Source: Cellvibrio mixtus subsp. mixtus J3-8
GTDB taxonomy: Bacteria > Pseudomonadota > Gammaproteobacteria > Pseudomonadales > Cellvibrionaceae
Assembly: GCF_000766945.1 (NCBI RefSeq)
Contig: NZ_ALBT01000079.1
Coordinates: forward strand, 1-63,318
DNA length: 63,318 nt
Direction of reading: 5' to 3'
Shown one piece after another: positions 1 to 63,318 of the stretch. The notes beneath the pieces are model-generated. The model did not search any database, was not told the DNA's origin, and saw only the letters and a list, made by a program, of their open reading frames with translations. The position numbers and the translations under genes were made by a program. Every line of letters starts with the position of its first letter. The stretch's first letter is position 1.

Positions 1-72
1 TTATCTCCCGCTAAATATGAAGAGGCGTATTTTCAGAGGCTTGAAAGTGTCTAGCGAAGCCTGGGAAGTCCA
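1..72 (+). mobile_element. 3' end of an IS3-family insertion sequence
   Basis: The first 54 bases read as a C-terminal tail (ending KYEEAYFQRLESV) that stops at a TAG at 52-54. The bases around and after the stop, TGTCTAGCGAAGCCTGGG then AAGTCCA ending at 72, resemble the terminal inverted repeat of IS3-family elements, in which the orfB (integrase core) stop codon lies inside the right-end repeat. Both the peptide ending and the repeat therefore fit the end of an IS3-type transposase gene. Only the tail is in the window, so the family call rests on remembered consensus and cannot be checked against the rest of the element. Confidence 0.55.
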
Positions 73-132
73 AAAATCTTGAAAAATATACTACAAGCGT
101 AGTCGGTTTTTCTTTGAGAAAATAGGTGCTTT

Positions 133-774
133 ATGAAATTAGTAAATTTGCTTATTGTTATGTTTTTGTCGAGTTCTGCGGTGGCCTCAAATGAGGACAA
201 TATCAAACAGAGGATTTTAGATGTAAATGCACCGTTCTGTGTGGAGCTTAAAAAGGAACTAGAGCTTGTATCTTATAACTACGAAAAATTTGCGCCTAAT
301 GGAAATCTTGAGAAGAAACAATTTGTTGGCGGGAGTCGACTAAAAAACAATCCGAATGATTACTATCTGCGGGTGAATGCTTATGACATTTCCAACGATG
401 GTGTAGATGATCTTATTGCTACTGATTGGATTCAGAAAGGTCAAGGAAACTTCTATTTAGCTGTGTATGTTTATTCAAATCGAGGGGATCTTTATGCAAA
501 TAGGATTGAATTAAAAAAATTTTTAATGGATAAGAAAATCAGCCCAAGACACAAAGATGGGTATTTCCCATTGATTTTAGAAAAATTTAATATTACATCA
601 AATTATGGTGATGAAATTGAAGAGAATTTTGTTGGTTATAACTTAATTAGGCCAATAGTTTTTAAGGGAGATATTCATCTTCTTGCTGAGAAAAATAGTG
701 AAGGTAATAAGAAACATCTTATTTTTACTATAAAAGGAGAGTTAAAAAACTTAAATTTAAGTTGCGTTATTTGA
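133..774 (+). CDS. AT-rich exported protein of unknown function
   Basis: This 213-residue protein starts with a short signal peptide (about residues 1-18, with an AVAS cleavage-like end). The mature part has no family I recognise; a stretch near residues 80-100 (DISNDGVDDLIATDW) looks like a calcium or FG-GAP style loop, and there are two cysteines far apart. Base composition is clearly richer in A and T than the genes to the right, and an IS3 end lies just upstream, so recent acquisition is likely. The gene stops at a TGA that is followed with no gap, and in the same frame, by the lysozyme-like fragment. A periplasmic immunity protein for a peptidoglycan-cleaving toxin would fit this place, but that is inference only. 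Confidence 0.6.
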   Translation: MKLVNLLIVMFLSSSAVASNEDNIKQRILDVNAPFCVELKKELELVSYNYEKFAPNGNLEKKQFVGGSRLKNNPNDYYLRVNAYDISNDGVDDLIATDWIQKGQGNFYLAVYVYSNRGDLYANRIELKKFLMDKKISPRHKDGYFPLILEKFNITSNYGDEIEENFVGYNLIRPIVFKGDIHLLAEKNSEGNKKHLIFTIKGELKNLNLSCVI

Positions 775-1002
775 ATGTCGAATCAAGAGTTCCGGACTGC
801 TGCAAATAATTTGAATTTGAATCAACAACAAGCTTCAGATCTCTTAGAAACAACGCAGGAGACCTATCAGAATCAATTGGAAAATCGCTTAAATCAAGCG
901 CCTTATGACATTGATATTAACGATTTGCCGCGATCCAACATGAGAGCTGTATTGCTAGATCTGGTCTTTAATGGGGGCCAAGGGTTGATTGGCAACGAAT
1001 AG
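775..1002 (+). pseudogene. lysozyme-like (GH24/pesticin-type) toxin fragment
   Basis: The 75-residue frame resembles the middle of phage-lysozyme and pesticin-like domains: a helix (NLNQQQASDLLETTQETYQ) followed by RAVLLDLVFNGGQGLIG, comparable to the ALLSLxYNxGxGLIG segment of those enzymes. The N-terminal catalytic part (Glu followed by a TxGxGH-type motif) is absent and the frame stops soon after the GLIG segment, so an active enzyme is not expected. There is no ribosome binding site; the ATG follows directly on the TGA of the upstream gene in the same frame. It is best read as a remnant of a toxin or effector tip. Confidence 0.5.
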
Positions 1003-1061
1003 GATCAGATGACAAACTCATTATCAATTGTACTAGTCGCGATCTGATCTGCATCAATCCC

Positions 1062-1080
1062 TCGACGCAGTCGATTTTTT
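1062..1080 (+). terminator. weak terminator-like hairpin
   Basis: A short stem TCGAC-GCA-GTCGA (1062-1074) is followed by six T on the plus strand. It lies between the plus-strand fragment and the converging Rid gene. The stem has only five pairs, so function is uncertain. Confidence 0.35.
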
Positions 1081-1477
1081 ATTTTGCTTGCGGCAAACGT
1101 GCAATCACCTTGATTTCAACATCGAAACCGGCCAACCAGTTGACGCCGATGGCGGTCCAGTTTGGGTACGGTGCTTCACCGATGTTTTTCTCTCTTACCG
1201 CCATGAAAGTTTCAAATTGTTTTTCGGGATCGGTATGAAAACTGGTCACATCTACCACATCCTGAAATGTGCAACCCGCTGCTTTTAAAACATTGTTTAA
1301 ATTATCGAAGGCCAGTTGCACCTGGCGCGCAAAATCCGGTTCGGGTGTGCCATCTATTCGACTTCCAACCTGCCCGGAGATAAAAAGTAAGTCGCCGGAT
1401 TGTATTGCGGCTGAGTAACGGTGTTGCTCATAGAGCGCATGCCGCTCTGCCGGAAAAATTGCCTGACGCTGGTTCAT
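1079..1477 (-). CDS. RidA/YjgF/UK114-family protein
   Basis: This is a 132-residue chorismate-mutase-like fold protein of the Rid superfamily, recognisable from GDLLFISGQVG, ARQVQLAFDNLNNVLKAAG and the closing VEIKVIARLP. RidA itself hydrolyses reactive enamine/imine intermediates and needs an arginine in an ARLP segment (Arg105 in E. coli). By eye that segment aligns here with NWLAG, so the arginine is missing and true RidA activity is doubtful; another Rid subgroup is more likely. The gene is transcribed divergently from a TetR regulator, and two matching palindromes lie between them, so it is probably the regulated target. Confidence 0.85.
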   Translation of the reverse strand: MNQRQAIFPAERHALYEQHRYSAAIQSGDLLFISGQVGSRIDGTPEPDFARQVQLAFDNLNNVLKAAGCTFQDVVDVTSFHTDPEKQFETFMAVREKNIGEAPYPNWTAIGVNWLAGFDVEIKVIARLPQAK

Positions 1478-1556
1478 TGTTGATTCCTCTATAAAAGTGA
1501 CTGATAGCCAGCCCTATGGACTAAGCAAATGTTGAGTTAACGGATCGATCCATTTA

Positions 1557-1573
1557 ACATACGGCGCGTATGT
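1557..1573. promoter_or_regulatory. TetR-type operator, copy 1
   Basis: A perfect 17-base inverted repeat, ACATACG-GCG-CGTATGT, sits in the intergenic region between the Rid gene and the tetR gene. It shares both arms exactly with copy 2, 28 bases further right. Perfect palindromes of this size in a divergent tetR promoter are typical operators. Confidence 0.8.
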
Positions 1574-1584
1574 AAATAATAAAT

Positions 1585-1601
1585 ACATACGTTTCGTATG
1601 T
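1585..1601. promoter_or_regulatory. TetR-type operator, copy 2
   Basis: The second perfect inverted repeat is ACATACG-TTT-CGTATGT. It has the same seven-base arms as copy 1 and a different three-base centre, showing that the arms are what is conserved. It lies about 30 bases before the tetR start, so autoregulation is likely. Confidence 0.8.
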
Positions 1602-1630
1602 AAATAGATGAATTCCGGAGGGCTGGTTGT

Positions 1631-2218
1631 ATGAAACGAGCTGAGAAAGTCGAAGATACGCGCCGCAAGCTCATCCAGGCGGCACGTAGAGCCTTTGCTG
1701 AAAAGGGTTACGCTGCGGTTTCAATGGATGACATTACCGCATCTGTAGGTCTCACTCGTGGTGCTCTCTATCACACCTTTGGTGACAAGAAAGGGTTACT
1801 ACAGGCAGTGGTGGATCAAATAGATACGGAGATGGCATCTCACGCCCATGCAGTGGCAAGTGAAGCGGCGAGCTTATGGGACGGGTTAATCGCCGAAGGA
1901 GTCGCTTACGTGAAAATGGCCCTCAACCCGGAAGTGCAACGAATAGTTTTGCTCGATGGTCCAGCAGTTCTTGGCGATCCATCCCAATGGCCGAGTCAAA
2001 ATAATTGTCTCCAGATGACAATTCGTACGCTCGACAAATTGATTGAGGAAGGTACGGTCAATCCTGTAAATACCGAAGCGGCAGCGCGCTTATTAAATGG
2101 GGCAGCATTGAATGCTGCATTATGGATCGCTGCTAGTGACACTCCCGAGGACGTCGTTGATAAAGCGATTGAAGCGTTTCTGTGGATGGTCGATGGGTTG
2201 AAAATCACCAAGCCATAA
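1631..2218 (+). CDS. TetR/AcrR-family transcriptional regulator
   Basis: The 195-residue protein has the TetR N-terminal DNA-binding domain at about residues 10-57 (TRRKLIQAARRAFAEKGYAAVSMDDITASVG, then LTRGALYHTFGDKKGLL) and a C-terminal helical ligand-binding domain typical in length. The Shine-Dalgarno GGAGGG is at 1617-1622, with an ATG at the right distance. It is divergent from the Rid gene and the shared promoter region carries two identical-arm palindromes, so it most likely represses itself and that gene. The ligand is unknown. Confidence 0.9.
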   Translation: MKRAEKVEDTRRKLIQAARRAFAEKGYAAVSMDDITASVGLTRGALYHTFGDKKGLLQAVVDQIDTEMASHAHAVASEAASLWDGLIAEGVAYVKMALNPEVQRIVLLDGPAVLGDPSQWPSQNNCLQMTIRTLDKLIEEGTVNPVNTEAAARLLNGAALNAALWIAASDTPEDVVDKAIEAFLWMVDGLKITKP

Positions 2219-2535
2219 AGTGAAACAACTGGCAACTTGAATTTTCCAATTAACAAAAAAAGTTTCAACATCGGCTAGCTTAATAAGGATAAAAAAATAG
2301 TATTCACTCTTAATGAGAATAGAGAGGATGAGATCCTGTTTATTTTCCACGTAGCGGCATTCGTCTCAGACGATTTTAAATGATGAAAATACTAGTGAGG
2401 TATAACAAAGTACTGATCCAATCGGGCAAAAAGATTTTTTCTCAAAAAACATGGGAGGCAATGTATTCGTAACATTGCCGATGAAAAGCCGGGACTCGCA
2501 GGACTTGGATTGCGAACCCCGACCCAACCAAAAAT
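2219..2535. other. gene-free stretch between two converging genes
   Basis: I see no convincing gene in these 317 bases. A hairpin GGCAATGT-ATTCGTA-ACATTGCC lies at 2457-2479, and a GC-rich imperfect hairpin (about 2492-2520, CGGG...TCGC...GCGA...CCCG) lies just past the stop of the minus-strand gene to the right; the latter could help end its transcript. Neither has a proper T-run. Confidence 0.5.
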
Positions 2536-2853
2536 CTACATCGATAACTGTTCCCTAATATGCAAATCAATCCTGTCAATCACCCGCGCAATACTGTTGA
2601 GTGCCCATTGCGGTAATTTCACGCGCTCATTAACTTCATAAAACAATTTTTCCAACACATGCGTTTGGCAATACAGTTGGTAAATCGCATCTTCATCCGT
2701 TATGACTGGCCATGGTTTGCAAAGTACAGTGATCGCTTCGCCGGCGGGCGAATGAATTTCAAGGCGGGATTTTTTGTAATACGCGTATTGGATTTGATCG
2801 AGTTTAATAATGCAAACGGAAGGTGAAGCGGAGGGAGGAGTAACATTATCCAT
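2536..2853 (-). CDS. small conserved-type protein behind a structured leader
   Basis: The gene encodes a 105-residue soluble protein with no signal peptide or membrane segment. It starts MDNVTPPSASPSVCIIKLDQ and its C-terminal half is probably helical (KLPQWALNSIARVIDRIDLHIREQL). I cannot assign a family. The feature that makes it believable is its 5' region, about 200 nt of GC-rich hairpins with repeated GGTTGCAAC loops, an arrangement I recall upstream of similar small genes beginning MDN in Pseudomonas and in satellite-prophage genes of enteric bacteria. That recollection is weak, and function is unknown. Confidence 0.6.
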   Translation of the reverse strand: MDNVTPPSASPSVCIIKLDQIQYAYYKKSRLEIHSPAGEAITVLCKPWPVITDEDAIYQLYCQTHVLEKLFYEVNERVKLPQWALNSIARVIDRIDLHIREQLSM

Positions 2854-2859
2854 AATAGT

Positions 2860-3070
2860 GTCTCTGTGTTGAGGTAAGGTATCCCACCTCCATGAGGTTG
2901 CAACTCATGGAGGCGACTGGACAAGGTTGCAACCACCGGCCTCAACAACACCGGCCCGCCCGAAGGCGGCCTCATCCAGCCGCCATAACACAGGCGTAGC
3001 TGTACGAGGACACAAAACACCAGAAGTGTCGTGTGCCTGTTGAGAATTACCGGGGGTTGCAATCCCGACA
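2860..3070 (-). ncRNA. structured leader RNA of the 2536-2853 gene
   Basis: Read on the minus strand, the region before the small gene contains a perfect 10-bp stem with a seven-base loop (2887-2913, arms CCTCCATGAG and CTCATGGAGG, loop GTTGCAA), a GC-rich stem around 2955-2990 (GGCGGC...GCCGCC), a short ACAC...GTGT stem near 3017-3030, and a CGGG...CCCG hairpin at 3051-3067. The core GGTTGCAA occurs three times (2896, 2925, 3055), twice in or beside hairpin loops, which suggests loop-loop pairing or a protein site. A minus-strand frame of 120 codons covers the region (to 2700) but overlaps the gene in another frame and looks like chance. It may be a cis-regulatory leader; no known riboswitch class is recognised. 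Confidence 0.45.
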
Positions 3071-3366
3071 GCGTTTTTTTCGCTGCGGGGGCAGAGTAGT
3101 GGAAGCGGTTGGTGCTGTCAATTCGATGAAATAATGAACATCGTTCTTACAGGCGTTAGTGATGACATTGGTTTAATTTCAGTTAAAGGGGCAGCAAAAA
3201 GAACGAAGAGGGAGTATGAAACAAGAACGTTTTATATTCGGAGAATCATGTGAGTGAAACAGATGCCAGTGAACAGAATCAGCATGCTTTCGTGATAATT
3301 TCGTGATGATTGCGCATAACGTTTCGCGCATTCTGCCTGTGCTAATAACTTCACAGGAATCATATT
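3071..3366. other. intergenic promoter region of the spondin genes
   Basis: No gene is seen here. The right end holds a direct repeat, TTTCGTGAT, at 3288-3296 and 3299-3307, with an 11-base period, then an extended -10-like TAATAA at 3343-3348 and a Shine-Dalgarno AGGAA at 3355-3359, just before the spondin-type gene. Confidence 0.5.
3288..3307 (+). promoter_or_regulatory. tandem half-sites for an OmpR-type regulator (candidate)
   Basis: Two identical nonamers TTTCGTGAT are spaced exactly 11 bases apart, one DNA turn, as in binding sites of OmpR/PhoB-family regulators, which bind direct repeats as head-to-tail dimers. They lie about 40-55 bases before the likely -10 of the first spondin gene. 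A response regulator of this family is encoded 1.7 kb downstream. The pairing is inference. Confidence 0.4.
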
Positions 3367-4080
3367 ATGAAAAAAAATCTTATCGCTGGTTTGATTTCAC
3401 TCTCTGCACTTCCGTTGCTGATGGCTACCCAGGTATTTGCTGCTGACTACAGTGTAAAAATAGAAAACCTCACCCATGGCACCTACTTCGCCCCACTGCT
3501 TGTTTCAGCGCATCCAGTAGGAATAACGCTTTTTACTAGTGGCATGCCTGCTTCAATAAGCCTGCAAAAAATGGCGGAAGGCGGTGATATTAGTGGCCTT
3601 GAGGCTGATTTGATGGCAGTAGGCGCAACTAATGTTGTTAATCCAGCCGCGGGATTATTAATGCCAGGGAAATCTACTATTGCACACCTCGCAAACCCGG
3701 CTGCTGCGAATACCCAGCTATCGATTGTCGCCATGATGGTGCCAACCAATGATGGTTTTGTAACTTTGAACAACCTCACGCTACCTACTACGCCAGGTAT
3801 CTATACCTATCTTTTGAATGCCTATGATGCTGGTACTGAAGCTAATAATGAGATTCGGGGTAGCGGTGCAGTGGGTATGGCAGGTATGCCGGTTCCGCCG
3901 CCACTGGATGCACTTGTCGGTACAGGTGGTGCGGGAATCGGCGCAACGGCTGAAGGTTTTGTGCATATTCATCGCGGGGTATTGGGAGATCACAATTTGA
4001 CGGGCGGCATGAGCGATATAAATGCATCGAGTCAACGTTGGTTGAACCCGGTGGCTCGTGTGACTATCACGGTTCAATAA
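3367..4080 (+). CDS. exported spondin-domain protein
   Basis: A 237-residue protein with a signal peptide (about residues 1-25, ending QVFA). The mature part matches the bacterial Spondin_N pattern: SVKIENLTHGTYFAPLLVSAHP at the front, a central NDGF segment, YDAGTEANNE, then HIHRGVLGD and a closing WLNPVARVTITV. In animals the spondin N domain is an extracellular matrix module; the bacterial proteins are exported and of unknown role, and may bind calcium or glycans at the surface. It is followed 11 bases later by a second spondin-domain gene, with which it shares about a third or more of its residues, and then by a two-component system. Confidence 0.8.
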   Translation: MKKNLIAGLISLSALPLLMATQVFAADYSVKIENLTHGTYFAPLLVSAHPVGITLFTSGMPASISLQKMAEGGDISGLEADLMAVGATNVVNPAAGLLMPGKSTIAHLANPAAANTQLSIVAMMVPTNDGFVTLNNLTLPTTPGIYTYLLNAYDAGTEANNEIRGSGAVGMAGMPVPPPLDALVGTGGAGIGATAEGFVHIHRGVLGDHNLTGGMSDINASSQRWLNPVARVTITVQ

Positions 4081-4091
4081 GGAGCGTTACG

Positions 4092-4916
4092 ATGAAGCAT
4101 CAATTATCCAGCCTCATTTGTATTGCTCTCGTGCTTGGTGGCTGTGGTGGAAGTCATTCAACATCACACACTAAATCGTCCAGTTCGATGGCAATAAGTA
4201 GCATGATGGCTGCCAGCAGTAATACGGCAATGATGAGTAGTATTGCAACCGTTAGCAGTCAAATGGCTAATTCGAGTATGGCCGCTACGACCGAATTAAA
4301 ATATTCGATAACAGTGACCAACCTCACCGCAGGGCAACCTTTTTCACCACTGACCTACAGTTTTCATTATTCGGGGTTCAGTCCATTTACTATCGGAATG
4401 CCTGCGACGATTGGCCTGGAAAAAATAGCCGAGTCCGGTGCAAACGATGATTTTTTAGCAGCGGCAATGGCTAATCCTGATGTTGTACTGGCTGATCATG
4501 CTGCCGGGTTAACCCTCCCCGGTGAAACCAAAATGTTAAGCGTAAACTTGAATAGCGAAATGGCGAACATCAACCAACTGCGTTTTAGTGTGGTGAGTAT
4601 GTTGGCTAACACTAATGATGGTTTCAGTGGCGTTAACAGTATTGCCATTGGTGAGCTTGCTGTGGGTGAGAGCCTGACAATAAATGCAATGAGTTATGAC
4701 GCAGGCACGGAAATGAATAGCGAGTCTCAAGCTACAATACCGGGGCCAGCAGGTGGGGGCGAAAGCTTCGCTGCACGGGATGACATGGTTAATCATGTCA
4801 CTATGCACCCGGGAGTAGTTACCCGAGACGATGGCAAGATGGATTCAACGCTCACGCAAATGCACCGCTGGGATAACCCGGTTGCAAGAATCGTCATTAC
4901 TCGTCTAACACCTTAA
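4092..4916 (+). CDS. spondin-domain lipoprotein with Ser/Met-rich linker
   Basis: The start at 4092 (MKHQLSS) has a Shine-Dalgarno AAGGAG at 4079-4084 and gives a clean lipoprotein signal ending LVLGGCGGS; an upstream in-frame start inside the previous gene is not needed. The protein has 274 residues. After the lipobox comes a low-complexity Ser/Met-rich linker (about residues 20-70), then a Spondin_N domain parallel to the upstream protein (YSITVTNLTAGQPFSPLTY, NDGFSGV, YDAGTEMNSE, MHPGVVTRDDG, WDNPVARIVI). The two genes look like an ancient duplication in one operon: one secreted form, one membrane-anchored form. Function unknown. Confidence 0.8.
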   Translation: MKHQLSSLICIALVLGGCGGSHSTSHTKSSSSMAISSMMAASSNTAMMSSIATVSSQMANSSMAATTELKYSITVTNLTAGQPFSPLTYSFHYSGFSPFTIGMPATIGLEKIAESGANDDFLAAAMANPDVVLADHAAGLTLPGETKMLSVNLNSEMANINQLRFSVVSMLANTNDGFSGVNSIAIGELAVGESLTINAMSYDAGTEMNSESQATIPGPAGGGESFAARDDMVNHVTMHPGVVTRDDGKMDSTLTQMHRWDNPVARIVITRLTP

Positions 4917-4926
4917 GCGGAATTTT

Positions 4927-4958
4927 CTGAAGTTATATTTGATAACTTCAGATTTTTT
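4927..4958 (+). terminator. rho-independent terminator of the spondin operon
   Basis: A perfect 10-bp stem CTGAAGTTAT...ATAACTTCAG with a five-base loop is followed by A and six T. It lies ten bases past the second spondin stop, separating that operon from the two-component genes. Confidence 0.85.
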
Positions 4959-5061
4959 GCGTTTTTTAACGGCTGTTAAACCTTGCAAATTGCATACTTA
5001 TTGATTTCGCATTTGCTCTTAATAAAAACGATACGCCGCATAAAAATCGGAGAAGTTACAT

Positions 5062-5799
5062 ATGTCAAAAACCAATGTTGCTGCGTTATACCCATCGTCA
5101 CGTCATCGATTCCTGATTATTGAAGACGAAGCGGACCTTGGCAATTTGATTAAACTTTATTTGCAGGATTTTCATGCCGATATCGAATGGGTTGGACGCG
5201 GGGACATTGGTCTTCAAAAAGCATTAAGTGAACAGTGGGATTTGATCATTCTGGATCTCAGATTGCCAGGTATGGACGGATTGGAAATTTGCCGCACGCT
5301 GCGCAGCAAAGGATTTGAATATCCACTAATGATGTTAACCGCTCGTTCCACCGAACTGGATCGTGTATTAGGTTTGGAATTGGGGGCTGATGATTATCTC
5401 ACCAAACCATTTAGCTCACTCGAGTTGGCGGCGCGCGTACGCGCATTGCTGAGGCGCGCAGCGCGCGCACAGCACATAGATGCACAAGAGCCTACGCAAA
5501 TTACCATTAACCAACTCAGCCTGGATAAATTGCAACGTCGAACGTTATTAAACGATATTGATATTGAAACCACTGCCCGCGAATTTGATTTGTTATGGTT
5601 TTTTGCCAACAACCCTGGACGTGTTTTCAATCGTGCTGAATTATTGGATAAGGTTTGGGGATACGGACACGAAGGATATGAGCACACAGTAAACAGCCAT
5701 ATCAATCGCTTGCGCGGCAAAATTGAGCGAAATCCATCTGCGCCGGAATATTTATTAACGGTATGGGGCGTTGGTTATAAATTCTGTGAGAACAACTAA
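5062..5799 (+). CDS. OmpR/PhoB-family response regulator
   Basis: The 245-residue protein has a receiver domain (about residues 16-130) with the acidic pocket E21-D22-E23, the phosphorylation site Asp65 in LILDLRLPGMDG, Thr93 and Lys115 (TKPF), followed by a winged-helix DNA-binding domain (about 145-242; EFDLLWFFANNPGRVFNRAELLDKVWG, VNSHINRLRGKIE). The Shine-Dalgarno AGAAG is at 5051-5055. The gene shares one base (TAATG) with the downstream sensor kinase, so the two are translationally coupled. Targets may include the adjacent spondin operon, whose promoter carries an 11-base-period direct repeat. Confidence 0.93.
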   Translation: MSKTNVAALYPSSRHRFLIIEDEADLGNLIKLYLQDFHADIEWVGRGDIGLQKALSEQWDLIILDLRLPGMDGLEICRTLRSKGFEYPLMMLTARSTELDRVLGLELGADDYLTKPFSSLELAARVRALLRRAARAQHIDAQEPTQITINQLSLDKLQRRTLLNDIDIETTAREFDLLWFFANNPGRVFNRAELLDKVWGYGHEGYEHTVNSHINRLRGKIERNPSAPEYLLTVWGVGYKFCENN

Positions 5800-7313
5800 T
5801 GATGAATCGTTTAAAGCCAGGCCTGTTTTCTAAATTGTATGTGCGTTTGGCGCTGGCGTTTGTGGGGCTGTTTTTGCTGCTGGGGCTTGCCTTTTTAGCA
5901 CTTGCCAATTGGAGTAACAATCGCTATTACGAAGAGGTAACCCAAAACCTTAATCAAAGCCTGGCAATGTATATTGTCCAGCGTGCACCACTTATCCACA
6001 ATAACATTGTCAATCAAGCCGCTATGGTTGAATTGGCGACATTGGTAATGACGGTAAATCCCATCGTTGAAGTGTATTTGCTGGATGAGACAGGCAAGGT
6101 GCTCTCACACACTTTACCTGCCGATACAGTGTTGCGCACGTATGTCTCTCTTCAACCGCTACAGGATGTGTTGGCGAAAAAAAATCCTTTTCCTGTTTTG
6201 GGAGAGAACCCTCGCGTACAGCACGGGGAGCAGATTTTTTCAGTCTGGCCAGTGATTGACGATAACAAACTTGCGGGTTATCTCTATGTGATTCTGGGGG
6301 GGCAAAATGTACAAAGTCTTAGCGCTACACTGCGCGGTAGTTATATTTTAAAACAAAGTTTCGCCGGGCTTGTAGTAATTTTATTATTTGCAATCGTTAG
6401 TGCGTTATTAATTTTTGCTGTGCTCACTAATCCTTTACGCAAATTGGCACAACAAATGGATAATTTCCAACAACAGGAACTTCAACCCCACACATTGGAA
6501 AAACCTGTAACTGTAACTCCAATCAGCGATGAAATAGCTTATCTGCGCTCTGCATTCATTGCCATGCGCAATCGCATCCATGAGCAAATGCAAAAACTGG
6601 AAGAAACGGACCGTTTACGGCGCGAACTTATTTCCAATGTATCTCATGATTTGCGCACGCCACTGTCCTCCATGCAAGGGTATCTGGAAATGCTGACTCG
6701 CCCGGCTATTACCGCGGAGGATCACCAACATTTTATGGATATTGCATTCAAACACTGTCGCCGCATGACCCGGCTGGTGAAAGAGCTATTTGAATTAAGT
6801 AAATTGGATGCGGGCCGGGAAGTACCACAATTCGAAAATTTTTCGCTAGCGGAGTTGTTGCAAGATGTGGTTCAAAAATATTCTCTGCACGCACAACAAA
6901 AAAATATCAGCTTGAGGGCTGCGTACACCGATCAATTATATATGGTCAATGCTGATATTGCCCTGATTGAGCGAGTCCTGGAAAATCTTATTGATAATGC
7001 CCTGCGCTACACCCCAGAAAATGGTCATGTAGAAATTACCCTTACACAAAAACCACACTGTGTGGAGGTTGGTGTGCAAGATACCGGTATTGGCTTGGCT
7101 GCAGAAGATATTCCCCGCATTTTTGAACGGTATTATCGCGCACAAAATCCAACCGGCTATCACGAGCAAAGCACGGGATTGGGATTAGCGATCGTAAAAC
7201 GAATATTAGAATTACACGGTAGTGTAATCCGGGTGGAGTCGATTCCCCAGGAGGGAACTCGCTTTGAATTTCTATTGCCGATGCAAATGTCAACTAAAAA
7301 AGCAGCAGCATAA
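5799..7313 (+). CDS. membrane sensor histidine kinase
   Basis: This 504-residue kinase has a transmembrane segment at about 16-38, a periplasmic sensor region of about 145 residues, a second membrane segment at about 186-208, a HAMP linker (to about 265), a HisKA domain with the phospho-acceptor His283 (SNVSHDLRTPLSSMQGY) and a HATPase_c domain (N box ENLIDNALRYTP, G1 DTGIGL, F box IFERYYR, G2 STGLGLAIVKRI). All catalytic motifs are present. It partners the overlapping response regulator. The signal sensed is not evident from sequence. Confidence 0.93.
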   Translation: MMNRLKPGLFSKLYVRLALAFVGLFLLLGLAFLALANWSNNRYYEEVTQNLNQSLAMYIVQRAPLIHNNIVNQAAMVELATLVMTVNPIVEVYLLDETGKVLSHTLPADTVLRTYVSLQPLQDVLAKKNPFPVLGENPRVQHGEQIFSVWPVIDDNKLAGYLYVILGGQNVQSLSATLRGSYILKQSFAGLVVILLFAIVSALLIFAVLTNPLRKLAQQMDNFQQQELQPHTLEKPVTVTPISDEIAYLRSAFIAMRNRIHEQMQKLEETDRLRRELISNVSHDLRTPLSSMQGYLEMLTRPAITAEDHQHFMDIAFKHCRRMTRLVKELFELSKLDAGREVPQFENFSLAELLQDVVQKYSLHAQQKNISLRAAYTDQLYMVNADIALIERVLENLIDNALRYTPENGHVEITLTQKPHCVEVGVQDTGIGLAAEDIPRIFERYYRAQNPTGYHEQSTGLGLAIVKRILELHGSVIRVESIPQEGTRFEFLLPMQMSTKKAAA

Positions 7314-7358
7314 TTTTCTCCAGTCGATAAGGCATAACAACTTCAAGAGAATAGCGAA

Positions 7359-7511
7359 ATGGTAAACAATAATTCGGAGTTCTTACTTAATGCCGCACTG
7401 TTAAGGCAAGTGATTTATATAAGCCTAATTATTGGAAATTTTTTATTTATCATGCTCCATCCAACAGATTTTCGTATTAGCGTTGTTCATGCTCTTTCTG
7501 TTGTACTTTAA
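7359..7511 (+). CDS. possible 50-residue single-span membrane peptide
   Basis: This short frame starts ATGGTAAACAATAAT and encodes 50 residues with one hydrophobic segment (about residues 18-33, IYISLIIGNFLFIMLH) and a basic/polar start. A weak Shine-Dalgarno-like AGAG lies 11-14 bases before the ATG. It sits alone between the kinase and the converging rlpA-like gene. No family is recognised and a chance frame cannot be excluded. Confidence 0.3.
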   Translation: MVNNNSEFLLNAALLRQVIYISLIIGNFLFIMLHPTDFRISVVHALSVVL

Positions 7512-7593
7512 TGAGGTGATGATCATCAATAGGCTTGGAAACCCCTATCACTTCACTTTTTAACGCTTACCTTGGTGGTAGAAGTGGTTTGCG

Positions 7594-8004
7594 TTATTCA
7601 ATGACTTCAATTTTTACCTCAATGATACCTGACGATACACTTGCTATGCTGCTAAATGCAGATTTCGAAAGATCAAGGATTCGGCCTCTAATAAAAGGAC
7701 CGCGATCATTAATTTTCACGATAACCGTTTTTCCATTCGCCAAATTAGTAACCCTGACTTTCGTACCAAAAGGCAAGTTCTTATGGGCTGCTGTATTTAG
7801 TTTATGATCGTAAATTTCTCCGCTTGCAGTTTTCTTCGCTTGATGCAGGTTTGCATAGAATGAGGCTTTGCCTGTTTCGGTATAGCTTGGTCGATCCCTG
7901 GTCGCCGTAGATTGTGCAGAAGGATCTACTGGTTTCATTGAGCTACAACCCCACATAAAAGCAGAGATAAGTATTGCAACCAGTGTCTTTACAACGAATC
8001 TCAT
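7594..8004 (-). CDS. RlpA-like septal-ring lipoprotein
   Basis: A 136-residue lipoprotein (lipobox FMWGC, Cys20) with a double-psi beta-barrel RlpA domain: GKASFYANLHQAKKTASGEIYD, AAHKNLPFGTKVRVTNLANGKTVIVKINDRGPF and RGRILDLSKSAF. In Pseudomonas RlpA is a lytic transglycosylase acting on peptidoglycan that lacks peptide stems. The protein is much shorter than RlpA of E. coli or Pseudomonas and has no C-terminal SPOR domain, so septal targeting through SPOR is not expected. It stands alone in its operon. A terminator is not evident. Confidence 0.85.
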   Translation of the reverse strand: MRFVVKTLVAILISAFMWGCSSMKPVDPSAQSTATRDRPSYTETGKASFYANLHQAKKTASGEIYDHKLNTAAHKNLPFGTKVRVTNLANGKTVIVKINDRGPFIRGRILDLSKSAFSSIASVSSGIIEVKIEVIE

Positions 8005-8175
8005 ATTGTTTCCCTCTCTATTATCTGTTGCTTAAGACTGAATGATAAAGAATTAATTCACCGGAATGCGAGCAGAAATATTATCCAATTGGTTTGGAAA
8101 ACTTGACTAAAGCGGCCTCTCCGTGATCATTTTGTTTATAATCGCCGCTCTGTGTAAAAAGAAAGGGTGAATAGA

Positions 8176-8649
8176 TTGCATACGCCATTGATAACACAAC
8201 AAGGGTTAGAAGATCTAAGAAAAGAACTTGATGAGCTGTGGAGGGTTGAGCGGCCGGATGTTACGAAAAAGGTGTCCTGGGCGGCAAGCCTGGGGGATCG
8301 CAGCGAAAACGCGGATTATCAATATAATAAAAAGCGCCTCCGGGAAATAGATCGCCGTGTTCGATACCTGCGCAAATGCCTGGAGAATCTTAAAGTAGTG
8401 GAATACCGCCCGGAGCAGGAAGGGAAGGTTTTCTTTGGCGCCTGGGTTGAAGTTGAAGACGATGATGGCCGAATTTTGAAATTTAGAATTGTTGGCTACG
8501 ACGAAATTTTTAATCGCAAAGACTACATATCCATCGATGCTCCGATGGCCCGTGCATTATTAAAAAAACAGGTGGGTGATGAAGCCGATGTAAAAACAGA
8601 GGCGGGCACTACAACCTGGTACATTAATTCAATCCACTATGAAAAATAG
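8176..8649 (+). CDS. greB: transcript cleavage factor GreB
   Basis: GreB rescues backtracked RNA polymerase by stimulating cleavage of the nascent RNA. The protein aligns along its length with E. coli GreB (WRVERPDVTKKVSWAASLGDRSENADYQYNKKRLREIDRRVRYL, EGKVFFGAWVEVEDDDG, FRIVGYDEIFNRKDYISID). I chose the TTG at 8176, not the GTG at 8167: the Shine-Dalgarno GAAAGG (8161-8166) directly abuts the GTG but is nine bases from the TTG, and the resulting start (M)HTPLITQQG matches MKTPLVTREG of E. coli. The product has 157 residues, with the coiled-coil N-domain and the C-terminal FKBP-like domain complete. Confidence 0.93.
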   Translation: MHTPLITQQGLEDLRKELDELWRVERPDVTKKVSWAASLGDRSENADYQYNKKRLREIDRRVRYLRKCLENLKVVEYRPEQEGKVFFGAWVEVEDDDGRILKFRIVGYDEIFNRKDYISIDAPMARALLKKQVGDEADVKTEAGTTTWYINSIHYEK

Positions 8650-8774
8650 TTTTCGAATTGAATGTTATGTGAAGGGCGCGAATTAATTGGAGTGAACGTT
8701 CATGGCATATTGATTGCTGTGTGCTTTGTCTAATTGTTGTGTCCAGCCTTATTCAATTATTGGGATTGATTGCC

Positions 8775-9680
8775 ATGAGAAAATATACTGTTTCCGGATT
8801 GTGGATTATTTTATTACTAATACTGTCGGGGTGTAGCCAGTTTTTAACACAGCCAGCGCTTCAGGCCGCGGATATTAAAGAAGGTGCTCTATATGATTTG
8901 CGCAGCCAAACGCCAGTTTCACGCGATCAATTAATTAATAATATCCTCGCCAGTGATTATGTAGTGCTCGGCGAGCGCCATGACAATCCACAGCACCATG
9001 AGTTGCAATTGTGGGTGCTGCAACAACTCCAGGCGCAGCAGTGGCTTACGCAATTAAGCCTGGAAATGATTACACCGCAACAACAAAAAAACTTCACGGC
9101 ACTTTCTCCGGCACTCGCGGAAAATAAGGCAGCACTGCAAAAAGCACTGGCATGGCCCGATGATGGCTGGCCATGGAATGACTATGATGATTTGGTGCAA
9201 TTGGCGGTGAAAAATTCCATTCCGTTGAGTAGTGCCAATGTAGATCAGGACGAGATCAAGGCATTGTATAAAGGGGACAAACCATCGCCGCATGTGTTGT
9301 TGAGCCCGGAAGCAAAAGCGTCGCTCTTGCGCGATATAGAGGAATCCCATTGCGGATTTATCAAGGAACCGCAAACCAGCAATATGTTATCAGTCCAATT
9401 AGCGCGCGATGATGCGATGGTCACCAGTTTACTGCACACCAAACGCGGTGCAGCGCTAATCGCGGGTGCATTCCATGCGCGCAAGGATTTGGGTTTTCCG
9501 TTGCATTTGCAACAGCGCGCTGCTGGTAAAACACTAGTGTCGCTCGCATTTGTAGAATCGGATGAAGTGGCTACCCAGGAAAAACTGGCGGCCCTTGCGC
9601 AACAATATGATGTAATTTGGGTTACGCCAGTACATACCCGTGAAGATCCTTGTGCGGCATTTACCAAATCCAAATCCTAA
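8775..9680 (+). CDS. ChaN-family (haem-binding) lipoprotein
   Basis: The start at 8775 gives a lipoprotein signal (MRKYTVSGLWIILLLILSGC); a GTG at 8721 would place an unlikely second hydrophobic stretch in front. The mature 301-residue protein has the ChaN/DUF399 pattern: DYVVLGERHDNPQHHELQ, SLEMITPQQQ, WPDDGWPWNDYDDLV, and GAALIAGAFHARKDLGFPLHL. ChaN of Campylobacter binds two haem groups as a dimer and is linked to iron uptake. No iron-uptake genes are next to it here. Cys residues near 205 and at the end (EDPCAAF) are also seen. Confidence 0.85.
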   Translation: MRKYTVSGLWIILLLILSGCSQFLTQPALQAADIKEGALYDLRSQTPVSRDQLINNILASDYVVLGERHDNPQHHELQLWVLQQLQAQQWLTQLSLEMITPQQQKNFTALSPALAENKAALQKALAWPDDGWPWNDYDDLVQLAVKNSIPLSSANVDQDEIKALYKGDKPSPHVLLSPEAKASLLRDIEESHCGFIKEPQTSNMLSVQLARDDAMVTSLLHTKRGAALIAGAFHARKDLGFPLHLQQRAAGKTLVSLAFVESDEVATQEKLAALAQQYDVIWVTPVHTREDPCAAFTKSKS

Positions 9681-9706
9681 TACATCAATTTTTAATGGTG
9701 ATGTTT

Positions 9707-9728
9707 TTGCCCGGATTTTTCCGGGCAA
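9707..9728. terminator. hairpin between converging genes
   Basis: A perfect 8-bp stem TTGCCCGG-ATTTTT-CCGGGCAA lies between the ends of the ChaN-like gene and the S9 peptidase. It lacks a good T-run on either strand, so it may act as a weak bidirectional terminator. Confidence 0.4.
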
Positions 9729-9760
9729 GCAACTGTTTTAAAAAGCGATTTGAAAAAAGT

Positions 9761-11632
9761 TTACCGATCAGCAAATACTTTTTGATAAAACGCCAACTCT
9801 GCCTCCAATGCGCGCTGGATTGTTTGCGCCTGGCGAAAACCGTGGGCCTCTTCGGCAAAAGCCACATATTCGGTATAAATCCCTTTTGCGGTTAATGCAT
9901 TGACCATCGCTTCTGCTTGCGCAGGCGGTACCACTTTATCTTGTAAACCCTGTAAAAAAATCACCGGACAATTTAATTGTTCAATGTGATGTATTGGCGA
10001 GCGAGCGCGATAAGTTGCCTGTTCTTGTGGGTAGGCACCAACAAGTGAATCAAGGTAATGCGCTTCAAATTTATGCGTATCTTTTGCCAGTGCCTCAAGG
10101 TCACCAATACCGTACAAACTTGCACCGGCTTTAAACGCATCGCTGAAGGTTAATGCGGCTAATACGGTGTAACCACCTGCGCTGGAGCCGCGAATAGCCA
10201 CTTTATTTTGATCGACAAGGTTTTGTGCAATTAAAAAATCTACGCCACTGCATGCGTCGATTACATCGGTAACACCCCAATTATTTTTTAAGCGATCACG
10301 ATATTGGCGACCATAACCGGTGCTTCCCCGATAATTGACATCCAGCACTGCAAAACCACGGCTGGTCCAGAACTGGATTTTTAAATTCAATCCGGTTTCG
10401 GTTGCGCCGGTTGGGCCACCGTGGCACATCACCAATAACGGTGGGAGGGAATCGAGCACCGGTGAAACCTGTGCATTGGTTGGGCGATAAAAAAATCCGT
10501 GCGCATATTCACCATCGCGTGTGGGAAAGGTAATGGCTTCTGCTTGCGCAATAATATCCTGTGTAACAGGCGAGCTATTACCGGTGACTGCATTGATAGC
10601 ATGCCCGCTGTAACCTTGCAGTTGTGAACCTTGTATTGCGCTAGCGGCCAGAAACCAGGCGCGATTATTATTGCAATGGATGGCTGAAATATCGCGAAAT
10701 TCTGTTGCAATGGGTTGCAATTTTTTTGCGGCAATATTGATAACACCAATTTGCCAGGTCCCGCGTTGGCTATAGCAACAAAAAATTTCCTGTGCATTTA
10801 AAAAACCGTAAGTGCTCATGCCGAACACCCATTGCGGAGTGGCAAATTCCGCGTCTAGCGCAACAATTATCTCGCTACTGTGGCTATTCCAGCGATAAAT
10901 ATTCCACCAATTGCTGCGGTCAGAGATAAAATATAATTGATTGTCTGGCGACCATTGCGGTTGGAAAATGGATTCGGTTTTGCCCCCGGCAATGATTTGT
11001 TCCTGCAGAATATTTCCGTGGTTATCCAATTGTGCGAGCACACACTCAGTGCCATCCCACGGCATTTGCGGATGATGCCAGCGCAAATAACTTAAATGAT
11101 TTCCATCCGGGGAAATGCGGGGGTTCGAATAAAAATCAGCGCTTTGTGCGAGTGTGGTCAGGGCGAAGTTGTACAAATCAATTGCGATAATATCGGCAGC
11201 AGGACTATGGGTACCTACCGTGTAGTCTTCACGCACGGCTAATAAACGGTGGCGTTGTTGGTCGTAGCAAAAATCCGCATAGCGATAAGCACCCGCAGGG
11301 CTAATGGGTTTGGTTTGTTGTGTTGCAATCTCATATTGATAGAGCCGTTGATCGCTATCCTGCACATAAAAAATAAACATTTCAGTGGCGAGATAAGACG
11401 AGCCGCCATATTCCTGTGCGCGTGTACGAATGCTTAAGGGGGCCGGGAATAGGTCGGCGCGTTGACCCGCATGTTCACACACCAGCACATTGCGCCCTTT
11501 TTCTTGCGGGCGGGTTTCCAGCCAGTAAAGTCGATCACCTACTGCTTGTGGATCACTGATGCGAACACCCTGGGCAGTGAGTAATTCTGTAGTAATGGGG
11601 GATGGCCAGTGGCCGTAATGATGGCTATTCAT
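9761..11632 (-). CDS. S9-family peptidase (prolyl oligopeptidase type)
   Basis: A cytoplasmic serine peptidase of the dipeptidyl-/acylaminoacyl-peptidase group: an N-terminal beta-propeller of about 370 residues and a C-terminal alpha/beta-hydrolase domain. Visible catalytic residues are the serine in RGSSAGGYTVL, the aspartate in LQGLQDKVVPP and the histidine in FAEEAHGFRQ. HGGPTG forms the oxyanion-hole region. I chose the ATG at 11632 (MNSHHYGHWPSPIT); in-frame ATGs at 11662 and 11677 would overlap the tilS promoter region and none has a good Shine-Dalgarno. The length (623 residues) is usual for the family. It is divergent from tilS. Confidence 0.9.
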   Translation of the reverse strand: MNSHHYGHWPSPITTELLTAQGVRISDPQAVGDRLYWLETRPQEKGRNVLVCEHAGQRADLFPAPLSIRTRAQEYGGSSYLATEMFIFYVQDSDQRLYQYEIATQQTKPISPAGAYRYADFCYDQQRHRLLAVREDYTVGTHSPAADIIAIDLYNFALTTLAQSADFYSNPRISPDGNHLSYLRWHHPQMPWDGTECVLAQLDNHGNILQEQIIAGGKTESIFQPQWSPDNQLYFISDRSNWWNIYRWNSHSSEIIVALDAEFATPQWVFGMSTYGFLNAQEIFCCYSQRGTWQIGVINIAAKKLQPIATEFRDISAIHCNNNRAWFLAASAIQGSQLQGYSGHAINAVTGNSSPVTQDIIAQAEAITFPTRDGEYAHGFFYRPTNAQVSPVLDSLPPLLVMCHGGPTGATETGLNLKIQFWTSRGFAVLDVNYRGSTGYGRQYRDRLKNNWGVTDVIDACSGVDFLIAQNLVDQNKVAIRGSSAGGYTVLAALTFSDAFKAGASLYGIGDLEALAKDTHKFEAHYLDSLVGAYPQEQATYRARSPIHHIEQLNCPVIFLQGLQDKVVPPAQAEAMVNALTAKGIYTEYVAFAEEAHGFRQAQTIQRALEAELAFYQKVFADR

Positions 11633-11703
11633 AAAACGAACTTTGTCTTGTGAGTGAATCCGCATTAATCTACGCATTTAATCCCACAATGCAATGCCAA
11701 ATT

Positions 11704-13002
11704 ATGTCGGAACCCAATACCGGTTTTACCCCTGAACAATTGCGCGCCTGGTTGCCGCCGCTCGATAAATCCCCCGCCGCAGTGTGGTGGGTTGGTTTTA
11801 GTGGTGGCCTGGATTCAACTGTGCTCCTGCATGCGTTGGCGCAATTGAATTTGCCTGTGGCATTGCGTGCTCTGCATATCAATCACCAGATTTCCCCCAA
11901 TGCCGATGCATGGCAAGCGCAATGCGCCAGGTTGTGCGCTGAATTAAACATCCCCTTTCTTGCGCAAAAAGTGCAGGTAAAAAATACCGGCAAAGGAATT
12001 GAGGATGCTGCCCGCGAAGCGCGTTATCGCGTGTTTGAACACCATGTAGGCAGCGATGATTATTTATTCACTGCACATCATAGTAATGATCAGGCCGAAA
12101 CATTGTTGTTGCGGTTGATGCGCGGCACTGGGCCGCGTGGTTTGGCTGGCATCGCTAGTGAGCGTGAATTAATGGGTGGTGGAAAATTAATTCGCCCGCT
12201 GTTGCATTTTTCCCGCGCAGATCTTGAAGCTTATGCGCATGCTCACCAATTGCGGTGGAGCGATGACGAAAGCAATCAGGACGATCATTACGACCGCAAT
12301 TTTTTGCGTAACCGGGTAATGCCGTTGTTGCACAATCGTTGGCCGGCTTTTATGCGCAAGTGGCAGCAAACCGCCGAATTATGTGCTCAACAGGAAAATT
12401 TATTGGATGAATTCGCGCAGCAGGATTTTGTTCGCGCTACTCCACGCGCTGAACGGATCGGGCAGAGTATTGATTTGGTGTGGCTGAAATCTTTATCGGT
12501 CGCGCGCCGGCAACATTTATTGCGATACTGGTTGCGACAATTGAAATGCGAATTACCGGAAACCGCGCATTGGCAGCAGTTGGAAATTCAATTATTGAAT
12601 GCGCGAGAAGATGCCGCGATAAAAATTACCTGGAATAAACATTCGCTACAGCCTTATCAGGAGCGATTATTTTTATTACCGGGTGAACTGCCGGTAATGG
12701 AGCTTCAGTTGGTAGAAACCATCGCGGCAAATATCGAGGCAAAATATTTGCGCGCGGATTTACCGGATTTGTATATTCGTTATCGCACCGGGGGTGAACG
12801 TTGTAAACCGGCGGGGCGCAGGCACTCGCAACTATTGAAAAAATTATTGCAGGAATATCAGCTGGAGCCCTGGCTTCGCGATTCGGTGCCGCTTCTATAC
12901 AGTAAAGAAAATCTGGTTGCCGTCGGCGATTTATGGGTTTGCGACGGTTATGTGGCGCAGGTTGGTGAACCGGCATTGCAATTGGTGTGGTGCCAACGCT
13001 GA
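11704..13002 (+). CDS. tilS: tRNA(Ile)-lysidine synthase TilS
   Basis: TilS modifies C34 of the CAU-anticodon isoleucine tRNA to lysidine, changing its identity from Met to Ile. The PP-loop SGGLDSTVLLHAL is near residue 35, with the further motifs FTAHHSNDQAETLLLRLMRGTGPRGL and NFLRNRVMPLL, and the C-terminal TilS domain (RTGGERCKPAGRRHSQLLKKLLQE) is complete. The ATG at 11704 (MSEPNTG) starts the family-like sequence; an upstream in-frame start at 11650 would add 18 residues overlapping the S9 peptidase frame. No clear Shine-Dalgarno is seen for either. In Pseudomonas tilS follows accA; here it is isolated. Confidence 0.93.
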   Translation: MSEPNTGFTPEQLRAWLPPLDKSPAAVWWVGFSGGLDSTVLLHALAQLNLPVALRALHINHQISPNADAWQAQCARLCAELNIPFLAQKVQVKNTGKGIEDAAREARYRVFEHHVGSDDYLFTAHHSNDQAETLLLRLMRGTGPRGLAGIASERELMGGGKLIRPLLHFSRADLEAYAHAHQLRWSDDESNQDDHYDRNFLRNRVMPLLHNRWPAFMRKWQQTAELCAQQENLLDEFAQQDFVRATPRAERIGQSIDLVWLKSLSVARRQHLLRYWLRQLKCELPETAHWQQLEIQLLNAREDAAIKITWNKHSLQPYQERLFLLPGELPVMELQLVETIAANIEAKYLRADLPDLYIRYRTGGERCKPAGRRHSQLLKKLLQEYQLEPWLRDSVPLLYSKENLVAVGDLWVCDGYVAQVGEPALQLVWCQR

Positions 13003-13080
13003 TATTTATGGCACTGACTTTTCGGCGAAATTTATAAAACAATTTGCGTTTAGGATTTGGATTGAATATTACGCAATAAA

Positions 13081-13111
13081 AAACGGGAGGCTTTTGGCCT
13101 CCCGTTTTTTT
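13081..13111. terminator. bidirectional terminator
   Basis: ACGGGAGGC-TTTTG-GCCTCCCGT-like stem (13083-13105) with A-run before and seven T after. It serves tilS on the plus strand and, through the mirrored A-run, the converging FG-GAP lipoprotein gene on the minus strand. Confidence 0.85.
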
Positions 13112-13131
13112 ATGGGGTGAAAGCTGCTGTA

Positions 13132-15387
13132 TTAGAACAGGTAAACCGCTCCGGATGCTTCCAGGCTGTTGTCGTTTTGATCCAAAACGCCTGCCGGCAA
13201 GCTTGAAGCACTGCTACTGCTTTGGCTGGAATTTGACGTTGCCGATGCATAGCCGCGACCCGCTTCGCGATGTGCACCCACGGCCAGGGTTTGGCCATCG
13301 CCGGATAAATCTACATTCAAGCCAAAGCGATCATCTTTGTCGGTGTTGCTGGCTTTAACGTAGCTTTGTTGGGTCCACACACTGTTGTTGCGAGTGTATA
13401 CAAATACGGCACCGGCACGTTCCGCACTGGTGTCGCCCTGGTCGCCATTAATACCTTTGGCGTTGCTTGGATCGCGGAACGAACCTACGGCAAGGGTTTT
13501 GCCATCTTGCGACAGGCTGACATCACCACCGAACTCGCCACCGATAGTGACTGTGGAGGGTTTTAAATAAGCTTCCTGGGCCCAGGTAGTTCCTGAACGC
13601 GCGAATACATACACGGAGCCCGAGAACAGTTGTTTGGCGATTTCCTGTACCTTGGCTTTATCAATATTGTCAGCGTTGCTGGTATCCAGTTTATCCGTAG
13701 TATCACCCCTTGCGCCGACCACCAAGGTATTGCCATCACCGGAAATATCCACGCTGGAACCGAACAGGGTAGAGAAGAAGGTGGTTGCTGGTTTCAGGTA
13801 CGCTTCCTGGGTCCAGACTGCATTGGTACGTGTGAATACATAAGCTGCACCATTATTCAAACCATAACCGGTGTAATAAGCATCTTTACAGGTGAGGTCC
13901 ATGGTGTAAGTGCCATCCGTGTTGTTCTGGTAATAGCAAGAGTTATCAGCCTGGTTACCATTCACGCCTTTGGCCTGGCTATCTTCACCGATTGCACCCA
14001 CTACAATCGTATTACCATCAGCGGAGAGCGCGATGCTGGTACCAAAAGCGTCCCCTTGCTCGGCGTTGGAGCCCTTCAACTGGGCTTGTTGCATCCAGCC
14101 ATCTTCGCGGCGAATAAAGATATGTACCGAACCGGAGTTGGTTCCGCCGCTATAAGAACTGGTTGAGCTGCTTGAGCTGGATGAAGATGAACTACTTGAG
14201 CTGCTGCTTGATGAGGACACACTGGAGCTGCTGCTACTGGACGGGTAATAAATAACACAAGCGGGCATGGAGGAAGATGTGTACATCTCAATTCCGCTTT
14301 TCGATTTACTGTCACTGGTTGCACCCACTGCCAGGGTTTTGCCATCACCGGATAAAGCCAGGGTTTCACCGAAGCGCAATTCAAGGGCAGCATAGCTGGC
14401 TTTGACATAGGCATCCTGGGTCCAGGTTTTGGCTGCACGGGTAAATACATAGACTGCACCGGTATTAGTGCTTCTTGCAGTGTAAGTATCATCGGCAGGA
14501 TTGGAAGAGTTGTAAGTTCTGTCCTCATAGTTGTCCTGGTTGCAGTTGATGCCGGTGGATAGGCTATCTTCCAGCAATGCCGAGACTGCCAGGGTATTGC
14601 CATCATCTGATAATGCAACTTTATAGCCGAAGCGATCATTTGCCAGGAACCTGCTGGCGTTAACGTTAGGTTGTTCGGTGTTGGAGGCTTTCAAATAAGC
14701 CTCCTGGACCCATACGCCATTTTCCTTCACAAATACATACACTGCACCGGAGTTAGTGCTGTCGTTGTTGGTTTGGTCGCCGCCACTGCCAGTGGCTTTA
14801 CTATCTTCTGCGGGTGCCCCAACGGCGAGGGTCTTGCCATCGGCAGACAGGGCGATGCTCCAGCCAAAGGTGTCAAACGTATCGCCATTGGATGCTTTCA
14901 GGTAACCGATGGCTTTAATCATTTCGGTTGCGGTAAAAGTAAGATCGGATTTTTTACTGCAACCCGTCGCATCACACGCTTCTACGTAATAGTAGTTATT
15001 GACCCAGTCGTGCACATGCACACCGATTTCATCGGTAGCCGTTGTGGCTGTCAAATCACCACCAACCTGGGTGATGCCACCAGTTGCTGCATTGTGCTTG
15101 TACAGCCTGTAAAACGTAGCGCCTTCCACGGCACTCCATTGGAAACTGAGTTGCTTTGGATTTTGGGCTTCTACCTTCACGCTCGGCCAAATGCCGGAAC
15201 CATTTGCCGGAACCGAGGCGGCGCTGAAGCTGCTGCGTGACGATGAGGAAAGGCTGGAAGACGAAGAACTGGCTGAGGACTTTTTGTCGCTACCGCCACC
15301 GCAAGCGGTTAACAACAATGAACCTGCCAATAATGATAAAAGCAGGGCGGAGCGCTGTATCAGCGGCGAGAAACGATCAATATTCAT
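13132..15387 (-). CDS. FG-GAP-repeat lipoprotein with poly-serine linkers
   Basis: A 751-residue surface lipoprotein (signal ending LLLTAC, then GGGS). It has a Ser-rich linker at about residues 36-58, a fibronectin-III-like part (SFQWSAVEGATFYRLYKHNAAT) at about 70-160, and six or seven integrin-like FG-GAP repeats of about 70-90 residues, each with FGxxxALSxDGxTLAVGA and a GAVYVF closing strand. A second long serine run interrupts the propeller at about residues 380-410 (encoded near 14159-14236). A last short serine linker precedes the C-terminus. Such proteins of Cellvibrio-like bacteria are exported and probably bind ligands or glycans; no catalytic motif is visible. It is preceded by a 302-base gene-free stretch. 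Confidence 0.8.
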   Translation of the reverse strand: MNIDRFSPLIQRSALLLSLLAGSLLLTACGGGSDKKSSASSSSSSLSSSSRSSFSAASVPANGSGIWPSVKVEAQNPKQLSFQWSAVEGATFYRLYKHNAATGGITQVGGDLTATTATDEIGVHVHDWVNNYYYVEACDATGCSKKSDLTFTATEMIKAIGYLKASNGDTFDTFGWSIALSADGKTLAVGAPAEDSKATGSGGDQTNNDSTNSGAVYVFVKENGVWVQEAYLKASNTEQPNVNASRFLANDRFGYKVALSDDGNTLAVSALLEDSLSTGINCNQDNYEDRTYNSSNPADDTYTARSTNTGAVYVFTRAAKTWTQDAYVKASYAALELRFGETLALSGDGKTLAVGATSDSKSKSGIEMYTSSSMPACVIYYPSSSSSSSVSSSSSSSSSSSSSSSSSSTSSYSGGTNSGSVHIFIRREDGWMQQAQLKGSNAEQGDAFGTSIALSADGNTIVVGAIGEDSQAKGVNGNQADNSCYYQNNTDGTYTMDLTCKDAYYTGYGLNNGAAYVFTRTNAVWTQEAYLKPATTFFSTLFGSSVDISGDGNTLVVGARGDTTDKLDTSNADNIDKAKVQEIAKQLFSGSVYVFARSGTTWAQEAYLKPSTVTIGGEFGGDVSLSQDGKTLAVGSFRDPSNAKGINGDQGDTSAERAGAVFVYTRNNSVWTQQSYVKASNTDKDDRFGLNVDLSGDGQTLAVGAHREAGRGYASATSNSSQSSSSASSLPAGVLDQNDNSLEASGAVYLF

Positions 15388-15689
15388 TCAGCAAGTTCCT
15401 GAGGGTTAAAACTGGTCGGTGATTCTGTGTGTCGCGACGTCTGGTGTCAATCAAATCGCCAGCGACAGGCACTAATGATTTCACCTTACGGGCAAAACAG
15501 GGTGGCATAAAGACCGTCAAACAGGGGAATTGGTTCATTGCCCCTGACGGTTCTGTGCAATTTGATTTATGCAGCTGAACGCTTGTCTATTTATGCTGCT
15601 ACACAATCTACCTTGAATCGTATGGCTAGAGTTGTGAGCAATTGTCAAAGCAGCTGGCCGTACCTGCGGCCAGCTACTTTGTTGTGGGG
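15388..15689. other. gene-free stretch with two hairpins
   Basis: The interval between the cytochrome gene and the FG-GAP gene, both on the minus strand, holds an 11-bp interrupted stem at 15513-15551 (ACCGT, bulge, CAGGGG, 13-base loop, CCCCTG, ACGGT) and a strong hairpin at 15646-15681. The promoter of the FG-GAP gene must also lie here. No coding frame is convincing. Confidence 0.5.
15646..15681 (-). terminator. strong hairpin after the dihaem cytochrome gene
   Basis: CAAAG, one mismatch, AGCTGGCCG, six-base loop, CGGCCAGCT, mismatch, CTTTG: 14 pairs in total, ten bases past the cytochrome stop. It has no T-run, so it may be a transcript-stabilising or rho-assisted end. Confidence 0.5.
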
Positions 15690-17606
15690 TCATAGGGTTT
15701 TCAGGTATTCAACCAAGGCTAAACGCTGGTCATCGTTGATGGGCGGCAATTTGCGCATCTGCGGTTTACCATCTGCGTCCTTCACGGGGCGACCATTGCT
15801 ATCCAATACAAACACAGGGGTAACTCCGGCGGTATATTCATGGCCTTTATTAGAGTTTCCGGGCAGGCTGGTATCGAACACAAATAATGAAGGATATCGG
15901 GCTGGGTCGCGCTGCACGAAACCGACTTTGATCGGGTCCAGTTCCAGGGCTCCAACTGTAAAGCGGTTGGGGCGACAGGCTTTGCCACCAGCGATTTCCC
16001 CATCGCTACAACTGGGCAGGAATAATTCATACAAGCTGGGCACGGAACCGTTGTGTAAGTAAGGTGCAGTTGCCCAAATACCATTTAGCGGGCGCGCTTT
16101 ATACGCAATCAGGGTGCGCGGATCCTTTTTATTCACGACTTCATAATCCAGGTGGCGCTGCGTGCTCTTGATTGGATTGTCGCTGGCGGGCGCTGATTGT
16201 CCGGATGCCCCTGCTGCAATTCCTCCTGTTGCCAGGCTTAGGGCCGGTAACACCGGTGTCACCGCATCAAAGTTTTTGGAGCTTGGATCGCGCGGGTCCA
16301 GTTTTTGCCCCTGGAACAGGCCGCTTTTGCCGGTGTACTTCAACGCGTTTATTGCCATCAATGGGTCGGTACCAATGGTCTGGAGGCTGGAAAATTGCGC
16401 AATAACCCGGCGATTGGGATCTGTGCGCTCAATAGCGCTATGGCAACCCAGGCATTGATATTCCATAAATATTGTGCGGCCTTTTTCTGCCAGGGCCTGG
16501 TTGATTGGCGGTAAAACCTGTTGCCTGGAGAGGTCCTCCCAGCGCGGTGACCACAGGTTTGCAAGACTGTGCTCCATCAGCTGCAGGTTGCGTATATTGA
16601 CTGACGAGCGATAACCCCTGATACCGTCCTGCTGGTGCAAATCAAAACTCGCAAAGACACCCAGCGCCTCACCAACGTTACGCCCGATTGGGCCATCACC
16701 CTCGTTATCACCAATGCCATTCCATTGGACGAAATCGTGTTGCGGTGTATCCCACAAAAAGGGATAGCTGACAGGGGCATTGGCCGGGTTAACGTTAGCC
16801 GGGTCCTGGGGTGTTAAATGGTTAAGGATGCGGTTATAAATACGGCCGAAGGCATCCAGCCGCGCATAACCATAAGCGACTGATTGTTCGCCAACACGCG
16901 GCTCATTGGCTTGGTTATAGCGATGGATTTGCTGTGCTGCTTGCACCAGCTCTGCCCGGAAGGCTTCCTTTTGTTCGGGATATTTTTCTTTCAATACATT
17001 GCGCGCGAGGCGCTCGAATTTTTTGGGTTGGTCGATACTGGCTTGCAATGAGCTGGCAAGGTTTTTCAGCATCAAATCCATATCCGCCAAGGGGGCGCCA
17101 CCGTCGATACGGATTGCTGTGCCCTTGTAATTGACCTGGCTGGTATGGCAAGCGGCGCAGGTAAAGCCGATGTATTCCTTTCCTTCATAGTTATCTTTAA
17201 CCCAGCCGACCGGCAACGAATCCGGATTTTCTGCGGAGGCTTTCTGTGGCAGATAGCGCAGGCGATTCATATTTTCATCGCTACGGAATAATTGCTCGCG
17301 ATCCGGCAGCTCCAGGTGCAGGAACAGATCGTAGGGAATCAGGTTGGATCCCTGGGTAGCATTGTAGAACCACACGCTTTCAGCGGCACTCCAGTTTTGT
17401 TCAGGGTAAACCACGCGCTCAGCGCTGTCGCCAAGGCTGTCCTGCTGTAGCACTTTGGCATTGCGCTCACCAACATTTGTGTCTTGTGGCGGAAAGGTGC
17501 AAGCAGATATTCCAGTCAGTGTGATCGCCACCGCGAGATGTGCAATCCGGAATGGTGAGTGACGAAAAAACGATGATAAAAAATGGTAGCGAGTATGAAA
17601 GTCCAT
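15690..17606 (-). CDS. RoxA/RoxB-like dihaem c-type cytochrome lipoprotein
   Basis: The ATG at 17606 has a Shine-Dalgarno AAAGGA and opens with a lipoprotein-type signal (ending ITLTGISAC, Cys36). The 638-residue protein has two haem-binding motifs, CAACH (150-154) and CLGCH (385-389), a MauG-like W295 in DFVQWNGIGDNEG, and several conserved loops (FLWDTPQHDFVQ, NGIWATAPYLHNGSVPSLYELFLP). Size, haem spacing and these loops fit the RoxA/RoxB group, which includes secreted rubber oxygenases, and the wider dihaem peroxidase clan. The substrate is uncertain; Cellvibrio-type bacteria degrade many polymers. It is a single-gene transcript. Confidence 0.8.
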   Translation of the reverse strand: MDFHTRYHFLSSFFRHSPFRIAHLAVAITLTGISACTFPPQDTNVGERNAKVLQQDSLGDSAERVVYPEQNWSAAESVWFYNATQGSNLIPYDLFLHLELPDREQLFRSDENMNRLRYLPQKASAENPDSLPVGWVKDNYEGKEYIGFTCAACHTSQVNYKGTAIRIDGGAPLADMDLMLKNLASSLQASIDQPKKFERLARNVLKEKYPEQKEAFRAELVQAAQQIHRYNQANEPRVGEQSVAYGYARLDAFGRIYNRILNHLTPQDPANVNPANAPVSYPFLWDTPQHDFVQWNGIGDNEGDGPIGRNVGEALGVFASFDLHQQDGIRGYRSSVNIRNLQLMEHSLANLWSPRWEDLSRQQVLPPINQALAEKGRTIFMEYQCLGCHSAIERTDPNRRVIAQFSSLQTIGTDPLMAINALKYTGKSGLFQGQKLDPRDPSSKNFDAVTPVLPALSLATGGIAAGASGQSAPASDNPIKSTQRHLDYEVVNKKDPRTLIAYKARPLNGIWATAPYLHNGSVPSLYELFLPSCSDGEIAGGKACRPNRFTVGALELDPIKVGFVQRDPARYPSLFVFDTSLPGNSNKGHEYTAGVTPVFVLDSNGRPVKDADGKPQMRKLPPINDDQRLALVEYLKTL

Positions 17607-18093
17607 GTTTATTCCTTTATAACTAAAAGCAAAAGAGTAGCGGACTAATGATGATTTGTTTATTGCGTGAACAGTTTGGCCCGCAATATTCAAACAGTCG
17701 TCCATCAAATTGTTATAGATGAAAAAACGGCAAAAAATAAAGTTAAAAAAAGCACCACGCTTAAGGAACTATTCAGTTTCGCCCAAGCCTTAAAGACTGA
17801 CATTAGCAGATTGTGTCGTGTAAGGCATCGGCGATTCCGTACCTGTGATGGCGAATTGTCACCTTTGCATCCGCAATCTGGTAATAAAGTAACACCTGAA
17901 GGAACGCTTCAGGGTATTTTGCGGTATCGGCAGCTTTTGCTTGAACTGTAATAAATAGTGCGTAGACTGCCGCCTCGCCGCATCAGAAGGACTTCTTACG
18001 GAACCGAGTGGCGAATAATCAACCAGCAGAACAGCATCGCAGTATCGGGTTTAAGGTGTTGGACTGTACATAAAAAGCGCAGCAGGAAGTTCT
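17607..18093. other. gene-free stretch upstream of two divergent genes
   Basis: No convincing gene is present in these 487 bases. A perfect stem CCTGAAG-GAACG-CTTCAGG at 17895-17913, followed by GTATTTT, may be a weak terminator or a leader hairpin of the gene starting at 18094. The left end should contain the promoter of the dihaem cytochrome. Confidence 0.5.
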
Positions 18094-18480
18094 ATGTTAT
18101 TGACTCCATTGTTTGTAGATACGCCGTTAAACAATCGATTGGGCCAATCTGTCCGTGTAGGTGTCTATCACCTCCAACATCAAGGGCGCGACTACGTATT
18201 TGTCGCTGCACCTACCCAGCAAGCCTCCAGCTTTGTCGGTAAGAATGCCGAACCTTTTGCGTTCCAATTGCGTGAAAAACTGGCGCTGGATGCGCGTCGC
18301 ATGGAATTAATTGAAGTGCGCGAAACGCTCGATGATATTCATCTTTTTCGCTGGCGTTTTGAATGGGTGGGAAATTCACCGTTATCCGCGCGCAGTGAAG
18401 AAATTACCTCTCCCGGTTTGCGTGCGACATTACTGGCATTAATCAATGTGGAGCAGGAAGCCGCTGTTGCCAACGGCTGA
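18094..18480 (+). CDS. hypothetical protein
   Basis: The gene encodes 128 residues, soluble, without signal peptide, preceded by a Shine-Dalgarno AGGA nine bases before the ATG. It has a beta-rich N-half (VRVGVYHLQHQGRDYVFVAAPTQQ), a basic middle (REKLALDARRMELIEVRE) and an Arg/Trp-rich segment (LFRWRFEWVGNSPL). I do not recognise the family. Its codon use looks like that of its neighbours. It converges on the gene at 18517. Confidence 0.6.
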   Translation: MLLTPLFVDTPLNNRLGQSVRVGVYHLQHQGRDYVFVAAPTQQASSFVGKNAEPFAFQLREKLALDARRMELIEVRETLDDIHLFRWRFEWVGNSPLSARSEEITSPGLRATLLALINVEQEAAVANG

Positions 18481-18516
18481 GTGAACTGCCAATCCAATTA
18501 ATTAATCAGGTCTGGA

Positions 18517-18909
18517 TTATTCAGGCGTATCTTGCGGTGGTATTGGCGTATCTTTTTTATCTTTACGCCAAAACCAGCGGCTGGGTGCCCTGGTAAATTT
18601 TTCGAACTGTTCCTGTTTATGTGCGGCATTGGTGAACCAATAATAATCATTGGTGGTTTTTGGTTTAAACCAACCCTTCACCGGCTCGATAAATTCGATA
18701 GCGAGTTTGGGCATCCCCAGTTTGCGATCTGAATTAAAACTGTGGTTCCAATGAACCAGTAAGTCGCGTTTGGCCAGTGCGATGGCCAGCTCTTCAGTAT
18801 CTGCCTGGATTAATTTACAAGTGACAAAGCCAATTACAGGTTCCGGTGCATCACTGTAATTTTCAAAAAAAATATTCTCGCCAGAGAGTACAACTTTGTA
18901 ATACGTCAT
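18517..18909 (-). CDS. hypothetical protein next to the QEGLA-motif gene
   Basis: The start at 18909 (MTYYKVVLSGENIFF) gives 130 residues and lies 10 bases past the stop of the upstream QEGLA-family gene, which suggests one transcript; a longer frame reaching 19011 would overlap that gene. The sequence has a beta-rich front half, then a Trp/Tyr-rich segment (GWFKPKTTNDYYWFTNAAHK) and a charged, proline-rich tail. No family is recognised. No good Shine-Dalgarno is visible, so translation may be coupled. Confidence 0.6.
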   Translation of the reverse strand: MTYYKVVLSGENIFFENYSDAPEPVIGFVTCKLIQADTEELAIALAKRDLLVHWNHSFNSDRKLGMPKLAIEFIEPVKGWFKPKTTNDYYWFTNAAHKQEQFEKFTRAPSRWFWRKDKKDTPIPPQDTPE

Positions 18910-18919
18910 AAATTTACAA

Positions 18920-20257
18920 TCAATCAATTTCTGCGTCGGTAGTGCCATACGAATATTGTGGCGTCGGCAGTTTTTCAAATATTTTGCTGAAGTGTTGTTG
19001 AGCGCGGGCAATGTTCATCACCGATGATATGCCACTGGAAAAACCAAACCACACATATAAACCATTCAGGTTTTTAAACATGGGCGGTAAATATTTTGGC
19101 CCGGCGATCACACCTTCCAGATAGCGCTCGTACAACAGTGGTAAGTCATCCAGCGTTACCTTGCCCACAAATAACATGGGAATAATTTCGGGAACGCCGG
19201 AGTTAATCGCACTGCGAATAAAGTTTACATTTTCAACAAAGCCTTTTACGTAAGAAATATCCTTGGTAAACACCGATCCACCGGTCAGGGTACCGCCGCG
19301 AAAAACGCGCTGGGTTACGCGATAACTGTCGTGCTCCGTCACGCCGCGCTCAAGGAAGTAGTTATACACATCGCAAAAATCAGCGCCTTGTTCGGCGAGG
19401 TCCACTGCAACCACGCGATCACTGATTCGGCGTGCGCGCTGTGGAAACGAACTGAACGTCAGGGTTTCCAACAACACCGCCATCCCTTCCTGGATCGCAG
19501 TAATGCGCGGCGAACCCACGCTCAACCAGGTTGCCCAGGGTTGTTCGCGGCCATTTAATGTGGTGCCGATGTGAACCCAGCCTTCATGGACTTCCAATAC
19601 TTGTAAATCCAGTTCGGAAAAAAGTGAGCGGCGATTGATTTTGATACAGTCGCCACCTGCCGATGCATCGGACACAATGTCATCACTGATTTGCACACGC
19701 ACTTCGCCCGCACCAAAATAATCATTCATCCGTTCGCGCAAAATTTTTACGGCTTCTTCTGCACTGATATGGTTAGTGTATGGGCGGTTCAAATGTTCAA
19801 CTGCAGGCAGGGAAAAAATATGGCAAAGTTTTTCACCCATCTGGCGCAAACTTTTACGATCACCGCGTAAATTATCACTCGCAGAACCGTAAAGTTGTTT
19901 GCTGAAATAACCAAATTGGCCTGTGCCGCGATGTCGCAATAATTCAATCACTATCTGGTATTGATCAATCGTGGCTTGCAGGATTTTCCCCAGCGCATCG
20001 TCGTGGCCTAATTGCCGGCGCACATCATTTTTTAATTCTTTAAATAGCTGCTGGATGTTGTCCGGGTCAAATGCCAGTTTTTGCCGCTGGTAAAAATCTT
20101 TATCCAACGCTGGTAATTCACGCCCTTGTTGTTCGCGGAAACGTTGTTCAATGCCCGCCGGCCATTTAATGGCATCGAGAATGCGAATGGGTTTTTGCAG
20201 GGATACCAGGCGCGTTGAGAGTTGTTTCAGTCGCTCCAGGTAAGCAGGGTCGGTCAT
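18920..20257 (-). CDS. QEGLA-motif (DUF1704) putative metallopeptidase
   Basis: The protein belongs to the family annotated as flavohaemoglobin expression-modulating QEGLA-motif proteins (DUF1704), related to eukaryotic MATCAP/KIAA0895 tyrosine carboxypeptidases. The key region reads VLEVHEGWVHIGTTLNG then, about 30 residues later, ITAIQEGMAVLLE: the HExxH motif (HEGWVH is shifted to HEGxxH) and the QEG(L/M)A helix carrying the third zinc ligand. The methionine replaces the usual leucine. I took the ATG at 20257 (MTDPAYLERLKQLS), giving 445 residues; the frame is open up to 20485 but would run into the divergent Rieske gene. Function in bacteria is unproven. Confidence 0.8.
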   Translation of the reverse strand: MTDPAYLERLKQLSTRLVSLQKPIRILDAIKWPAGIEQRFREQQGRELPALDKDFYQRQKLAFDPDNIQQLFKELKNDVRRQLGHDDALGKILQATIDQYQIVIELLRHRGTGQFGYFSKQLYGSASDNLRGDRKSLRQMGEKLCHIFSLPAVEHLNRPYTNHISAEEAVKILRERMNDYFGAGEVRVQISDDIVSDASAGGDCIKINRRSLFSELDLQVLEVHEGWVHIGTTLNGREQPWATWLSVGSPRITAIQEGMAVLLETLTFSSFPQRARRISDRVVAVDLAEQGADFCDVYNYFLERGVTEHDSYRVTQRVFRGGTLTGGSVFTKDISYVKGFVENVNFIRSAINSGVPEIIPMLFVGKVTLDDLPLLYERYLEGVIAGPKYLPPMFKNLNGLYVWFGFSSGISSVMNIARAQQHFSKIFEKLPTPQYSYGTTDAEID

Positions 20258-20455
20258 ATCAAGGCTGCCACATTTGAGTGCGAGAATGCGCCGGTTACGG
20301 AACTCAGGCCCGGTTATTCTATCGTTAACTGACAGGTTTGTGGCTAGAATTTGTCGTAGTAGCCATGTTCTGTGTGCATGTAGCTGGCGATACGTGAGGG
20401 AAATCGCCAGAATGTTTGCCGCTTGGCAGCTTTTAATTCCTGTATGAGGTCCGGC

Positions 20456-20764
20456 ATGCCCTTTGTCGCGTTGGAGAAATTGCATTTGCTTTACGACGGT
20501 TACCGTAAGGCGGTAACTATTGGCGGGCGTCCGTTTTTGTTATTGCAGGAAAACGGGCGCGTCAGCCTGATTAAAAATGCCTGTCCCCATGCCAGTGCGC
20601 CGTTAACCCACGCTACTTATAATGATGGTTGTTTACGCTGCCCTATGCATGGTATCGAGTTTGAGTTAAGTACCGGACGTTCACGCAGTGCTGCCTGCGT
20701 AAATGGTTTGCAATTTATCCCGCTAGTTTACGAAGGCAATCAGATCGGTATTGATGCCGGTTAA
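20456..20764 (+). CDS. Rieske [2Fe-2S] domain protein
   Basis: The start at 20456 (MPFVALEKLHLLYDGY) has a Shine-Dalgarno GAGGT five bases before it and gives 102 residues. The two cluster-binding motifs are present: CPH in NACPHASAPL and CPMH in LRCPMHGIEF, spaced as in ferredoxin-type Rieske proteins. It lacks a signal or membrane segment, so it is a soluble electron carrier or the small ferredoxin of an oxygenase, though no oxygenase is adjacent. It probably begins a run with the DUF4124 gene (21 bases apart) and mtgA. Confidence 0.88.
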   Translation: MPFVALEKLHLLYDGYRKAVTIGGRPFLLLQENGRVSLIKNACPHASAPLTHATYNDGCLRCPMHGIEFELSTGRSRSAACVNGLQFIPLVYEGNQIGIDAG

Positions 20765-20785
20765 TTTTTATCAAGGATATACATT

Positions 20786-21253
20786 ATGCGTTTCATTTTT
20801 AAATCACTGATTATCCTCGTTATTGTGCTCGGCGTTGGCAATTACCTGGTCTATCTCAAGACAGGCCAGTTCCCCCTTGCCAAGGTGCGTGAAAATTACA
20901 ATGGTGATTGGTTGGCGGCGGTAAAGGAAACTTTCTCATCGGGCGATTTGTTTGCGGAAGCGAAAAAAACGGTTGATGGTTTAACGCAGGATGATGCGGC
21001 CAAACCGGCTCCGACAAAAGTGTATAAATGGACCGACGCCAATGGTCAGGTTCATTATGGTGATAAGCCGGACAGTGTCGGTGCCGAGCAAGTGGAGGTA
21101 AAAATTCAAAATGCTATTTCTCCCCCCGATCAGGATGCTACGCAAACCAATACTCAAAAATCAGTAACTTCCGGCATGCAAACACCGCTGGAAAAAGCGC
21201 GTGCCGCTGCCGATAAAATGCAAACCCGCACGCTGCCAGAGGAGGCCAACTAG
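20786..21253 (+). CDS. DUF4124-domain membrane-anchored protein
   Basis: A 155-residue protein with an N-terminal membrane segment (about 3-22, FIFKSLIILVIVLGVGNYLVYL) and a DUF4124 motif in the middle (KVYKWTDANGQVHYGDKPD). This domain is common in periplasmic proteins of gammaproteobacteria and has no defined role. The C-terminal third is Gln/Ala-rich and probably disordered or helical. A Shine-Dalgarno AAGGA is nine bases before the start. It lies between a Rieske gene and mtgA on one strand. Confidence 0.8.
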   Translation: MRFIFKSLIILVIVLGVGNYLVYLKTGQFPLAKVRENYNGDWLAAVKETFSSGDLFAEAKKTVDGLTQDDAAKPAPTKVYKWTDANGQVHYGDKPDSVGAEQVEVKIQNAISPPDQDATQTNTQKSVTSGMQTPLEKARAAADKMQTRTLPEEAN

Positions 21254-21265
21254 GTTTATCCGTGC

Positions 21266-21958
21266 ATGAAAAACGTCTGGCGCTCCATAAAGTTCCTGTT
21301 GAAATGGCTACTGCTAGTGTTGTTCGCTTATCAACTATGGATTTTTTTCCATGTGCTGGTATGGAAGTGGGTGAATCCGGGAGAAACCAGTTTTATGGAG
21401 ATTCGCCTGGATGAACTGCGGGAAACAAATCCCGAAGCAAAACTAAAATACCAGTGGGTTGATTACACCGGAATCTCCAACCATTTAAAGCGCGCGGTCG
21501 TTGCTGCGGAAGATGATCGTTTTATGGCGCACAATGGGTTTGATCTTCGCGGCATTGAAAAGGCGCTGGAAAAAAATGCGCAACGTGGAAAATCCGTTGC
21601 AGGCGGCTCATCGATAACGCAGCAACTTGCCAAGAATTTATTTTTGTCGCCATCGCGCTCCTATGTGCGCAAAGCTGAAGAGGCTGTTATCGCGCTGATG
21701 ATCGAGTGGCTTTGGGACAAGCGCCGTATTCTTGAGGTGTACCTGAATGTGGTGGAGTGGGGTAACGGTATTTTCGGTGCTGAAGCGGCGGCGCGACATT
21801 ACTATAAAGTCCCCGCTGCGCAGGTTGGCCCGTCAGCCGCTGCGCGTATGGCGGTGATGTTGCCCAACCCGCGTAAGTATGAAAAAGCTATGCCTGCCTG
21901 GGTGGTGCGTCATGCTGCGCGCGTCCAGGCGCGGATGCGTTATTCGCAAATTCCCTGA
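21266..21958 (+). CDS. mtgA: monofunctional peptidoglycan glycosyltransferase MtgA
   Basis: MtgA polymerises lipid II into glycan strands at the inner membrane. The 230-residue protein has an N-terminal membrane anchor (about 10-34) and the GT51 domain with the catalytic Glu82 in AAEDDRFMAHNGFD, GGSSITQQLAKNLFL, RKAEEAVIALMIEWLWDKRRILEVYLNVVEWG and GAEAAARHYY. The length is normal for the family. It follows the DUF4124 gene at 12 bases, without an obvious Shine-Dalgarno, so it may be translationally linked to it. Confidence 0.94.
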   Translation: MKNVWRSIKFLLKWLLLVLFAYQLWIFFHVLVWKWVNPGETSFMEIRLDELRETNPEAKLKYQWVDYTGISNHLKRAVVAAEDDRFMAHNGFDLRGIEKALEKNAQRGKSVAGGSSITQQLAKNLFLSPSRSYVRKAEEAVIALMIEWLWDKRRILEVYLNVVEWGNGIFGAEAAARHYYKVPAAQVGPSAAARMAVMLPNPRKYEKAMPAWVVRHAARVQARMRYSQIP

Positions 21959-22098
21959 TAAACCGCAAGATTCCCCGCTTTGCACTCATTTTTGCTGCTA
22001 TTGCGCGGTTCTCGCCGCCAGCCTTTTACGTTACAATCGCGACCCTTTTGCAGTCTCTGCATTCCGTAATTGATGAATTTCTGATCAAGGTGAAAGAC

Positions 22099-22356
22099 GT
22101 GCCTATTTACGAATACCAATGTGAATCCTGCAACCATGCGTTGGAAGCCCTGCAAAAGCTGAGTGATGCGGCTTTGGTCGATTGCCCGGCTTGTGGTAAG
22201 GCCAGTTTGAAAAAGCAGATTTCTGCGGCCGGTTTCCGCCTTTCCGGCGGCGGTTGGTACGAGACCGATTTCAAATCGGGCAAGAAAAAGAATCTCGCGG
22301 GTGAGGGCAGTTCCGGTTCCTCCTCTGCATCCAGCTCCATCACAGCATCCAGCTAA
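22099..22356 (+). CDS. FmdB-type zinc-ribbon protein
   Basis: A GTG at 22099, eight bases after a Shine-Dalgarno AAGG, gives the family-typical N-terminus (M)PIYEYQCESC. The zinc ribbon is formed by CESC and CPAC (YQCESCNH...DCPACGK). The remaining part has a KKQISAAGFRLSGGGWYETDFK segment common to the family, then a Ser-rich tail. The protein has 85 residues. In many gammaproteobacteria this gene lies directly before aspS, as here, and may be in the same transcript; the biochemical role is unclear. Confidence 0.88.
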   Translation: MPIYEYQCESCNHALEALQKLSDAALVDCPACGKASLKKQISAAGFRLSGGGWYETDFKSGKKKNLAGEGSSGSSSASSSITASS

Positions 22357-22403
22357 GCCAAAGAGCCAATCCATTTACTGTCGATAAATAACGGGAAAAA
22401 CCT

Positions 22404-24212
22404 ATGCGCAGCCAATATTGTGGCGCTTTAAATGCCTCTCATATAAACCAGGAAGTCACCCTCTGTGGATGGGTGGATGGTCGTCGTGATCACGGTGGGG
22501 TGATCTTTATCGACCTGCGTGACCGCGAAGGTGTGGTGCAAGTAGTGTTTGATCCTGATGGGAAAGAAAATTTTGCGTTGGCCGATAAAGTGCGTGGCGA
22601 ATATGTATTGCAAGTCACTGGTAAAGTCCGCGCCCGTGCCGCTGCGACAGTTAATCCAAATATGCCTACGGGTGAAATTGAAGTTTACGGTACGGCGTTG
22701 ACCATCCTCAACGAGGCCAAAACCATTCCATTCCCGTTGGATGGTTATACCACCGTCGGCGAAGAAACCCGTTTGAAATATCGCTTCCTGGATTTGCGTC
22801 GCGCTGAAATGCAGAAAAACCTGCGCTTCCGTAGCAAGGTGACCAGTGCGATTCGCAACTACCTGGATCGCAATGGCTTCCTCGATGTGGAAACCCCGAT
22901 CCTGACCCGTGCAACTCCGGAAGGTGCGCGCGATTATTTGGTACCTTCGCGTACCCACGACGGCAAATTCTTTGCGCTGCCACAATCACCACAATTGTTT
23001 AAGCAATTGCTAATGGTTGCCGGCTATGACCGTTACTACCAAATTGCTAAATGTTTCCGCGACGAAGACCTGCGTGCGGATCGCCAGCCGGAATTCACCC
23101 AGATCGATATCGAAACTTCCTTTATGAGCCAAGAGCAAATTATGGAAGTGACTGAAGGTATGTTCCGCGAATTATTCAAAGATTTGTTGAACATTGAATT
23201 CGCTGAAATCAAACACATGCCGTTCTCTGAAGCGATTGCCAAATACGGTTCAGACAAACCGGATATGCGCATTCCACTGCAACTGGTCGATATCAAAGAC
23301 CTCGTTACTGAGGTTGAATTTAAAGTATTTGCCGGCCCGGCGAACGATCCAAAATCGCGCGTGACTGCGCTGAAAGTTCCCGGCGGCAATGAGAAATTGA
23401 CTCGCAAGCAAATCGACGATTACACCAAGTTTGTCAGCATCTACGGTGCAAAAGGTTTGGCGTACATCAAAGTGAATGACAAGTCTGATCTGGAAGAAGG
23501 TTTGCAATCACCGATCGTGAAAAACCTGCCAGTGCCAGTGCGCGCCGCGATCCTTGAGCGTGTTGGTGCAGAGAACGGTGATTTGATTTTCTTCGGCGCT
23601 GACAAGCACAAAATCGTTACCGAAGCGCTGGGTGCATTGCGTTGCAAGCTCGGTGCAGATTTGAATCTGTACACCACCGAGTGGGCACCGTTGTGGGTTG
23701 TTGATTTCCCGATGTTTGAAGACGATGACAAAGGTGGCTGGACGTCAATCCATCACCCGTTTACTTCACCAAGCTGCACGCCGGAACAATTGGTTGCAAG
23801 CCCTGGTGATGCATTGTCGCGCGCTTATGACCTGGTGTTGAACGGTACTGAATTGGGCGGTGGTTCAGTGCGTATCCACTCGCCGGAAATGCAACAAGCG
23901 GTATTCCAGATTCTTGGAATCAGCCCAGAAGAACAACGCGAAAAATTCGGCTTCCTGTTGGACGCGCTGAGCTACGGTGCACCACCACATGGTGGGCTGG
24001 CATTTGGTCTGGATCGTTTGATTATGTTGATGGTGGGCGCAAGCTCGATCCGCGACGTAATCGCCTTCCCGAAAACCCAAAGCGCCGCCTGCGTCATGAC
24101 CGATGCGCCCGGTACAGTAGACGAACTGCAATTGCGCGAACTGCACATTCGTTTGCGCAATCAGAAAAAAGCAGCGGATACTGCAACTGAATCGCCAGAG
24201 TATGGTATGTAA
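22404..24212 (+). CDS. aspS: aspartyl-tRNA synthetase AspS
   Basis: The class II synthetase charges tRNA(Asp), and in organisms with the Asp/Asn route also tRNA(Asn). The 602-residue protein has an N-terminal OB fold ([31 protein letters not shown]), a catalytic core with motif 2 ([21 protein letters not shown]), the bacterial GAD insertion, and motif 3 ([28 protein letters not shown]). No genes for glutaminyl/asparaginyl amidation are visible, so its discrimination cannot be judged. Good Shine-Dalgarno; high-expression codon use. Confidence 0.97.
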
Positions 24213-24257
24213 TTAACGGATTTTTAAATCCTTAAAAATTTAAATCCGTAAAAAAAG

Positions 24258-24280
24258 GGTGGGCGATGCCCACCTTTTTT
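24258..24280 (+). terminator. terminator after aspS
   Basis: A seven-pair stem GGTGGGC-GAT-GCCCACC followed by six T. It lies 45 bases past the aspS stop, before yebC. Confidence 0.85.
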
Positions 24281-24325
24281 ATTTTTATCTTTGACTGTTA
24301 TAGAGCAGCTGAATGGGAGCTATCA

Positions 24326-25069
24326 ATGGCCGGACATTCCAAATGGGCTAACATGAAACACCGCAAGGCGCGCCAGGATGCCAAGCGTACGAAAATTTTC
24401 ACCAAAATTATTCGTGAATTAACAGTTGCAGCGAAAGGTGGCCCCAATCCGGCAGATAACCCGCGCTTGCGCGCAGCGGTTGAAAAAGCCTATTTAAATA
24501 ACTTAAAAAAAGATGTAGTTGAACGTGCAATTGCACGCGGTGCCGGCACTAATGAATCCGATGCATACGAAGAACTGACTTATGAAGGTTATGGCGTAAA
24601 TGGCGTTGCGTTTATCGTTGAGTGTATGACCGATAATCGCAATCGTACCGTTGGTGATGTTCGCCATGCATTTGATAAACGCGGCGGCAATCTTGGCACT
24701 AACGGTTCAGTTTCCTATTTGTTTACCCGCAAAGGCCAAATCAGTTTTGAGCCTGGCTTTAATGAAGATGCATTAATGGAAGCTGCATTGGAAGCAGGCG
24801 CTGATGATGTGGTTGTGAATGAAGATGGTTCTGCGGATGTGATGACTGCCTTCGAAGATTTTTTTGCAGTAAAAGATGCGCTCACCGCCGCCGGTTTTAC
24901 CTTTGCAGCGGCCGACTTCGCGATGATTCCTTCCATGACTGTCTCGTTAGATAAAGATGCCGCCGAAAAAATTATCAATTTAATCGACGCGCTTGAAGAC
25001 CTGGACGATGTGCAAAACGTTTATACCAATGCTGATATTGCGGAAGAAATTATGGAGCAGTTGGGTTAA
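24326..25069 (+). CDS. yebC: YebC/PmpR-family regulator
   Basis: The start at 24326 ([23 protein letters not shown]) has a Shine-Dalgarno GGGAG and the family-typical N-terminus. The 247-residue protein belongs to the TACO1/YebC family, DNA-binding or ribosome-associated proteins; recent work on YebC proteins links them to translation of proline-rich stretches. It lies in the usual place upstream of ruvC, though here an HTH gene is between them. Confidence 0.95.
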
Positions 25070-25175
25070 TAAACACCGCACTCTTTAAAAAAGCTGCAAT
25101 GTCATATTGCTGTCGTATACAAAACCGCCGTTTTAGCGAAACCTCAAGGTTTTTAGATTCCGCGAGGTGAATTTT

Positions 25176-25793
25176 ATGGATATGAAAATCAATAAAGAAG
25201 CATTGCGCCGCGAGCGCGAACTACGCGCCTGGACCCAAAGTCATTTGGCCGAAGTTGCCGATTTAAGTATGCGCACGGTACAACGCATTGAACGTACCGG
25301 TGATGCGTCGATGGAATCGGCTGGTGCGTTGGCAGCGGCATTGGAACTGGAATTGTCAGCGCTAATCGATGTTCCGGTTGTTGTTAACTCCGTAGTGCCC
25401 ATCAAGCCATATCGCTATAAATTATGGGGCCTAATTGGGGTAATCGGTTCAGCAATCGTTGCGTTGGGTTGGTGGTCCAATGCAGCCGCTGAGCAAGTGA
25501 TGGTGAGTCTCTCCATCGAAACGCCAGGCAATATTTATTCGGACATGATGCTATTGAATGAGTTTGGCAAGGAGAGCGAAATAAATCTGGAGAACCAGTT
25601 TCGCCTGGTTTTTAGTTCCAATCGTCAAGGCGAGCAGGTGCTGATCTCGGCGAAAATCTATAATTTTGTTGGAAATGAATACCGGTTATTTTCGAGCCCG
25701 GCGATGTTGGTTGAGGATCAAAAACCTGCATCCATGCATGTAATTTTTCCCGATGGGCAACGTGTAAACCTGCAACTTGTAGCAGATTTTTAA
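25176..25793 (+). CDS. membrane-anchored HTH (XRE-type) regulator
   Basis: The ATG at 25176 (MDMKINKEALRRERE) is eight bases from a Shine-Dalgarno GAGG; a GTG at 25167 is inside that motif. The 205-residue protein has an XRE helix-turn-helix domain (about 5-60; RAWTQSHLAEVADLSMRTVQRIERTGDASMESAGALAAALEL), a membrane segment (about 85-105, LWGLIGVIGSAIVALGW) and an extracytoplasmic C-terminal domain of about 100 residues. A one-component membrane regulator or anti-sigma-like signalling role is possible; no partner is visible. It separates yebC from ruvC. Confidence 0.8.
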   Translation: MDMKINKEALRRERELRAWTQSHLAEVADLSMRTVQRIERTGDASMESAGALAAALELELSALIDVPVVVNSVVPIKPYRYKLWGLIGVIGSAIVALGWWSNAAAEQVMVSLSIETPGNIYSDMMLLNEFGKESEINLENQFRLVFSSNRQGEQVLISAKIYNFVGNEYRLFSSPAMLVEDQKPASMHVIFPDGQRVNLQLVADF

Positions 25794-25918
25794 AATAATG
25801 AAGCTGGTGATTTGGAGCGTGGTATGAACGTGGCTGGCCCGCTTGTAAAAAATCTCGCTTGCGTCTCCTTATTTCCCATGCAACACTGCGCCATAACTAC
25901 TGTATAAAGATACAACTT

Positions 25919-26440
25919 ATGGCGCTTATCCTCGGCATCGATCCAGGCTCCCGCAAAACCGGTTTTGGCATTATCAATGTCATTGGCAGCAAATCGGAAT
26001 ATGTCACCAGTGGTGTTATCAGGATGAAAGATACTGATGAATTGCCTGCGCGCCTGAAAGTTATTTTTGATTCGCTCACGCAAATTATCGAGCAATATTA
26101 CCCGCAGGAAATGGCGATTGAACAAGTATTCATGGCCAAGAATGCAGCTTCGGCATTAAAGCTGGGGCAGGCCAGGGGCGCTGCGATTGTGGCGGCTACT
26201 GCGCAAAATGTACCTGTGTCTGAATACGAAGCGCGTAAGGTAAAACAGTCGGTAGTAGGTAATGGTGCTGCCGATAAATTGCAGGTGCAGCACATGGTGA
26301 AAACCTTGCTGCGCCTCCCTGCATCACCACAAGAAGACGCCGCCGATGCTTTGGCTGTTGCGCTTTGCCATGCAAATACCCGTGATCATTTAATTCGTAT
26401 GGCGGGTTCATCCAGTTTTCGCCGTGGGCGGATTGTTTAA
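25919..26440 (+). CDS. ruvC: Holliday-junction endonuclease RuvC
   Basis: RuvC cleaves Holliday junctions after branch migration by RuvAB. The start at 25919 ([17 protein letters not shown]) gives 173 residues. Catalytic residues are Asp8, Glu68 (MAIEQVF), Asp140 and Asp143 ([15 protein letters not shown]). The gene is normally followed directly by ruvA and ruvB; here two minus-strand genes separate them by 4 kb. Confidence 0.96.
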
Positions 26441-26476
26441 GTTTTTTCCGTCACTCTTTTAAAAACAACAATCCTT

Positions 26477-27070
26477 TTAAGTCCGGCGCATCGGTTGTGG
26501 TTTGTCATCAACATCCAGTCGATGGCTCGCGCGGCTATTGGCAATCAACAGCGACTCCAAGCGGTAAATCGCATGGAGCTTGGCAGAATTAATCCCCAAC
26601 CAGTGACGCAAATCATCCACTTTACAACTTGAATATTTTTCAAAAGGGAAATGATGCAGGTTGCGCATTGAGACGGTATGGCCGCAGTTGAATCCCAACT
26701 CAAATGCAATTAAATCCTGGCGACTGAACTTATAAGGTGCGGGGTAAACATGCGTGATAATCCAGCGGAAAAAATAAATGTGCCATGTATGGATGTGATC
26801 GCTGGTGCCCATGGTAAAACCAATCACAAACGCTTCATCTTCATTACGCAGACCGCGCCCGAGTAAAACATGTAATGCATCGTGGCGGGCTAAATTAATT
26901 GCGCCGGGAAAGGCGATAGGGCTGGCGGGGTTTTCAAATAATTTTACCCGCCAGGGAATATCATTTGATTCTGCTGCTGGCAGTGTTGCAATTACATCCT
27001 GCAATGTGGCCTCACCATTATGCAAGCCGGGGTTCCATTCGTGCCATTTAATATCAACATAGCTATTCAT
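26477..27070 (-). CDS. COQ4-like protein in operon with putA
   Basis: The 197-residue soluble protein carries the metal-binding signature of the COQ4 family, HDxxH-x11-E: His63-Asp64, His67 and Glu79 in ARHDALHVLLGRGLRNEDEA, with the following helix FVIGFTMG. COQ4 proteins act in ubiquinone biosynthesis in mitochondria and some bacteria. Most of the rest does not resemble the model members closely by eye, so a divergent member is likely. A Shine-Dalgarno GAGG is five bases before the ATG. It starts seven bases after the putA stop, so the two are probably cotranscribed; PutA passes electrons from proline to ubiquinone, which would make the pairing meaningful. Confidence 0.65.
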   Translation of the reverse strand: MNSYVDIKWHEWNPGLHNGEATLQDVIATLPAAESNDIPWRVKLFENPASPIAFPGAINLARHDALHVLLGRGLRNEDEAFVIGFTMGTSDHIHTWHIYFFRWIITHVYPAPYKFSRQDLIAFELGFNCGHTVSMRNLHHFPFEKYSSCKVDDLRHWLGINSAKLHAIYRLESLLIANSRASHRLDVDDKPQPMRRT

Positions 27071-27077
27071 AAATCCC

Positions 27078-30000
27078 TCACTCGGTATTGGGTGCAGAGG
27101 GTTTTTGTGTTAGCAACTGGATATTGCCACCGACAGCGGCTAAATAATTGCTGATAGTTTTCTCGCGCACAAAACGTAGCAAGTAATGAGGCCCACCCGC
27201 TTTGGGGCCGGTGCCGGAAAGGCCACAACCGCCAAACGGTTGCACTCCCACCACTGCGCCAATCATATTGCGATTGATATACACATTACCCACATTGATT
27301 TCCCGAGCAATTTTCTGGCCGATTGTTTCGTTGCGGGTGTGAATTCCCAATGTCAAACCAAAACCGGTGCGATTAATACTTGCGATGACGCTTTCCAGAT
27401 CCTGAATGCGGAAGCGTATTAAATGGCAAATCGGCCCGAAATGTTCTTCCTGTAGTTCATTAATGTTATGAATTTCAATTAATGTCGGTGCAACAAAGTT
27501 GCCGTGCTCCAATCCGGCCGGTAAATGTGTTTGCGCAAGTAATCGGCCTTCGATTTTTGCGTTGTCGATATGGGTAAGTAATTTTTGTTGTTCCTGCTTA
27601 TCGATTACCGGGCCAATATCGGTGCGGGTTTCGCACGGATTTCCAATGATTAAACAATCCATAGCGCCTTTGAGTAATTCAATAACCCGATCAGCAATTT
27701 CTTCCTGCACAAATAAAACTCGCAATGCGGAGCAGCGTTGGCCTGCGCTACCAAAAGCGGAGCGAATAACATCTTTTACTAATTGTTCGGGCAAGCACGT
27801 TGAATCAGCAATTAATGCATTTTGGCCGCCAGTTTCGGCAATCAAGCTGGCGATACTGGAATCGCGCGCGGCTAACGCGCGGTTGATTGTCCATGCGCTT
27901 TGCGTTGAACCGGTAAAGGCAATGCCCTCAATTCGTGCATCGCCGGTTAATGATGGGCTGAGCTCGCTGCTGGAGCCGGGTAAAAAATAAAGTGCTGCGG
28001 GTGGTATTCCGGCCGTGAGCATTAACTCGATAGCACGAAAGGCAATCAAGCAGGTTTGTCGCGCCGGTTTGGCTAACACGGTATTGCCTGCAACAAGTGC
28101 AGCGATTATCTGACCGGTAAAAATCGCCAACGGAAAATTCCATGGCGAGATACACACAAAAATGCCGCGGCCTTCCAATAGCAATTGATTGTGCTCGCCT
28201 GTTGGCCCCGGCAAGGGTAGGGGATTGGCGAGTTTTTCCAGTGCTTGCTGTGCATAGTAATGACAAAAGTCGACAGCTTCACGCACTTCATCAATAGCAT
28301 CGTTCAATGTTTTTCCTGCTTCACGCATCAATAGTGCGATAAATTCTGCGCGATGTTCTTCGAATAAATCGCCGGTTTTATCCATTAGTATTGCTTTATC
28401 TTTTACGGGATATTGCCGCCACTGCGATGAAAATTCGGCGGCCTGGTCAATGGCTGCTTTTGCGGTTTCAGCGCGAGCCTGCATGCAAATTCCAACCTGT
28501 TCATTGTTATTTGCAGGATTAATGATGTTTATCACGGAACCTGCTTTCACATAACCGCCACCAATAATCGGACAGGCATACCATTGGTGATCAAGCCATG
28601 GTTCTATTGCATCCATTAATTGTTCCCGTTGCCTGGCGATTTGGATATTAATGCCATGGGAATTGCGGCGTGATTTATTTACATTTGTATGGAGAAATAA
28701 TTCTTCAGGTAATGGGAGGCGTTGGGATGATTCCGTAATTTTATGTAGCGGGTGATCCGCTAAAGATTCCAGTGAAGCATCTTTGCTATTCAATTGATTT
28801 ACAAAAGAGCTGTTTGCACCATTTTCCAATAGCCTGCGCACCAGATAGGGTAATAACTCCGAGTAATTACCGACGGGTGAATAAACCCGGCAATGTATGT
28901 GGGGATGGTCAATCAATAGTTGGCGATAGAGCGATTCCCCCATTCCGTGCAGTCGTTGGAATTCCACAGGCTTACCTTTAGCCATGGCGATCACACTGCA
29001 CACAGTTGTAGCATTGTGCGTAGCAAATTGTGGATTTAAATGGCGACTGTGTAATAAAAATTTTGCACAGGCAAGATAAGAAATATCGGTTGTCGCTTTT
29101 GCTGTAAATACCGGATAACCACTGAGGCCGGCACGCTGCGCCCAGTGAATCTCGCTATCCCAGTACGCTCCTTTTACCAGGCGCACATTAATACTAATTT
29201 TCAGTTCGTCAGCGAGCTGGTCAATAAATCCCAATACAGGTATCGCGCGTTTTGAATACGCTTGCACCGCCAAACCAAAACCATTCCAGCTGCGTAATGC
29301 AGGATGACGTAAACAGGCTTCAATTAATTCGAGGGATATTTCAAGTCGCTCGGATTCTTCTGCATCAATTGTCAGCGGAATATTTCCTGCGCGTGCTTGT
29401 TGTGCCAATTGCACCAAAATTCCGGGAGAAGTTGTTGTTCCAATTAAATCGGCAAGGATTTGCGCCCGTTGCAATGCTTCATAGCGTGGATGCAGTGCAC
29501 TTAATTTTATCGATAAACTGTAACGATTTTTTTGATCACTGTTGGCGAGTTGTGTAAGTGCAGAAAAATAATTGTGTTGGTATTGTTGCGCGACAGGATG
29601 AGTGATCGCTGCTTCACCTAGCAGGTCAAATGAATAATGCCAGCGCAATTCCGGTTCTTTGCTGTTGATTGCATGGGCGCGCTCCAGCGCTGAATTTATA
29701 TCGGCAGCGAACACAAATGTATCTGCTAGCCAGAGCAAGGCTTTTTCCAATGCGGTGTGAATAACCGGCTCACCCAAACGGCGCAGCAGGTTTTGCAAAA
29801 TACCGGCGCTGTCCACCGGTTCCAGCAATCGCTCGCCCCATACCAGACCCCAGGTGGCAGCATTAATCATCCAGGGGTGTTGCTCATCCAATCGATTTTG
29901 CCAACGGGCGGAAGCAAGTTTGTCAGCTATAAATGCCCGGGCGGAAATCTTATCGGGAATACGTATGAGTGATTCGGCCAAACACATGAGTACCACGCCT

Positions 30001-30251
30001 TCGCGTGTATTTAATCCATACGCTTGGAGAAACTCTTGCGGCCAATCGTTGTGCCCGGCTGTTGAGCGTTGCCAACGGGTTAGAAAGGCGAGGGTTTGCT
30101 GGTTGATGTGCTGGATTTGCTGTTCATCTTGGTCCAGCCAATGAACTAATTCCGCAAGGTAAGCCGATTCATCAACCAAATAGTGATCACTAATGGCCTG
30201 ACGCCAGCCATCCAATGAGCGAGCCCTGGGGAAACAGCGAGAAGAAAACAT
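27078..30251 (-). CDS. putA: bifunctional proline dehydrogenase / P5C dehydrogenase PutA
   Basis: PutA oxidises proline to glutamate through P5C. The ATG at 30251 (MFSSRCFPRARSLDGW) has a Shine-Dalgarno GAGG 11 bases upstream; an upstream in-frame start is less likely. The 1057-residue protein has the FAD-dependent PRODH barrel (RLVKGAYWDSEIHWAQ, RVYSPVGNYSELLPYLVRRL) and the aldehyde dehydrogenase domain with the catalytic Cys in GSAGQRCSALRV and Glu in AETGGQNAL. It lacks the N-terminal ribbon-helix-helix DNA-binding domain of E. coli PutA and the long C-terminal extension, so it is a minimal PutA that cannot repress its own gene. It is divergent from ruvA. Confidence 0.95.
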   Translation of the reverse strand: MFSSRCFPRARSLDGWRQAISDHYLVDESAYLAELVHWLDQDEQQIQHINQQTLAFLTRWQRSTAGHNDWPQEFLQAYGLNTREGVVLMCLAESLIRIPDKISARAFIADKLASARWQNRLDEQHPWMINAATWGLVWGERLLEPVDSAGILQNLLRRLGEPVIHTALEKALLWLADTFVFAADINSALERAHAINSKEPELRWHYSFDLLGEAAITHPVAQQYQHNYFSALTQLANSDQKNRYSLSIKLSALHPRYEALQRAQILADLIGTTTSPGILVQLAQQARAGNIPLTIDAEESERLEISLELIEACLRHPALRSWNGFGLAVQAYSKRAIPVLGFIDQLADELKISINVRLVKGAYWDSEIHWAQRAGLSGYPVFTAKATTDISYLACAKFLLHSRHLNPQFATHNATTVCSVIAMAKGKPVEFQRLHGMGESLYRQLLIDHPHIHCRVYSPVGNYSELLPYLVRRLLENGANSSFVNQLNSKDASLESLADHPLHKITESSQRLPLPEELFLHTNVNKSRRNSHGINIQIARQREQLMDAIEPWLDHQWYACPIIGGGYVKAGSVINIINPANNNEQVGICMQARAETAKAAIDQAAEFSSQWRQYPVKDKAILMDKTGDLFEEHRAEFIALLMREAGKTLNDAIDEVREAVDFCHYYAQQALEKLANPLPLPGPTGEHNQLLLEGRGIFVCISPWNFPLAIFTGQIIAALVAGNTVLAKPARQTCLIAFRAIELMLTAGIPPAALYFLPGSSSELSPSLTGDARIEGIAFTGSTQSAWTINRALAARDSSIASLIAETGGQNALIADSTCLPEQLVKDVIRSAFGSAGQRCSALRVLFVQEEIADRVIELLKGAMDCLIIGNPCETRTDIGPVIDKQEQQKLLTHIDNAKIEGRLLAQTHLPAGLEHGNFVAPTLIEIHNINELQEEHFGPICHLIRFRIQDLESVIASINRTGFGLTLGIHTRNETIGQKIAREINVGNVYINRNMIGAVVGVQPFGGCGLSGTGPKAGGPHYLLRFVREKTISNYLAAVGGNIQLLTQKPSAPNTE

Positions 30252-30441
30252 AGGTTTGCTACCTCTGGGTTTTTCTCGTACATCTGGAGCAAGTATGGCA
30301 CCGGAACCGGAATATTTCCGAGGTGCCGGCTGGCATGGGTGACTCTTGTGTCTAAACTCCATTACAATGCCAACCAAAGCACTGTCTATAAAAACAGTTA
30401 AACCCTGTAAAGCCTTATCGGCCCTGATGGAAAAGCATTCT

Positions 30442-31056
30442 ATGATCGGACGTTTGCGCGGAATTCTTTTGGAAAAGCAGCCACCGTATTTGCTGCTGGA
30501 TGTGAATGGTGTGGGTTATGAATTACAAGCGCCTATGACGACGTTTTATCGCCTGCCATCACTGGGTCAGGAAGTTGTCCTGCACACGCATTTATCAATT
30601 ACCGAAAACCTGCATCAATTATTCGGTTTTAGCGAGCAGCGCGATCGTTCACTGTTTCGCACTTTAATTAAGGTAAATGGCGTTGGCCCAAAATTGGCGA
30701 TTGCGATTTTATCGGGTATGGAAGCGGACGATATTGCCCGTTGTGTGCGTGATGACAATATTAATGCCTTGACCAAAGTGCCTGGCATTGGCAAAAAAAC
30801 CGCCGAGCGTTTGGTGATTGAGTTGCGCGATCGCCTGAAAAACTGGGATATGCCACAAGGTGATATGCTGGCACACAGTGAAATTCAGAGCATTGCGACG
30901 GATAACGATATATTTGCAGAAGCTGAAAGTGCGTTGATTGCGCTGGGTTATAAACCGGTAGAGGCTGCAAAAATGATTTCCCTCGCCAGCAAACAAAAGC
31001 CGGATGCGAAAAGTGAAGAGTTGATTCGTATCGCCTTGCGCAGTATTGCAGGTTAG
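30442..31056 (+). CDS. ruvA: Holliday-junction DNA-binding subunit RuvA
   Basis: The start at 30442 (MIGRLRGILLEKQPPYLLLDVNGVGYE) gives 204 residues, the usual length, with the two helix-hairpin-helix motifs (LIKVNGVGPKLAIAILSG and LTKVPGIGKKTAERLVIELRD) and the C-terminal RuvB-binding domain (AESALIALGYKPVEAAKMIS). RuvA holds the junction in square-planar form. The reading frame is open to the left, which is only the untranslated leader. ruvB follows after 54 bases. Confidence 0.96.
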   Translation: MIGRLRGILLEKQPPYLLLDVNGVGYELQAPMTTFYRLPSLGQEVVLHTHLSITENLHQLFGFSEQRDRSLFRTLIKVNGVGPKLAIAILSGMEADDIARCVRDDNINALTKVPGIGKKTAERLVIELRDRLKNWDMPQGDMLAHSEIQSIATDNDIFAEAESALIALGYKPVEAAKMISLASKQKPDAKSEELIRIALRSIAG

Positions 31057-31110
31057 TTTTTGTCCACAGAATGAAAATCACCGGGTTCATGCTTATAGGG
31101 TCAAAGCCTC

Positions 31111-32136
31111 ATGATAGAAACTGATCGCCTGATTGCGCCTACCGCGAAAGAGCGCGAAGACCACCTTGACCGCACTGTACGCCCCAAATACCTCGCTGAT
31201 TATGTTGGTCAGCCAGCTGTGCGCGAGCAGATGGAAATTTTCATTGGCGCTGCCAAAAAGCGTAATGAAGCATTGGATCACACCCTGGTATTTGGCCCGC
31301 CGGGTTTGGGTAAAACGACGCTGGCAAATATCATCGCCAACGAAATGAATGTTTCACTCAAAAGTACTTCGGGGCCGGTATTGGAAAAAGCCGGTGATCT
31401 GGCTGCTTTACTCACTAATCTTGAGCCGGGCGATGTGTTGTTTATCGATGAAATTCATCGCTTAAGCCCTGTGGTGGAAGAAATTCTCTATCCGGCGATG
31501 GAAGATTTCCAATTGGATATTATGATCGGTGAGGGGCCAGCCGCGCGGTCCATCAAGCTGGATTTGCCGCAATTTACCCTTGTTGGTGCAACCACTCGCG
31601 CTGGATTACTGACATCCCCTTTGCGTGATCGTTTTGGTATTGTTCAGCGTCTGGAATTCTATAATGTCGCCGATCTCACCCATATTGTCGCGCGTTCAGC
31701 GGCTTTGCTGGGGGTGAAAATGGATTATGAGGGCGCTGGCGAAGTAGCCAAGCGTTCGCGCGGTACCCCACGTATTGCCAATCGCTTATTGCGCCGTGTA
31801 CGCGATTATGCAGAGATGAAAGGTGACGGCACTGTCACTGCAAAAATGGCTGATAGTGCGCTGAATATGTTGAATGTTGATGAGCGCGGTTTCGATCATA
31901 TGGATCGCCGTTTATTAATGGCGATGCTAAATAATTTTGATGGCGGGCCGGTTGGTGTGGAAAGTTTGGCCGCAGCAATCAGTGAAGATCGCGGAACTAT
32001 TGAAGATGTTATAGAGCCATATCTCATACAGCAGGGGTTTATGGCGCGCACACCGCGCGGCCGGATTTTAACCAATAATGCGTATGTGTATTTTGGAATA
32101 CCGGTTCCGAAACGGTTGCAAGATTCTATCGAGTGA
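31111..32136 (+). CDS. ruvB: Holliday-junction helicase RuvB
   Basis: The AAA+ motor of branch migration: Walker [11 protein letters not shown] (about 61-70), Walker [13 protein letters not shown], sensor 1 [18 protein letters not shown], arginine finger and C-terminal winged helix. The 341-residue length is standard. It belongs to the run ruvA-ruvB-ybgC-tolQRAB-pal. Confidence 0.97.
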
Positions 32137-32163
32137 GTGAACCAAGTAAGGATTTAATGGGTT

Positions 32164-32586
32164 ATGCAGCCATTTAACATTCCTGTAAGAGTGTATATCG
32201 AAGACACAGATGCTGGCGGAATTGTGTACTACGTGAATTATCTGAAGTACATGGAGCGCAGTCGTACAGAATTTTTGCGCGGTTTCGGCTATGATAAGCC
32301 CGCAATTTTAGAGGGCGGTTTATTATTGGTCGTTCATTCGGCACAAATTAATTATCGCCGCCCTGCGCGCCTGGATAATTTGCTCAGCGTAACTGCGCAA
32401 ATCCATAAACTGGCGCGAACTTATGTAGAGTTTCAGCAGCAGGTGCTGCGTGGCGAAGAATTATTGTGTGAGGGGTTAATTCGTATCGCCTGTGTCGATG
32501 CCGAGTCTATGAAACCTAGCGCGCTTCCCGCCACTATGTACCAGCATCTGGATCAATCGTTTCGTCTTAATACTATTGAGAGTTAA
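32164..32586 (+). CDS. ybgC: tol-pal associated acyl-CoA thioesterase YbgC
   Basis: The 140-residue hot-dog-fold enzyme hydrolyses short-chain acyl-CoA or acyl-ACP; the active-site aspartate lies in IEDTDAGGIVYYVNYLKYMERSRTEFLR. It is the first gene of the tol-pal group and is 27 bases after ruvB. The enzyme is not required for the Tol machine. Confidence 0.95.
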   Translation: MQPFNIPVRVYIEDTDAGGIVYYVNYLKYMERSRTEFLRGFGYDKPAILEGGLLLVVHSAQINYRRPARLDNLLSVTAQIHKLARTYVEFQQQVLRGEELLCEGLIRIACVDAESMKPSALPATMYQHLDQSFRLNTIES

Positions 32587-32592
32587 TCAAGC

Positions 32593-33279
32593 ATGCCTGC
32601 AACGGAAAACAATCTGTCAATTGCGCATCTCATCCTGAATGCCAGCTTTTTGGTACAAGTTGTGATGCTTATTTTGGTTATGGCCTCAGTGATTTCATGG
32701 GCAATGATTTTTCAGCGCGAACGCTATCAGCGTAAAGCATCAGGTGCTTTCAGTTATTTTGAAAAACAATTCTGGTCAGGTATTGACCTTAACCAGTTGT
32801 ACCGTCAAAGCAATGGACGCAATGAAATGGTGGAAGGGATTGAAAGTATTTTCCGCGCAGGCTTCAAAGAATTCACCCGGTTGCGTCAAACTGCCGGCGC
32901 AGATTCTGATGCGGTGATGGAAGGTTCTATGCGCGCTATGCGCGTTGCATTAGCAAGAGAGCAGGAAAAGCTGGAAGAAAACTTGCCATTCCTGGCCAGT
33001 GTTGCCTCGGTGAGCCCTTACATTGGTTTGTTTGGAACCGTATGGGGGATTATGGTGTCATTCCTTAATATCGCCAATGCTGGACAGCCAAGCCTTGCTA
33101 CCGTTGCCCCTGGTATTGCAGAGGCATTGATTGCCACTGCAATGGGATTGTTTGCAGCTATTCCAGCGGTACTCGCCTATAACAAATTTTCTGCTCGCGC
33201 AGAAAGCTTGTTAAGCAATTATCAAACTTTTGCTGAAGAATTTTCAGCAATTCTCCATCGCCAGGTTCACAGCAAGTAA
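32593..33279 (+). CDS. tolQ: Tol-Pal inner-membrane protein TolQ
   Basis: TolQ forms, with TolR, the proton-driven motor that energises TolA. The 228-residue protein has three membrane segments (about 14-40, 132-160, 172-196) with conserved SPYIGLFGTVWGIM and GIAEALIATAMGLFAAIPAVLAYN. Starts seven bases after the ybgC stop. Confidence 0.97.
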   Translation: MPATENNLSIAHLILNASFLVQVVMLILVMASVISWAMIFQRERYQRKASGAFSYFEKQFWSGIDLNQLYRQSNGRNEMVEGIESIFRAGFKEFTRLRQTAGADSDAVMEGSMRAMRVALAREQEKLEENLPFLASVASVSPYIGLFGTVWGIMVSFLNIANAGQPSLATVAPGIAEALIATAMGLFAAIPAVLAYNKFSARAESLLSNYQTFAEEFSAILHRQVHSK

Positions 33280-33317
33280 CGCTGTTTTACAGTGATTGAA
33301 AAAACAGGTTAATAGAC

Positions 33318-33746
33318 ATGTCTGGATTTGGACCACCGATTAAAAAGAAATTGAAAGCGGAGATTAACGTTGTACCGTTGATCGACGTAATGCTGGTGTT
33401 GTTGATCGTATTTATGATTGCTGCACCTATGATGACTCAAGGTATCAAAGTGGAATTACCGCAGGCTGCTTCGGAGCCGGTTGAAAGCAAAGAAGACGAG
33501 CCTATTACCGTATCGGTAAAAGCTGATGGAAGTTATTACATTGATTTGGCTGGCGATCCGGAAGCTCCGCGTCCATTGGCGGAAATTAAATCGATTGTAA
33601 GTAAGGTGCTCAAGGAAAAACCCAATACACCGGTATTTGTCCAGGGCGATAAGAAAGTCGATTACGGGGTTGTAGTGACCTTAATGGGTGAGCTTAAGCA
33701 AGCGGGGGCGCCTTCAGTTGGTCTGATTACAGAGCCAGCGCGCTAA
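33318..33746 (+). CDS. tolR: Tol-Pal motor protein TolR
   Basis: A 142-residue ExbD/TolR protein: one membrane segment (about 18-38) containing the essential Asp23 in VVPLIDVMLVLLIVFMIAAP, then a periplasmic domain. It works with TolQ as the stator-rotor unit. A Shine-Dalgarno AGG precedes the ATG. Confidence 0.97.
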   Translation: MSGFGPPIKKKLKAEINVVPLIDVMLVLLIVFMIAAPMMTQGIKVELPQAASEPVESKEDEPITVSVKADGSYYIDLAGDPEAPRPLAEIKSIVSKVLKEKPNTPVFVQGDKKVDYGVVVTLMGELKQAGAPSVGLITEPAR

Positions 33747-33750
33747 CGTT

Positions 33751-34590
33751 ATGAAGTTTCAAAAATCTCTATCGCTTCCTCTATTTCTCAGCGTGTCTTT
33801 TCACACGTTGTTACTGGTGTTGTTTTTGGGAAATTGGAATTTCTTTAAAAAAGAAGAAGAACCTTATAAGCCCCATTATGTCACAGCTACGTTGGTGGAT
33901 TTAAAACCTAAAGCTAAAGCCCAGCCACAACAAACTAAAGAACAGGTATTGGATTCAAAACCTTATGAAGATTTAAAAAACAACAAAAAGCAAGAAGAGC
34001 AACGCCGTATGGAAGCAGAAGCTCTTGTGCAACAACAAAAAGAACAAGCGGCCAAAGAGGCAGCAGCTGAAGAATTAAAGAAACAAAAAGTTAAAGAAGA
34101 GCAAGCAAAAATAGCTAAAGCCAAAGCAGAAAAAGAGGCTGCAGAGAAAAAACGTAAAGCTGAGGAAGAAGCGCGTAAGGCTGAAGCGGCTAAAAAGACA
34201 AAACGTGAACAGGAAGCTCAGGAAGAGCAGCGTCGAATTCAAGCCGCACAGCAAAAAGAAGCGAAGCACATCAGTGACACTAATGATGAAGTTAATACTA
34301 AAAGTTACGAAGAGATGTTGATTGAGCGCGTTGAGCAGAACTGGAGTCGTCCGCCATCTGCGAGGCGCGGAATGGAAGTCACTTTAGAAGTTAATATGCT
34401 GCCGACGGGTATTGTGACAAGTTTGAGAATCATCAAAAGTAGTGGTGATCCGGCATTTGACCGTGCAGCAGAGCAAGCAGTGAAACGCGTGGATCGCTTC
34501 ACTGAAGTCATGCAAATTCCGCCGGACATATTTGAAAAATATTTTCGCGTGTTCAGATTTACATTCAGCCCAGAGGACTTAAGGTCGTGA
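33751..34590 (+). CDS. tolA: TolA
   Basis: TolA spans the periplasm between the TolQR motor and TolB/Pal at the outer membrane. The 279-residue protein has an N-terminal membrane segment with the SHLS-like SFHTLLL motif (about 9-27), a long Lys/Glu/Ala-rich helical domain II (about 60-175) and C-terminal domain III with a TonB-like fold (SYEEMLIERVEQNWSRPPSARRGMEVTLEVNMLPTGIV). Four bases separate it from tolR. Confidence 0.96.
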   Translation: MKFQKSLSLPLFLSVSFHTLLLVLFLGNWNFFKKEEEPYKPHYVTATLVDLKPKAKAQPQQTKEQVLDSKPYEDLKNNKKQEEQRRMEAEALVQQQKEQAAKEAAAEELKKQKVKEEQAKIAKAKAEKEAAEKKRKAEEEARKAEAAKKTKREQEAQEEQRRIQAAQQKEAKHISDTNDEVNTKSYEEMLIERVEQNWSRPPSARRGMEVTLEVNMLPTGIVTSLRIIKSSGDPAFDRAAEQAVKRVDRFTEVMQIPPDIFEKYFRVFRFTFSPEDLRS

Positions 34591-35867
34591 AGCGATATTT
34601 ACTACTATGTTTAATTTTTGTAGCAGGCATTGCCCATGCACAATTAAATTTGAAGGTAACCAAAGGTGTGGATAACCCCACTAAAATTGCGGTTGTTCCG
34701 TTTTCCTGGGCGGGGGGGCGCCTCTCGGAGGATCTTGGCAAGATCGTGGGAAATGATCTGGAATTTTCGGGTCAATTTGAGGCGATTGCTGCTGATCGCA
34801 TGCTGTCATTTCCGCGCTCAGAAGCTGAGGTTCATTATCGTGACTGGAAGGCCCTTGGCTCAGAATATCTACTCATTGGTTCAATTACCCAGCAGGCTGA
34901 TCGTTATTACGCCAGTTATGAACTCTTCGACGTGGTCCAGCAAAAACGTGTTTTTGCCAAGCTAACAGTTGATGGTACTGAGGCACAACTGCGCGATATG
35001 GCTCATCACATTAGCGATAAGGTTTATGAAACTATTACAGGAATCCGCGGTATATTTTCTACCAAGCTGATTTATGTTGAGGCGTTTCAAAAACCGCAAA
35101 AATATCGGTTAATGCTTTCGGACATTGACGGGTTCCGCCCACGAATGCTGCTCGAAACCAAGTTCCCGCTTTTGTCTCCAGTCTGGTCGCCGAATGGCCA
35201 GCGTGTTGCCTATGTATCTTTTGAAGTTGATAACAAACCAGCAATTTATATTCAGGACATTGCGACTGGTCGCCGTCAACAAATGACTAATTTTCGCGGC
35301 CTGAATGGTGCGCCAGCCTGGTCTCCTGATGGTCAAAAATTGGCCATGGCTTTATCGAAAGATGGCAATCCTGAAATTTATGTTATGAATGTTTTGACGC
35401 GTCAGCTAACGCGTATAACCAATCACTTTGCTATTGACCATGAACCGACATGGTCTGCAGATGGCTCATCGATTTTCTTTACTTCTGATCGAGGCGGCAA
35501 GCCACAAATATATGAAGTTAATGTCGCATCAATGCAGCAGGAGCGAGTGACATTTGATGGTGATTACAATGCGCGTCCTCGTGTGTCCCCGGATGGTAAA
35601 AGCCTTGTTATGTTGAATAAGCGTCCGGGCACTACTCACCATATTGCTGCTCAAGATATAAAATCTGGCAATTTACGTATTTTGTCCGAGACAAATCTGG
35701 ATGAATCGCCTACTATAGCGCCCAATGGCGCTATGCTAATGTATGCGACTCGTTCTGGTGGTAAAGGAGTGTTGGCAGCCGTGTCCCTTGATGCGCGTGT
35801 CAAAATCATCCAGCCTCCAAAACAAGGTGATGTGCGGGAACCCGCATGGTCGCCATTTTTTAAGTAA
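34587..35867 (+). CDS. tolB: Tol-Pal translocation protein TolB
   Basis: A 426-residue periplasmic protein: signal peptide (about 1-18, ends AHA), an N-terminal two-layer domain and a C-terminal six-bladed beta-propeller recognisable from repeats such as PVWSPNGQRVAYVSFE, PAWSPDGQKLAMALSKDGNPEIYV and PTWSADGSSIFFTSDRGGKPQIYE. TolB links Pal to TolA. Overlaps the tolA stop by four bases. Confidence 0.97.
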   Translation: MKRYLLLCLIFVAGIAHAQLNLKVTKGVDNPTKIAVVPFSWAGGRLSEDLGKIVGNDLEFSGQFEAIAADRMLSFPRSEAEVHYRDWKALGSEYLLIGSITQQADRYYASYELFDVVQQKRVFAKLTVDGTEAQLRDMAHHISDKVYETITGIRGIFSTKLIYVEAFQKPQKYRLMLSDIDGFRPRMLLETKFPLLSPVWSPNGQRVAYVSFEVDNKPAIYIQDIATGRRQQMTNFRGLNGAPAWSPDGQKLAMALSKDGNPEIYVMNVLTRQLTRITNHFAIDHEPTWSADGSSIFFTSDRGGKPQIYEVNVASMQQERVTFDGDYNARPRVSPDGKSLVMLNKRPGTTHHIAAQDIKSGNLRILSETNLDESPTIAPNGAMLMYATRSGGKGVLAAVSLDARVKIIQPPKQGDVREPAWSPFFK

Positions 35868-35912
35868 ATCCCCGTTCAAACTAGATCAAAACTTCATTGG
35901 AGTTACACACAC

Positions 35913-36380
35913 ATGATCACCAAGGCACTTAAGCAAGGTCTCACTCTGGCGGTTGTTATGTCTTTCCTGGTTGGCTGTTCAAGCAGCGATAACAAGGGTA
36001 CTGAAACTGCTCCAACCACTGGTACTGCTACTACTCCAGCTGTTACTGAAACTGCTCCTTTGTCAAATGTTGTTTACTTTGACTTTGACCAATACTCTTT
36101 GACTGCTGAGAGCCGCGCTGTTCTGTTGGCTCACGCTGACAAATTGAAAGGTGCTTCAGTAGCTGTGCGTCTGGAAGGTCACGCTGACGAGCGCGGTTCA
36201 CGCGAGTACAACTTGGCTCTGGGTGAAAAGCGTGCTAACGCAGTTCGCGATTTCCTGGTAACTCAAGGTGTTAACGGTTCTTCTTTGGAAGTTGTAAGCT
36301 TCGGTGAAGAACAACCAGCTGCTACCGGTCATGACGAAGCTTCTTGGGCTCAAAACCGTCGCGTAGAAGTTAAATACTAA
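35913..36380 (+). CDS. pal: peptidoglycan-associated lipoprotein Pal
   Basis: The 155-residue outer-membrane lipoprotein has the lipobox FLVGC (Cys22) and an OmpA-like peptidoglycan-binding domain (VVYFDFDQYSLTAESRAVL, RLEGHADERGSREYNLALGEKRANAVRDFL, SFGEEQP, NRRVEVKY). Its codon use is strongly biased, as expected for an abundant envelope protein. Shine-Dalgarno in the 45-base gap after tolB. Confidence 0.97.
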   Translation: MITKALKQGLTLAVVMSFLVGCSSSDNKGTETAPTTGTATTPAVTETAPLSNVVYFDFDQYSLTAESRAVLLAHADKLKGASVAVRLEGHADERGSREYNLALGEKRANAVRDFLVTQGVNGSSLEVVSFGEEQPAATGHDEASWAQNRRVEVKY

Positions 36381-36394
36381 GAGTCTAAACCCGT

Positions 36395-37132
36395 ATGCTT
36401 AAAAATCTGATTGCTGTGGCAATTTTAGTTGCAGCTCCAGTCTTACAGGCGCAGGTACGGGTTGTTGAGTCTTCACCTCAGGGCTTAGGCTCTGGGGTGG
36501 CTCAGCCTGGTTTGCATGCATCTGCCGAGTCTGATGTATATTCCCAAATTCGTGCACTGCAGGAAGAAATTGCAATTTTGCGTGGTCTTCTTGAAGAGCA
36601 AAACCACCAGTTAAAGCAATTGAAACAATTGCAACTGGATAATTATATGGATCTTGATCGTCGGATATCGGGTGGCGGTGCTTCTGTACCAACAACTACT
36701 CGTGACGAGCCTTCCAAACCAACCAAGCCTTCAATTGAATCCAATTTGACTATCCCTGATAGCGCCAGTGAAGCTGACGTTTACAAGGCAGCCTATGACT
36801 TGCTAAATCAGAAAGATTTTGACGGTGCAGTTGCAGCATTTAAAGATCATTTAAATCGTTTTCCCAATGGCAACTTTGCTAGCAATAGTCATTATTGGTT
36901 GGGCAAGGTTGCAATGCTGAAAAAGGATTATCCGCAGGCGAGAACCTGGTTTACTGAATTAATTGCGAATTTCCCTGATGCCCCGAAAGTACCAGATGCC
37001 CAACTTGATTTAGGGAAGGTTTATTTTTTAACAGGCGAAAAAGCGAAGGCAAAATCCTTACTAACAGAAGTGGCGACGGGCGGTAGTGACGCAGCTCGAT
37101 TGGCACAAAAATTTTTGACTGATAATTTTTAA
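36395..37132 (+). CDS. cpoB: cell division coordinator CpoB (YbgF)
   Basis: CpoB coordinates outer-membrane constriction and peptidoglycan synthesis during division. The 245-residue protein has a signal peptide (about 1-19, ends LQA), a trimerising coiled coil (about 45-80, QIRALQEEIAILRGLLEEQNHQLKQLKQLQ), a linker and C-terminal TPR repeats (about 125-245). It ends the tol-pal operon. In Pseudomonas queE and queC follow; here the next genes are on a different theme. Confidence 0.95.
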   Translation: MLKNLIAVAILVAAPVLQAQVRVVESSPQGLGSGVAQPGLHASAESDVYSQIRALQEEIAILRGLLEEQNHQLKQLKQLQLDNYMDLDRRISGGGASVPTTTRDEPSKPTKPSIESNLTIPDSASEADVYKAAYDLLNQKDFDGAVAAFKDHLNRFPNGNFASNSHYWLGKVAMLKKDYPQARTWFTELIANFPDAPKVPDAQLDLGKVYFLTGEKAKAKSLLTEVATGGSDAARLAQKFLTDNF

Positions 37133-37143
37133 TTTAATTATTC

Positions 37144-37176
37144 GCTAAAAAAGAAAGGGGCTTTATACAAAGCCCC
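37144..37176 (-). terminator. rho-independent terminator of the CsrB-like RNA
   Basis: A perfect eight-pair stem (37157-37164 with 37169-37176, loop of four) is followed on the minus strand by TTTCTTTTTT. On the plus strand it lies 25 bases after the cpoB stop and could also end that operon, though with no T-run. Confidence 0.85.
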
Positions 37177-37490
37177 GTAGCGATTCCATGAATGGATAAC
37201 AGCCATTTCCTTTTAGCCTGGCATCCTGCCGAAACCTGATAATTTCCTTCCAAGTCCTTTTTAATAGTTCCTACGATATTTCCCTATCGTTAATCTGGTT
37301 TCATTCCTTCCAACCACCTTGAATCTGTTCCTTGACAATACCCTAGCTCCTTTTCCTCCTTGCCCAGCTGCTATAACTCCTGTAATTCTCCCTGATTGCT
37401 CCTGCGCCATCCTGGCAAACTTAATAATTCCAATTACGCTTTCCTTGCATGCTTACCGTTTCCTTCAGTACCTTATTCATCCTTGATGTG
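37145..37490 (-). ncRNA. CsrB/RsmZ-like small RNA (CsrA/RsmA sponge candidate)
   Basis: Counting by eye, GGA occurs 22 times on the minus strand between 37480 and 37185, a spacing near 13 bases, against about five expected by chance. Many are in AGGA contexts preferred by CsrA/RsmA (CAGGATG, CAGGAGC, AAGGAAA, AAGGAGG, TAGGAAC). On the plus strand the motif TCC starts at 37185, 37208, 37224, 37245, 37249, 37255, 37269, 37281, 37305, 37309, 37329, 37348, 37354, 37357, 37378, 37389, 37400, 37410, 37429, 37442, 37461 and 37480. The transcript would end at a GGGGCTTT/AAAGCCCC hairpin and U-run, and begin near 37487 downstream of a -10 element and a GacA-type box. This matches the CsrB/RsmX/Y/Z layout; E. 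coli CsrB has a similar number of motifs and length. No coding frame explains the pattern. Confidence 0.85.
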
Positions 37491-37493
37491 ATC

Positions 37494-37499
37494 ATTATC
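37494..37499 (-). promoter_or_regulatory. -10 element of the CsrB-like RNA
   Basis: On the minus strand GATAAT, five of six matches to TATAAT, places a start site near 37487. No good -35 is seen at the right distance, as in activator-dependent promoters. Confidence 0.5.
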
Positions 37500-37543
37500 A
37501 AGAAAATTGAGTTAGAGCGATAGTCGCCAATTTCGCTTTCGCT

Positions 37544-37561
37544 TGTAGGAAATTGACTACA
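37544..37561 (-). promoter_or_regulatory. GacA/UvrY-type binding box
   Basis: On the minus strand the 18-mer TGTAGTCAATTTCCTACA resembles the published GacA upstream activating sequence TGTAAG-N6-CTTACA, keeping both TGTA/TACA ends, the spacing and the central AT. Its centre is about 65 bases before the predicted start of the CsrB-like RNA. It is flanked by a further inverted repeat CTTTCGC (37536-37542) and GCGAAAG (37578-37584). Confidence 0.65.
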
Positions 37562-37587
37562 TTCAGCTGCGGTTGTAGCGAAAGACG

Positions 37588-37593
37588 TATAAT
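37588..37593 (+). promoter_or_regulatory. -10 element of the metallopeptidase gene
   Basis: A perfect TATAAT lies 72 bases before the ATG at 37665 on the plus strand. It shares the intergenic region and the GacA-like box with the divergent small RNA. A matching -35 is not obvious. Confidence 0.4.
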
Positions 37594-37664
37594 TAGAAAC
37601 TGATTGGATTCTAATGATGATCCCTATATCGGTGATAAATAGAATATTCAAGAGGCAAATACAG

Positions 37665-38921
37665 ATGCGATTCCTGTTAAAGATGTCACCTTATTGGTTT
37701 GCTATAGGGCTTGGGATTTTCTTAAGCAACCCTGCTATGGCTGCGGAAAATAATGAGCAGCTAGCGTATAGGCTCGATTATGTTGTCACCCTCGTGCCTG
37801 AAAAGTCTGGTGCCGTAGTAAAAATAAAAGTCGATAAAGGACAATTACTCCATAAGTTCTCTTTTAGTAATGAGAGAAATATATATTCAGATTTGCATGC
37901 GAATGGAAAATTAACTACTAATGGTAAAAGGATTGAATGGGAGTTGCCTTCCGGAGAGGCAACTTTGTCGTACTTTGTTTTATTAACAAATGAGCGGTCA
38001 TCTGGAAAATTTGACTCCAGGGTTACTGATAAATGGGCATTGTTTCGTGGTGATGATTTAATTCCTGCTGTTCATACTTACGAAGTCCCAAATGCTTATT
38101 CGAATGCAACCTTAACTTTCAATCTGCCAAAGAATTGGAAGAGTGTTGAGACAGGTTGGCAGCGGAAAAGTGGAAATGTTTTTTCTATTGATAATCCTGA
38201 GCGCAGATTTGATCGCCCCACAGGATGGATGATTGCAGGCAATATCGGAACTCGTCGTGCGACAGTTAAAAAAACGGGAATTGCAATTAGTGCTCCTTCT
38301 GGTGAAGGTATGCGTCGGATGGATGCACTCACGTTTTTTAATTTTGTTTGGCCTGAGTTACATAAAGCGTTTGAAAAAACGCCACAAAAACTATTGGTCG
38401 TAGGTGCGGGAGATCCAATGTGGCGAGGTGGTCTTTCAGCATCAAATTCTTTATTTCTACATTCGGATCGGCCTTTGGTAAGCGAAAATGGTACTAGTCC
38501 GTTACTGCATGAATTGACGCATATGGTTACACGTATTAGCGGTAAAGTAACTGAAACAGCAAATGATGATTGGATTGCGGAAGGCCTTGCTGAGTTCTAC
38601 TCATTTGAATTGTTATACCGTGCTGATGGAATGACTAAAGCTCGCCGTACTAAAATAATTAGTGGCCTTTCCAAGTGGGGAGGTGAAGTCGAGCATTTGC
38701 GCAAAACCAAATCGACAGGACCTATTACTGCGCGCGCAGTTGTGCTGCTTGATGCGTTAGATAAAGAAATTCGCAAGCGTAGTAATAATAAATACAGCAT
38801 TGATGATGTAACGCGCGAGTTAATGACGCACCGTAAAGTTTCTCTTGAGGATTTAACCCAGGCAACACAAAAGTTGATTGGCCCAAAGGTTGAAGCACTC
38901 AATTCACCTTTATTGAAGTAA
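37665..38921 (+). CDS. exported HExxH metallopeptidase-like protein
   Basis: The ATG at 37665 (MRFLLKMSPYWF) has a Shine-Dalgarno AAGAGG nine bases upstream and a signal peptide (ending PAMAAE). The 418-residue protein has an N-terminal beta-rich region, then a gluzincin-type zinc site: His282-Glu283 and His286 in LLHELTHMVTR, with Glu306 in WIAEGLAEFY as third ligand, as in M1-family and related (Peptidase_MA-like) enzymes. The GAMEN-type exopeptidase motif of true M1 aminopeptidases is not seen, so the specificity is open. It is divergent from the CsrB-like RNA; base composition is more AT-rich than average. Confidence 0.75.
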   Translation: MRFLLKMSPYWFAIGLGIFLSNPAMAAENNEQLAYRLDYVVTLVPEKSGAVVKIKVDKGQLLHKFSFSNERNIYSDLHANGKLTTNGKRIEWELPSGEATLSYFVLLTNERSSGKFDSRVTDKWALFRGDDLIPAVHTYEVPNAYSNATLTFNLPKNWKSVETGWQRKSGNVFSIDNPERRFDRPTGWMIAGNIGTRRATVKKTGIAISAPSGEGMRRMDALTFFNFVWPELHKAFEKTPQKLLVVGAGDPMWRGGLSASNSLFLHSDRPLVSENGTSPLLHELTHMVTRISGKVTETANDDWIAEGLAEFYSFELLYRADGMTKARRTKIISGLSKWGGEVEHLRKTKSTGPITARAVVLLDALDKEIRKRSNNKYSIDDVTRELMTHRKVSLEDLTQATQKLIGPKVEALNSPLLK

Positions 38922-38929
38922 AAAAATAA

Positions 38930-38967
38930 AAAGCCCCAAAGCTTGGATAAAAACTTTGGGGCTTTGC
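38930..38967. terminator. bidirectional terminator
   Basis: A 12-pair stem AAAGCCCCAAAG...CTTTGGGGCTTT (38930-38941 with 38954-38965) flanked by an A-run on the left and T on the right. It separates the metallopeptidase from the converging LpxR-like gene. Confidence 0.8.
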
Positions 38968-38991
38968 ATTAATAACTTTTACACTCTCTTT

Positions 38992-40146
38992 TTACAAGCT
39001 GCGTGCAACAATAATCCCGCCCCACAATAAACTGCGATCACCTGCACCAACGTTAATTTCCGAACTGTGACCACGTAATACATAGCTGATTCTGTACCCA
39101 TGTTTAAATGCAAATGTATAGCCAGCCCAGGCTTCAACGAGCAGCGGATTTAACTCGCTGTGATCATAAGTTACCGAGCTATTACGAAATTGACCTTGTA
39201 AAAACGCATTGTAAGCCCTTGCTTTGAATGCAACGCCTGCCCAGAAATAACGCTCATCAACAGCTTTCGCATTACTTGAGTAAGACGATTTTTCACCGTA
39301 ACTAGCCAGTTCCGGATTGAACGATGACCAGGGGCTATGGATTCTGCCGCTGCGGAAGCTTAAGCTCCAGCTTGCTTCTGTCAAATATCCAATTGAGGTC
39401 TGGATGGTGCTTTTAACTTCAAGGTTATCCGATGTGTTATCGAAATATTGTTGACGCGCTAATACATAGCGTCCTGTTAATTCACCGCCCTCACTAATTT
39501 GATTATCCCAGCCTTGAGGTTTCTCGCTATTAGTCACTTCGTGCACAACATCTTGTAGTTCGCCAACTAAGCCGAGGCCGAGAGCCCCAACAGTCAGGGT
39601 GCTTTTCCAGGCAACATTATCAACTAAATCAATTTGTTCCCGGGAGCTGGATAAATAAATCAGGCTAGCGTAAGGGCGATCATTGGGGTTAGCCTGGCGA
39701 ATGCTGATGTTTTCGGGCGTAAAGCCAAACACGCCAATCTCACGACTAAATGTTTCCTGAAATCCTAATGATTTGTGTTCATTGCCAAGCCATTTATCCA
39801 ACGCAATTAATGGTTTGCTCAAGGACACAGATGCGGTACGTGCATTATCCCCGGTTTGGGTAAAGTTGATGCCGTAGGTGTAATCCTGATCGCGACCACC
39901 AGGAACCAGCACGTCATTATCAAAAGCTAGTGCCCAACTTTTCGTTGCCCTGGCGTTATCGCTATCTAGATGCAGTGCAGGGCGCTTTTCCTCCTCAATC
40001 AAACTGGCCAGTTGCACCCATTCTGGTTCTTGCCTTGCCAAATAGGGAATATCTGCAGCAGCTGTAAGTGAGCTGATGGCAAGCAACCAAAGGGCAATCA
40101 AATGTGATAGGCCAATAATGGCGCCCTTATGTTTTAACGCATTCAC
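38992..40146 (-). CDS. LpxR-family outer-membrane lipid A deacylase
   Basis: LpxR removes the 3'-acyloxyacyl group of lipid A in the outer membrane. The 384-residue protein has a signal peptide (ends TAAAD), and the LpxR/DUF2219 hallmarks: ALAFDNDVLVPGGRDQDYTYGINFT (Asp/Asn residues that bind Ca), NPNDRPYASLIYLSSSREQ, GALGLGLVGELQDVVHEV, and a beta-barrel closing with an aromatic-rich C-terminus. The histidine and serine expected as catalytic pair are not certain by eye. Two sites identical to one before the adjacent tetR gene lie in its promoter, so TetR repression is likely. Confidence 0.85.
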   Translation of the reverse strand: MNALKHKGAIIGLSHLIALWLLAISSLTAAADIPYLARQEPEWVQLASLIEEEKRPALHLDSDNARATKSWALAFDNDVLVPGGRDQDYTYGINFTQTGDNARTASVSLSKPLIALDKWLGNEHKSLGFQETFSREIGVFGFTPENISIRQANPNDRPYASLIYLSSSREQIDLVDNVAWKSTLTVGALGLGLVGELQDVVHEVTNSEKPQGWDNQISEGGELTGRYVLARQQYFDNTSDNLEVKSTIQTSIGYLTEASWSLSFRSGRIHSPWSSFNPELASYGEKSSYSSNAKAVDERYFWAGVAFKARAYNAFLQGQFRNSSVTYDHSELNPLLVEAWAGYTFAFKHGYRISYVLRGHSSEINVGAGDRSLLWGGIIVARSL

Positions 40147-40207
40147 GATGGTAACTCCTTCTTATGGTTACCTAAAATGGATAAAAATGGCACTTCGATA
40201 AAATAAA

Positions 40208-40218
40208 TGACCAGTCGT
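40208..40218. promoter_or_regulatory. TGACCAGTCGT site 1, LpxR-like promoter
   Basis: TGACCAGTCGT is found 60 bases before the start of the LpxR-like gene. The same 11-mer occurs at 40293 and 40964. The sequence has GAC/GTC ends like many TetR operators. Confidence 0.65.
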
Positions 40219-40292
40219 ATTGTTTTTGATGCAAAAATGGGTGCAAAAAATGACCCTGCGCAGAAATTTTCATTCTGTCAAAAACAAAAAGG

Positions 40293-40303
40293 TGACCAGT
40301 CGT
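40293..40303. promoter_or_regulatory. TGACCAGTCGT site 2, LpxR-like promoter
   Basis: The second copy of the 11-mer, 85 bases from site 1 and in the same orientation. It lies between the LpxR-like gene and the end of the tetR gene. Confidence 0.65.
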
Positions 40304-40360
40304 CTTATTTTTATCTGGAAAAAAATGTCCAAAAGGACATTCTGAAGTGCAGTAACTAAA

Positions 40361-40951
40361 TCAAACCTGTGGCTTGGTAAACAATTCGGGTAGTACGGTT
40401 AAAAAGGCGTCTAATGGTTCCCGGCATTTGGATGCCTTCATTCGCATTAATGTCCCTTCCCACGCGTTGAATAAAAATTCAGCCAATACGGGGGAAGGCA
40501 AATGGCTTTTCAGGCCATCTTTTATACGCGCTTCTTCCAATACATCCTCAATAGCCTGGGTACTGTTGCGTAGCATCTGACGGACTTTAATACGAATTGC
40601 TTCGCTTGATTCCGACATCTCCTGGCACATATTTCCAATAAAACAGCCGCCATTGAGGTTTTCCTCACAACCGCCAATATTCTCCACAAAAAAACGGGTA
40701 AGGCGTTCTTGCGGGCAAATACTGCGATCATTGAGCAAGTGACGATTCTGTTCCATGCGCTCTTCAGTTACTTTCTCCAACGCTTCAATCGCAAAATCCT
40801 CTTTGCTTTTGAAATAGGTGTAGAAAGAACCTTTCGGCACATTCGCAGCATTGACTATGTCCTGAATACTGGTGCCGTTGTAACCGCGAGTGGCCATTAC
40901 TTTCAGGCCGGCATCAAGGAGATGGTCTTTTTTCAGTTCACGTTTGCTCAT
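40361..40951 (-). CDS. TetR/AcrR-family regulator of the LpxR-like gene
   Basis: The 196-residue protein has the TetR DNA-binding domain at about 8-55 (KDHLLDAGLKVMATRGYNGTSIQDIVNAANVPKGSFYTYFKSKEDFAIEAL is the matching region) and a TetR C-terminal domain with the conserved GGCFIGNMCQEMSE segment of the NemR/AcuR-like group, including a cysteine suitable for sensing electrophiles. It is upstream of, and on the same strand as, the LpxR-like gene. The 11-mer TGACCAGTCGT before its own start and twice before the LpxR-like gene indicates autoregulation and joint control. Confidence 0.9.
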   Translation of the reverse strand: MSKRELKKDHLLDAGLKVMATRGYNGTSIQDIVNAANVPKGSFYTYFKSKEDFAIEALEKVTEERMEQNRHLLNDRSICPQERLTRFFVENIGGCEENLNGGCFIGNMCQEMSESSEAIRIKVRQMLRNSTQAIEDVLEEARIKDGLKSHLPSPVLAEFLFNAWEGTLMRMKASKCREPLDAFLTVLPELFTKPQV

Positions 40952-40963
40952 GGGGTAAATATA

Positions 40964-40974
40964 TGACCAGTCGT
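40964..40974. promoter_or_regulatory. TGACCAGTCGT site 3, tetR promoter
   Basis: The third copy of the 11-mer, 13 bases before the tetR start codon, where a bound repressor would block transcription. Confidence 0.65.
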
Positions 40975-41081
40975 CTGTGTTTTCAAGCGACGGTTTAGGT
41001 TAAATTGTTATAGGAATGAGGGTTTTAGTTATGTGTTGCACGAAAACGTCTCGTTATTATTGTTTTAGGGTAAATGGATCT

Positions 41082-42101
41082 CTAATTTGATTCTTTAAGA
41101 TGTTTGATCAAGCGTGCCTTGAGTGCAGGCGGCAGGTTTCTGATAGTCAAAACATCCTGATCTGCATCATATTCAATTTCTCGCCCAAGGCAATCGGAAG
41201 CGAAGCTCATACTTAGGTTGTCGTTACGTCCGCTAATACGCACATAACTGCGGATTTGCCCGGCATGAGGGATAAATTCCGGTTTGATATCCGGTTTGCT
41301 CGTTTCTACATAGCGCGCAAAGCGCTCTGGTTCATAGCTTTTTACCTCTTCAGCGAGGTTTTGTGACAAATCGGCGATAGTTACCGCCTTGCCCGCTTTA
41401 TTTTGTTCCAGGCAGTAATCCACCACCTTGCTACGTGTAATCCTGGCGGTGGCCTCATCGAGTGTCTGGCTGAAATCATCTACGACTTTCAGGAACTCGG
41501 CCGTTTCCTGTTTAATGTCTTGTTTGTCAGTAAATGCGATAAATTGCGTAAACGCCTCGGATATATCCTTATCACTCCGTGAACGGATCAAGGTAAGGTA
41601 AGTCGTTGAGTCTGTATCCACCCAATCCTGTAGCTGGATTTTGGCGGCAAGGTTGAATCCACTGGTGTCGAGGTGGAGCGAGTCATCCATCGCCAAATCG
41701 CCGTCCAGGTACAAGCCACTTAAATGCTCGACCAGATACACGTGTAATGTATCGCCAACCTCCAGCTTCTCTTCCACAAAAAATACATAGGCATCCAATA
41801 GCGATTCAGCACCTTCCAGTGATTGCTGAAACTGTTGCATGGCTTTGTGTGTGAAACTGAGAAAGCTCAGGCGATCTTCACGCGAATCTTTTAACCAGGC
41901 AGGCAACGGAAACTCGCCAATTTCATCAGAAAAGCGCCCATAACTTTTACCGCCTTTACGGATAAATTGCGCTTTTAGTTCATAGGCCAATTCTTCCAGC
42001 TTGCCGTTAGTAGCAAACATTTCACTGCGTAATTGCAATTCAAAGGCGCTGCCGGGGGAGTGGCGATAAATTCGATGAGCAATAATTGCGGAAATAGCCA
42101 T
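41082..42101 (-). CDS. yejK: nucleoid-associated protein YejK (NdpA)
   Basis: The 339-residue protein matches YejK/NdpA, a nucleoid-associated protein of gammaproteobacteria: N-terminal region MAISAIIAHRIYRHS, the central LHVYLVEHLSGLYLDGDLAMDDSLHLDTSGFNLAAKIQLQDW, and the C-terminal RNDNLSMSFASDCLGREIEYDADQDVLTIRNLP. In Pseudomonas MvaT/HU-like partners are separate. Divergent from the Rid gene. Confidence 0.9.
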   Translation of the reverse strand: MAISAIIAHRIYRHSPGSAFELQLRSEMFATNGKLEELAYELKAQFIRKGGKSYGRFSDEIGEFPLPAWLKDSREDRLSFLSFTHKAMQQFQQSLEGAESLLDAYVFFVEEKLEVGDTLHVYLVEHLSGLYLDGDLAMDDSLHLDTSGFNLAAKIQLQDWVDTDSTTYLTLIRSRSDKDISEAFTQFIAFTDKQDIKQETAEFLKVVDDFSQTLDEATARITRSKVVDYCLEQNKAGKAVTIADLSQNLAEEVKSYEPERFARYVETSKPDIKPEFIPHAGQIRSYVRISGRNDNLSMSFASDCLGREIEYDADQDVLTIRNLPPALKARLIKHLKESN

Positions 42102-42212
42102 AAGGAATCGCTTAACTATCTATTGATGGATCTGGATTAATGGGATGAACTGGAAAAGGCCGCTATTATAGGCGTCACATCGAATTTTCACAGACTTGAT
42201 TCCGGACACTAT

Positions 42213-42563
42213 ATGACTATTCAACGTTTAAACCCCACACCGCGCTGGTCAGACGCGACCATATTCAACAATATCGCTCATTTTGTAGAGGTTCCCAATA
42301 ATACCGATTGCTCAATGGATGATCAGGTTGCCCAGATACTGGCGCAAGCAGAAATTACCCTGGCGGAAATTAACAGCGATAAATCGCGTTTGCTGTCAGC
42401 CACTATTTACATCACTGATAAAACTAATGTGCCGGCATTAAATGCTGCCTGGCAGGCGTGGTTGCCCGTGGGTTGCGCGCCATCGCGGGCGTGTATAAAA
42501 GTAGAATTGCTTGATCCGGCGATGCTGGTGGAAATTGCGTTTGTTGCCGCGGTGAGACAATAG
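42213..42563 (+). CDS. RidA-family protein (second copy)
   Basis: A 116-residue Rid-superfamily protein: HFVEVPNNTDCSMDDQVAQILAQAEITLAEINSDKSRLLSATIYITDK, then LNAAWQAWLPVGCAPSRACIKVELLDPAMLVEIAFVAAV. The arginine that RidA uses (Arg105 in E. coli) aligns with a leucine in VELLDPA by eye, so imine deaminase activity is doubtful. Unrelated in detail to the copy at 1079. Confidence 0.85.
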   Translation: MTIQRLNPTPRWSDATIFNNIAHFVEVPNNTDCSMDDQVAQILAQAEITLAEINSDKSRLLSATIYITDKTNVPALNAAWQAWLPVGCAPSRACIKVELLDPAMLVEIAFVAAVRQ

Positions 42564-42657
42564 CGATTCTGGTCATTGTGGAGCGGTTAAACGGGGATTT
42601 TTGCCTATACTTCTTGCTGTTATGTCGTCCTGACCGGTGTTTTAACAGGAGCTATTT

Positions 42658-43830
42658 ATGGCAACGCCGATTGATCAATATTTAAATATTCTTGCAAAAA
42701 AAGATGGCTCGGATTTATACCTGAGTACCGGTGCGCCACCCTGCGCAAAATTCCAGGGCGTATTAAAACCGCTTTCTAGCGAGACCTTAAAGCCGGGCGA
42801 AATTGAAGCTATCGCCAATGCCATTATGGATGAAGAGCAACGCGAGGCGTTTGTGCGCGACCTGGAAATGAACCTCGCCATTTCTATTCACGGTGTAGGG
42901 CGGTTTCGCGTCAATATTTTCAAGCAGCGGAACGAAGTGGCGATAGTTGCACGCAATATAAAAACCGATATTCCCCAGTTCGATGCATTAGGTCTCCCCG
43001 AAGTATTGAAAGATGTAATTATGACCAAGCGCGGCCTGGTGTTATTTGTGGGCGGCACTGGTTCCGGTAAATCCACCTCACTTGCGGCGCTGATCGATCA
43101 TCGCAATTCATCCAGCGGTGGCCACATTATTACTATCGAAGACCCGGTGGAGTTTGTGCACAAACATAAGCGCAGTGTGATCAACCAACGTGAAGTGGGT
43201 GTGGATACGCGCAGTTATAAAGCCGCGTTAAAAAATACATTACGCCAGGCACCGGATGTTATTTTGATCGGCGAGATTCGCGATCGCGAAACTATGGAAC
43301 ATGCCCTGGAGTTTGCTGAAACCGGGCATCTCGCAATTTCTACGTTGCATGCAAACAATTCCAACCAGGCGTTAGAGCGGATTATTAATTTATTCCCTGA
43401 AGAGCGGCGCCCGCAATTATTGATGGGGCTTTCACAAAACCTGCGTGCGTTTGTATCACAGCGTTTATTGCCAACGGTAGATGGAAAGCGTTGCGCGGCG
43501 GTAGAAGTATTACTCGGTACCAAAACAATTCAGGAATTGATTTTAAAAAGTCGCCTCACCGAAATTAAAGAGATTATGGAGAAATCTGAAAATCTCGGCA
43601 TGCAAACATTTGATGGTGCAATTTTTAAATTATATATGGAAGGGAAAGTCAGTTTTGATGATGCTATTGCCAATGCGGATTCACCCAATAATTTGCGCTT
43701 GCGTATTAAGCTCGCAACTGAAGGTACCGTTGTACCCAGGGCAGAACCGGTTGCCGCAAAACCCAAAACGCCACCTGCCAGTTTTGGGGAATTAAGTTTA
43801 CAAAAAATTGACGAAGAGGAAGGGAATTAA
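42658..43830 (+). CDS. pilU: type IV pilus retraction ATPase PilU
   Basis: PilU supports PilT in pilus retraction and twitching. The 390-residue protein has the N-terminal PAS-like domain and a GspE/PilT ATPase core with Walker A GGTGSGKST, Asp box, Walker B (IGEIRDRETMEHAL) and His box (AETGHLAISTLHANN). The C-terminal region (MQTFDGAIFKLYMEGKVSFDDAIANADSPNNLRLRIKL) matches PilU more than PilT. PilT, which usually lies next to it, is absent here. A Shine-Dalgarno AGGAG precedes the start. Confidence 0.93.
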   Translation: MATPIDQYLNILAKKDGSDLYLSTGAPPCAKFQGVLKPLSSETLKPGEIEAIANAIMDEEQREAFVRDLEMNLAISIHGVGRFRVNIFKQRNEVAIVARNIKTDIPQFDALGLPEVLKDVIMTKRGLVLFVGGTGSGKSTSLAALIDHRNSSSGGHIITIEDPVEFVHKHKRSVINQREVGVDTRSYKAALKNTLRQAPDVILIGEIRDRETMEHALEFAETGHLAISTLHANNSNQALERIINLFPEERRPQLLMGLSQNLRAFVSQRLLPTVDGKRCAAVEVLLGTKTIQELILKSRLTEIKEIMEKSENLGMQTFDGAIFKLYMEGKVSFDDAIANADSPNNLRLRIKLATEGTVVPRAEPVAAKPKTPPASFGELSLQKIDEEEGN

Positions 43831-43904
43831 ATTTTTGCTAAAAAACCGATAACCCAAATCCATATCAGCGTTTAAGTGTTCCATGCGTTTAATTTGAGTG
43901 TTCC

Positions 43905-46376
43905 ATGAGCGTAAAAAGTATCGAGCAGTTATTAAAACCCCATTCGATTGCCGTCATCGGTGCATCCAACCAGCCTAATCGTCCGGGTAATGCCGTGATG
44001 CGCAATTTATTGCAAGGGCAATTTGATGGGCCGATTATGCCGGTCACACCGCATTACAAATCAGTGAACGGTGTATTGGCATATCGCTCGATTGATGAAT
44101 TACCCATGGTTCCCGACCTTGCGATTATTTGCACGCGCGCAACGCGAGTCCCGGCAATTATTTTGCAATTGGGGCGCAAGGGAACACGCAATGCAATTGT
44201 AATTGCATCCGGCCTTGATAATTTATACACCGCGCAAGGCACCAACTTGCAAGAGCAAATGCTCGCGATTGCTAAAGAATGGGGCGTGCGTATTTTGGGG
44301 CCGGATTCGCTCGGCATTATTGTACCGGCACTCGGATTAAACGCGAGCTATGCGCATACCAATGCACTGCCGGGAAAAATTGCGGTGGTCTCTCAATCCA
44401 GCGCCGTATGTGTGACTTTGCTTGATTGGTCAAAGCGCCGTCGTATCGGTTTTTCTTATTTTATTTCGCTCGGCGAAGGGATTGATATCGATTTTGACGA
44501 GATGATTGATTTCCTTGGCCGCGATGCAAACACGTCTGCAATTCTGCTTTACATCGATGCGATTTTTGACGGGCGCGCATTTATGTCTTCCGCGCGTGCC
44601 GCGTCGTTTAATAAGCCGATACTGGTAATTAAAGCGGGAACTTATTCCGAGTCAGCACTGGTAACATCGCGTCTGCAGCCTGAACAAATTGGCGCCGATC
44701 CTGTTTATGACGCTGCGTTTCGACGTGCGGGTATGTTGCGTGTTGGTGACTTGCGTGAATTGCTAGCGGCAGTAGAAACGCTTGCGAATGGAAAACCAAT
44801 CCATAATGAGCAACTGGTAATTCTTGCGAATGGTAATGGCCCTTGTGCAATGTCTGTCGATGCATTGTTGGAGCGTGGCGGTCGCCTCGCAAAATTGGAT
44901 GATGTGGTTGTGCAGCAGTTACAAAAAATTATCCATACCGGTGGTCGTCCAACCAATCCTATTAATGTATTAGGCGATGCATCACCAGAAACTTATCGCA
45001 AAGTAATGGAAGTGTTATTGCAAAGTAACAGCATTGATAACTTGTTAATTATGCAAGCACCTTCGGCGTTAACACCGGGCGAAATTTATGCTGATGCAGT
45101 GATTGACGCGTATAAAAACTATCGTGGAAAAAAACCGAATGTTTTCGCTAACTGGATGGGAGAAGATGCGGCGCAAGAAGCGCGCTTGCGTTTTGCAGCG
45201 GCAGGCATAGCCTCTTTCCGCACGCCGGAAGGCGCCGTAGGAGCGTTTATGCATATGGTGCAATACCGGCGCAACCAGAAATTATTATCAGAAACCCCGG
45301 AATCCATTAGCGATAAAGTGCCTTATCAGCCTGCACATGCGTCCGAATTGATTGAACTGGCATTAAGTGAAGATCGAGCACAACTCAGTTCTGCCGAATC
45401 GTTGCAACTACTGTCTGCCTATGGCATTACCGGTGTTGATGCCGCGACCAAAAATTTCACCACAGCCAATACCCCGCACAAGTTGCGTGTGCAAGTGCAA
45501 ACAGATCCGGTATTTGGCCCGGTTATTTTATTGGGGGAAGCTGCCAGTCATTGGAGTATTCGCAAGAGTGCAGTGGTTGCATTGCCGCCATTAAATATGG
45601 CGCTTGCGCGCTACATGGTCATTCAGGCATTGGCGGAAGGAAAAATTCGCGAGCGTGAAGGTTACGCGCAATTAAATATGCCCGCACTGTGTTTGTTATT
45701 GACGCAGGTCAGTCAAATTGTGATTGACCATCCGCGTTTGTATTCATTGCTAATTAACCCGGTGCTGGTAGCGGGTGAACAAATCCATGCGTTGGAAGCC
45801 GGTATCAAATTGAGGCTGGATAATCATCTCGCGCCCCTGGCAATTCGCCCCTATCCAAAAGAATTGGAAGAAACCTGCGTTTTGCGCGATGGACAAACCG
45901 TCATCTTGCGGCCAATTAAATCGGAAGACGAATTATTATTGCAACAGTTTGATAACTCGCAAACCAAAGAAGACAGGTACAAACGTTACTTTGCCGACTT
46001 GCCACAATTTTCCCACGAACAAATGGCGCGGCTTGCACAAATTGATTATGCGCGCGAAATGGCATTTATTGCTGTATCACAAGCAGATTCCACCGCGGAA
46101 AAAATCCTGGGAGTAGTGCGGGTACAAACAGAACCGGATAATCTTCACGCAGAATTTGCTATGGCAGTTCGCAGTGAATTAAAGGGAATCGGTTTGGGCG
46201 CGCGGTTGTTGCAAAAAATGATTGATTATTGTCGCAGCCAAAACACCAAAGAACTCAACGGGATTACTATGCTGGAAAATGCCGGCATGGCTAACCTTGC
46301 GCGTAAACTGGGTTTTAAAGTGCGTGTTAATAGTGATGAAGGTTTAATTGATATGCGCTTGGTATTGCAAGAGTAA
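43905..46376 (+). CDS. Pat-like protein lysine acetyltransferase with degenerate ATP-grasp
   Basis: The 823-residue protein aligns in order with E. coli Pat (YfiQ/PatZ): an N-terminal CoA-binding/succinyl-CoA-synthetase-like pseudo-enzyme part, a region comparable to the ATP-grasp lobe (LRVQVQTDPVFGPVILLGE, ALPPLNMALARYMVIQAL) and a C-terminal GNAT domain (about 650-823; RYKRYFADLPQFSHEQMARLAQIDYAREMAF, MAVRSELKGIGLGARLLQKMI, ARKLGFKV). About 65-70 residues present in E. coli Pat between AYGI and the LRV strand seem to be missing, which would remove the ATP-grasp front lobe. Expected to be an acetyltransferase controlled by acetyl-CoA rather than a ligase. It faces an HDAC-like gene. Confidence 0.85.
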   Translation: MSVKSIEQLLKPHSIAVIGASNQPNRPGNAVMRNLLQGQFDGPIMPVTPHYKSVNGVLAYRSIDELPMVPDLAIICTRATRVPAIILQLGRKGTRNAIVIASGLDNLYTAQGTNLQEQMLAIAKEWGVRILGPDSLGIIVPALGLNASYAHTNALPGKIAVVSQSSAVCVTLLDWSKRRRIGFSYFISLGEGIDIDFDEMIDFLGRDANTSAILLYIDAIFDGRAFMSSARAASFNKPILVIKAGTYSESALVTSRLQPEQIGADPVYDAAFRRAGMLRVGDLRELLAAVETLANGKPIHNEQLVILANGNGPCAMSVDALLERGGRLAKLDDVVVQQLQKIIHTGGRPTNPINVLGDASPETYRKVMEVLLQSNSIDNLLIMQAPSALTPGEIYADAVIDAYKNYRGKKPNVFANWMGEDAAQEARLRFAAAGIASFRTPEGAVGAFMHMVQYRRNQKLLSETPESISDKVPYQPAHASELIELALSEDRAQLSSAESLQLLSAYGITGVDAATKNFTTANTPHKLRVQVQTDPVFGPVILLGEAASHWSIRKSAVVALPPLNMALARYMVIQALAEGKIREREGYAQLNMPALCLLLTQVSQIVIDHPRLYSLLINPVLVAGEQIHALEAGIKLRLDNHLAPLAIRPYPKELEETCVLRDGQTVILRPIKSEDELLLQQFDNSQTKEDRYKRYFADLPQFSHEQMARLAQIDYAREMAFIAVSQADSTAEKILGVVRVQTEPDNLHAEFAMAVRSELKGIGLGARLLQKMIDYCRSQNTKELNGITMLENAGMANLARKLGFKVRVNSDEGLIDMRLVLQE

Positions 46377-46398
46377 TTAACATCCCTGTTAATTAAAT

Positions 46399-47358
46399 TT
46401 ATGACGATAATTTTCCCAGCGCTTTAATATGTGCAAGCACACACCGCCCCAATCCTAATAAATCGTAACCACCTTCCAGCATGGATACTACGCCCTGGCA
46501 TTGATTCTCCTCCGGAAATTTTTTACTGCCATCCATTAATTGGCGTATCTTTTGAGTAACCCACGCATAATCCTGTTCGACCAAACTGATGGATGACATA
46601 TCGTCATCAATGTAAGCGTCGAATCCTGCTGAAATAAAAATAAATTGTGGTTTGAATTTTTCTAATGCCGGAAACCATTGCGCGCTAATCGCATCACGAA
46701 ATCCCTGGCTGCGACAAGTAGCCGGCAGCGGAGTGTTAATGATGTGCGCCGGAACATCATCAATTTCAGTATTGGGATAAAACGGATACTGAAAGCTGGA
46801 ACAAAAAAGTACACGTTCATCGTCTAGGAAAATATCCTGGGTACCATTGCCGTGGTGCACATCAAAATCCACGATGGCGATACGCTGTAATCCATACGTT
46901 TCCAAGGCATGTTTGGCGGCGATAGCAATATTATTAAAAATACAAAAACCCATCGCGCGCGCGCGCTCGGCGTGATGACCAGGCGGACGCACATTGCAAA
47001 ACACCGCGTCGGTTTCTTTGCGCATAATCATATCCACACCCAATACACCGGCACCGGCGGCATGGCGTGCGGCGGTTAATGTTTGCGGTGAGAGATAAAC
47101 ATCGTCTGCAAAAAAATGGATACCGGATTGTGGCACTGCGCGCGCAACGCGCTGTATGTGCTCCGCAGTGTGCACACGTAACAATTGTTCGTCGGTAACG
47201 GCAGGTGCATCGCGTTGGTAGAGCAGGGCATCAATACCGCTGGCTAATAATTGATTGGCAATTGCATCAACTCTGCCCGGACATTCTGGATGTCCATCCG
47301 GCATTTGATGTTCATGGCAACTCGGGTGGCTAATTAAGGTAGTAAGCATAATGGTCAT
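46399..47358 (-). CDS. histone-deacetylase-family protein (AcuC-like)
   Basis: The 319-residue zinc hydrolase has the arginase/HDAC fold: CNVRPPGHHAERARAMGFCIFNNIAIAAKHAL, IVDFDVHHGNGTQDIF (zinc-binding Asp and His), and FISAGFDAYIDDDMSSISL. The family includes protein deacetylases, polyamine amidohydrolases and AcuC. Start codon is ambiguous between ATG 47358 and 47349; GAAGGA is only three bases from the first. It converges on the Pat-like acetyltransferase gene, an arrangement that could form a protein acetylation/deacetylation pair. Confidence 0.92.
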   Translation of the reverse strand: MTIMLTTLISHPSCHEHQMPDGHPECPGRVDAIANQLLASGIDALLYQRDAPAVTDEQLLRVHTAEHIQRVARAVPQSGIHFFADDVYLSPQTLTAARHAAGAGVLGVDMIMRKETDAVFCNVRPPGHHAERARAMGFCIFNNIAIAAKHALETYGLQRIAIVDFDVHHGNGTQDIFLDDERVLFCSSFQYPFYPNTEIDDVPAHIINTPLPATCRSQGFRDAISAQWFPALEKFKPQFIFISAGFDAYIDDDMSSISLVEQDYAWVTQKIRQLMDGSKKFPEENQCQGVVSMLEGGYDLLGLGRCVLAHIKALGKLSS

Positions 47359-47519
47359 TAATCCTTCGCAATATGGCCACTATAAACGCTTCAGTGATAG
47401 CTTGTGAATATTTCACAAAGGATTCGGGATTAATTAACGGGGCCACATTGATCACCGGCCTATACTGCCTACTGTCGACTAATGATGTCGACGCGTCACT
47501 AACCTAAAAGGAAATTTTT

Positions 47520-48383
47520 ATGAAAAAGTCACCCCTGTGGCTCGCAGTTTTGTCTGCACTGGCCATTCAATCTGCTCTTACTGCAACTGCTGTTTCTGCT
47601 GCTGTAGCAACCCCCGAAAAAACTACCAGCATTGTGACCCGCGATTTGCTGGCACAATCAGACCTGGTATTTTCTGGAAAAGTTGTGAGTGTGGAATACA
47701 AAGATTCCGTCGATGGTCTGCCCCATACTTTTGTTACATACAGTGTGGATCAGGTGATCTCCGGCCGTCCCGACGGCTCACAAGTAACCTTGCGTTTCCT
47801 TGGTGGACGCCAGCAAAAAGGCGAAGTGGTTCGTTACCTTGAGGTGTCTGAAACACCGCAATTCCAGGTCGGGGATACCGATGTACTTTTCGCAAGCAAA
47901 AATAACAGCAGTATTTGCCCATTGGCAAAATGCACATCTGGTCGCTTCCGTAACCTGGATGGTGTATTAGCCAGCGATGATGGCCGTGCAATCATTGAAA
48001 AAACCGATAGCAGTTATGCAATTTCTAACACGGTTATTACCAAAGAAGCAGCAGACAACGGCGAGGTTGGACATGGTGCTAATGCGCTGGCAAGTGTAGC
48101 GCGTGAGCCTGTATCACCTGTTGTCCCTGCTTCTGCAATAAAAGCAGAACAATTTATTGCCGATTTGCGTGAGCAGGCGAGGGAAGTCGCCAGCGCTCGT
48201 GCCGATACTCCGGTATTTGTTTCTGCATCGATTAGAGACGAGTTTAAATCAGCAGCAATGACTCCCGAAGCTGCGCCTGCTGATGCTGCTCCAAACTTGT
48301 TGCGCCGCATTACTACCCCAACGGATTTTGATCGTTGGGAAGAAGATGCTGTGCGCAAAAATAACGGCAACCCGGTTCTTTAA
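47520..48383 (+). CDS. exported protein of unknown function, partner of the metzincin
   Basis: A 287-residue protein with a signal peptide (about 1-28, ends VSAAV). The mature N-half has beta strands (LVFSGKVVSVEYKDSVDGLPHTFVTYSVDQVISGRPDGSQVTLRFLGG) and a Cys pair (SICPLAKCTSGRF); the C-half is Ala-rich and helical, ending RITTPTDFDRWEEDAVRKNNG. No family is recognised; the N-half resembles a small OB or lipocalin-like fold only in a general way. It is 40 bases before the secreted metzincin gene and probably cotranscribed, so an inhibitor, chaperone or propeptide-like role is possible. Confidence 0.65.
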   Translation: MKKSPLWLAVLSALAIQSALTATAVSAAVATPEKTTSIVTRDLLAQSDLVFSGKVVSVEYKDSVDGLPHTFVTYSVDQVISGRPDGSQVTLRFLGGRQQKGEVVRYLEVSETPQFQVGDTDVLFASKNNSSICPLAKCTSGRFRNLDGVLASDDGRAIIEKTDSSYAISNTVITKEAADNGEVGHGANALASVAREPVSPVVPASAIKAEQFIADLREQAREVASARADTPVFVSASIRDEFKSAAMTPEAAPADAAPNLLRRITTPTDFDRWEEDAVRKNNGNPVL

Positions 48384-48423
48384 TCATTCATCTTTTTAAA
48401 TGTCTTTTGACAAGGAAACTATC

Positions 48424-49521
48424 ATGAAAAAATTATTATTAACGTCGTTGGGCCTGGTAATGACCCTGAGCGCGATGAGCGCGAGTGCTGTTGGCTGGCG
48501 CACCTGCGATGGCAACAAAATTAAATGGGATAGTAATACAGTTACGTTTCGTGCAAGCAATGTCAGTTTTCCCGCCGGTTCAGCATTTGGAAATTCACTG
48601 CAAACTTCCATTAACCGTGTAAATGACAATCCCAGTAATTTTAATTTCTCATTATTGTTTGGCGATACTTCTGTAAAGCGCGATAACGGCCAAAACGAAA
48701 CCTGGTTCACTAGCGACCCTGATGTGCACGGCGGTGCTCCGGCACGCGCGTTAACCTGGTATCACTGTTACTGGGCATTTGGCTGGCATTATGGTATCGA
48801 TGAAGTGGACGTCGTGTTTAACACCGCTGAAACTTATACCACCTCTATGAACAAAACCAGTTTGTGGGCGTTTGGTGGCAGTGCGCGTCCATTTGAAACC
48901 ACAGCTGTTCATGAATTTGCACACGCAATGGGATTGCTGCATGAAAATCGCTGGTACAGCATTATGGGGTCGGATTGGACTCACATCCATGCTAACGGTG
49001 ATACTGCGCGCTCCTATTTGGGTGAAGATGGTGCGGAAGGCTCGGTAATTCTTTACGGAACCCAAGCCAGTGCAATGGAAGATTTATCGCTCACTAATTT
49101 TAAATATTTGGGAAAGGATGGTGAGTACTCCACACATCAACCAACACAATTATTTAACTCGGCGGGCTCAGTGCTGAGCTGGTTTACCGATGCCGGTGAA
49201 CGCCGTTATCGTGTCAACAAAGGCCAATCAGTGCAGCTGGAATTGACCGGTGAGAACAATGGTAAAACCACCCAGACGGTAAAAATTGCTTACTACATTT
49301 CCAGCAATAATTTAATCAGTACCGCTGACCGTTTGATTGCTACGGGTACCGTGACCCTGAGTCGCAATCAACCTGCAACGTTTAAAAGCAATCTGGTTAT
49401 CCCGGCGGATCTCACATCAGGTACAAACTATTGGGTAGGCGCGATTGTGGATTACGATAATGCCGTGACAGAAACAGTATCGGTTAACAATGCATCTTAC
49501 TTGCCAATCCGTGTAAATTAA
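48424..49521 (+). CDS. secreted metzincin metalloprotease with C-terminal CARDB-like domain
   Basis: The start at 48424 (MKKLLLTSLGLVMTL) has AAGGAA seven bases upstream and a signal peptide (ending SASAVG). The 365-residue protein carries the metzincin site HExxHxxGxxH with His163, Glu164, His167, Gly170 and His173 (AVHEFAHAMGLLHE) and the Met-turn Met181 in YSIMGSD, so it is a zinc protease. The C-terminal ~120 residues (VQLELTGENNGKTTQTVKIAYYISSNN, TYWVGAIVDYDNAVTE) look like a CARDB beta-sandwich that would bind substrate or cell surface. A 40-base gap to the upstream exported protein supports an operon. Confidence 0.82.
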   Translation: MKKLLLTSLGLVMTLSAMSASAVGWRTCDGNKIKWDSNTVTFRASNVSFPAGSAFGNSLQTSINRVNDNPSNFNFSLLFGDTSVKRDNGQNETWFTSDPDVHGGAPARALTWYHCYWAFGWHYGIDEVDVVFNTAETYTTSMNKTSLWAFGGSARPFETTAVHEFAHAMGLLHENRWYSIMGSDWTHIHANGDTARSYLGEDGAEGSVILYGTQASAMEDLSLTNFKYLGKDGEYSTHQPTQLFNSAGSVLSWFTDAGERRYRVNKGQSVQLELTGENNGKTTQTVKIAYYISSNNLISTADRLIATGTVTLSRNQPATFKSNLVIPADLTSGTNYWVGAIVDYDNAVTETVSVNNASYLPIRVN

Positions 49522-49542
49522 TTTTCATTGAATTGGAAAACA

Positions 49543-49569
49543 AAAACCCGCAGCAGTGCGGGTTTTTTT
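49543..49569 (+). terminator. terminator of the metzincin operon
   Basis: AACCCGCA-GCAG-TGCGGGTT stem with a run of T following, 24 bases past the stop. Confidence 0.85.
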
Positions 49570-49717
49570 ATGCGCGTTATATATGTCATGTGCTGGTAAA
49601 GAATTGATAAAACAGTGTTGGCTTGCGGTTCGCTGGTTAATATTGATACGCACAATTTATTCGTTATTAACGAATAAATAAAAACAACGACATAAAAACA
49701 AACAATGAGAGTCAACC

Positions 49718-51310
49718 ATGTATAAATATATCCTATTAATATTTTCATTAATGTTGATTGCCTGTGGTGGCGGTTCATCGGGATCATCCCCGACCACTTC
49801 TTCGAATCAGGCCTCAGTTCAATCTTCCTCTCAAGCAACCAGCCAGCCTGTTTCAAGTTTATCTGTTTCAAGCCAATCCTTTTCAAATACCTCATCCACC
49901 CAGGCTCGTCAGCAGGCATTGGTTCCGTGGCCTTCAGAGGTTAGCGAACAAAACGGTGTTGCAAATCTGGGAGTACAAGCGACGCTGGAATTCGATGGTT
50001 CAACACCAACCAGCACCCGCGCACTGACCGCATTATTAAATGTGTTGGGAATTTCTGCGGTTGAAACTGCACCTTATAAAATCCAGTTGTCGCTGGTGAG
50101 CCAGCCGGAATTAGGTGCGGAAGGTTATCGTTTGGTGATTGCGGAAAATATTCACATCAGTGCGCAAACCGACGCTGGACTTTTTTACGGTGTGCAAACA
50201 TTGAAACAATTATTTCCTGTCAATGCGCAAGCAACGTATCAGTTGCCCAAAATAACAATTACGGACATTCCTCAATATGCATGGCGCGGTAGCATGGTCG
50301 ATGTCGCACGGCATTTTTTCAGTATTGATTATCTGAAAAAACATGTTGAGCGAATGGCGGCATTTAAATTAAATAGACTGCATTTGCACTTATCTGATGA
50401 CCAGGGCTGGCGAATGGAAATAAAACAATATCCCAAACTCACCAGCGTTGGTGGTTCAACGCAAGCGGGCGGTGGTCCGGGTGGTTTTTATACACAGGAA
50501 GAATTGAAGGATCTCGTTGCATTTGCAGCACAACACAACATAGATGTTATTCCTGAATTAGATATGCCCGGACACGTGCAGGCAGCTATTGCTTCATACA
50601 ATGAACTGGCTTGCGATAATGTCACTAACTTAAGTGTTTATACTGGCCTGGATGTTGGTTTTAGTTCTTTATGTTTAACAAAGCCGGACGTGATTTATCC
50701 ATTTGTAAAAAATGTATTGACTGAAGTGGCGGAGGTTTTTCCATCACAATATATTCATCTTGGTGGAGATGAAATAAAACATAATTTATATCCTGAATTT
50801 ATTGATAAGGCACAACAAATTATCAAAGAGTTAAACCGCACCATGATTGCCTGGGAAGAGGCGTCTGCGGGGAAAAACCTGGAACCGGGTACATTGTTGC
50901 AATTGTGGAATGATAATTACAATATCCAGTCTGCGTTGGATCGTAATATCCATTTAATTCTTTCTCCTTGCAGTTATTTTTATCTGGATCACGGCAATTA
51001 CAATGGCCAGCCGGAGACCTATACCTGGTGCCGCAAACAAGGTGTCCCGATGGAACGTGTTTACAGTTTTAATCCGCAGAAATATTCGTTAGTTACTGGT
51101 ATAGAAGCGCCGGTATGGAGCGAGGTTATTACCTCGGAAGCAGCGTTGGATAACCGAATTTGGCCGCGCCTTGCGGCGGTGGCGGAAATTGCCTGGACCC
51201 AACATTCTGCACGTGATTATCAGCAATTTATTTTGCGTTTGAAGGAATTAAAACCCTATTTTGATAAAGAGGGAATTCAATATTATCGCGAGCCACAGTT
51301 GGGTTGGTAA
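49718..51310 (+). CDS. GH20 beta-N-acetylhexosaminidase lipoprotein
   Basis: A 530-residue lipoprotein (LMLIAC, Cys16) with a Ser/Gln-rich linker (about 20-65), an N-terminal GH20b domain and the GH20 barrel. Active-site residues are Asp351-Glu352 in IHLGGDE, with LHLHLSDDQGWRMEIKQYPKLT, IPELDMPGHVQAA and the Trp-containing WEEASAGKNLEPGTLLQLWND. It removes terminal GlcNAc or GalNAc from chitin or glycans and probably sits on the cell surface. Alone in its operon; a terminator follows. Confidence 0.92.
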   Translation: MYKYILLIFSLMLIACGGGSSGSSPTTSSNQASVQSSSQATSQPVSSLSVSSQSFSNTSSTQARQQALVPWPSEVSEQNGVANLGVQATLEFDGSTPTSTRALTALLNVLGISAVETAPYKIQLSLVSQPELGAEGYRLVIAENIHISAQTDAGLFYGVQTLKQLFPVNAQATYQLPKITITDIPQYAWRGSMVDVARHFFSIDYLKKHVERMAAFKLNRLHLHLSDDQGWRMEIKQYPKLTSVGGSTQAGGGPGGFYTQEELKDLVAFAAQHNIDVIPELDMPGHVQAAIASYNELACDNVTNLSVYTGLDVGFSSLCLTKPDVIYPFVKNVLTEVAEVFPSQYIHLGGDEIKHNLYPEFIDKAQQIIKELNRTMIAWEEASAGKNLEPGTLLQLWNDNYNIQSALDRNIHLILSPCSYFYLDHGNYNGQPETYTWCRKQGVPMERVYSFNPQKYSLVTGIEAPVWSEVITSEAALDNRIWPRLAAVAEIAWTQHSARDYQQFILRLKELKPYFDKEGIQYYREPQLGW

Positions 51311-51390
51311 AAATAAATTGAAATCAGACGCTTGGTAGTAAAGAATTTATAATAAATCCGAAAAAGGAGTTTTAAATAAATAGATAATAA

Positions 51391-51420
51391 AAAAGCGGAG
51401 GTTCATCCTCCGCTTTTTTA
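51391..51420. terminator. bidirectional terminator
   Basis: An 11-pair stem AAAAGCGGAGG...CCTCCGCTTTT with a five-base loop, flanked by A and T runs, lies between the converging GH20 and FadL-like genes. Confidence 0.85.
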
Positions 51421-51440
51421 TGCGATGTTATGACACAGAA

Positions 51441-52763
51441 TTAAAAAATCCAGTTAGCTTGCACGCCCACTACATTTACCGATGCATCAAAATTACCTTC
51501 AACATGGTGACCTGTTTGCAAATTGGTATTGTTGATATGGGCATCATCAACTTTTATGTAAGCGTAACCCAGGTCCATTGAAAAATCGTTGGAGAAGCGG
51601 TAATTAAAACCACCGGTAAACCATAAGCGATTTTCATCCGGGATGCGCGGGTTTACCAATGCCGGGTTGGTTTGCGGTGCCTCATCATAGGCAATACCAA
51701 AACGCCATGACCATGGGCAGTCAGATTTATAACTAAGGCCCAATGCATACCGCATTGAATCTTCGTATTCCAAATCCAGTCGGCTCACGGTGAGATTATT
51801 GCCAGTGTTGATGACATCAATGGTGTTAATGCTGCTCCATTGGGTCCAGGCAATATCGGTGTGGACCCACCAATAATCGGAGAAACGATGTGAAGCACTA
51901 AATGTTAGGGTATCGGGCAATTCAACACTGGCTTTTGCGTCACCCGACAATGTATTTAATGTTGCCGCGCAAATAGTGCCGGTTGTTGGCGCTGGTGGTG
52001 CACCGGTAGGGAACCCGGCACCGGGCCTGCACAATGCATTTAACGTAAATGTTGCATCACCTTCCAGGTCAAACTCTCCGCCTTGCCTCCACAGCAATCC
52101 GAAGCGTGTGCGATCAGTAGGTTTAAAAAATAGACTTACATCGCCAACAATATCGTCGTCATCGCCCTGGATTTTTGCGCTGCTGTCGGTTGCCGGTTGA
52201 GGATTCACGCCAAGTGTTGAGTCGACCTGGCTTTTCAGTGTTACATCAGCAGTTTGATAATCCAATCCCACACCTAATGACCATTGCTCATTTAATTCAA
52301 TTGCAAGCACGGCATTGATATTTGCAACTTCGAGCTCGCTATGTGTTGCAAGGTAACGGCCAGTCCATTCATCACCGTATTTACTGGCTAATCCATAAGG
52401 TGCATTTACTCCGAGGCCCAGTGTTAATTTTTCGGTGAGTGGTTGTACCCAATAAATATTGGGTACGTAACCTGTCTCGTTGGTTTTACCTGTTGTTCCA
52501 TTAGTGTTGGAGTTAGTGTTATTGAATTCCGCGCTGGTAAATATCGCATTTACACCCAATGTAAGAGTGGGGTCTTTTAATTCACTCAGCGATGCAGGAT
52601 TAAAAAATACACTGGTTGCATCTTTGGTATCGGATGCAGTGCCTGCAAACGCTTGCCCTAAAAAGGCGGGGCTTTGTTCGAGTATTTGAAATGATGCAGC
52701 GTGGGATAATACGGGCAGCATTAAACCAATGCTGGTAACGAGCGCGCGACGAGTGAATCTCAT
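51441..52763 (-). CDS. FadL/OmpP1-type outer-membrane transporter
   Basis: FadL proteins carry long-chain fatty acids and other hydrophobic compounds across the outer membrane. The start at 52763 (MRFTRRALVTSIG) is four bases after a strong AGGAGG. After a signal peptide (ends LSHAA) comes the FadL N-terminal hatch (SFQILEQSPAFLGQAFAGTASDTKDATSVFFNPASLSEL), then a barrel of about 390 residues with a final aromatic (ANWIF). The 440-residue length is normal. A 17-base direct repeat lies in its promoter region. Confidence 0.9.
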   Translation of the reverse strand: MRFTRRALVTSIGLMLPVLSHAASFQILEQSPAFLGQAFAGTASDTKDATSVFFNPASLSELKDPTLTLGVNAIFTSAEFNNTNSNTNGTTGKTNETGYVPNIYWVQPLTEKLTLGLGVNAPYGLASKYGDEWTGRYLATHSELEVANINAVLAIELNEQWSLGVGLDYQTADVTLKSQVDSTLGVNPQPATDSSAKIQGDDDDIVGDVSLFFKPTDRTRFGLLWRQGGEFDLEGDATFTLNALCRPGAGFPTGAPPAPTTGTICAATLNTLSGDAKASVELPDTLTFSASHRFSDYWWVHTDIAWTQWSSINTIDVINTGNNLTVSRLDLEYEDSMRYALGLSYKSDCPWSWRFGIAYDEAPQTNPALVNPRIPDENRLWFTGGFNYRFSNDFSMDLGYAYIKVDDAHINNTNLQTGHHVEGNFDASVNVVGVQANWIF

Positions 52764-52800
52764 AAAGCCTCCTGAATACAACAAATTGATTCAACCAGGT

Positions 52801-52831
52801 CTTCTTAGTCTAGTTGCCTTCTTAGTCTAGT
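52801..52831. repeat. direct repeat in the FadL-type promoter
   Basis: CTTCTTAGTCTAGT occurs twice with a period of 17 bases (52801-52814 and 52818-52831), 38 to 68 bases upstream of the start codon. Two identical sites are suggestive of regulator binding, perhaps to couple transport with substrate. Confidence 0.5.
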
Positions 52832-52977
52832 AGATGGTTAAAAAGTTTTTATCAGAGGGGGAATAATCGATTGGGAAATGTAAATGTGTGGAGCAATGCG
52901 ACAAAATGCTGGCAGGTTTGAACAAATTGAAAATATTGCAGACTAAAAATATCTGTAGATATGAAATTTAAAGATAT

Positions 52978-53004
52978 AAAAAATGCATCATTGAAAATGA
53001 TGCA
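52978..53004 (-). terminator. terminator of purD
   Basis: Read on the minus strand, TGCATCAT-TTTCA-ATGATGCA is followed by six T, 29 bases past the purD stop. Confidence 0.8.
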
Positions 53005-53032
53005 CTTTCAAGACTACAAGCACCCGGAGTGT

Positions 53033-54319
53033 TTACTGTTTTTCGCGAGCGATAGCGCGGTATGCAATATCGTTACGGTAAAACATTCCGTTCCAGCTAA
53101 TTTGTTCAGCGAGTTTATATGCGCGTTGTTGTGCTTCAGAAACACTGTTGCCCAGCGCAGTAGAACAAAGCACGCGACCACCATTAGTGACAGTGTTGCC
53201 ATCTTTTTGCGCAGTGCCTGCGTGGAAAACTTTTTCGCCTGCAACTTCTGTAGTTGGTAAACCTGAAATGACATCGCCTTTGTTGTAACTGTCAGGATAA
53301 CCGCCAGCGGCCAATACAATACCTACTGATGCACGAGAGTCCCAATCAGCAGTGGTTTTATCCAGGTCACCTTTCAATGCTGCCAAACACAACTCGACCA
53401 AATCTGATTGCAAGCGCAACATAATCGGTTGGGTTTCGGGATCACCAAAACGGCAGTTGTATTCGATAACTTTTGAATTGCCCGCTGCATCAATCATCAA
53501 ACCGGCATACAAAAAGCCAACGTAGGTATTACCTTCAGCAGCCATGCCATTTACGGTTGGATAAATAATTTCTTTCATCACGCGATCATGCACCGCTTGC
53601 GTCACAACCGGTGCAGGAGAATAAGCACCCATACCGCCAGTGTTCGGGCCGGTGTCGCCATCGCCAACGCGTTTATGATCCTGGCTGGTTGCCATCGGCA
53701 ATACATTTTTGCCGTCGACCATCACAATAAAGCTGGCTTCTTCGCCTGCCAAAAATTCTTCAATTACCACGCGGCAACCGGCATCGCCAAATGCATTGCC
53801 TGACAGCATATCGCGCACTGCATCTTCAGCTTGCTGCAATGTTTCGGCAACGATTACACCTTTACCGGCAGCGAGGCCATCCGCTTTAATTACGATCGGA
53901 GCACCTTTTTCGCGCAAGTAGGCGAGGGCAGGTTCCACTTCGATAAAATTTTGGTAATCAGCAGTAGGAATTTTATGGCGCGCTAGGAAATCTTTAGTAA
54001 AGGCTTTTGAGCCTTCCAATTGCGCTGCACCTTTGCTTGGACCGAAGCATAATAAATTGCGCGCTTGAAAATAATCTACCACGCCAGCAACCAGTGGCAC
54101 TTCCGGCCCAACAATTGTCAAGCCAACATTATTTTGTTCAGCGAAATTTGCCAATGCTTCAAAATTTAAAACGTCGATAGCAACGTTTTCCAATTTTGCT
54201 TCCAGTGCGGTACCCGCATTGCCCGGAGCAACAAATACTTTTTCGACTTGCGCGCTTTGCGCCGCTTTCCATGCAAGGGCATGTTCACGGCCACCGCTGC
54301 CAATAATTAATACGTTCAT
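53033..54319 (-). CDS. purD: phosphoribosylamine-glycine ligase PurD
   Basis: PurD (GAR synthetase) makes the second purine intermediate from phosphoribosylamine, glycine and ATP. The 428-residue ATP-grasp protein begins MNVLIIGSGGREHALAWKAAQS, has VIKADGLAAGKGVIVAET and EFLAGEEASFIVMVDG, and closes normally. It follows purH on the minus strand; between them is an 88-base inverted repeat. Confidence 0.96.
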   Translation of the reverse strand: MNVLIIGSGGREHALAWKAAQSAQVEKVFVAPGNAGTALEAKLENVAIDVLNFEALANFAEQNNVGLTIVGPEVPLVAGVVDYFQARNLLCFGPSKGAAQLEGSKAFTKDFLARHKIPTADYQNFIEVEPALAYLREKGAPIVIKADGLAAGKGVIVAETLQQAEDAVRDMLSGNAFGDAGCRVVIEEFLAGEEASFIVMVDGKNVLPMATSQDHKRVGDGDTGPNTGGMGAYSPAPVVTQAVHDRVMKEIIYPTVNGMAAEGNTYVGFLYAGLMIDAAGNSKVIEYNCRFGDPETQPIMLRLQSDLVELCLAALKGDLDKTTADWDSRASVGIVLAAGGYPDSYNKGDVISGLPTTEVAGEKVFHAGTAQKDGNTVTNGGRVLCSTALGNSVSEAQQRAYKLAEQISWNGMFYRNDIAYRAIAREKQ

Positions 54320-54346
54320 AAAATTAATATCTTTTTAAGTCGTTTA

Positions 54347-54434
54347 CGTAGGTTGGGCAGCAATGCCCAACACTAATTAATTTTTTGATCACTATGTTGG
54401 GCATTGCTGCCTGCGCGGCGCGGCCCAACCTACG
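54347..54434. repeat. palindromic REP/MITE-like element between purH and purD
   Basis: The outer arms CGTAGGTTGGGC (54347-54358) and GCCCAACCTACG (54423-54434), with inner arms GGGCAGCAATGCCCAACA and TGTTGGGCATTGCTGCC, form a nested palindrome of 88 bases. The GTAGGTTGGG...CCCAACCTAC core is a repeat I recall from several gammaproteobacteria. It interrupts the purH-purD intergenic region and may form a cruciform or stabilise the 3' end of the purH message. Confidence 0.7.
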
Positions 54435-54450
54435 AAATTAACGAATTCAA

Positions 54451-56031
54451 TTAATGACGGAAATGGCGCATACCGGTGAATACCATCGCCATACCGTGTT
54501 CGTCGGCAGCAGCGATAACTTCCGCATCGCGCATCGAACCACCGGGTTGGATTACGGCGGCAATACCGACTTTCGCCGCGTTATCAATACCATCGCGGAA
54601 CGGGAAGAATGCGTCGGAAGCCATTACGGAGCCGGCAACTTGCAAGCCTGCATGCTCCGCTTTAATTGCAGCGATACGCGCGGAATTTACGCGGCTCATT
54701 TGGCCTGCACCCACACCAATAGTGTGTTGGTTTTTTGCGTAAATAATGGCATTGGATTTTACAAACTTGGCGACTTTCCATGCGAACAATAAATCTTTGA
54801 TTTCTTCAGCTGTTGGTGCGCGCTTGGTGACGATTTTCAAATCGCTTTCAGTGATGATGCCATCATCGCGATCTTGTACTAATAAACCGCCGTTGACGCG
54901 TTTGTAATCCAGACCTTTAACGCGCACCGAACTCCATTCACCGGTTGCCAGCAAACGTACGTTTTGTTTTGCTTTAACAATTTCGATAGCTTCTGCGGAA
55001 ACGCTGGGTGCGATAATAACTTCTACAAATTGACGTTCAACTATCGCTTTGGCAGTTTCTGCATCCAGTTCGCGGTTGAACGCGATAATGCCGCCAAATG
55101 CAGATTCGCTATCGGTAGAGTAGGCCAGGTCGTATGCGTGTTTAATCGATTCTGCGACCGCAACACCGCACGGGTTTGCATGTTTAACAATAACGCACGC
55201 GGGTTCACTAAATGATTTTACAGTTTCCAGTGCAGCGTCGGTATCAGCAACGTTGTTGTAAGAAAGTTCTTTTCCTTGCAATTGTTTTGCAGAAGCAATA
55301 CCTACTTCCTGCGGATTTTTTTCCACATAGAAAGCGGCTTTCTGGTGCGGGTTTTCACCGTAACGCATTTCCTGTGCTTTGATAAATTGGGTGTTGAAAG
55401 TGCGCGGGAAATCAACGCTGCCGCCCTCTACCAGGCGACCAAAATAATTGGCAATAGCGCCATCGTAAGCAGCGGTATGTTCATAGGCTTTAATTGCCAG
55501 ATCGAAACGGGTTTTTAATGAAGTGCTACCGTTGTTTGCTTTTAATTCGGCAAGAATATTGGCGTAGTCTGATGCGTTAACAACAATATTTACGTGGGCA
55601 TGATTTTTTGCAGCGGCGCGAACCATGGTGGGGCCGCCGATATCAATATTTTCTACCGCGTCCTCCAATGAGCAATCTTTATTGGCGACGGTTTTTTCAA
55701 ATGGATACAAATTCACAACGACCATATCAATCGCACTGATACCGTGTTGTGACATCACGCCTTCATCAATACCGCGACGCCCCAAAATACCACCGTGAAC
55801 TTTCGGGTGCAGGGTTTTTACGCGGCCATCCATCATTTCCGGAAAACCGGTGTAGTCGGAGACTTCAATTGCGGGAATCTTGTTTTCGGTAAGTAATTTA
55901 AAAGTACCACCGGTCGATAAAATTTCTACGCCCTGAGCGTGCAAGGCCTGGGCAAATTCAACAATGCCGGTTTTATCAGATACGCTGATCAGTGCGCGTT
56001 TGACTGCAACAAGATCGGAAGTAGTAGACAT
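54451..56031 (-). CDS. purH: AICAR transformylase / IMP cyclohydrolase PurH
   Basis: PurH carries the last two steps to IMP. The 526-residue protein has the N-terminal MGS-like cyclohydrolase ([33 protein letters not shown]) and the C-terminal transformylase ([66 protein letters not shown]). Shine-Dalgarno AGGA seven bases before the ATG. First gene of purH-purD. Confidence 0.97.
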
Positions 56032-56101
56032 ACACAGTTCCTGTAGATGAGAAAGTTAAAGCGGAAAACGGTAATACCAAAAATAAGAGTTGCTAAAAAG
56101 C

Positions 56102-56134
56102 AAAAGGGGTGGAAACGAATTACCACCCCTTTTT
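56102..56134 (-). terminator. terminator after fis
   Basis: GGGGTGG...CCACCCC stem (56106-56112 with 56123-56129) with T-rich flank on both strands, 26 bases past the fis stop and before the purH promoter. Confidence 0.75.
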
Positions 56135-56159
56135 TATTTGCCATGCGGCGCTGGAAAAA

Positions 56160-56456
56160 TTACAGCAGGCCGTATTGCTTCAGTTTTTTGCGCAGAGTGC
56201 CACGGTTCAAACCTAATACTTGTGCAGCGCGGGTTTGGTTGTGACGGGTGTACTTCAATACGATTTCCAACATCGGTGCTTCTACTTCAGCGAGTACCAT
56301 TTCGTAAACGTTGCTAACGTCCTGGCCGTCCAAATGTTTGAAGTAATTTTCCATGGCTTGCTCTACACAGCCGCGCAGTGATTGAGCTTGTACTGGTTGG
56401 TTCGGGTTTGCAGCTTGTGCTGGGGTTGATTCAGCAAAGAAAGTTGCAGTATTCAT
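56160..56456 (-). CDS. fis: DNA-binding protein Fis
   Basis: The 98-residue nucleoid protein has the Fis C-terminal helix-turn-helix ([38 protein letters not shown]) and the N-terminal activation region. It overlaps dusB by four bases (ATGA), the conserved dusB-fis arrangement in which translation is coupled. Confidence 0.97.
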
Positions 56457-57442
56457 GCGGCTTTTTCCTCTTTCGTAAGCAGCTGTTCAAAGAAATTTTG
56501 AATGCTGGTTTGTTGTTCTTCCGCGTTATCTATAGCGTTAAAGGTTTTGCGAAATACTTCGCTGCCAGGAACCGTTTGCAAATACCAACTCGCGTGTTTG
56601 CGAGCGATACGCGGCCCCATAAACTCACCATAAAAACGGTATAGCTCACACAGATGGGTACATAAAATATCCCTGACTTCCACCAGGGATGGTTCGGGTA
56701 ATTGCTCACCGGTACGCAGGTAATGCGCAATTTCCCGGAAGATCCAGGGGCGACCTTGCGCGGCCCGCCCAATCATCACCGCCGCTGCACCTGTGTGATC
56801 CAATACAGCTTTGGCTTTTTGCGGTGAATCTATATCGCCATTGGCAAACACCGGAATGTTCACGGCATTGACAACGCTGGCAATAGTGTCGTACTCGGCC
56901 TCGCCCAGAAAGGCGTCAGCGCGGGTGCGACCGTGAAGTGCGAGGGCCTGTATGCCTGCATCTTCGGCAATGTGTGCAATACGCACCGCATTGCGTTGTT
57001 CGTTGCTCCAGCCGGTACGGAATTTCAGTGTGACGGGAATGTCCACTGCACTCACTACGGCGTGCAATATTTCAGTTACGAGTTGCTCGTCTTTGAGCAG
57101 GGCCGATCCGGCGGCTTTTTTGCAGACTTTCTTGGCCGGGCAGCCCATGTTGATATCAATAATCTGCGCACCGTTAGCGGCGTTAAGGCGCGCTGCTTCC
57201 GCCATCATTTCCGGATCGCCACCAGCAATTTGCACTGCAATCGGCTCGGCCTCACCGGTATGGTCCATCCTCAGGCTACTTTTACGGCTGCTCCAAAGGT
57301 TTGAGTCAGCCGTCAACATTTCCGACACCACCAGGCCAGCGCCCAATGAGCGGCATAGCTGGCGGAATGGCCTGTCAGTAACACCGGCCATGGGCGCGAG
57401 TATGACCTTGGAGTCTATGCAATAAGGGCCGATGTTGAACAC
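56453..57442 (-). CDS. dusB: tRNA-dihydrouridine synthase DusB
   Basis: DusB makes dihydrouridine at position 17 of tRNA. The 329-residue FMN-binding TIM barrel has [19 protein letters not shown], the catalytic cysteine in [35 protein letters not shown], and [11 protein letters not shown], plus [20 protein letters not shown]-terminal helical domain of about 100 residues follows. First gene of dusB-fis. Confidence 0.96.
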
Positions 57443-57671
57443 GTGTAATTTGCCGTTAACTCAGTTTGCCAATAACAGCGAAGGCTGGCGCTAGCAGAAT
57501 CACTCCGCTTAAAAACTGAGCCGGGCCTTGCGTTAAAGGGGCGCCATGATACCCGTTTGGGCTGGGGTTGGGAACGTAAAAAACGTAAAAAACGGTGTTT
57601 TTTTGAGCGATAAAAACAGCCTTTTTTAGTGATTTCGGGTTGCAAAAAAGTGTGATTTGGGGCAGCAGTTG

Positions 57672-58664
57672 TTACTGCTCTGTTAGCGGGTCATAAAGAT
57701 AGGTTTCGTAATCGCGCGACAAATGTTTGATCAATGGATTTTCCATTTTTACGAGATTGCGTTTTGGTAAGTCCGCCGCTCGCAATCCCTGGATGTGACG
57801 TTTACGCCAGAGCTTGTTAAACGAGCCGTCTTTATAGGCGATTTCCAAACCGTGTTTGATGCGATCCAGCATTTGCTGGTTATCTTTGTGTGCAAAGAAG
57901 AATTTTGGCAGCGGGTAATACAGGGCGAGTTGCGTGTCGCTAGTGAGCCCAAGGCTGCTTTCATGGGCTTGTTCATAAAAATACTCGGAGGGGCCGCGAC
58001 AAAATAAATCGACGCGGCCCGCTTTGGTCATGCGGAACAGGTTAATTACGCTATTGGCTTCGACTACTTGCAGATGGTTGTGGCGAAGCACTTTGGTATC
58101 TGCCCAACCAATGCCTGTTCCAAAGGTGAAGTGTTTAAGTTGTTCTGTGCGGGTAATCGTGCTGACCCTGGCTTTCAATGCGTCACGCATAAAGCATATG
58201 CGATAGCTAAGTGCTCCCCGGTCCAGTGGAAAAGGGATATAAGCCAGCTTTTCCTGATTGGCTAGGTCATCCTCGTAGCTGATTTGCAGTACCAGGTTGG
58301 GGTAAATGTTGTTATGCATTGCTGCTAGTGCGCGGGCGCGATTCATGGGTGGGAGGCCGCGCAACTCATAGGGGCCATACTCTGCACGCGTTTTTTCCAG
58401 TGCCAGGCGCAATACATCTACTTCGTGCAGTTCCTGCTCCGGGCTAGCGATTTCCGGCAGCTTATGGGTAACGATCAGGAGTTGGCTGTCAGGCGGTTGT
58501 TTGGTGGGATCCGGCTGCGCGCGCTCATCGGCAAATACAATAGGGGCGACGATAAGTAATAGGTAAAACAAAAATCCAGGTTTGTTGGGCCTGAAAAAAT
58601 AGTGATAACACTGGCTCCCGGTTTGGGTTAATTGATCGGTGATAACGCCATAATCCATTTTCAT
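57672..58664 (-). CDS. exported amino-acid-binding-like protein (SBP_bac_3 type)
   Basis: The 330-residue protein has an N-terminal membrane/signal segment (about 28-44) and a periplasmic binding-protein fold of the bacterial extracellular solute-binding family 3, with a GIGWADTKVLRHNHLQVVEANSVINLFRMTKAGRVDLFCRGPSEYFYE segment typical of these domains. The conserved Arg/Asp of amino-acid binders is not obvious. It has no transporter partner, so it may be an orphan sensor or periplasmic protein. It is inserted between DUF3426 and dusB in an otherwise conserved order. Start codon is uncertain, ATG 58664 or 58658. Confidence 0.75.
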   Translation of the reverse strand: MKMDYGVITDQLTQTGSQCYHYFFRPNKPGFLFYLLLIVAPIVFADERAQPDPTKQPPDSQLLIVTHKLPEIASPEQELHEVDVLRLALEKTRAEYGPYELRGLPPMNRARALAAMHNNIYPNLVLQISYEDDLANQEKLAYIPFPLDRGALSYRICFMRDALKARVSTITRTEQLKHFTFGTGIGWADTKVLRHNHLQVVEANSVINLFRMTKAGRVDLFCRGPSEYFYEQAHESSLGLTSDTQLALYYPLPKFFFAHKDNQQMLDRIKHGLEIAYKDGSFNKLWRKRHIQGLRAADLPKRNLVKMENPLIKHLSRDYETYLYDPLTEQ

Positions 58665-58723
58665 TGCTTGGTTACCAGCTTGATCCTGCAGTATGGGGAG
58701 CCGTAATTATGTGTAAGTGGTTC

Positions 58724-60409
58724 TTAATTCGGATGGTTTTGCTGGCGCAGTACTTTCACTCGATAGTTGACCGCTTGTTCACCGGGGTCAACGACATCAA
58801 ACGTTAAATGAACCGGTTGTTTTCTTGGCATGTGAGTGGTGCCGGCAGCTTCCCCTCCAAGATATTCACCGGGCGAAAAGCGTCGTGACGCTATTACGTT
58901 TTCATCGATATTGGTAAATACCAGTTCCAGATCCGGATAGGGTTGTTCAAAGGGGGCATTATTTACGATCAATACATCGATCTCTAATGCATTTTCAATG
59001 GTGGGGTGATCACCGATTACCAGGTTGTATGCGAGTATCTGGCTGGTATCAATCAGGGATGGTACTTCGCATTTCAGGTAGGGACATATAAATGTATAAG
59101 CCGTTCTGTAGGGTTCTACACGGCTAAAGTAATCAAACTTAAACCAGGCCAACTGCACAACCAGCGCAAGCAGTGCAAGCAAGCTTAACGCTGGCCACAG
59201 TTTGCGTTGATACCATCGGCGCATGCGTTTGGCGGTGAATTCGATGGGGGCCGGTATGATGTTCATTAGCAACGCGGTACGTGAACCATCATAAGCGCGA
59301 ATTTTCGGTTGGGTTTTTACCTGGCGTTTGGGTGAATCATCCTGGGTGGCATTTTCATCGGGTGTTTCAAAAATGCTCGGGTCGGGCGCATTGGGGGTTG
59401 GATTTGCCTGCGGCGCTTTAAAACCGTTGTGATCAGGAATGCTCGCCAGTTCGTCACTCAGGATAAAGTCATCTGCTACTTTTCCTGGTTCTTTATCTTC
59501 CGCTGGTGTGGGCGGCGCGGGCTCAGCTTCGCCGATCAGGCTGAACATTAAGCCGGGCGCTGAAGGTGCTGGCCCAGATGGTTCTGCTACAGGTGCATTT
59601 GCTTCATAGTCGTTTGCATGCAAATCTTCATCATTAGCGATGACAGGTTTTTTCTGCGCCACATATCGCGGTGCTTCCTGGTCCTCATCGTCGATCAGCA
59701 TTTCTGCCCAGGATTCATCGGCGCTATGCAGGTCTTCCTTGTCGTCCTGATGGCGAATCTTGCGCTCAAACAGCGATACTTCGGCCTTGGGCGTCGTATC
59801 TATATCCATAAAACTGTCGAACTCATAGCTCTTGGTATCGGATTTGGTGTCATCCATATCGTCACTAATGAGTATGTCATCACCGTGTGATAGCGACGAT
59901 TTATCCAGTACCCGTACTACCGGCTTTTGCGGTTCGAGCTTTGGTAGTGGTGCGGCACTAACGGGGGTGGGCGCTATTGGCAATGGTTTGATGCTGCTTA
60001 GGATTGCCAGTTGCTCAGGTTGATTCGCCGGGGTATTGGTGGGTAGCGATGTAGTTGCTGCAACTTTGTGCGCCGGGGCTGCCGGTGTTGTTGCAGGTTT
60101 TGCGGGTGGTGAATTTACCGCGATAGACGATATCGGATTTATCAGCGGCTTGGTGCTGGCTTCCGGTTTTGCGTTGGCCGGAGCGGGTGCTTTTTCGGGA
60201 GCCGCAGTTTTGATGGGGTCTACAGGTGTGGGCGATTCAGCGATTTTTGGAGTTGCAGCCGCTACCAGATAATCCATCGCTTTGAATACATTCAAGCAAG
60301 AACCGCAACGCACAGCGCCATTGGCGGATTGCAATTGTGCCTGGGTTATCCGAAAGGCAGTTCCACACTTGGGGCAGCGGGTGATCTGTTGGTTACTCGC
60401 AGAGGTCAT
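58724..60409 (-). CDS. zinc-ribbon and DUF3426 membrane protein
   Basis: A 561-residue protein: N-terminal zinc ribbon with Cys12, Cys15, Cys35 and Cys38 (RCPKCGTAFRITQ...RCGSCLNVF), a long Pro/Ala/Asp-rich disordered region (about 50-390), a membrane segment (about 410-430) and a C-terminal DUF3426 domain in the periplasm (about 435-555; TRIKVEVLRQQ-like VNYRVKVLRQQNHPN end). Proteins of this type lie next to prmA in Pseudomonas and relatives. Role unknown. It follows prmA on the minus strand with a 144-base gap. Confidence 0.88.
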   Translation of the reverse strand: MTSASNQQITRCPKCGTAFRITQAQLQSANGAVRCGSCLNVFKAMDYLVAAATPKIAESPTPVDPIKTAAPEKAPAPANAKPEASTKPLINPISSIAVNSPPAKPATTPAAPAHKVAATTSLPTNTPANQPEQLAILSSIKPLPIAPTPVSAAPLPKLEPQKPVVRVLDKSSLSHGDDILISDDMDDTKSDTKSYEFDSFMDIDTTPKAEVSLFERKIRHQDDKEDLHSADESWAEMLIDDEDQEAPRYVAQKKPVIANDEDLHANDYEANAPVAEPSGPAPSAPGLMFSLIGEAEPAPPTPAEDKEPGKVADDFILSDELASIPDHNGFKAPQANPTPNAPDPSIFETPDENATQDDSPKRQVKTQPKIRAYDGSRTALLMNIIPAPIEFTAKRMRRWYQRKLWPALSLLALLALVVQLAWFKFDYFSRVEPYRTAYTFICPYLKCEVPSLIDTSQILAYNLVIGDHPTIENALEIDVLIVNNAPFEQPYPDLELVFTNIDENVIASRRFSPGEYLGGEAAGTTHMPRKQPVHLTFDVVDPGEQAVNYRVKVLRQQNHPN

Positions 60410-60553
60410 ACATCAAGGCCCTTAAAAACCGCTTCAAATTTATTATCGAGACCTGACAGTGTAACTATCAGGAGACGTGCGGTAAATTCCAGCGACAACT
60501 GGTCATCACGGTCTCCATCAACAATGCCAACTGCCTCACTTTTATCTGACTTG

Positions 60554-61438
60554 TTATGGTTGAGTTTTCGTTGCTGTCAAGCGTACCCATTCTTCCTGTT
60601 CGGCGATAGGGTCAAAGGTAAACCAGGGCTCGTAAGCCGCCATGACGGTTTTGGCCTGTACAGCCAGGATGCCAGACAGGCAAATTTTGCCCCCGACTTT
60701 GGTCATCGCATTCAATGCTGGCGCCAATTCCGCCAGGGGGCCAGCAAGGATATTGGCGAGCATTACATCGGCCTGGCCTGTGGGGCAATCCGGTGGCAGA
60801 TAAACGGGCATGGCATCTTCAGGTAGATTGTTGCGCTTGGCATTTTCCGTTGTGGCCAATAAGGCTTGGGGATCTATGTCTACACCAATCACTTTTTTGG
60901 CGCCGAGTAGTAGTGTCGCAATTCCAAGGATGCCTGAGCCGCAGCCATAATCCACTACTTCAAGATCAGTGAAATCCTGCTGGTCGATCCATTGCATGCA
61001 CAAAAATGTAGTCGGATGGGTGCCAGTGCCGAAGGCCAGGCCCGGGTCGAGCATCAAATTGACTTTTTCCGGTTCGGGGGGTTGTTGCCAGCTAGGGCAA
61101 ATCCACAAGCGTTCACCGCAGCGGATTGCATGGTAATTTGCCATCCACTCGCGTTCCCAATCTTTATCTTCGAGCTGTTCCCAAAAGTGTTCCGGTAACG
61201 GATTTCCGAAACGGCGCTCTGCCAGCGCAATCGTTTTTGCGGTGTCAATTTCGGCATCAAACAGCCCGGTCATTTTCACGCTATCCCATAATGGGGTTTC
61301 GCCAAGGCCGGGTTCGAGGATGGGTTGATCGGCATTGTCTTGTAAGGTGACTGATGCCGCGCCACACGCTAGCAGCGAATCTTCAAGTGATTCGACATAA
61401 CGGCGCGGGGTAATAATTTTAAGTTGCAGCCAGGGCAT
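60554..61438 (-). CDS. prmA: ribosomal protein L11 methyltransferase PrmA
   Basis: PrmA trimethylates L11. The start at 61438 (MPWLQLKIITPRRYVESLEDSLLACGAASVTLQDN) matches the family and gives 294 residues; an earlier in-frame ATG at 61474 has no support. The SAM-binding motif is VVDYGCGSGILGIATLLLGA with VDIDPQALLATTENAKRN. The gene lies between accC and the DUF3426 gene, as in Pseudomonas. Confidence 0.96.
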   Translation of the reverse strand: MPWLQLKIITPRRYVESLEDSLLACGAASVTLQDNADQPILEPGLGETPLWDSVKMTGLFDAEIDTAKTIALAERRFGNPLPEHFWEQLEDKDWEREWMANYHAIRCGERLWICPSWQQPPEPEKVNLMLDPGLAFGTGTHPTTFLCMQWIDQQDFTDLEVVDYGCGSGILGIATLLLGAKKVIGVDIDPQALLATTENAKRNNLPEDAMPVYLPPDCPTGQADVMLANILAGPLAELAPALNAMTKVGGKICLSGILAVQAKTVMAAYEPWFTFDPIAEQEEWVRLTATKTQP

Positions 61439-61500
61439 AGGTTTTAATTCTTGATGATTGATGGTTCGTCGCAATTGATCGTTTGTAAAAATTGATCGTT

Positions 61501-61634
61501 CGTAGGAGCGCCAATTTTAACGTGGCAAGTATCGCGCCCTTGAATTATTACACCCGATATTTTCCAGGTTGGAATCATGGATGCCGATTATGAATGGTGC
61601 AATGTAAAAGGGCGCGATAAATCGCGCCCCTACG
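61501..61634. repeat. REP-like inverted repeat between prmA and accC
   Basis: Arms CGTAGGAGCGCC (61501-61512) and a right part GGGCGCGAT-AA-ATCGCGCCC (61610-61629) followed by CTACG (61630-61634) form a palindromic element with the internal hairpin as its strongest part. ATCGCGCCC appears again at 61531. The sequence class GTAGGGGCGCGATTTATCGCGCCC is a common dispersed repeat in gammaproteobacteria. It lies in the 178-base gap and could stabilise the accC message or mark a former insertion. Confidence 0.6.
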
Positions 61635-61652
61635 ATCAAAAATCAGCGATTT

Positions 61653-62993
61653 TTATTCCGCCAGTTTCTTTTCCAGATAATGGATGTTAACACCACCTTG
61701 ACGGAAAGCCTCATCGCGCACCAGCATTTGCTGCAGCGGGATATTGGTGCGAATGCCATCGACAATGGTTTCGTCCAGCGCATTGCGCATACGATTAAGG
61801 GCGATCTCGCGGGTATCACCGTAGGTAATAATTTTGGCGATCATCGAATCGTAGTTCGGCGGAACCGAGTAGCCATTGTACAGGTGCGAATCCACACGCA
61901 CGCCTAAACCGCCGGGAGCATGGAAACCTTTTACCAGGCCGGGGCAGGGCATAAAGGTTTTTGGGTCTTCAGCGTTGATGCGGCATTCAAAAGAGTGGCC
62001 ACGAATAATCACATCAGATTGCTTGATTGACAACGGCAAGCCGGAACAAACGCGGATTTGCTCCTTGATCAAATCAATACCGGTCACCATTTCCGATACC
62101 GGATGTTCCACCTGGATACGGGTGTTCATCTCAATAAAGTAGAAGCGGCCATCTTCGTACAAAAATTCAAATGTGCCGGCACCTTTATATTTGATATCGA
62201 TACACGCTTTTACGCAGGCGGCATAAGTTGCTTCGCGTACTTCTTGGGGAATACCGGGGGCGGGAGCTTCTTCCAATACTTTCTGGTGGCGGCGTTGCAG
62301 TGAGCAATCGCGGTCACCCAAATGGATTGCGCTACCCTGGCCGTCAGAAAGGATTTGCACTTCCACGTGACGCGGGTTTTGCAGGAATTTTTCCATGTAC
62401 ACAGTGCCATCGCCAAATGCTGCCTTGGCTTCGCCCTGGGTCACACGGATTGAGCTGATCAGAGCTGCTTCGGTATGGACAACGCGCATACCGCGACCGC
62501 CACCACCGGCTGCTGCCTTGATGATGATCGGATAGCCAATACGTTTGGCGATTGCATGGCACTCTTCCTCATCCTCAGGCAAAGGGCCATCGGAACCGGG
62601 AACGGTAGGAACACCTGCTTTTTTCATCGCTTTAATGGCTTCAACCTTATCGCCCATCATGCGGATGACATCCGGGTCCGGGCCGATAAAGGTGAAACCA
62701 CTTTTTTGTACGCGCTCGGCGAAATCCGCATTTTCTGCGAGGAAACCATAACCAGGGTGAACCGCTTGGGAATCGGTAATTTCCATCGCGGCGATAATCG
62801 CCGGCACATTCAAATAACTTTTTGGTGACGGGTTAGGGCCGATACATACCGACTCATCCGCCAGGCGCACGTGTTTCAAATCGCGGTCAATTTGCGAGTG
62901 GACAGCAACGGTTTTGATGCCCATCTCCTTACAGGCGCGCAGTACACGCAACGCGATTTCGCCGCGGTTGGCGATCAGAATTTTATCAAACAT
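61653..62993 (-). CDS. accC: biotin carboxylase subunit AccC
   Basis: AccC carboxylates the biotin on AccB in the first step of fatty acid synthesis. The 446-residue ATP-grasp enzyme has [29 protein letters not shown], the glycine-rich loop [50 protein letters not shown] and [15 protein letters not shown]. Shine-Dalgarno AGAGGA eight bases before the ATG. It follows accB after 26 bases. Confidence 0.97.
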
Positions 62994-63019
62994 GGACCGA
63001 ATCCTCTGTTGGGTAGCGG

Positions 63020-63318
63020 TTAAACAATCGTTACCAGAGGTTGGTCGAATTCAACGGGGTTGCCGTCTTCCACCAGGATGGCTTCAATCACACCGGATTT
63101 ATCGGCTTCGATCTGGTTCATCATTTTCATCGCTTCAATGATGCAGATTACATCGCCTGCTTTTACGGATTTGCCTACTTCAATAAATGAAGGTGAGCCC
63201 GGGCTTGGTGAGCGGTAGAAGGTTCCGACCATTGGTGATTTCACTATATGGCCGGAAGATATGGGTGCTGCAGGTGCGGCGGCCGGGGCAGAAGCGGGTG
63301 CGGCTGTCGGGGCTGCGG
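63020..63318 (-). CDS. accB: biotin carboxyl carrier protein AccB (5' end outside window)
   Basis: The minus-strand frame is open to the right edge, so only the C-terminal part (about 99 codons) is present. It contains an Ala/Pro-rich linker and the biotinyl domain with the biotin-accepting lysine in [21 protein letters not shown] at 63244 is internal and should not be taken as start. accB precedes accC in the usual operon. Confidence 0.95.

Follow-up and report, generated by a model that had tools for sequence, protein, structure and literature searches.

The window, a stretch of 63,318 nucleotides from a Cellvibrio genome, carries on its plus strand a cpoB/ybgF gene (36395..37132; TIGR02795, 93.3 bits against a cut-off of 90.1) that forms the end of the tol-pal genes. 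Convergent to it on the minus strand, at 37147..37487, lies a putative CsrA-sequestering small RNA of about 341 nt with 22 GGA motifs, proposed from its GGA count, conservation and accessibility and referred to below as RNA1. The earlier note had placed this element after the tol-pal operon, and cpoB is its neighbour. On the other side, an open reading frame of 435 aa taken from the ORF list (37614..38921, plus strand) runs divergently. It is the neighbour in 13 of the 14 RNA1 loci of Cellvibrio, being absent from the flank of L026 in the remaining one. Searches with NCBIfam and Pfam gave no match for this ORF; its HELTH sequence resembles the HExxH motif of zinc peptidases.

On the minus strand, positions 37490-37146 contain 22 GGA, 16 of them as AGGA, and a single TCC. 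One thousand dinucleotide shuffles of 37146-37490 averaged 11.7 GGA with a maximum of 19, and one thousand mononucleotide shuffles averaged 10.0 with a maximum of 18, so that GGA/ANGGA motifs occur beyond chance, as in sRNAs known to sequester CsrA/RsmA. Over both strands of the window, all 300-base stretches averaged 3.6 to 3.8 GGA, and the best one outside RNA1 had 12. The count of 22 GGA, many as AGGA, given in the earlier note was thereby reproduced and exceeds both shuffle maxima; its length of about 300 bases also fits, because all 22 motifs fall within the 300 bases running downwards from 37484. The GC hairpin with a U-run that it had described at the end corresponds to a terminator-like hairpin found by a hairpin scan at 37157..37176 (minus strand), with 8 pairs, 5 of them G-C, followed by TTTCTTTTTT and a U-rich tail reaching 37147. 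Shuffles predict 0.7 terminator-like sites per 801 bases scanned around RNA1. The stem is preserved in relatives, with substitutions on both sides, in the consensus fold of 14 RNA1 rows. Read on the plus strand, the hairpin has no T-run after it, and the terminator therefore acts for the minus strand. RNA1 thus ends in an intrinsic terminator, as CsrA/RsmA-sequestering sRNAs do.

Upstream of RNA1, genome and family pattern searches located a predicted GacA-type box, the 18-bp inverted repeat TGTAGTCAATTTCCTACA (37544..37561, minus strand). The published GacA box, as given in excerpts of two papers, is TGTAAG-N6-CTTACA (PMC8523701, PMC4682653); TGTAGTCAATTTCCTACA is like it in length and dyad and differs at 3 of the 12 fixed positions. 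The GacA/UvrY box that accompanies sponge sRNAs is therefore present at RNA1 as a variant. The RNA1 and RNA2 alignments (RNA2 is a sibling described below) revealed a second promoter element, GCGACTAT, 16 bp past the box (37520..37527, minus strand), which is exact in 7 of the 14 RNA1 rows and carries 1 or 2 differences in the other 7; its GCGACT is invariant in all 13 RNA2 rows. In the 14-row RNA1 consensus fold, GCGACTAT and the TAGTC of the box form an inverted repeat, and the element also occurs upstream of sibling RNAs. A presumed -10-like hexamer, GATAAT, was read from the sequence at 37494..37499 (minus strand), and its AATA/ATAAT portion is well conserved in both alignments. From this hexamer, the 5' end of RNA1 would lie near 37487. 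A sigma-70 promoter scan called none on the minus strand at RNA1.

The 18-mer TGTAGTCAATTTCCTACA, spacer included, has two identical copies in the genome, each upstream of a GGA-rich RNA. A search of 120 family genomes for the full box consensus with at most 1 mismatch gave 38 places in 25 genomes, 19 of the 21 Cellvibrio among them, as compared with 3 places for a reversed control, and 33 of these 38 boxes have at least 10 GGA in the stretch 30-330 nt past the box. The five boxes that GGA-rich sequence does not follow are at L043 (1 GGA), L047 (5), L059 (4), L069 (4) and the second box of L058 (5). Looser searches of the own genome did not separate box from control: the arm pattern TGTAG-N8-CTACA gave 2 places, and its reversed control likewise 2; at up to 3 mismatches, both consensus and control gave 6. 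We therefore discarded these counts as evidence for box specificity, and what stands apart from its control is the full box with no more than 1 mismatch. Among the six consensus places at up to 3 mismatches, those on C17, C6 and at C10:14304 precede GGA-rich RNAs, and those at C1:971320, C1:1256466 and C10:114235 do not. The box at C1:971320 (L092), with 2 mismatches, is situated shortly upstream of a gene that looks comEA-like by eye, and a direct target there is possible. Exact 18-mers at L047:1501 (G012) and L069:1531 (G014) are likewise not followed by GGA-rich sequence, and downstream of the L047 box is a gene judged lipoprotein-like by eye. At L058/L073 (G009 C1:564840-564880), two oppositely oriented boxes stand 5 bp apart, and one alone faces a GGA-rich RNA.

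Folding was assessed with a maximum pairing distance of 60 nt and with 40 GGA-preserving shuffles per RNA. The GGA motifs of RNA1 have a mean unpaired probability of 0.723 as compared with 0.580 in the shuffles, none of which reached the real value; 17 of the 22 are more than half unpaired with this limit and 14 without it. The motifs are thus mostly open on average in predicted folds, and their location in loops or single strands, which the earlier note had asked to be checked, agrees with that in sponge sRNAs. RNA2 and RNA3 gave 0.646 (shuffles, 0.483) and 0.765 (0.491), and E. coli CsrB showed a stronger excess than RNA1, at 0.815 (0.583). RNA4 had no excess in accessibility (0.498 against 0.441, with 13 of 40 shuffles reaching the real value). 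As controls, ten GGA-rich stretches elsewhere in the window were folded; two were nearly as open (0 and 1 of 40 shuffles reached them), and eight were not. Over the 14 RNA1 rows, 42 of 278 GGA lie in hairpin loops, a modest excess over 300 shuffles (mean 29.4, sd 5.1, maximum 41); RNA2 showed no such excess (28 of 169, against 28.4). A hairpin search identified three local hairpins on the minus strand with the motif in the loop, namely GCC-AGGAT-GGC at 37406..37416, GGC-AGGAT-GCC at 37220..37230 and ACGATAGGGAAATATCGT at 37273..37290. The RNA1 alignment contains counterparts of the second one that change on both sides, TCAGC-AGGAN-GCTGA in 6 relatives and TCAAC-AGGAA-GTTGA in G008. Fold energy and consensus structure were rejected as support: the MFE fold of whole RNA1 does not exceed shuffles in stability (z 0.04), and, apart from the terminator, the RNAalifold consensus of the 14 rows contains only a pairing that involves promoter DNA. 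Promoter columns were mixed into the consensus fold of RNA2 too.

A GGA-rich RNA with a box (at most 2 mismatches) convergent to cpoB was found in 14 of 21 Cellvibrio genomes. In G015, a GGA-rich stretch lies between ppnN and cpoB. In six of the 21 genomes (G003, G004, G005, G006, G009 and G020), both box and GGA cluster are absent beside cpoB, a gene found in 117 of the 120 family genomes. At L023 of G004, a run of AAGCAGT units occupies the place 3' of cpoB where RNA1 is missing. The 14 RNA1 rows carry 13-26 GGA per orthologue at drifting positions, with a mean column identity of 54% and many indels. The GGA trimers of RNA1 are nonetheless retained more than other trimers, at 0.325 of relatives against 0.144 (P 0.0008), which bears out the conservation that the earlier note had proposed to check; for RNA2 the values are 0.742 and 0.509 (P 0.0036). 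Both P values are optimistic because the sequences are related.

In the covariance search suggested in the earlier note, the CsrB model of Rfam 15 (RF00018) matched RNA1 only weakly (20.2 bits, far below its gathering score of 71; E 0.0015 in a search of 601 bases), and none of the Rsm families matched at E 10 or better; the four matches at that threshold were CsrB, BjrC68, sR5 and SMAD5-AS1_2. The CsrB model was also rejected as a finder of such RNAs, as it matched 6 of 57 relatives at E 1 or better, none of them above the cut-off, and gave no match in the own genome under the stricter filters used in that scan. Scans of 7 and 18 loci with Rfam yielded nothing at gathering score; a relative of RNA3 in G006 reached 37.3 bits with CsrB. 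In an order-level relative (G042 C77:71053-71498; L002/L008), the CsrB model gave two matches that overlap, of 55.3 and 52 bits and both short of the gathering score, and the box TATGGTCAATGTCTCACA stands upstream of them.

Besides RNA1, the genome contains a second and a third RNA and a weaker fourth candidate; RNA1 to RNA4 have 22, 11, 10 and 6 GGA, respectively. RNA2 (about 212 nt, C6:54286-54498) lies directly after ppnN and has the identical 18-mer box at C6:54212. The box of RNA3 (about 164 nt), at C10:14304, has 3 mismatches; RNA3 resembles loci in G006 and G019. The RNA4 candidate (around C6:220991-220807) was matched by the RNA2 model at 31 bits (E 0.0025); it has GCGACTAT and, of the box, the right half, and its end resembles a terminator. 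RNA1 may be the main such RNA, as the earlier note had claimed, in that it leads in GGA content, but the genome carries three or four of them. For the 5' domain of RNA2, a covariance model was built (R1, 106 positions), which with its 4 pairs is nearly a sequence profile. At E 0.01 or better, R1 matched in 53 of 120 family genomes, including 20 of the 21 Cellvibrio; 19 of these 20 have strong matches (at least 86 bits), and G012 was matched only at its own RNA1. Further R1 matches like that of RNA4 occur in 18 Cellvibrio genomes, and the 20 loci examined, from 17 of the 18 genomes with the G011 locus left out, may be of more than one kind. The single-contig genome G018 has RNA1, RNA2 and a weaker RNA4-type candidate.

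Several genomes that lack the cpoB copy have a longer further RNA. In G003, G006 and G009 it contains 17, 18 and 14 GGA ahead of a terminator, and either of the two further-RNA loci in G006 and in G009 is possibly the counterpart. G005 has a further RNA with 18 GGA in 300 nt, for which a terminator search found none. The further RNA is not lengthened in G020 (3 GGA) and G004 (7 GGA), which also lack the cpoB copy. A shift of sponge capacity between siblings where the cpoB copy is missing is a lead only.

Five genomes (G015, G082, G098, G065 and G111) carry ppnN and cpoB as a convergent pair with GGA-rich sequence in between; in Cellvibrio, RNA1 is found at cpoB and RNA2 at ppnN. The RNA2 model matched RNA1 of G012, G018, G002 and G001 at 65, 56, 43 and 34 bits, and RNA1 of the own genome at 17.4 bits (E 0.078). 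The simplest reading of these sequences is that one ancestral ppnN-RNA-cpoB locus was duplicated and then split, giving RNA1 and RNA2. The E. coli csrB gene, located between yqcC and syd, is also two genes from ppnN. An order-level search of 105 genomes found ppnN in 74, among them the own genome, and about 700 bases downstream were taken from 60 of the other 73. On the sense strand, 2 of the 60 reached 11 GGA in 250 nt (G023, of the same family, with 16, and G197 with 11), and one more had 10; on the antisense strand of these roughly 700 bases, none of the 60 did. With 2 of 60 being GGA-rich there, the ppnN link looks family-level and the nearness in E. coli looks like chance; orthology with E. 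coli csrB via ppnN was therefore rejected. More broadly, Cellvibrionaceae might have a CsrA-sponge family of their own that is invisible to Rfam, with 3 or 4 members per Cellvibrio genome, a shared promoter (the variant GacA box and GCGACTAT) and a shared 5' domain; it would descend from the ancestral ppnN-RNA-cpoB locus, and capacity would have shifted between siblings, hence the lengthened other copy in several genomes without the cpoB copy. We hold this combined picture as tentative, at somewhat less than even odds.

The partner genes of a Gac/Csr pathway were found in the genome. The csrA gene, whose presence the earlier note had made a point to check, gave one match (86.9 bits, cut-off 27); its product has 63 residues, and it adjoins a gene that appears aspartokinase-like by eye. 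A GacA homologue scored 274.4 bits, below the NCBIfam cut-off of 280, and is encoded between genes that look murB-like and uvrC-like by eye. A GacS/BarA-like kinase candidate scored 742.8 bits, below its cut-off of 890. The csrA, gacA and gacS set that goes with sponge sRNAs is thus present, with csrA above its cut-off and the two homologues below theirs.

The CsrB/RsmZ-type sponge reading put forward in the earlier note is well supported by the sequence features that computation shows: GGA excess, conservation and accessibility, the box with the GGA-rich sequence after it at other loci, the terminator, csrA, the gacA homologue and the gacS candidate. We estimate a probability of about 0.9 that RNA1 is a CsrA-sequestering small RNA, driven by GacA and one of a sibling set. 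It would work like CsrB/RsmZ, yet by score it is outside the Rfam CsrB family, and it is very probably Gac-controlled. In the mechanism that we infer, a GacS-like kinase would activate GacA, and phosphorylated GacA would bind the box at 37544-37561, from which RNA1 would be transcribed from the minus strand as an RNA of about 341 nt. Its exposed GGA motifs would bind CsrA dimers and titrate CsrA off its mRNA targets, with physiological effects that, as the earlier note had proposed, may extend to secreted enzymes and motility, and RNA1 would act jointly with two, perhaps three, other RNAs of the same genome.

RNA1 could also be a CsrA sponge outside the Gac pathway, its box being bound by another regulator. 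The 3 of 12 fixed positions at which the box departs from the published one, the further conserved promoter element GCGACTAT and the exact boxes that no sponge follows at L047 and L069 would suit such a regulator, but the length, dyad and placement of the box ahead of CsrA-type RNAs match GacA boxes, and the genome has gacA and gacS homologues. We consider control by another regulator improbable. Still less probable is that the conserved box and spacer belong functionally to the divergent gene at 37614, with the high GGA count following from the purine-rich composition of the spacer. The box is 53 bp upstream of the listed ORF start, and the ORF adjoins RNA1 in 13 of 14 loci; against this, the box is asymmetric and in the same orientation precedes GGA-rich RNAs with other neighbours (ppnN for RNA2), G012 (L026, L068) has RNA1 and box with the ORF missing from the flank examined, and G004 (L023) has the ORF and neither box nor RNA. 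Moreover, the GGA count exceeds that of shuffles of equal composition, and the terminator faces the minus strand. That the region is translated, as a small protein gene or mRNA leader, is hardly credible: one RNA1 frame has an open stretch of 63 codons and a 76-codon TTG ORF overlaps the 5' part, but all three RNA1 frames contain stops, and numerous indels separate the orthologues, whose mean column identity is 54%.

The reading of RNA1 as a Gac-driven sponge can be set beside known systems. By one and the same count, RNA1 has 22 GGA in 341 nt, and E. coli CsrB reaches this number in 369 nt; both have open GGA motifs and a U-run terminator. Excerpts of one study describe an 18-nt inverted repeat upstream of csrB that is bound by UvrY, which RNA1 resembles; it is centred near -183, whereas the RNA1 box is at about -65 from the inferred start (PMC4682653). 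The neighbours also differ, yqcC and syd for csrB and cpoB for RNA1. Rsm RNAs are shorter than RNA1, and RNA1 matches no Rsm family of Rfam at E 10 or better. The RsmX, RsmY and RsmZ RNAs of Pseudomonas are described as GacA-controlled; they sequester RsmA through multiple unpaired GGA, and a palindrome lies upstream of them. RNA1 is like them in its several siblings, multiple unpaired GGA and upstream palindrome (PMC2375449). CsrB and CsrC of Marinomonas mediterranea, according to excerpts, were predicted by layout, with a GacA box and many ANGGA/AGGA, and their expression is under BarA/UvrY homologues (PMC8523701). RNA1 is similar in layout, with a GacA-type box and many AGGA; compared by description, the Marinomonas box is TGTAAG-N6-CTTACA and that of Cellvibrio a variant. 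A duplicated csrB is reported in an excerpt on Vibrio tasmaniensis (PMC6262261), and by description sponge genes were multiplied by duplication there, as they may have been in Cellvibrio, which is another lineage.

On this reading, RNA1 is of a known sponge type and not surprising in kind. Cellvibrio is a model for the breakdown of plant cell walls and plant polysaccharides, which makes the finding useful. A defined sponge set and a promoter signature that finds its members would render Gac/Csr control of Cellvibrio secreted enzymes directly testable. The R1 model of the 5' domain could be the starting point of an RNA family in Cellvibrionaceae; Rfam models gave nothing at threshold in the loci scanned there. 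A 2006 paper reportedly predicted CsrA-regulating RNAs, so that an earlier prediction is possible. Among the open-licence papers listed, judged by title, we found no description of CsrA-sponge RNAs in Cellvibrio; within these limits, the suggestion that RNA1 may be undescribed fits. The parts available of the T. turnerae genome paper mention csrA of C. japonicus and do not name such an RNA gene (PMC2699552), and Cellvibrio is absent from the main text, as far as available, of a machine-learning prediction paper (PMC5568370).

At gathering score, the search of the whole window against Rfam returned a C4 antisense RNA only, at 2906-2990 on the minus strand (RF01695, 61.4 bits, gathering 45). C4 is a phage immunity-type RNA, and a prophage or its remnant is therefore probably located at that end of the window.
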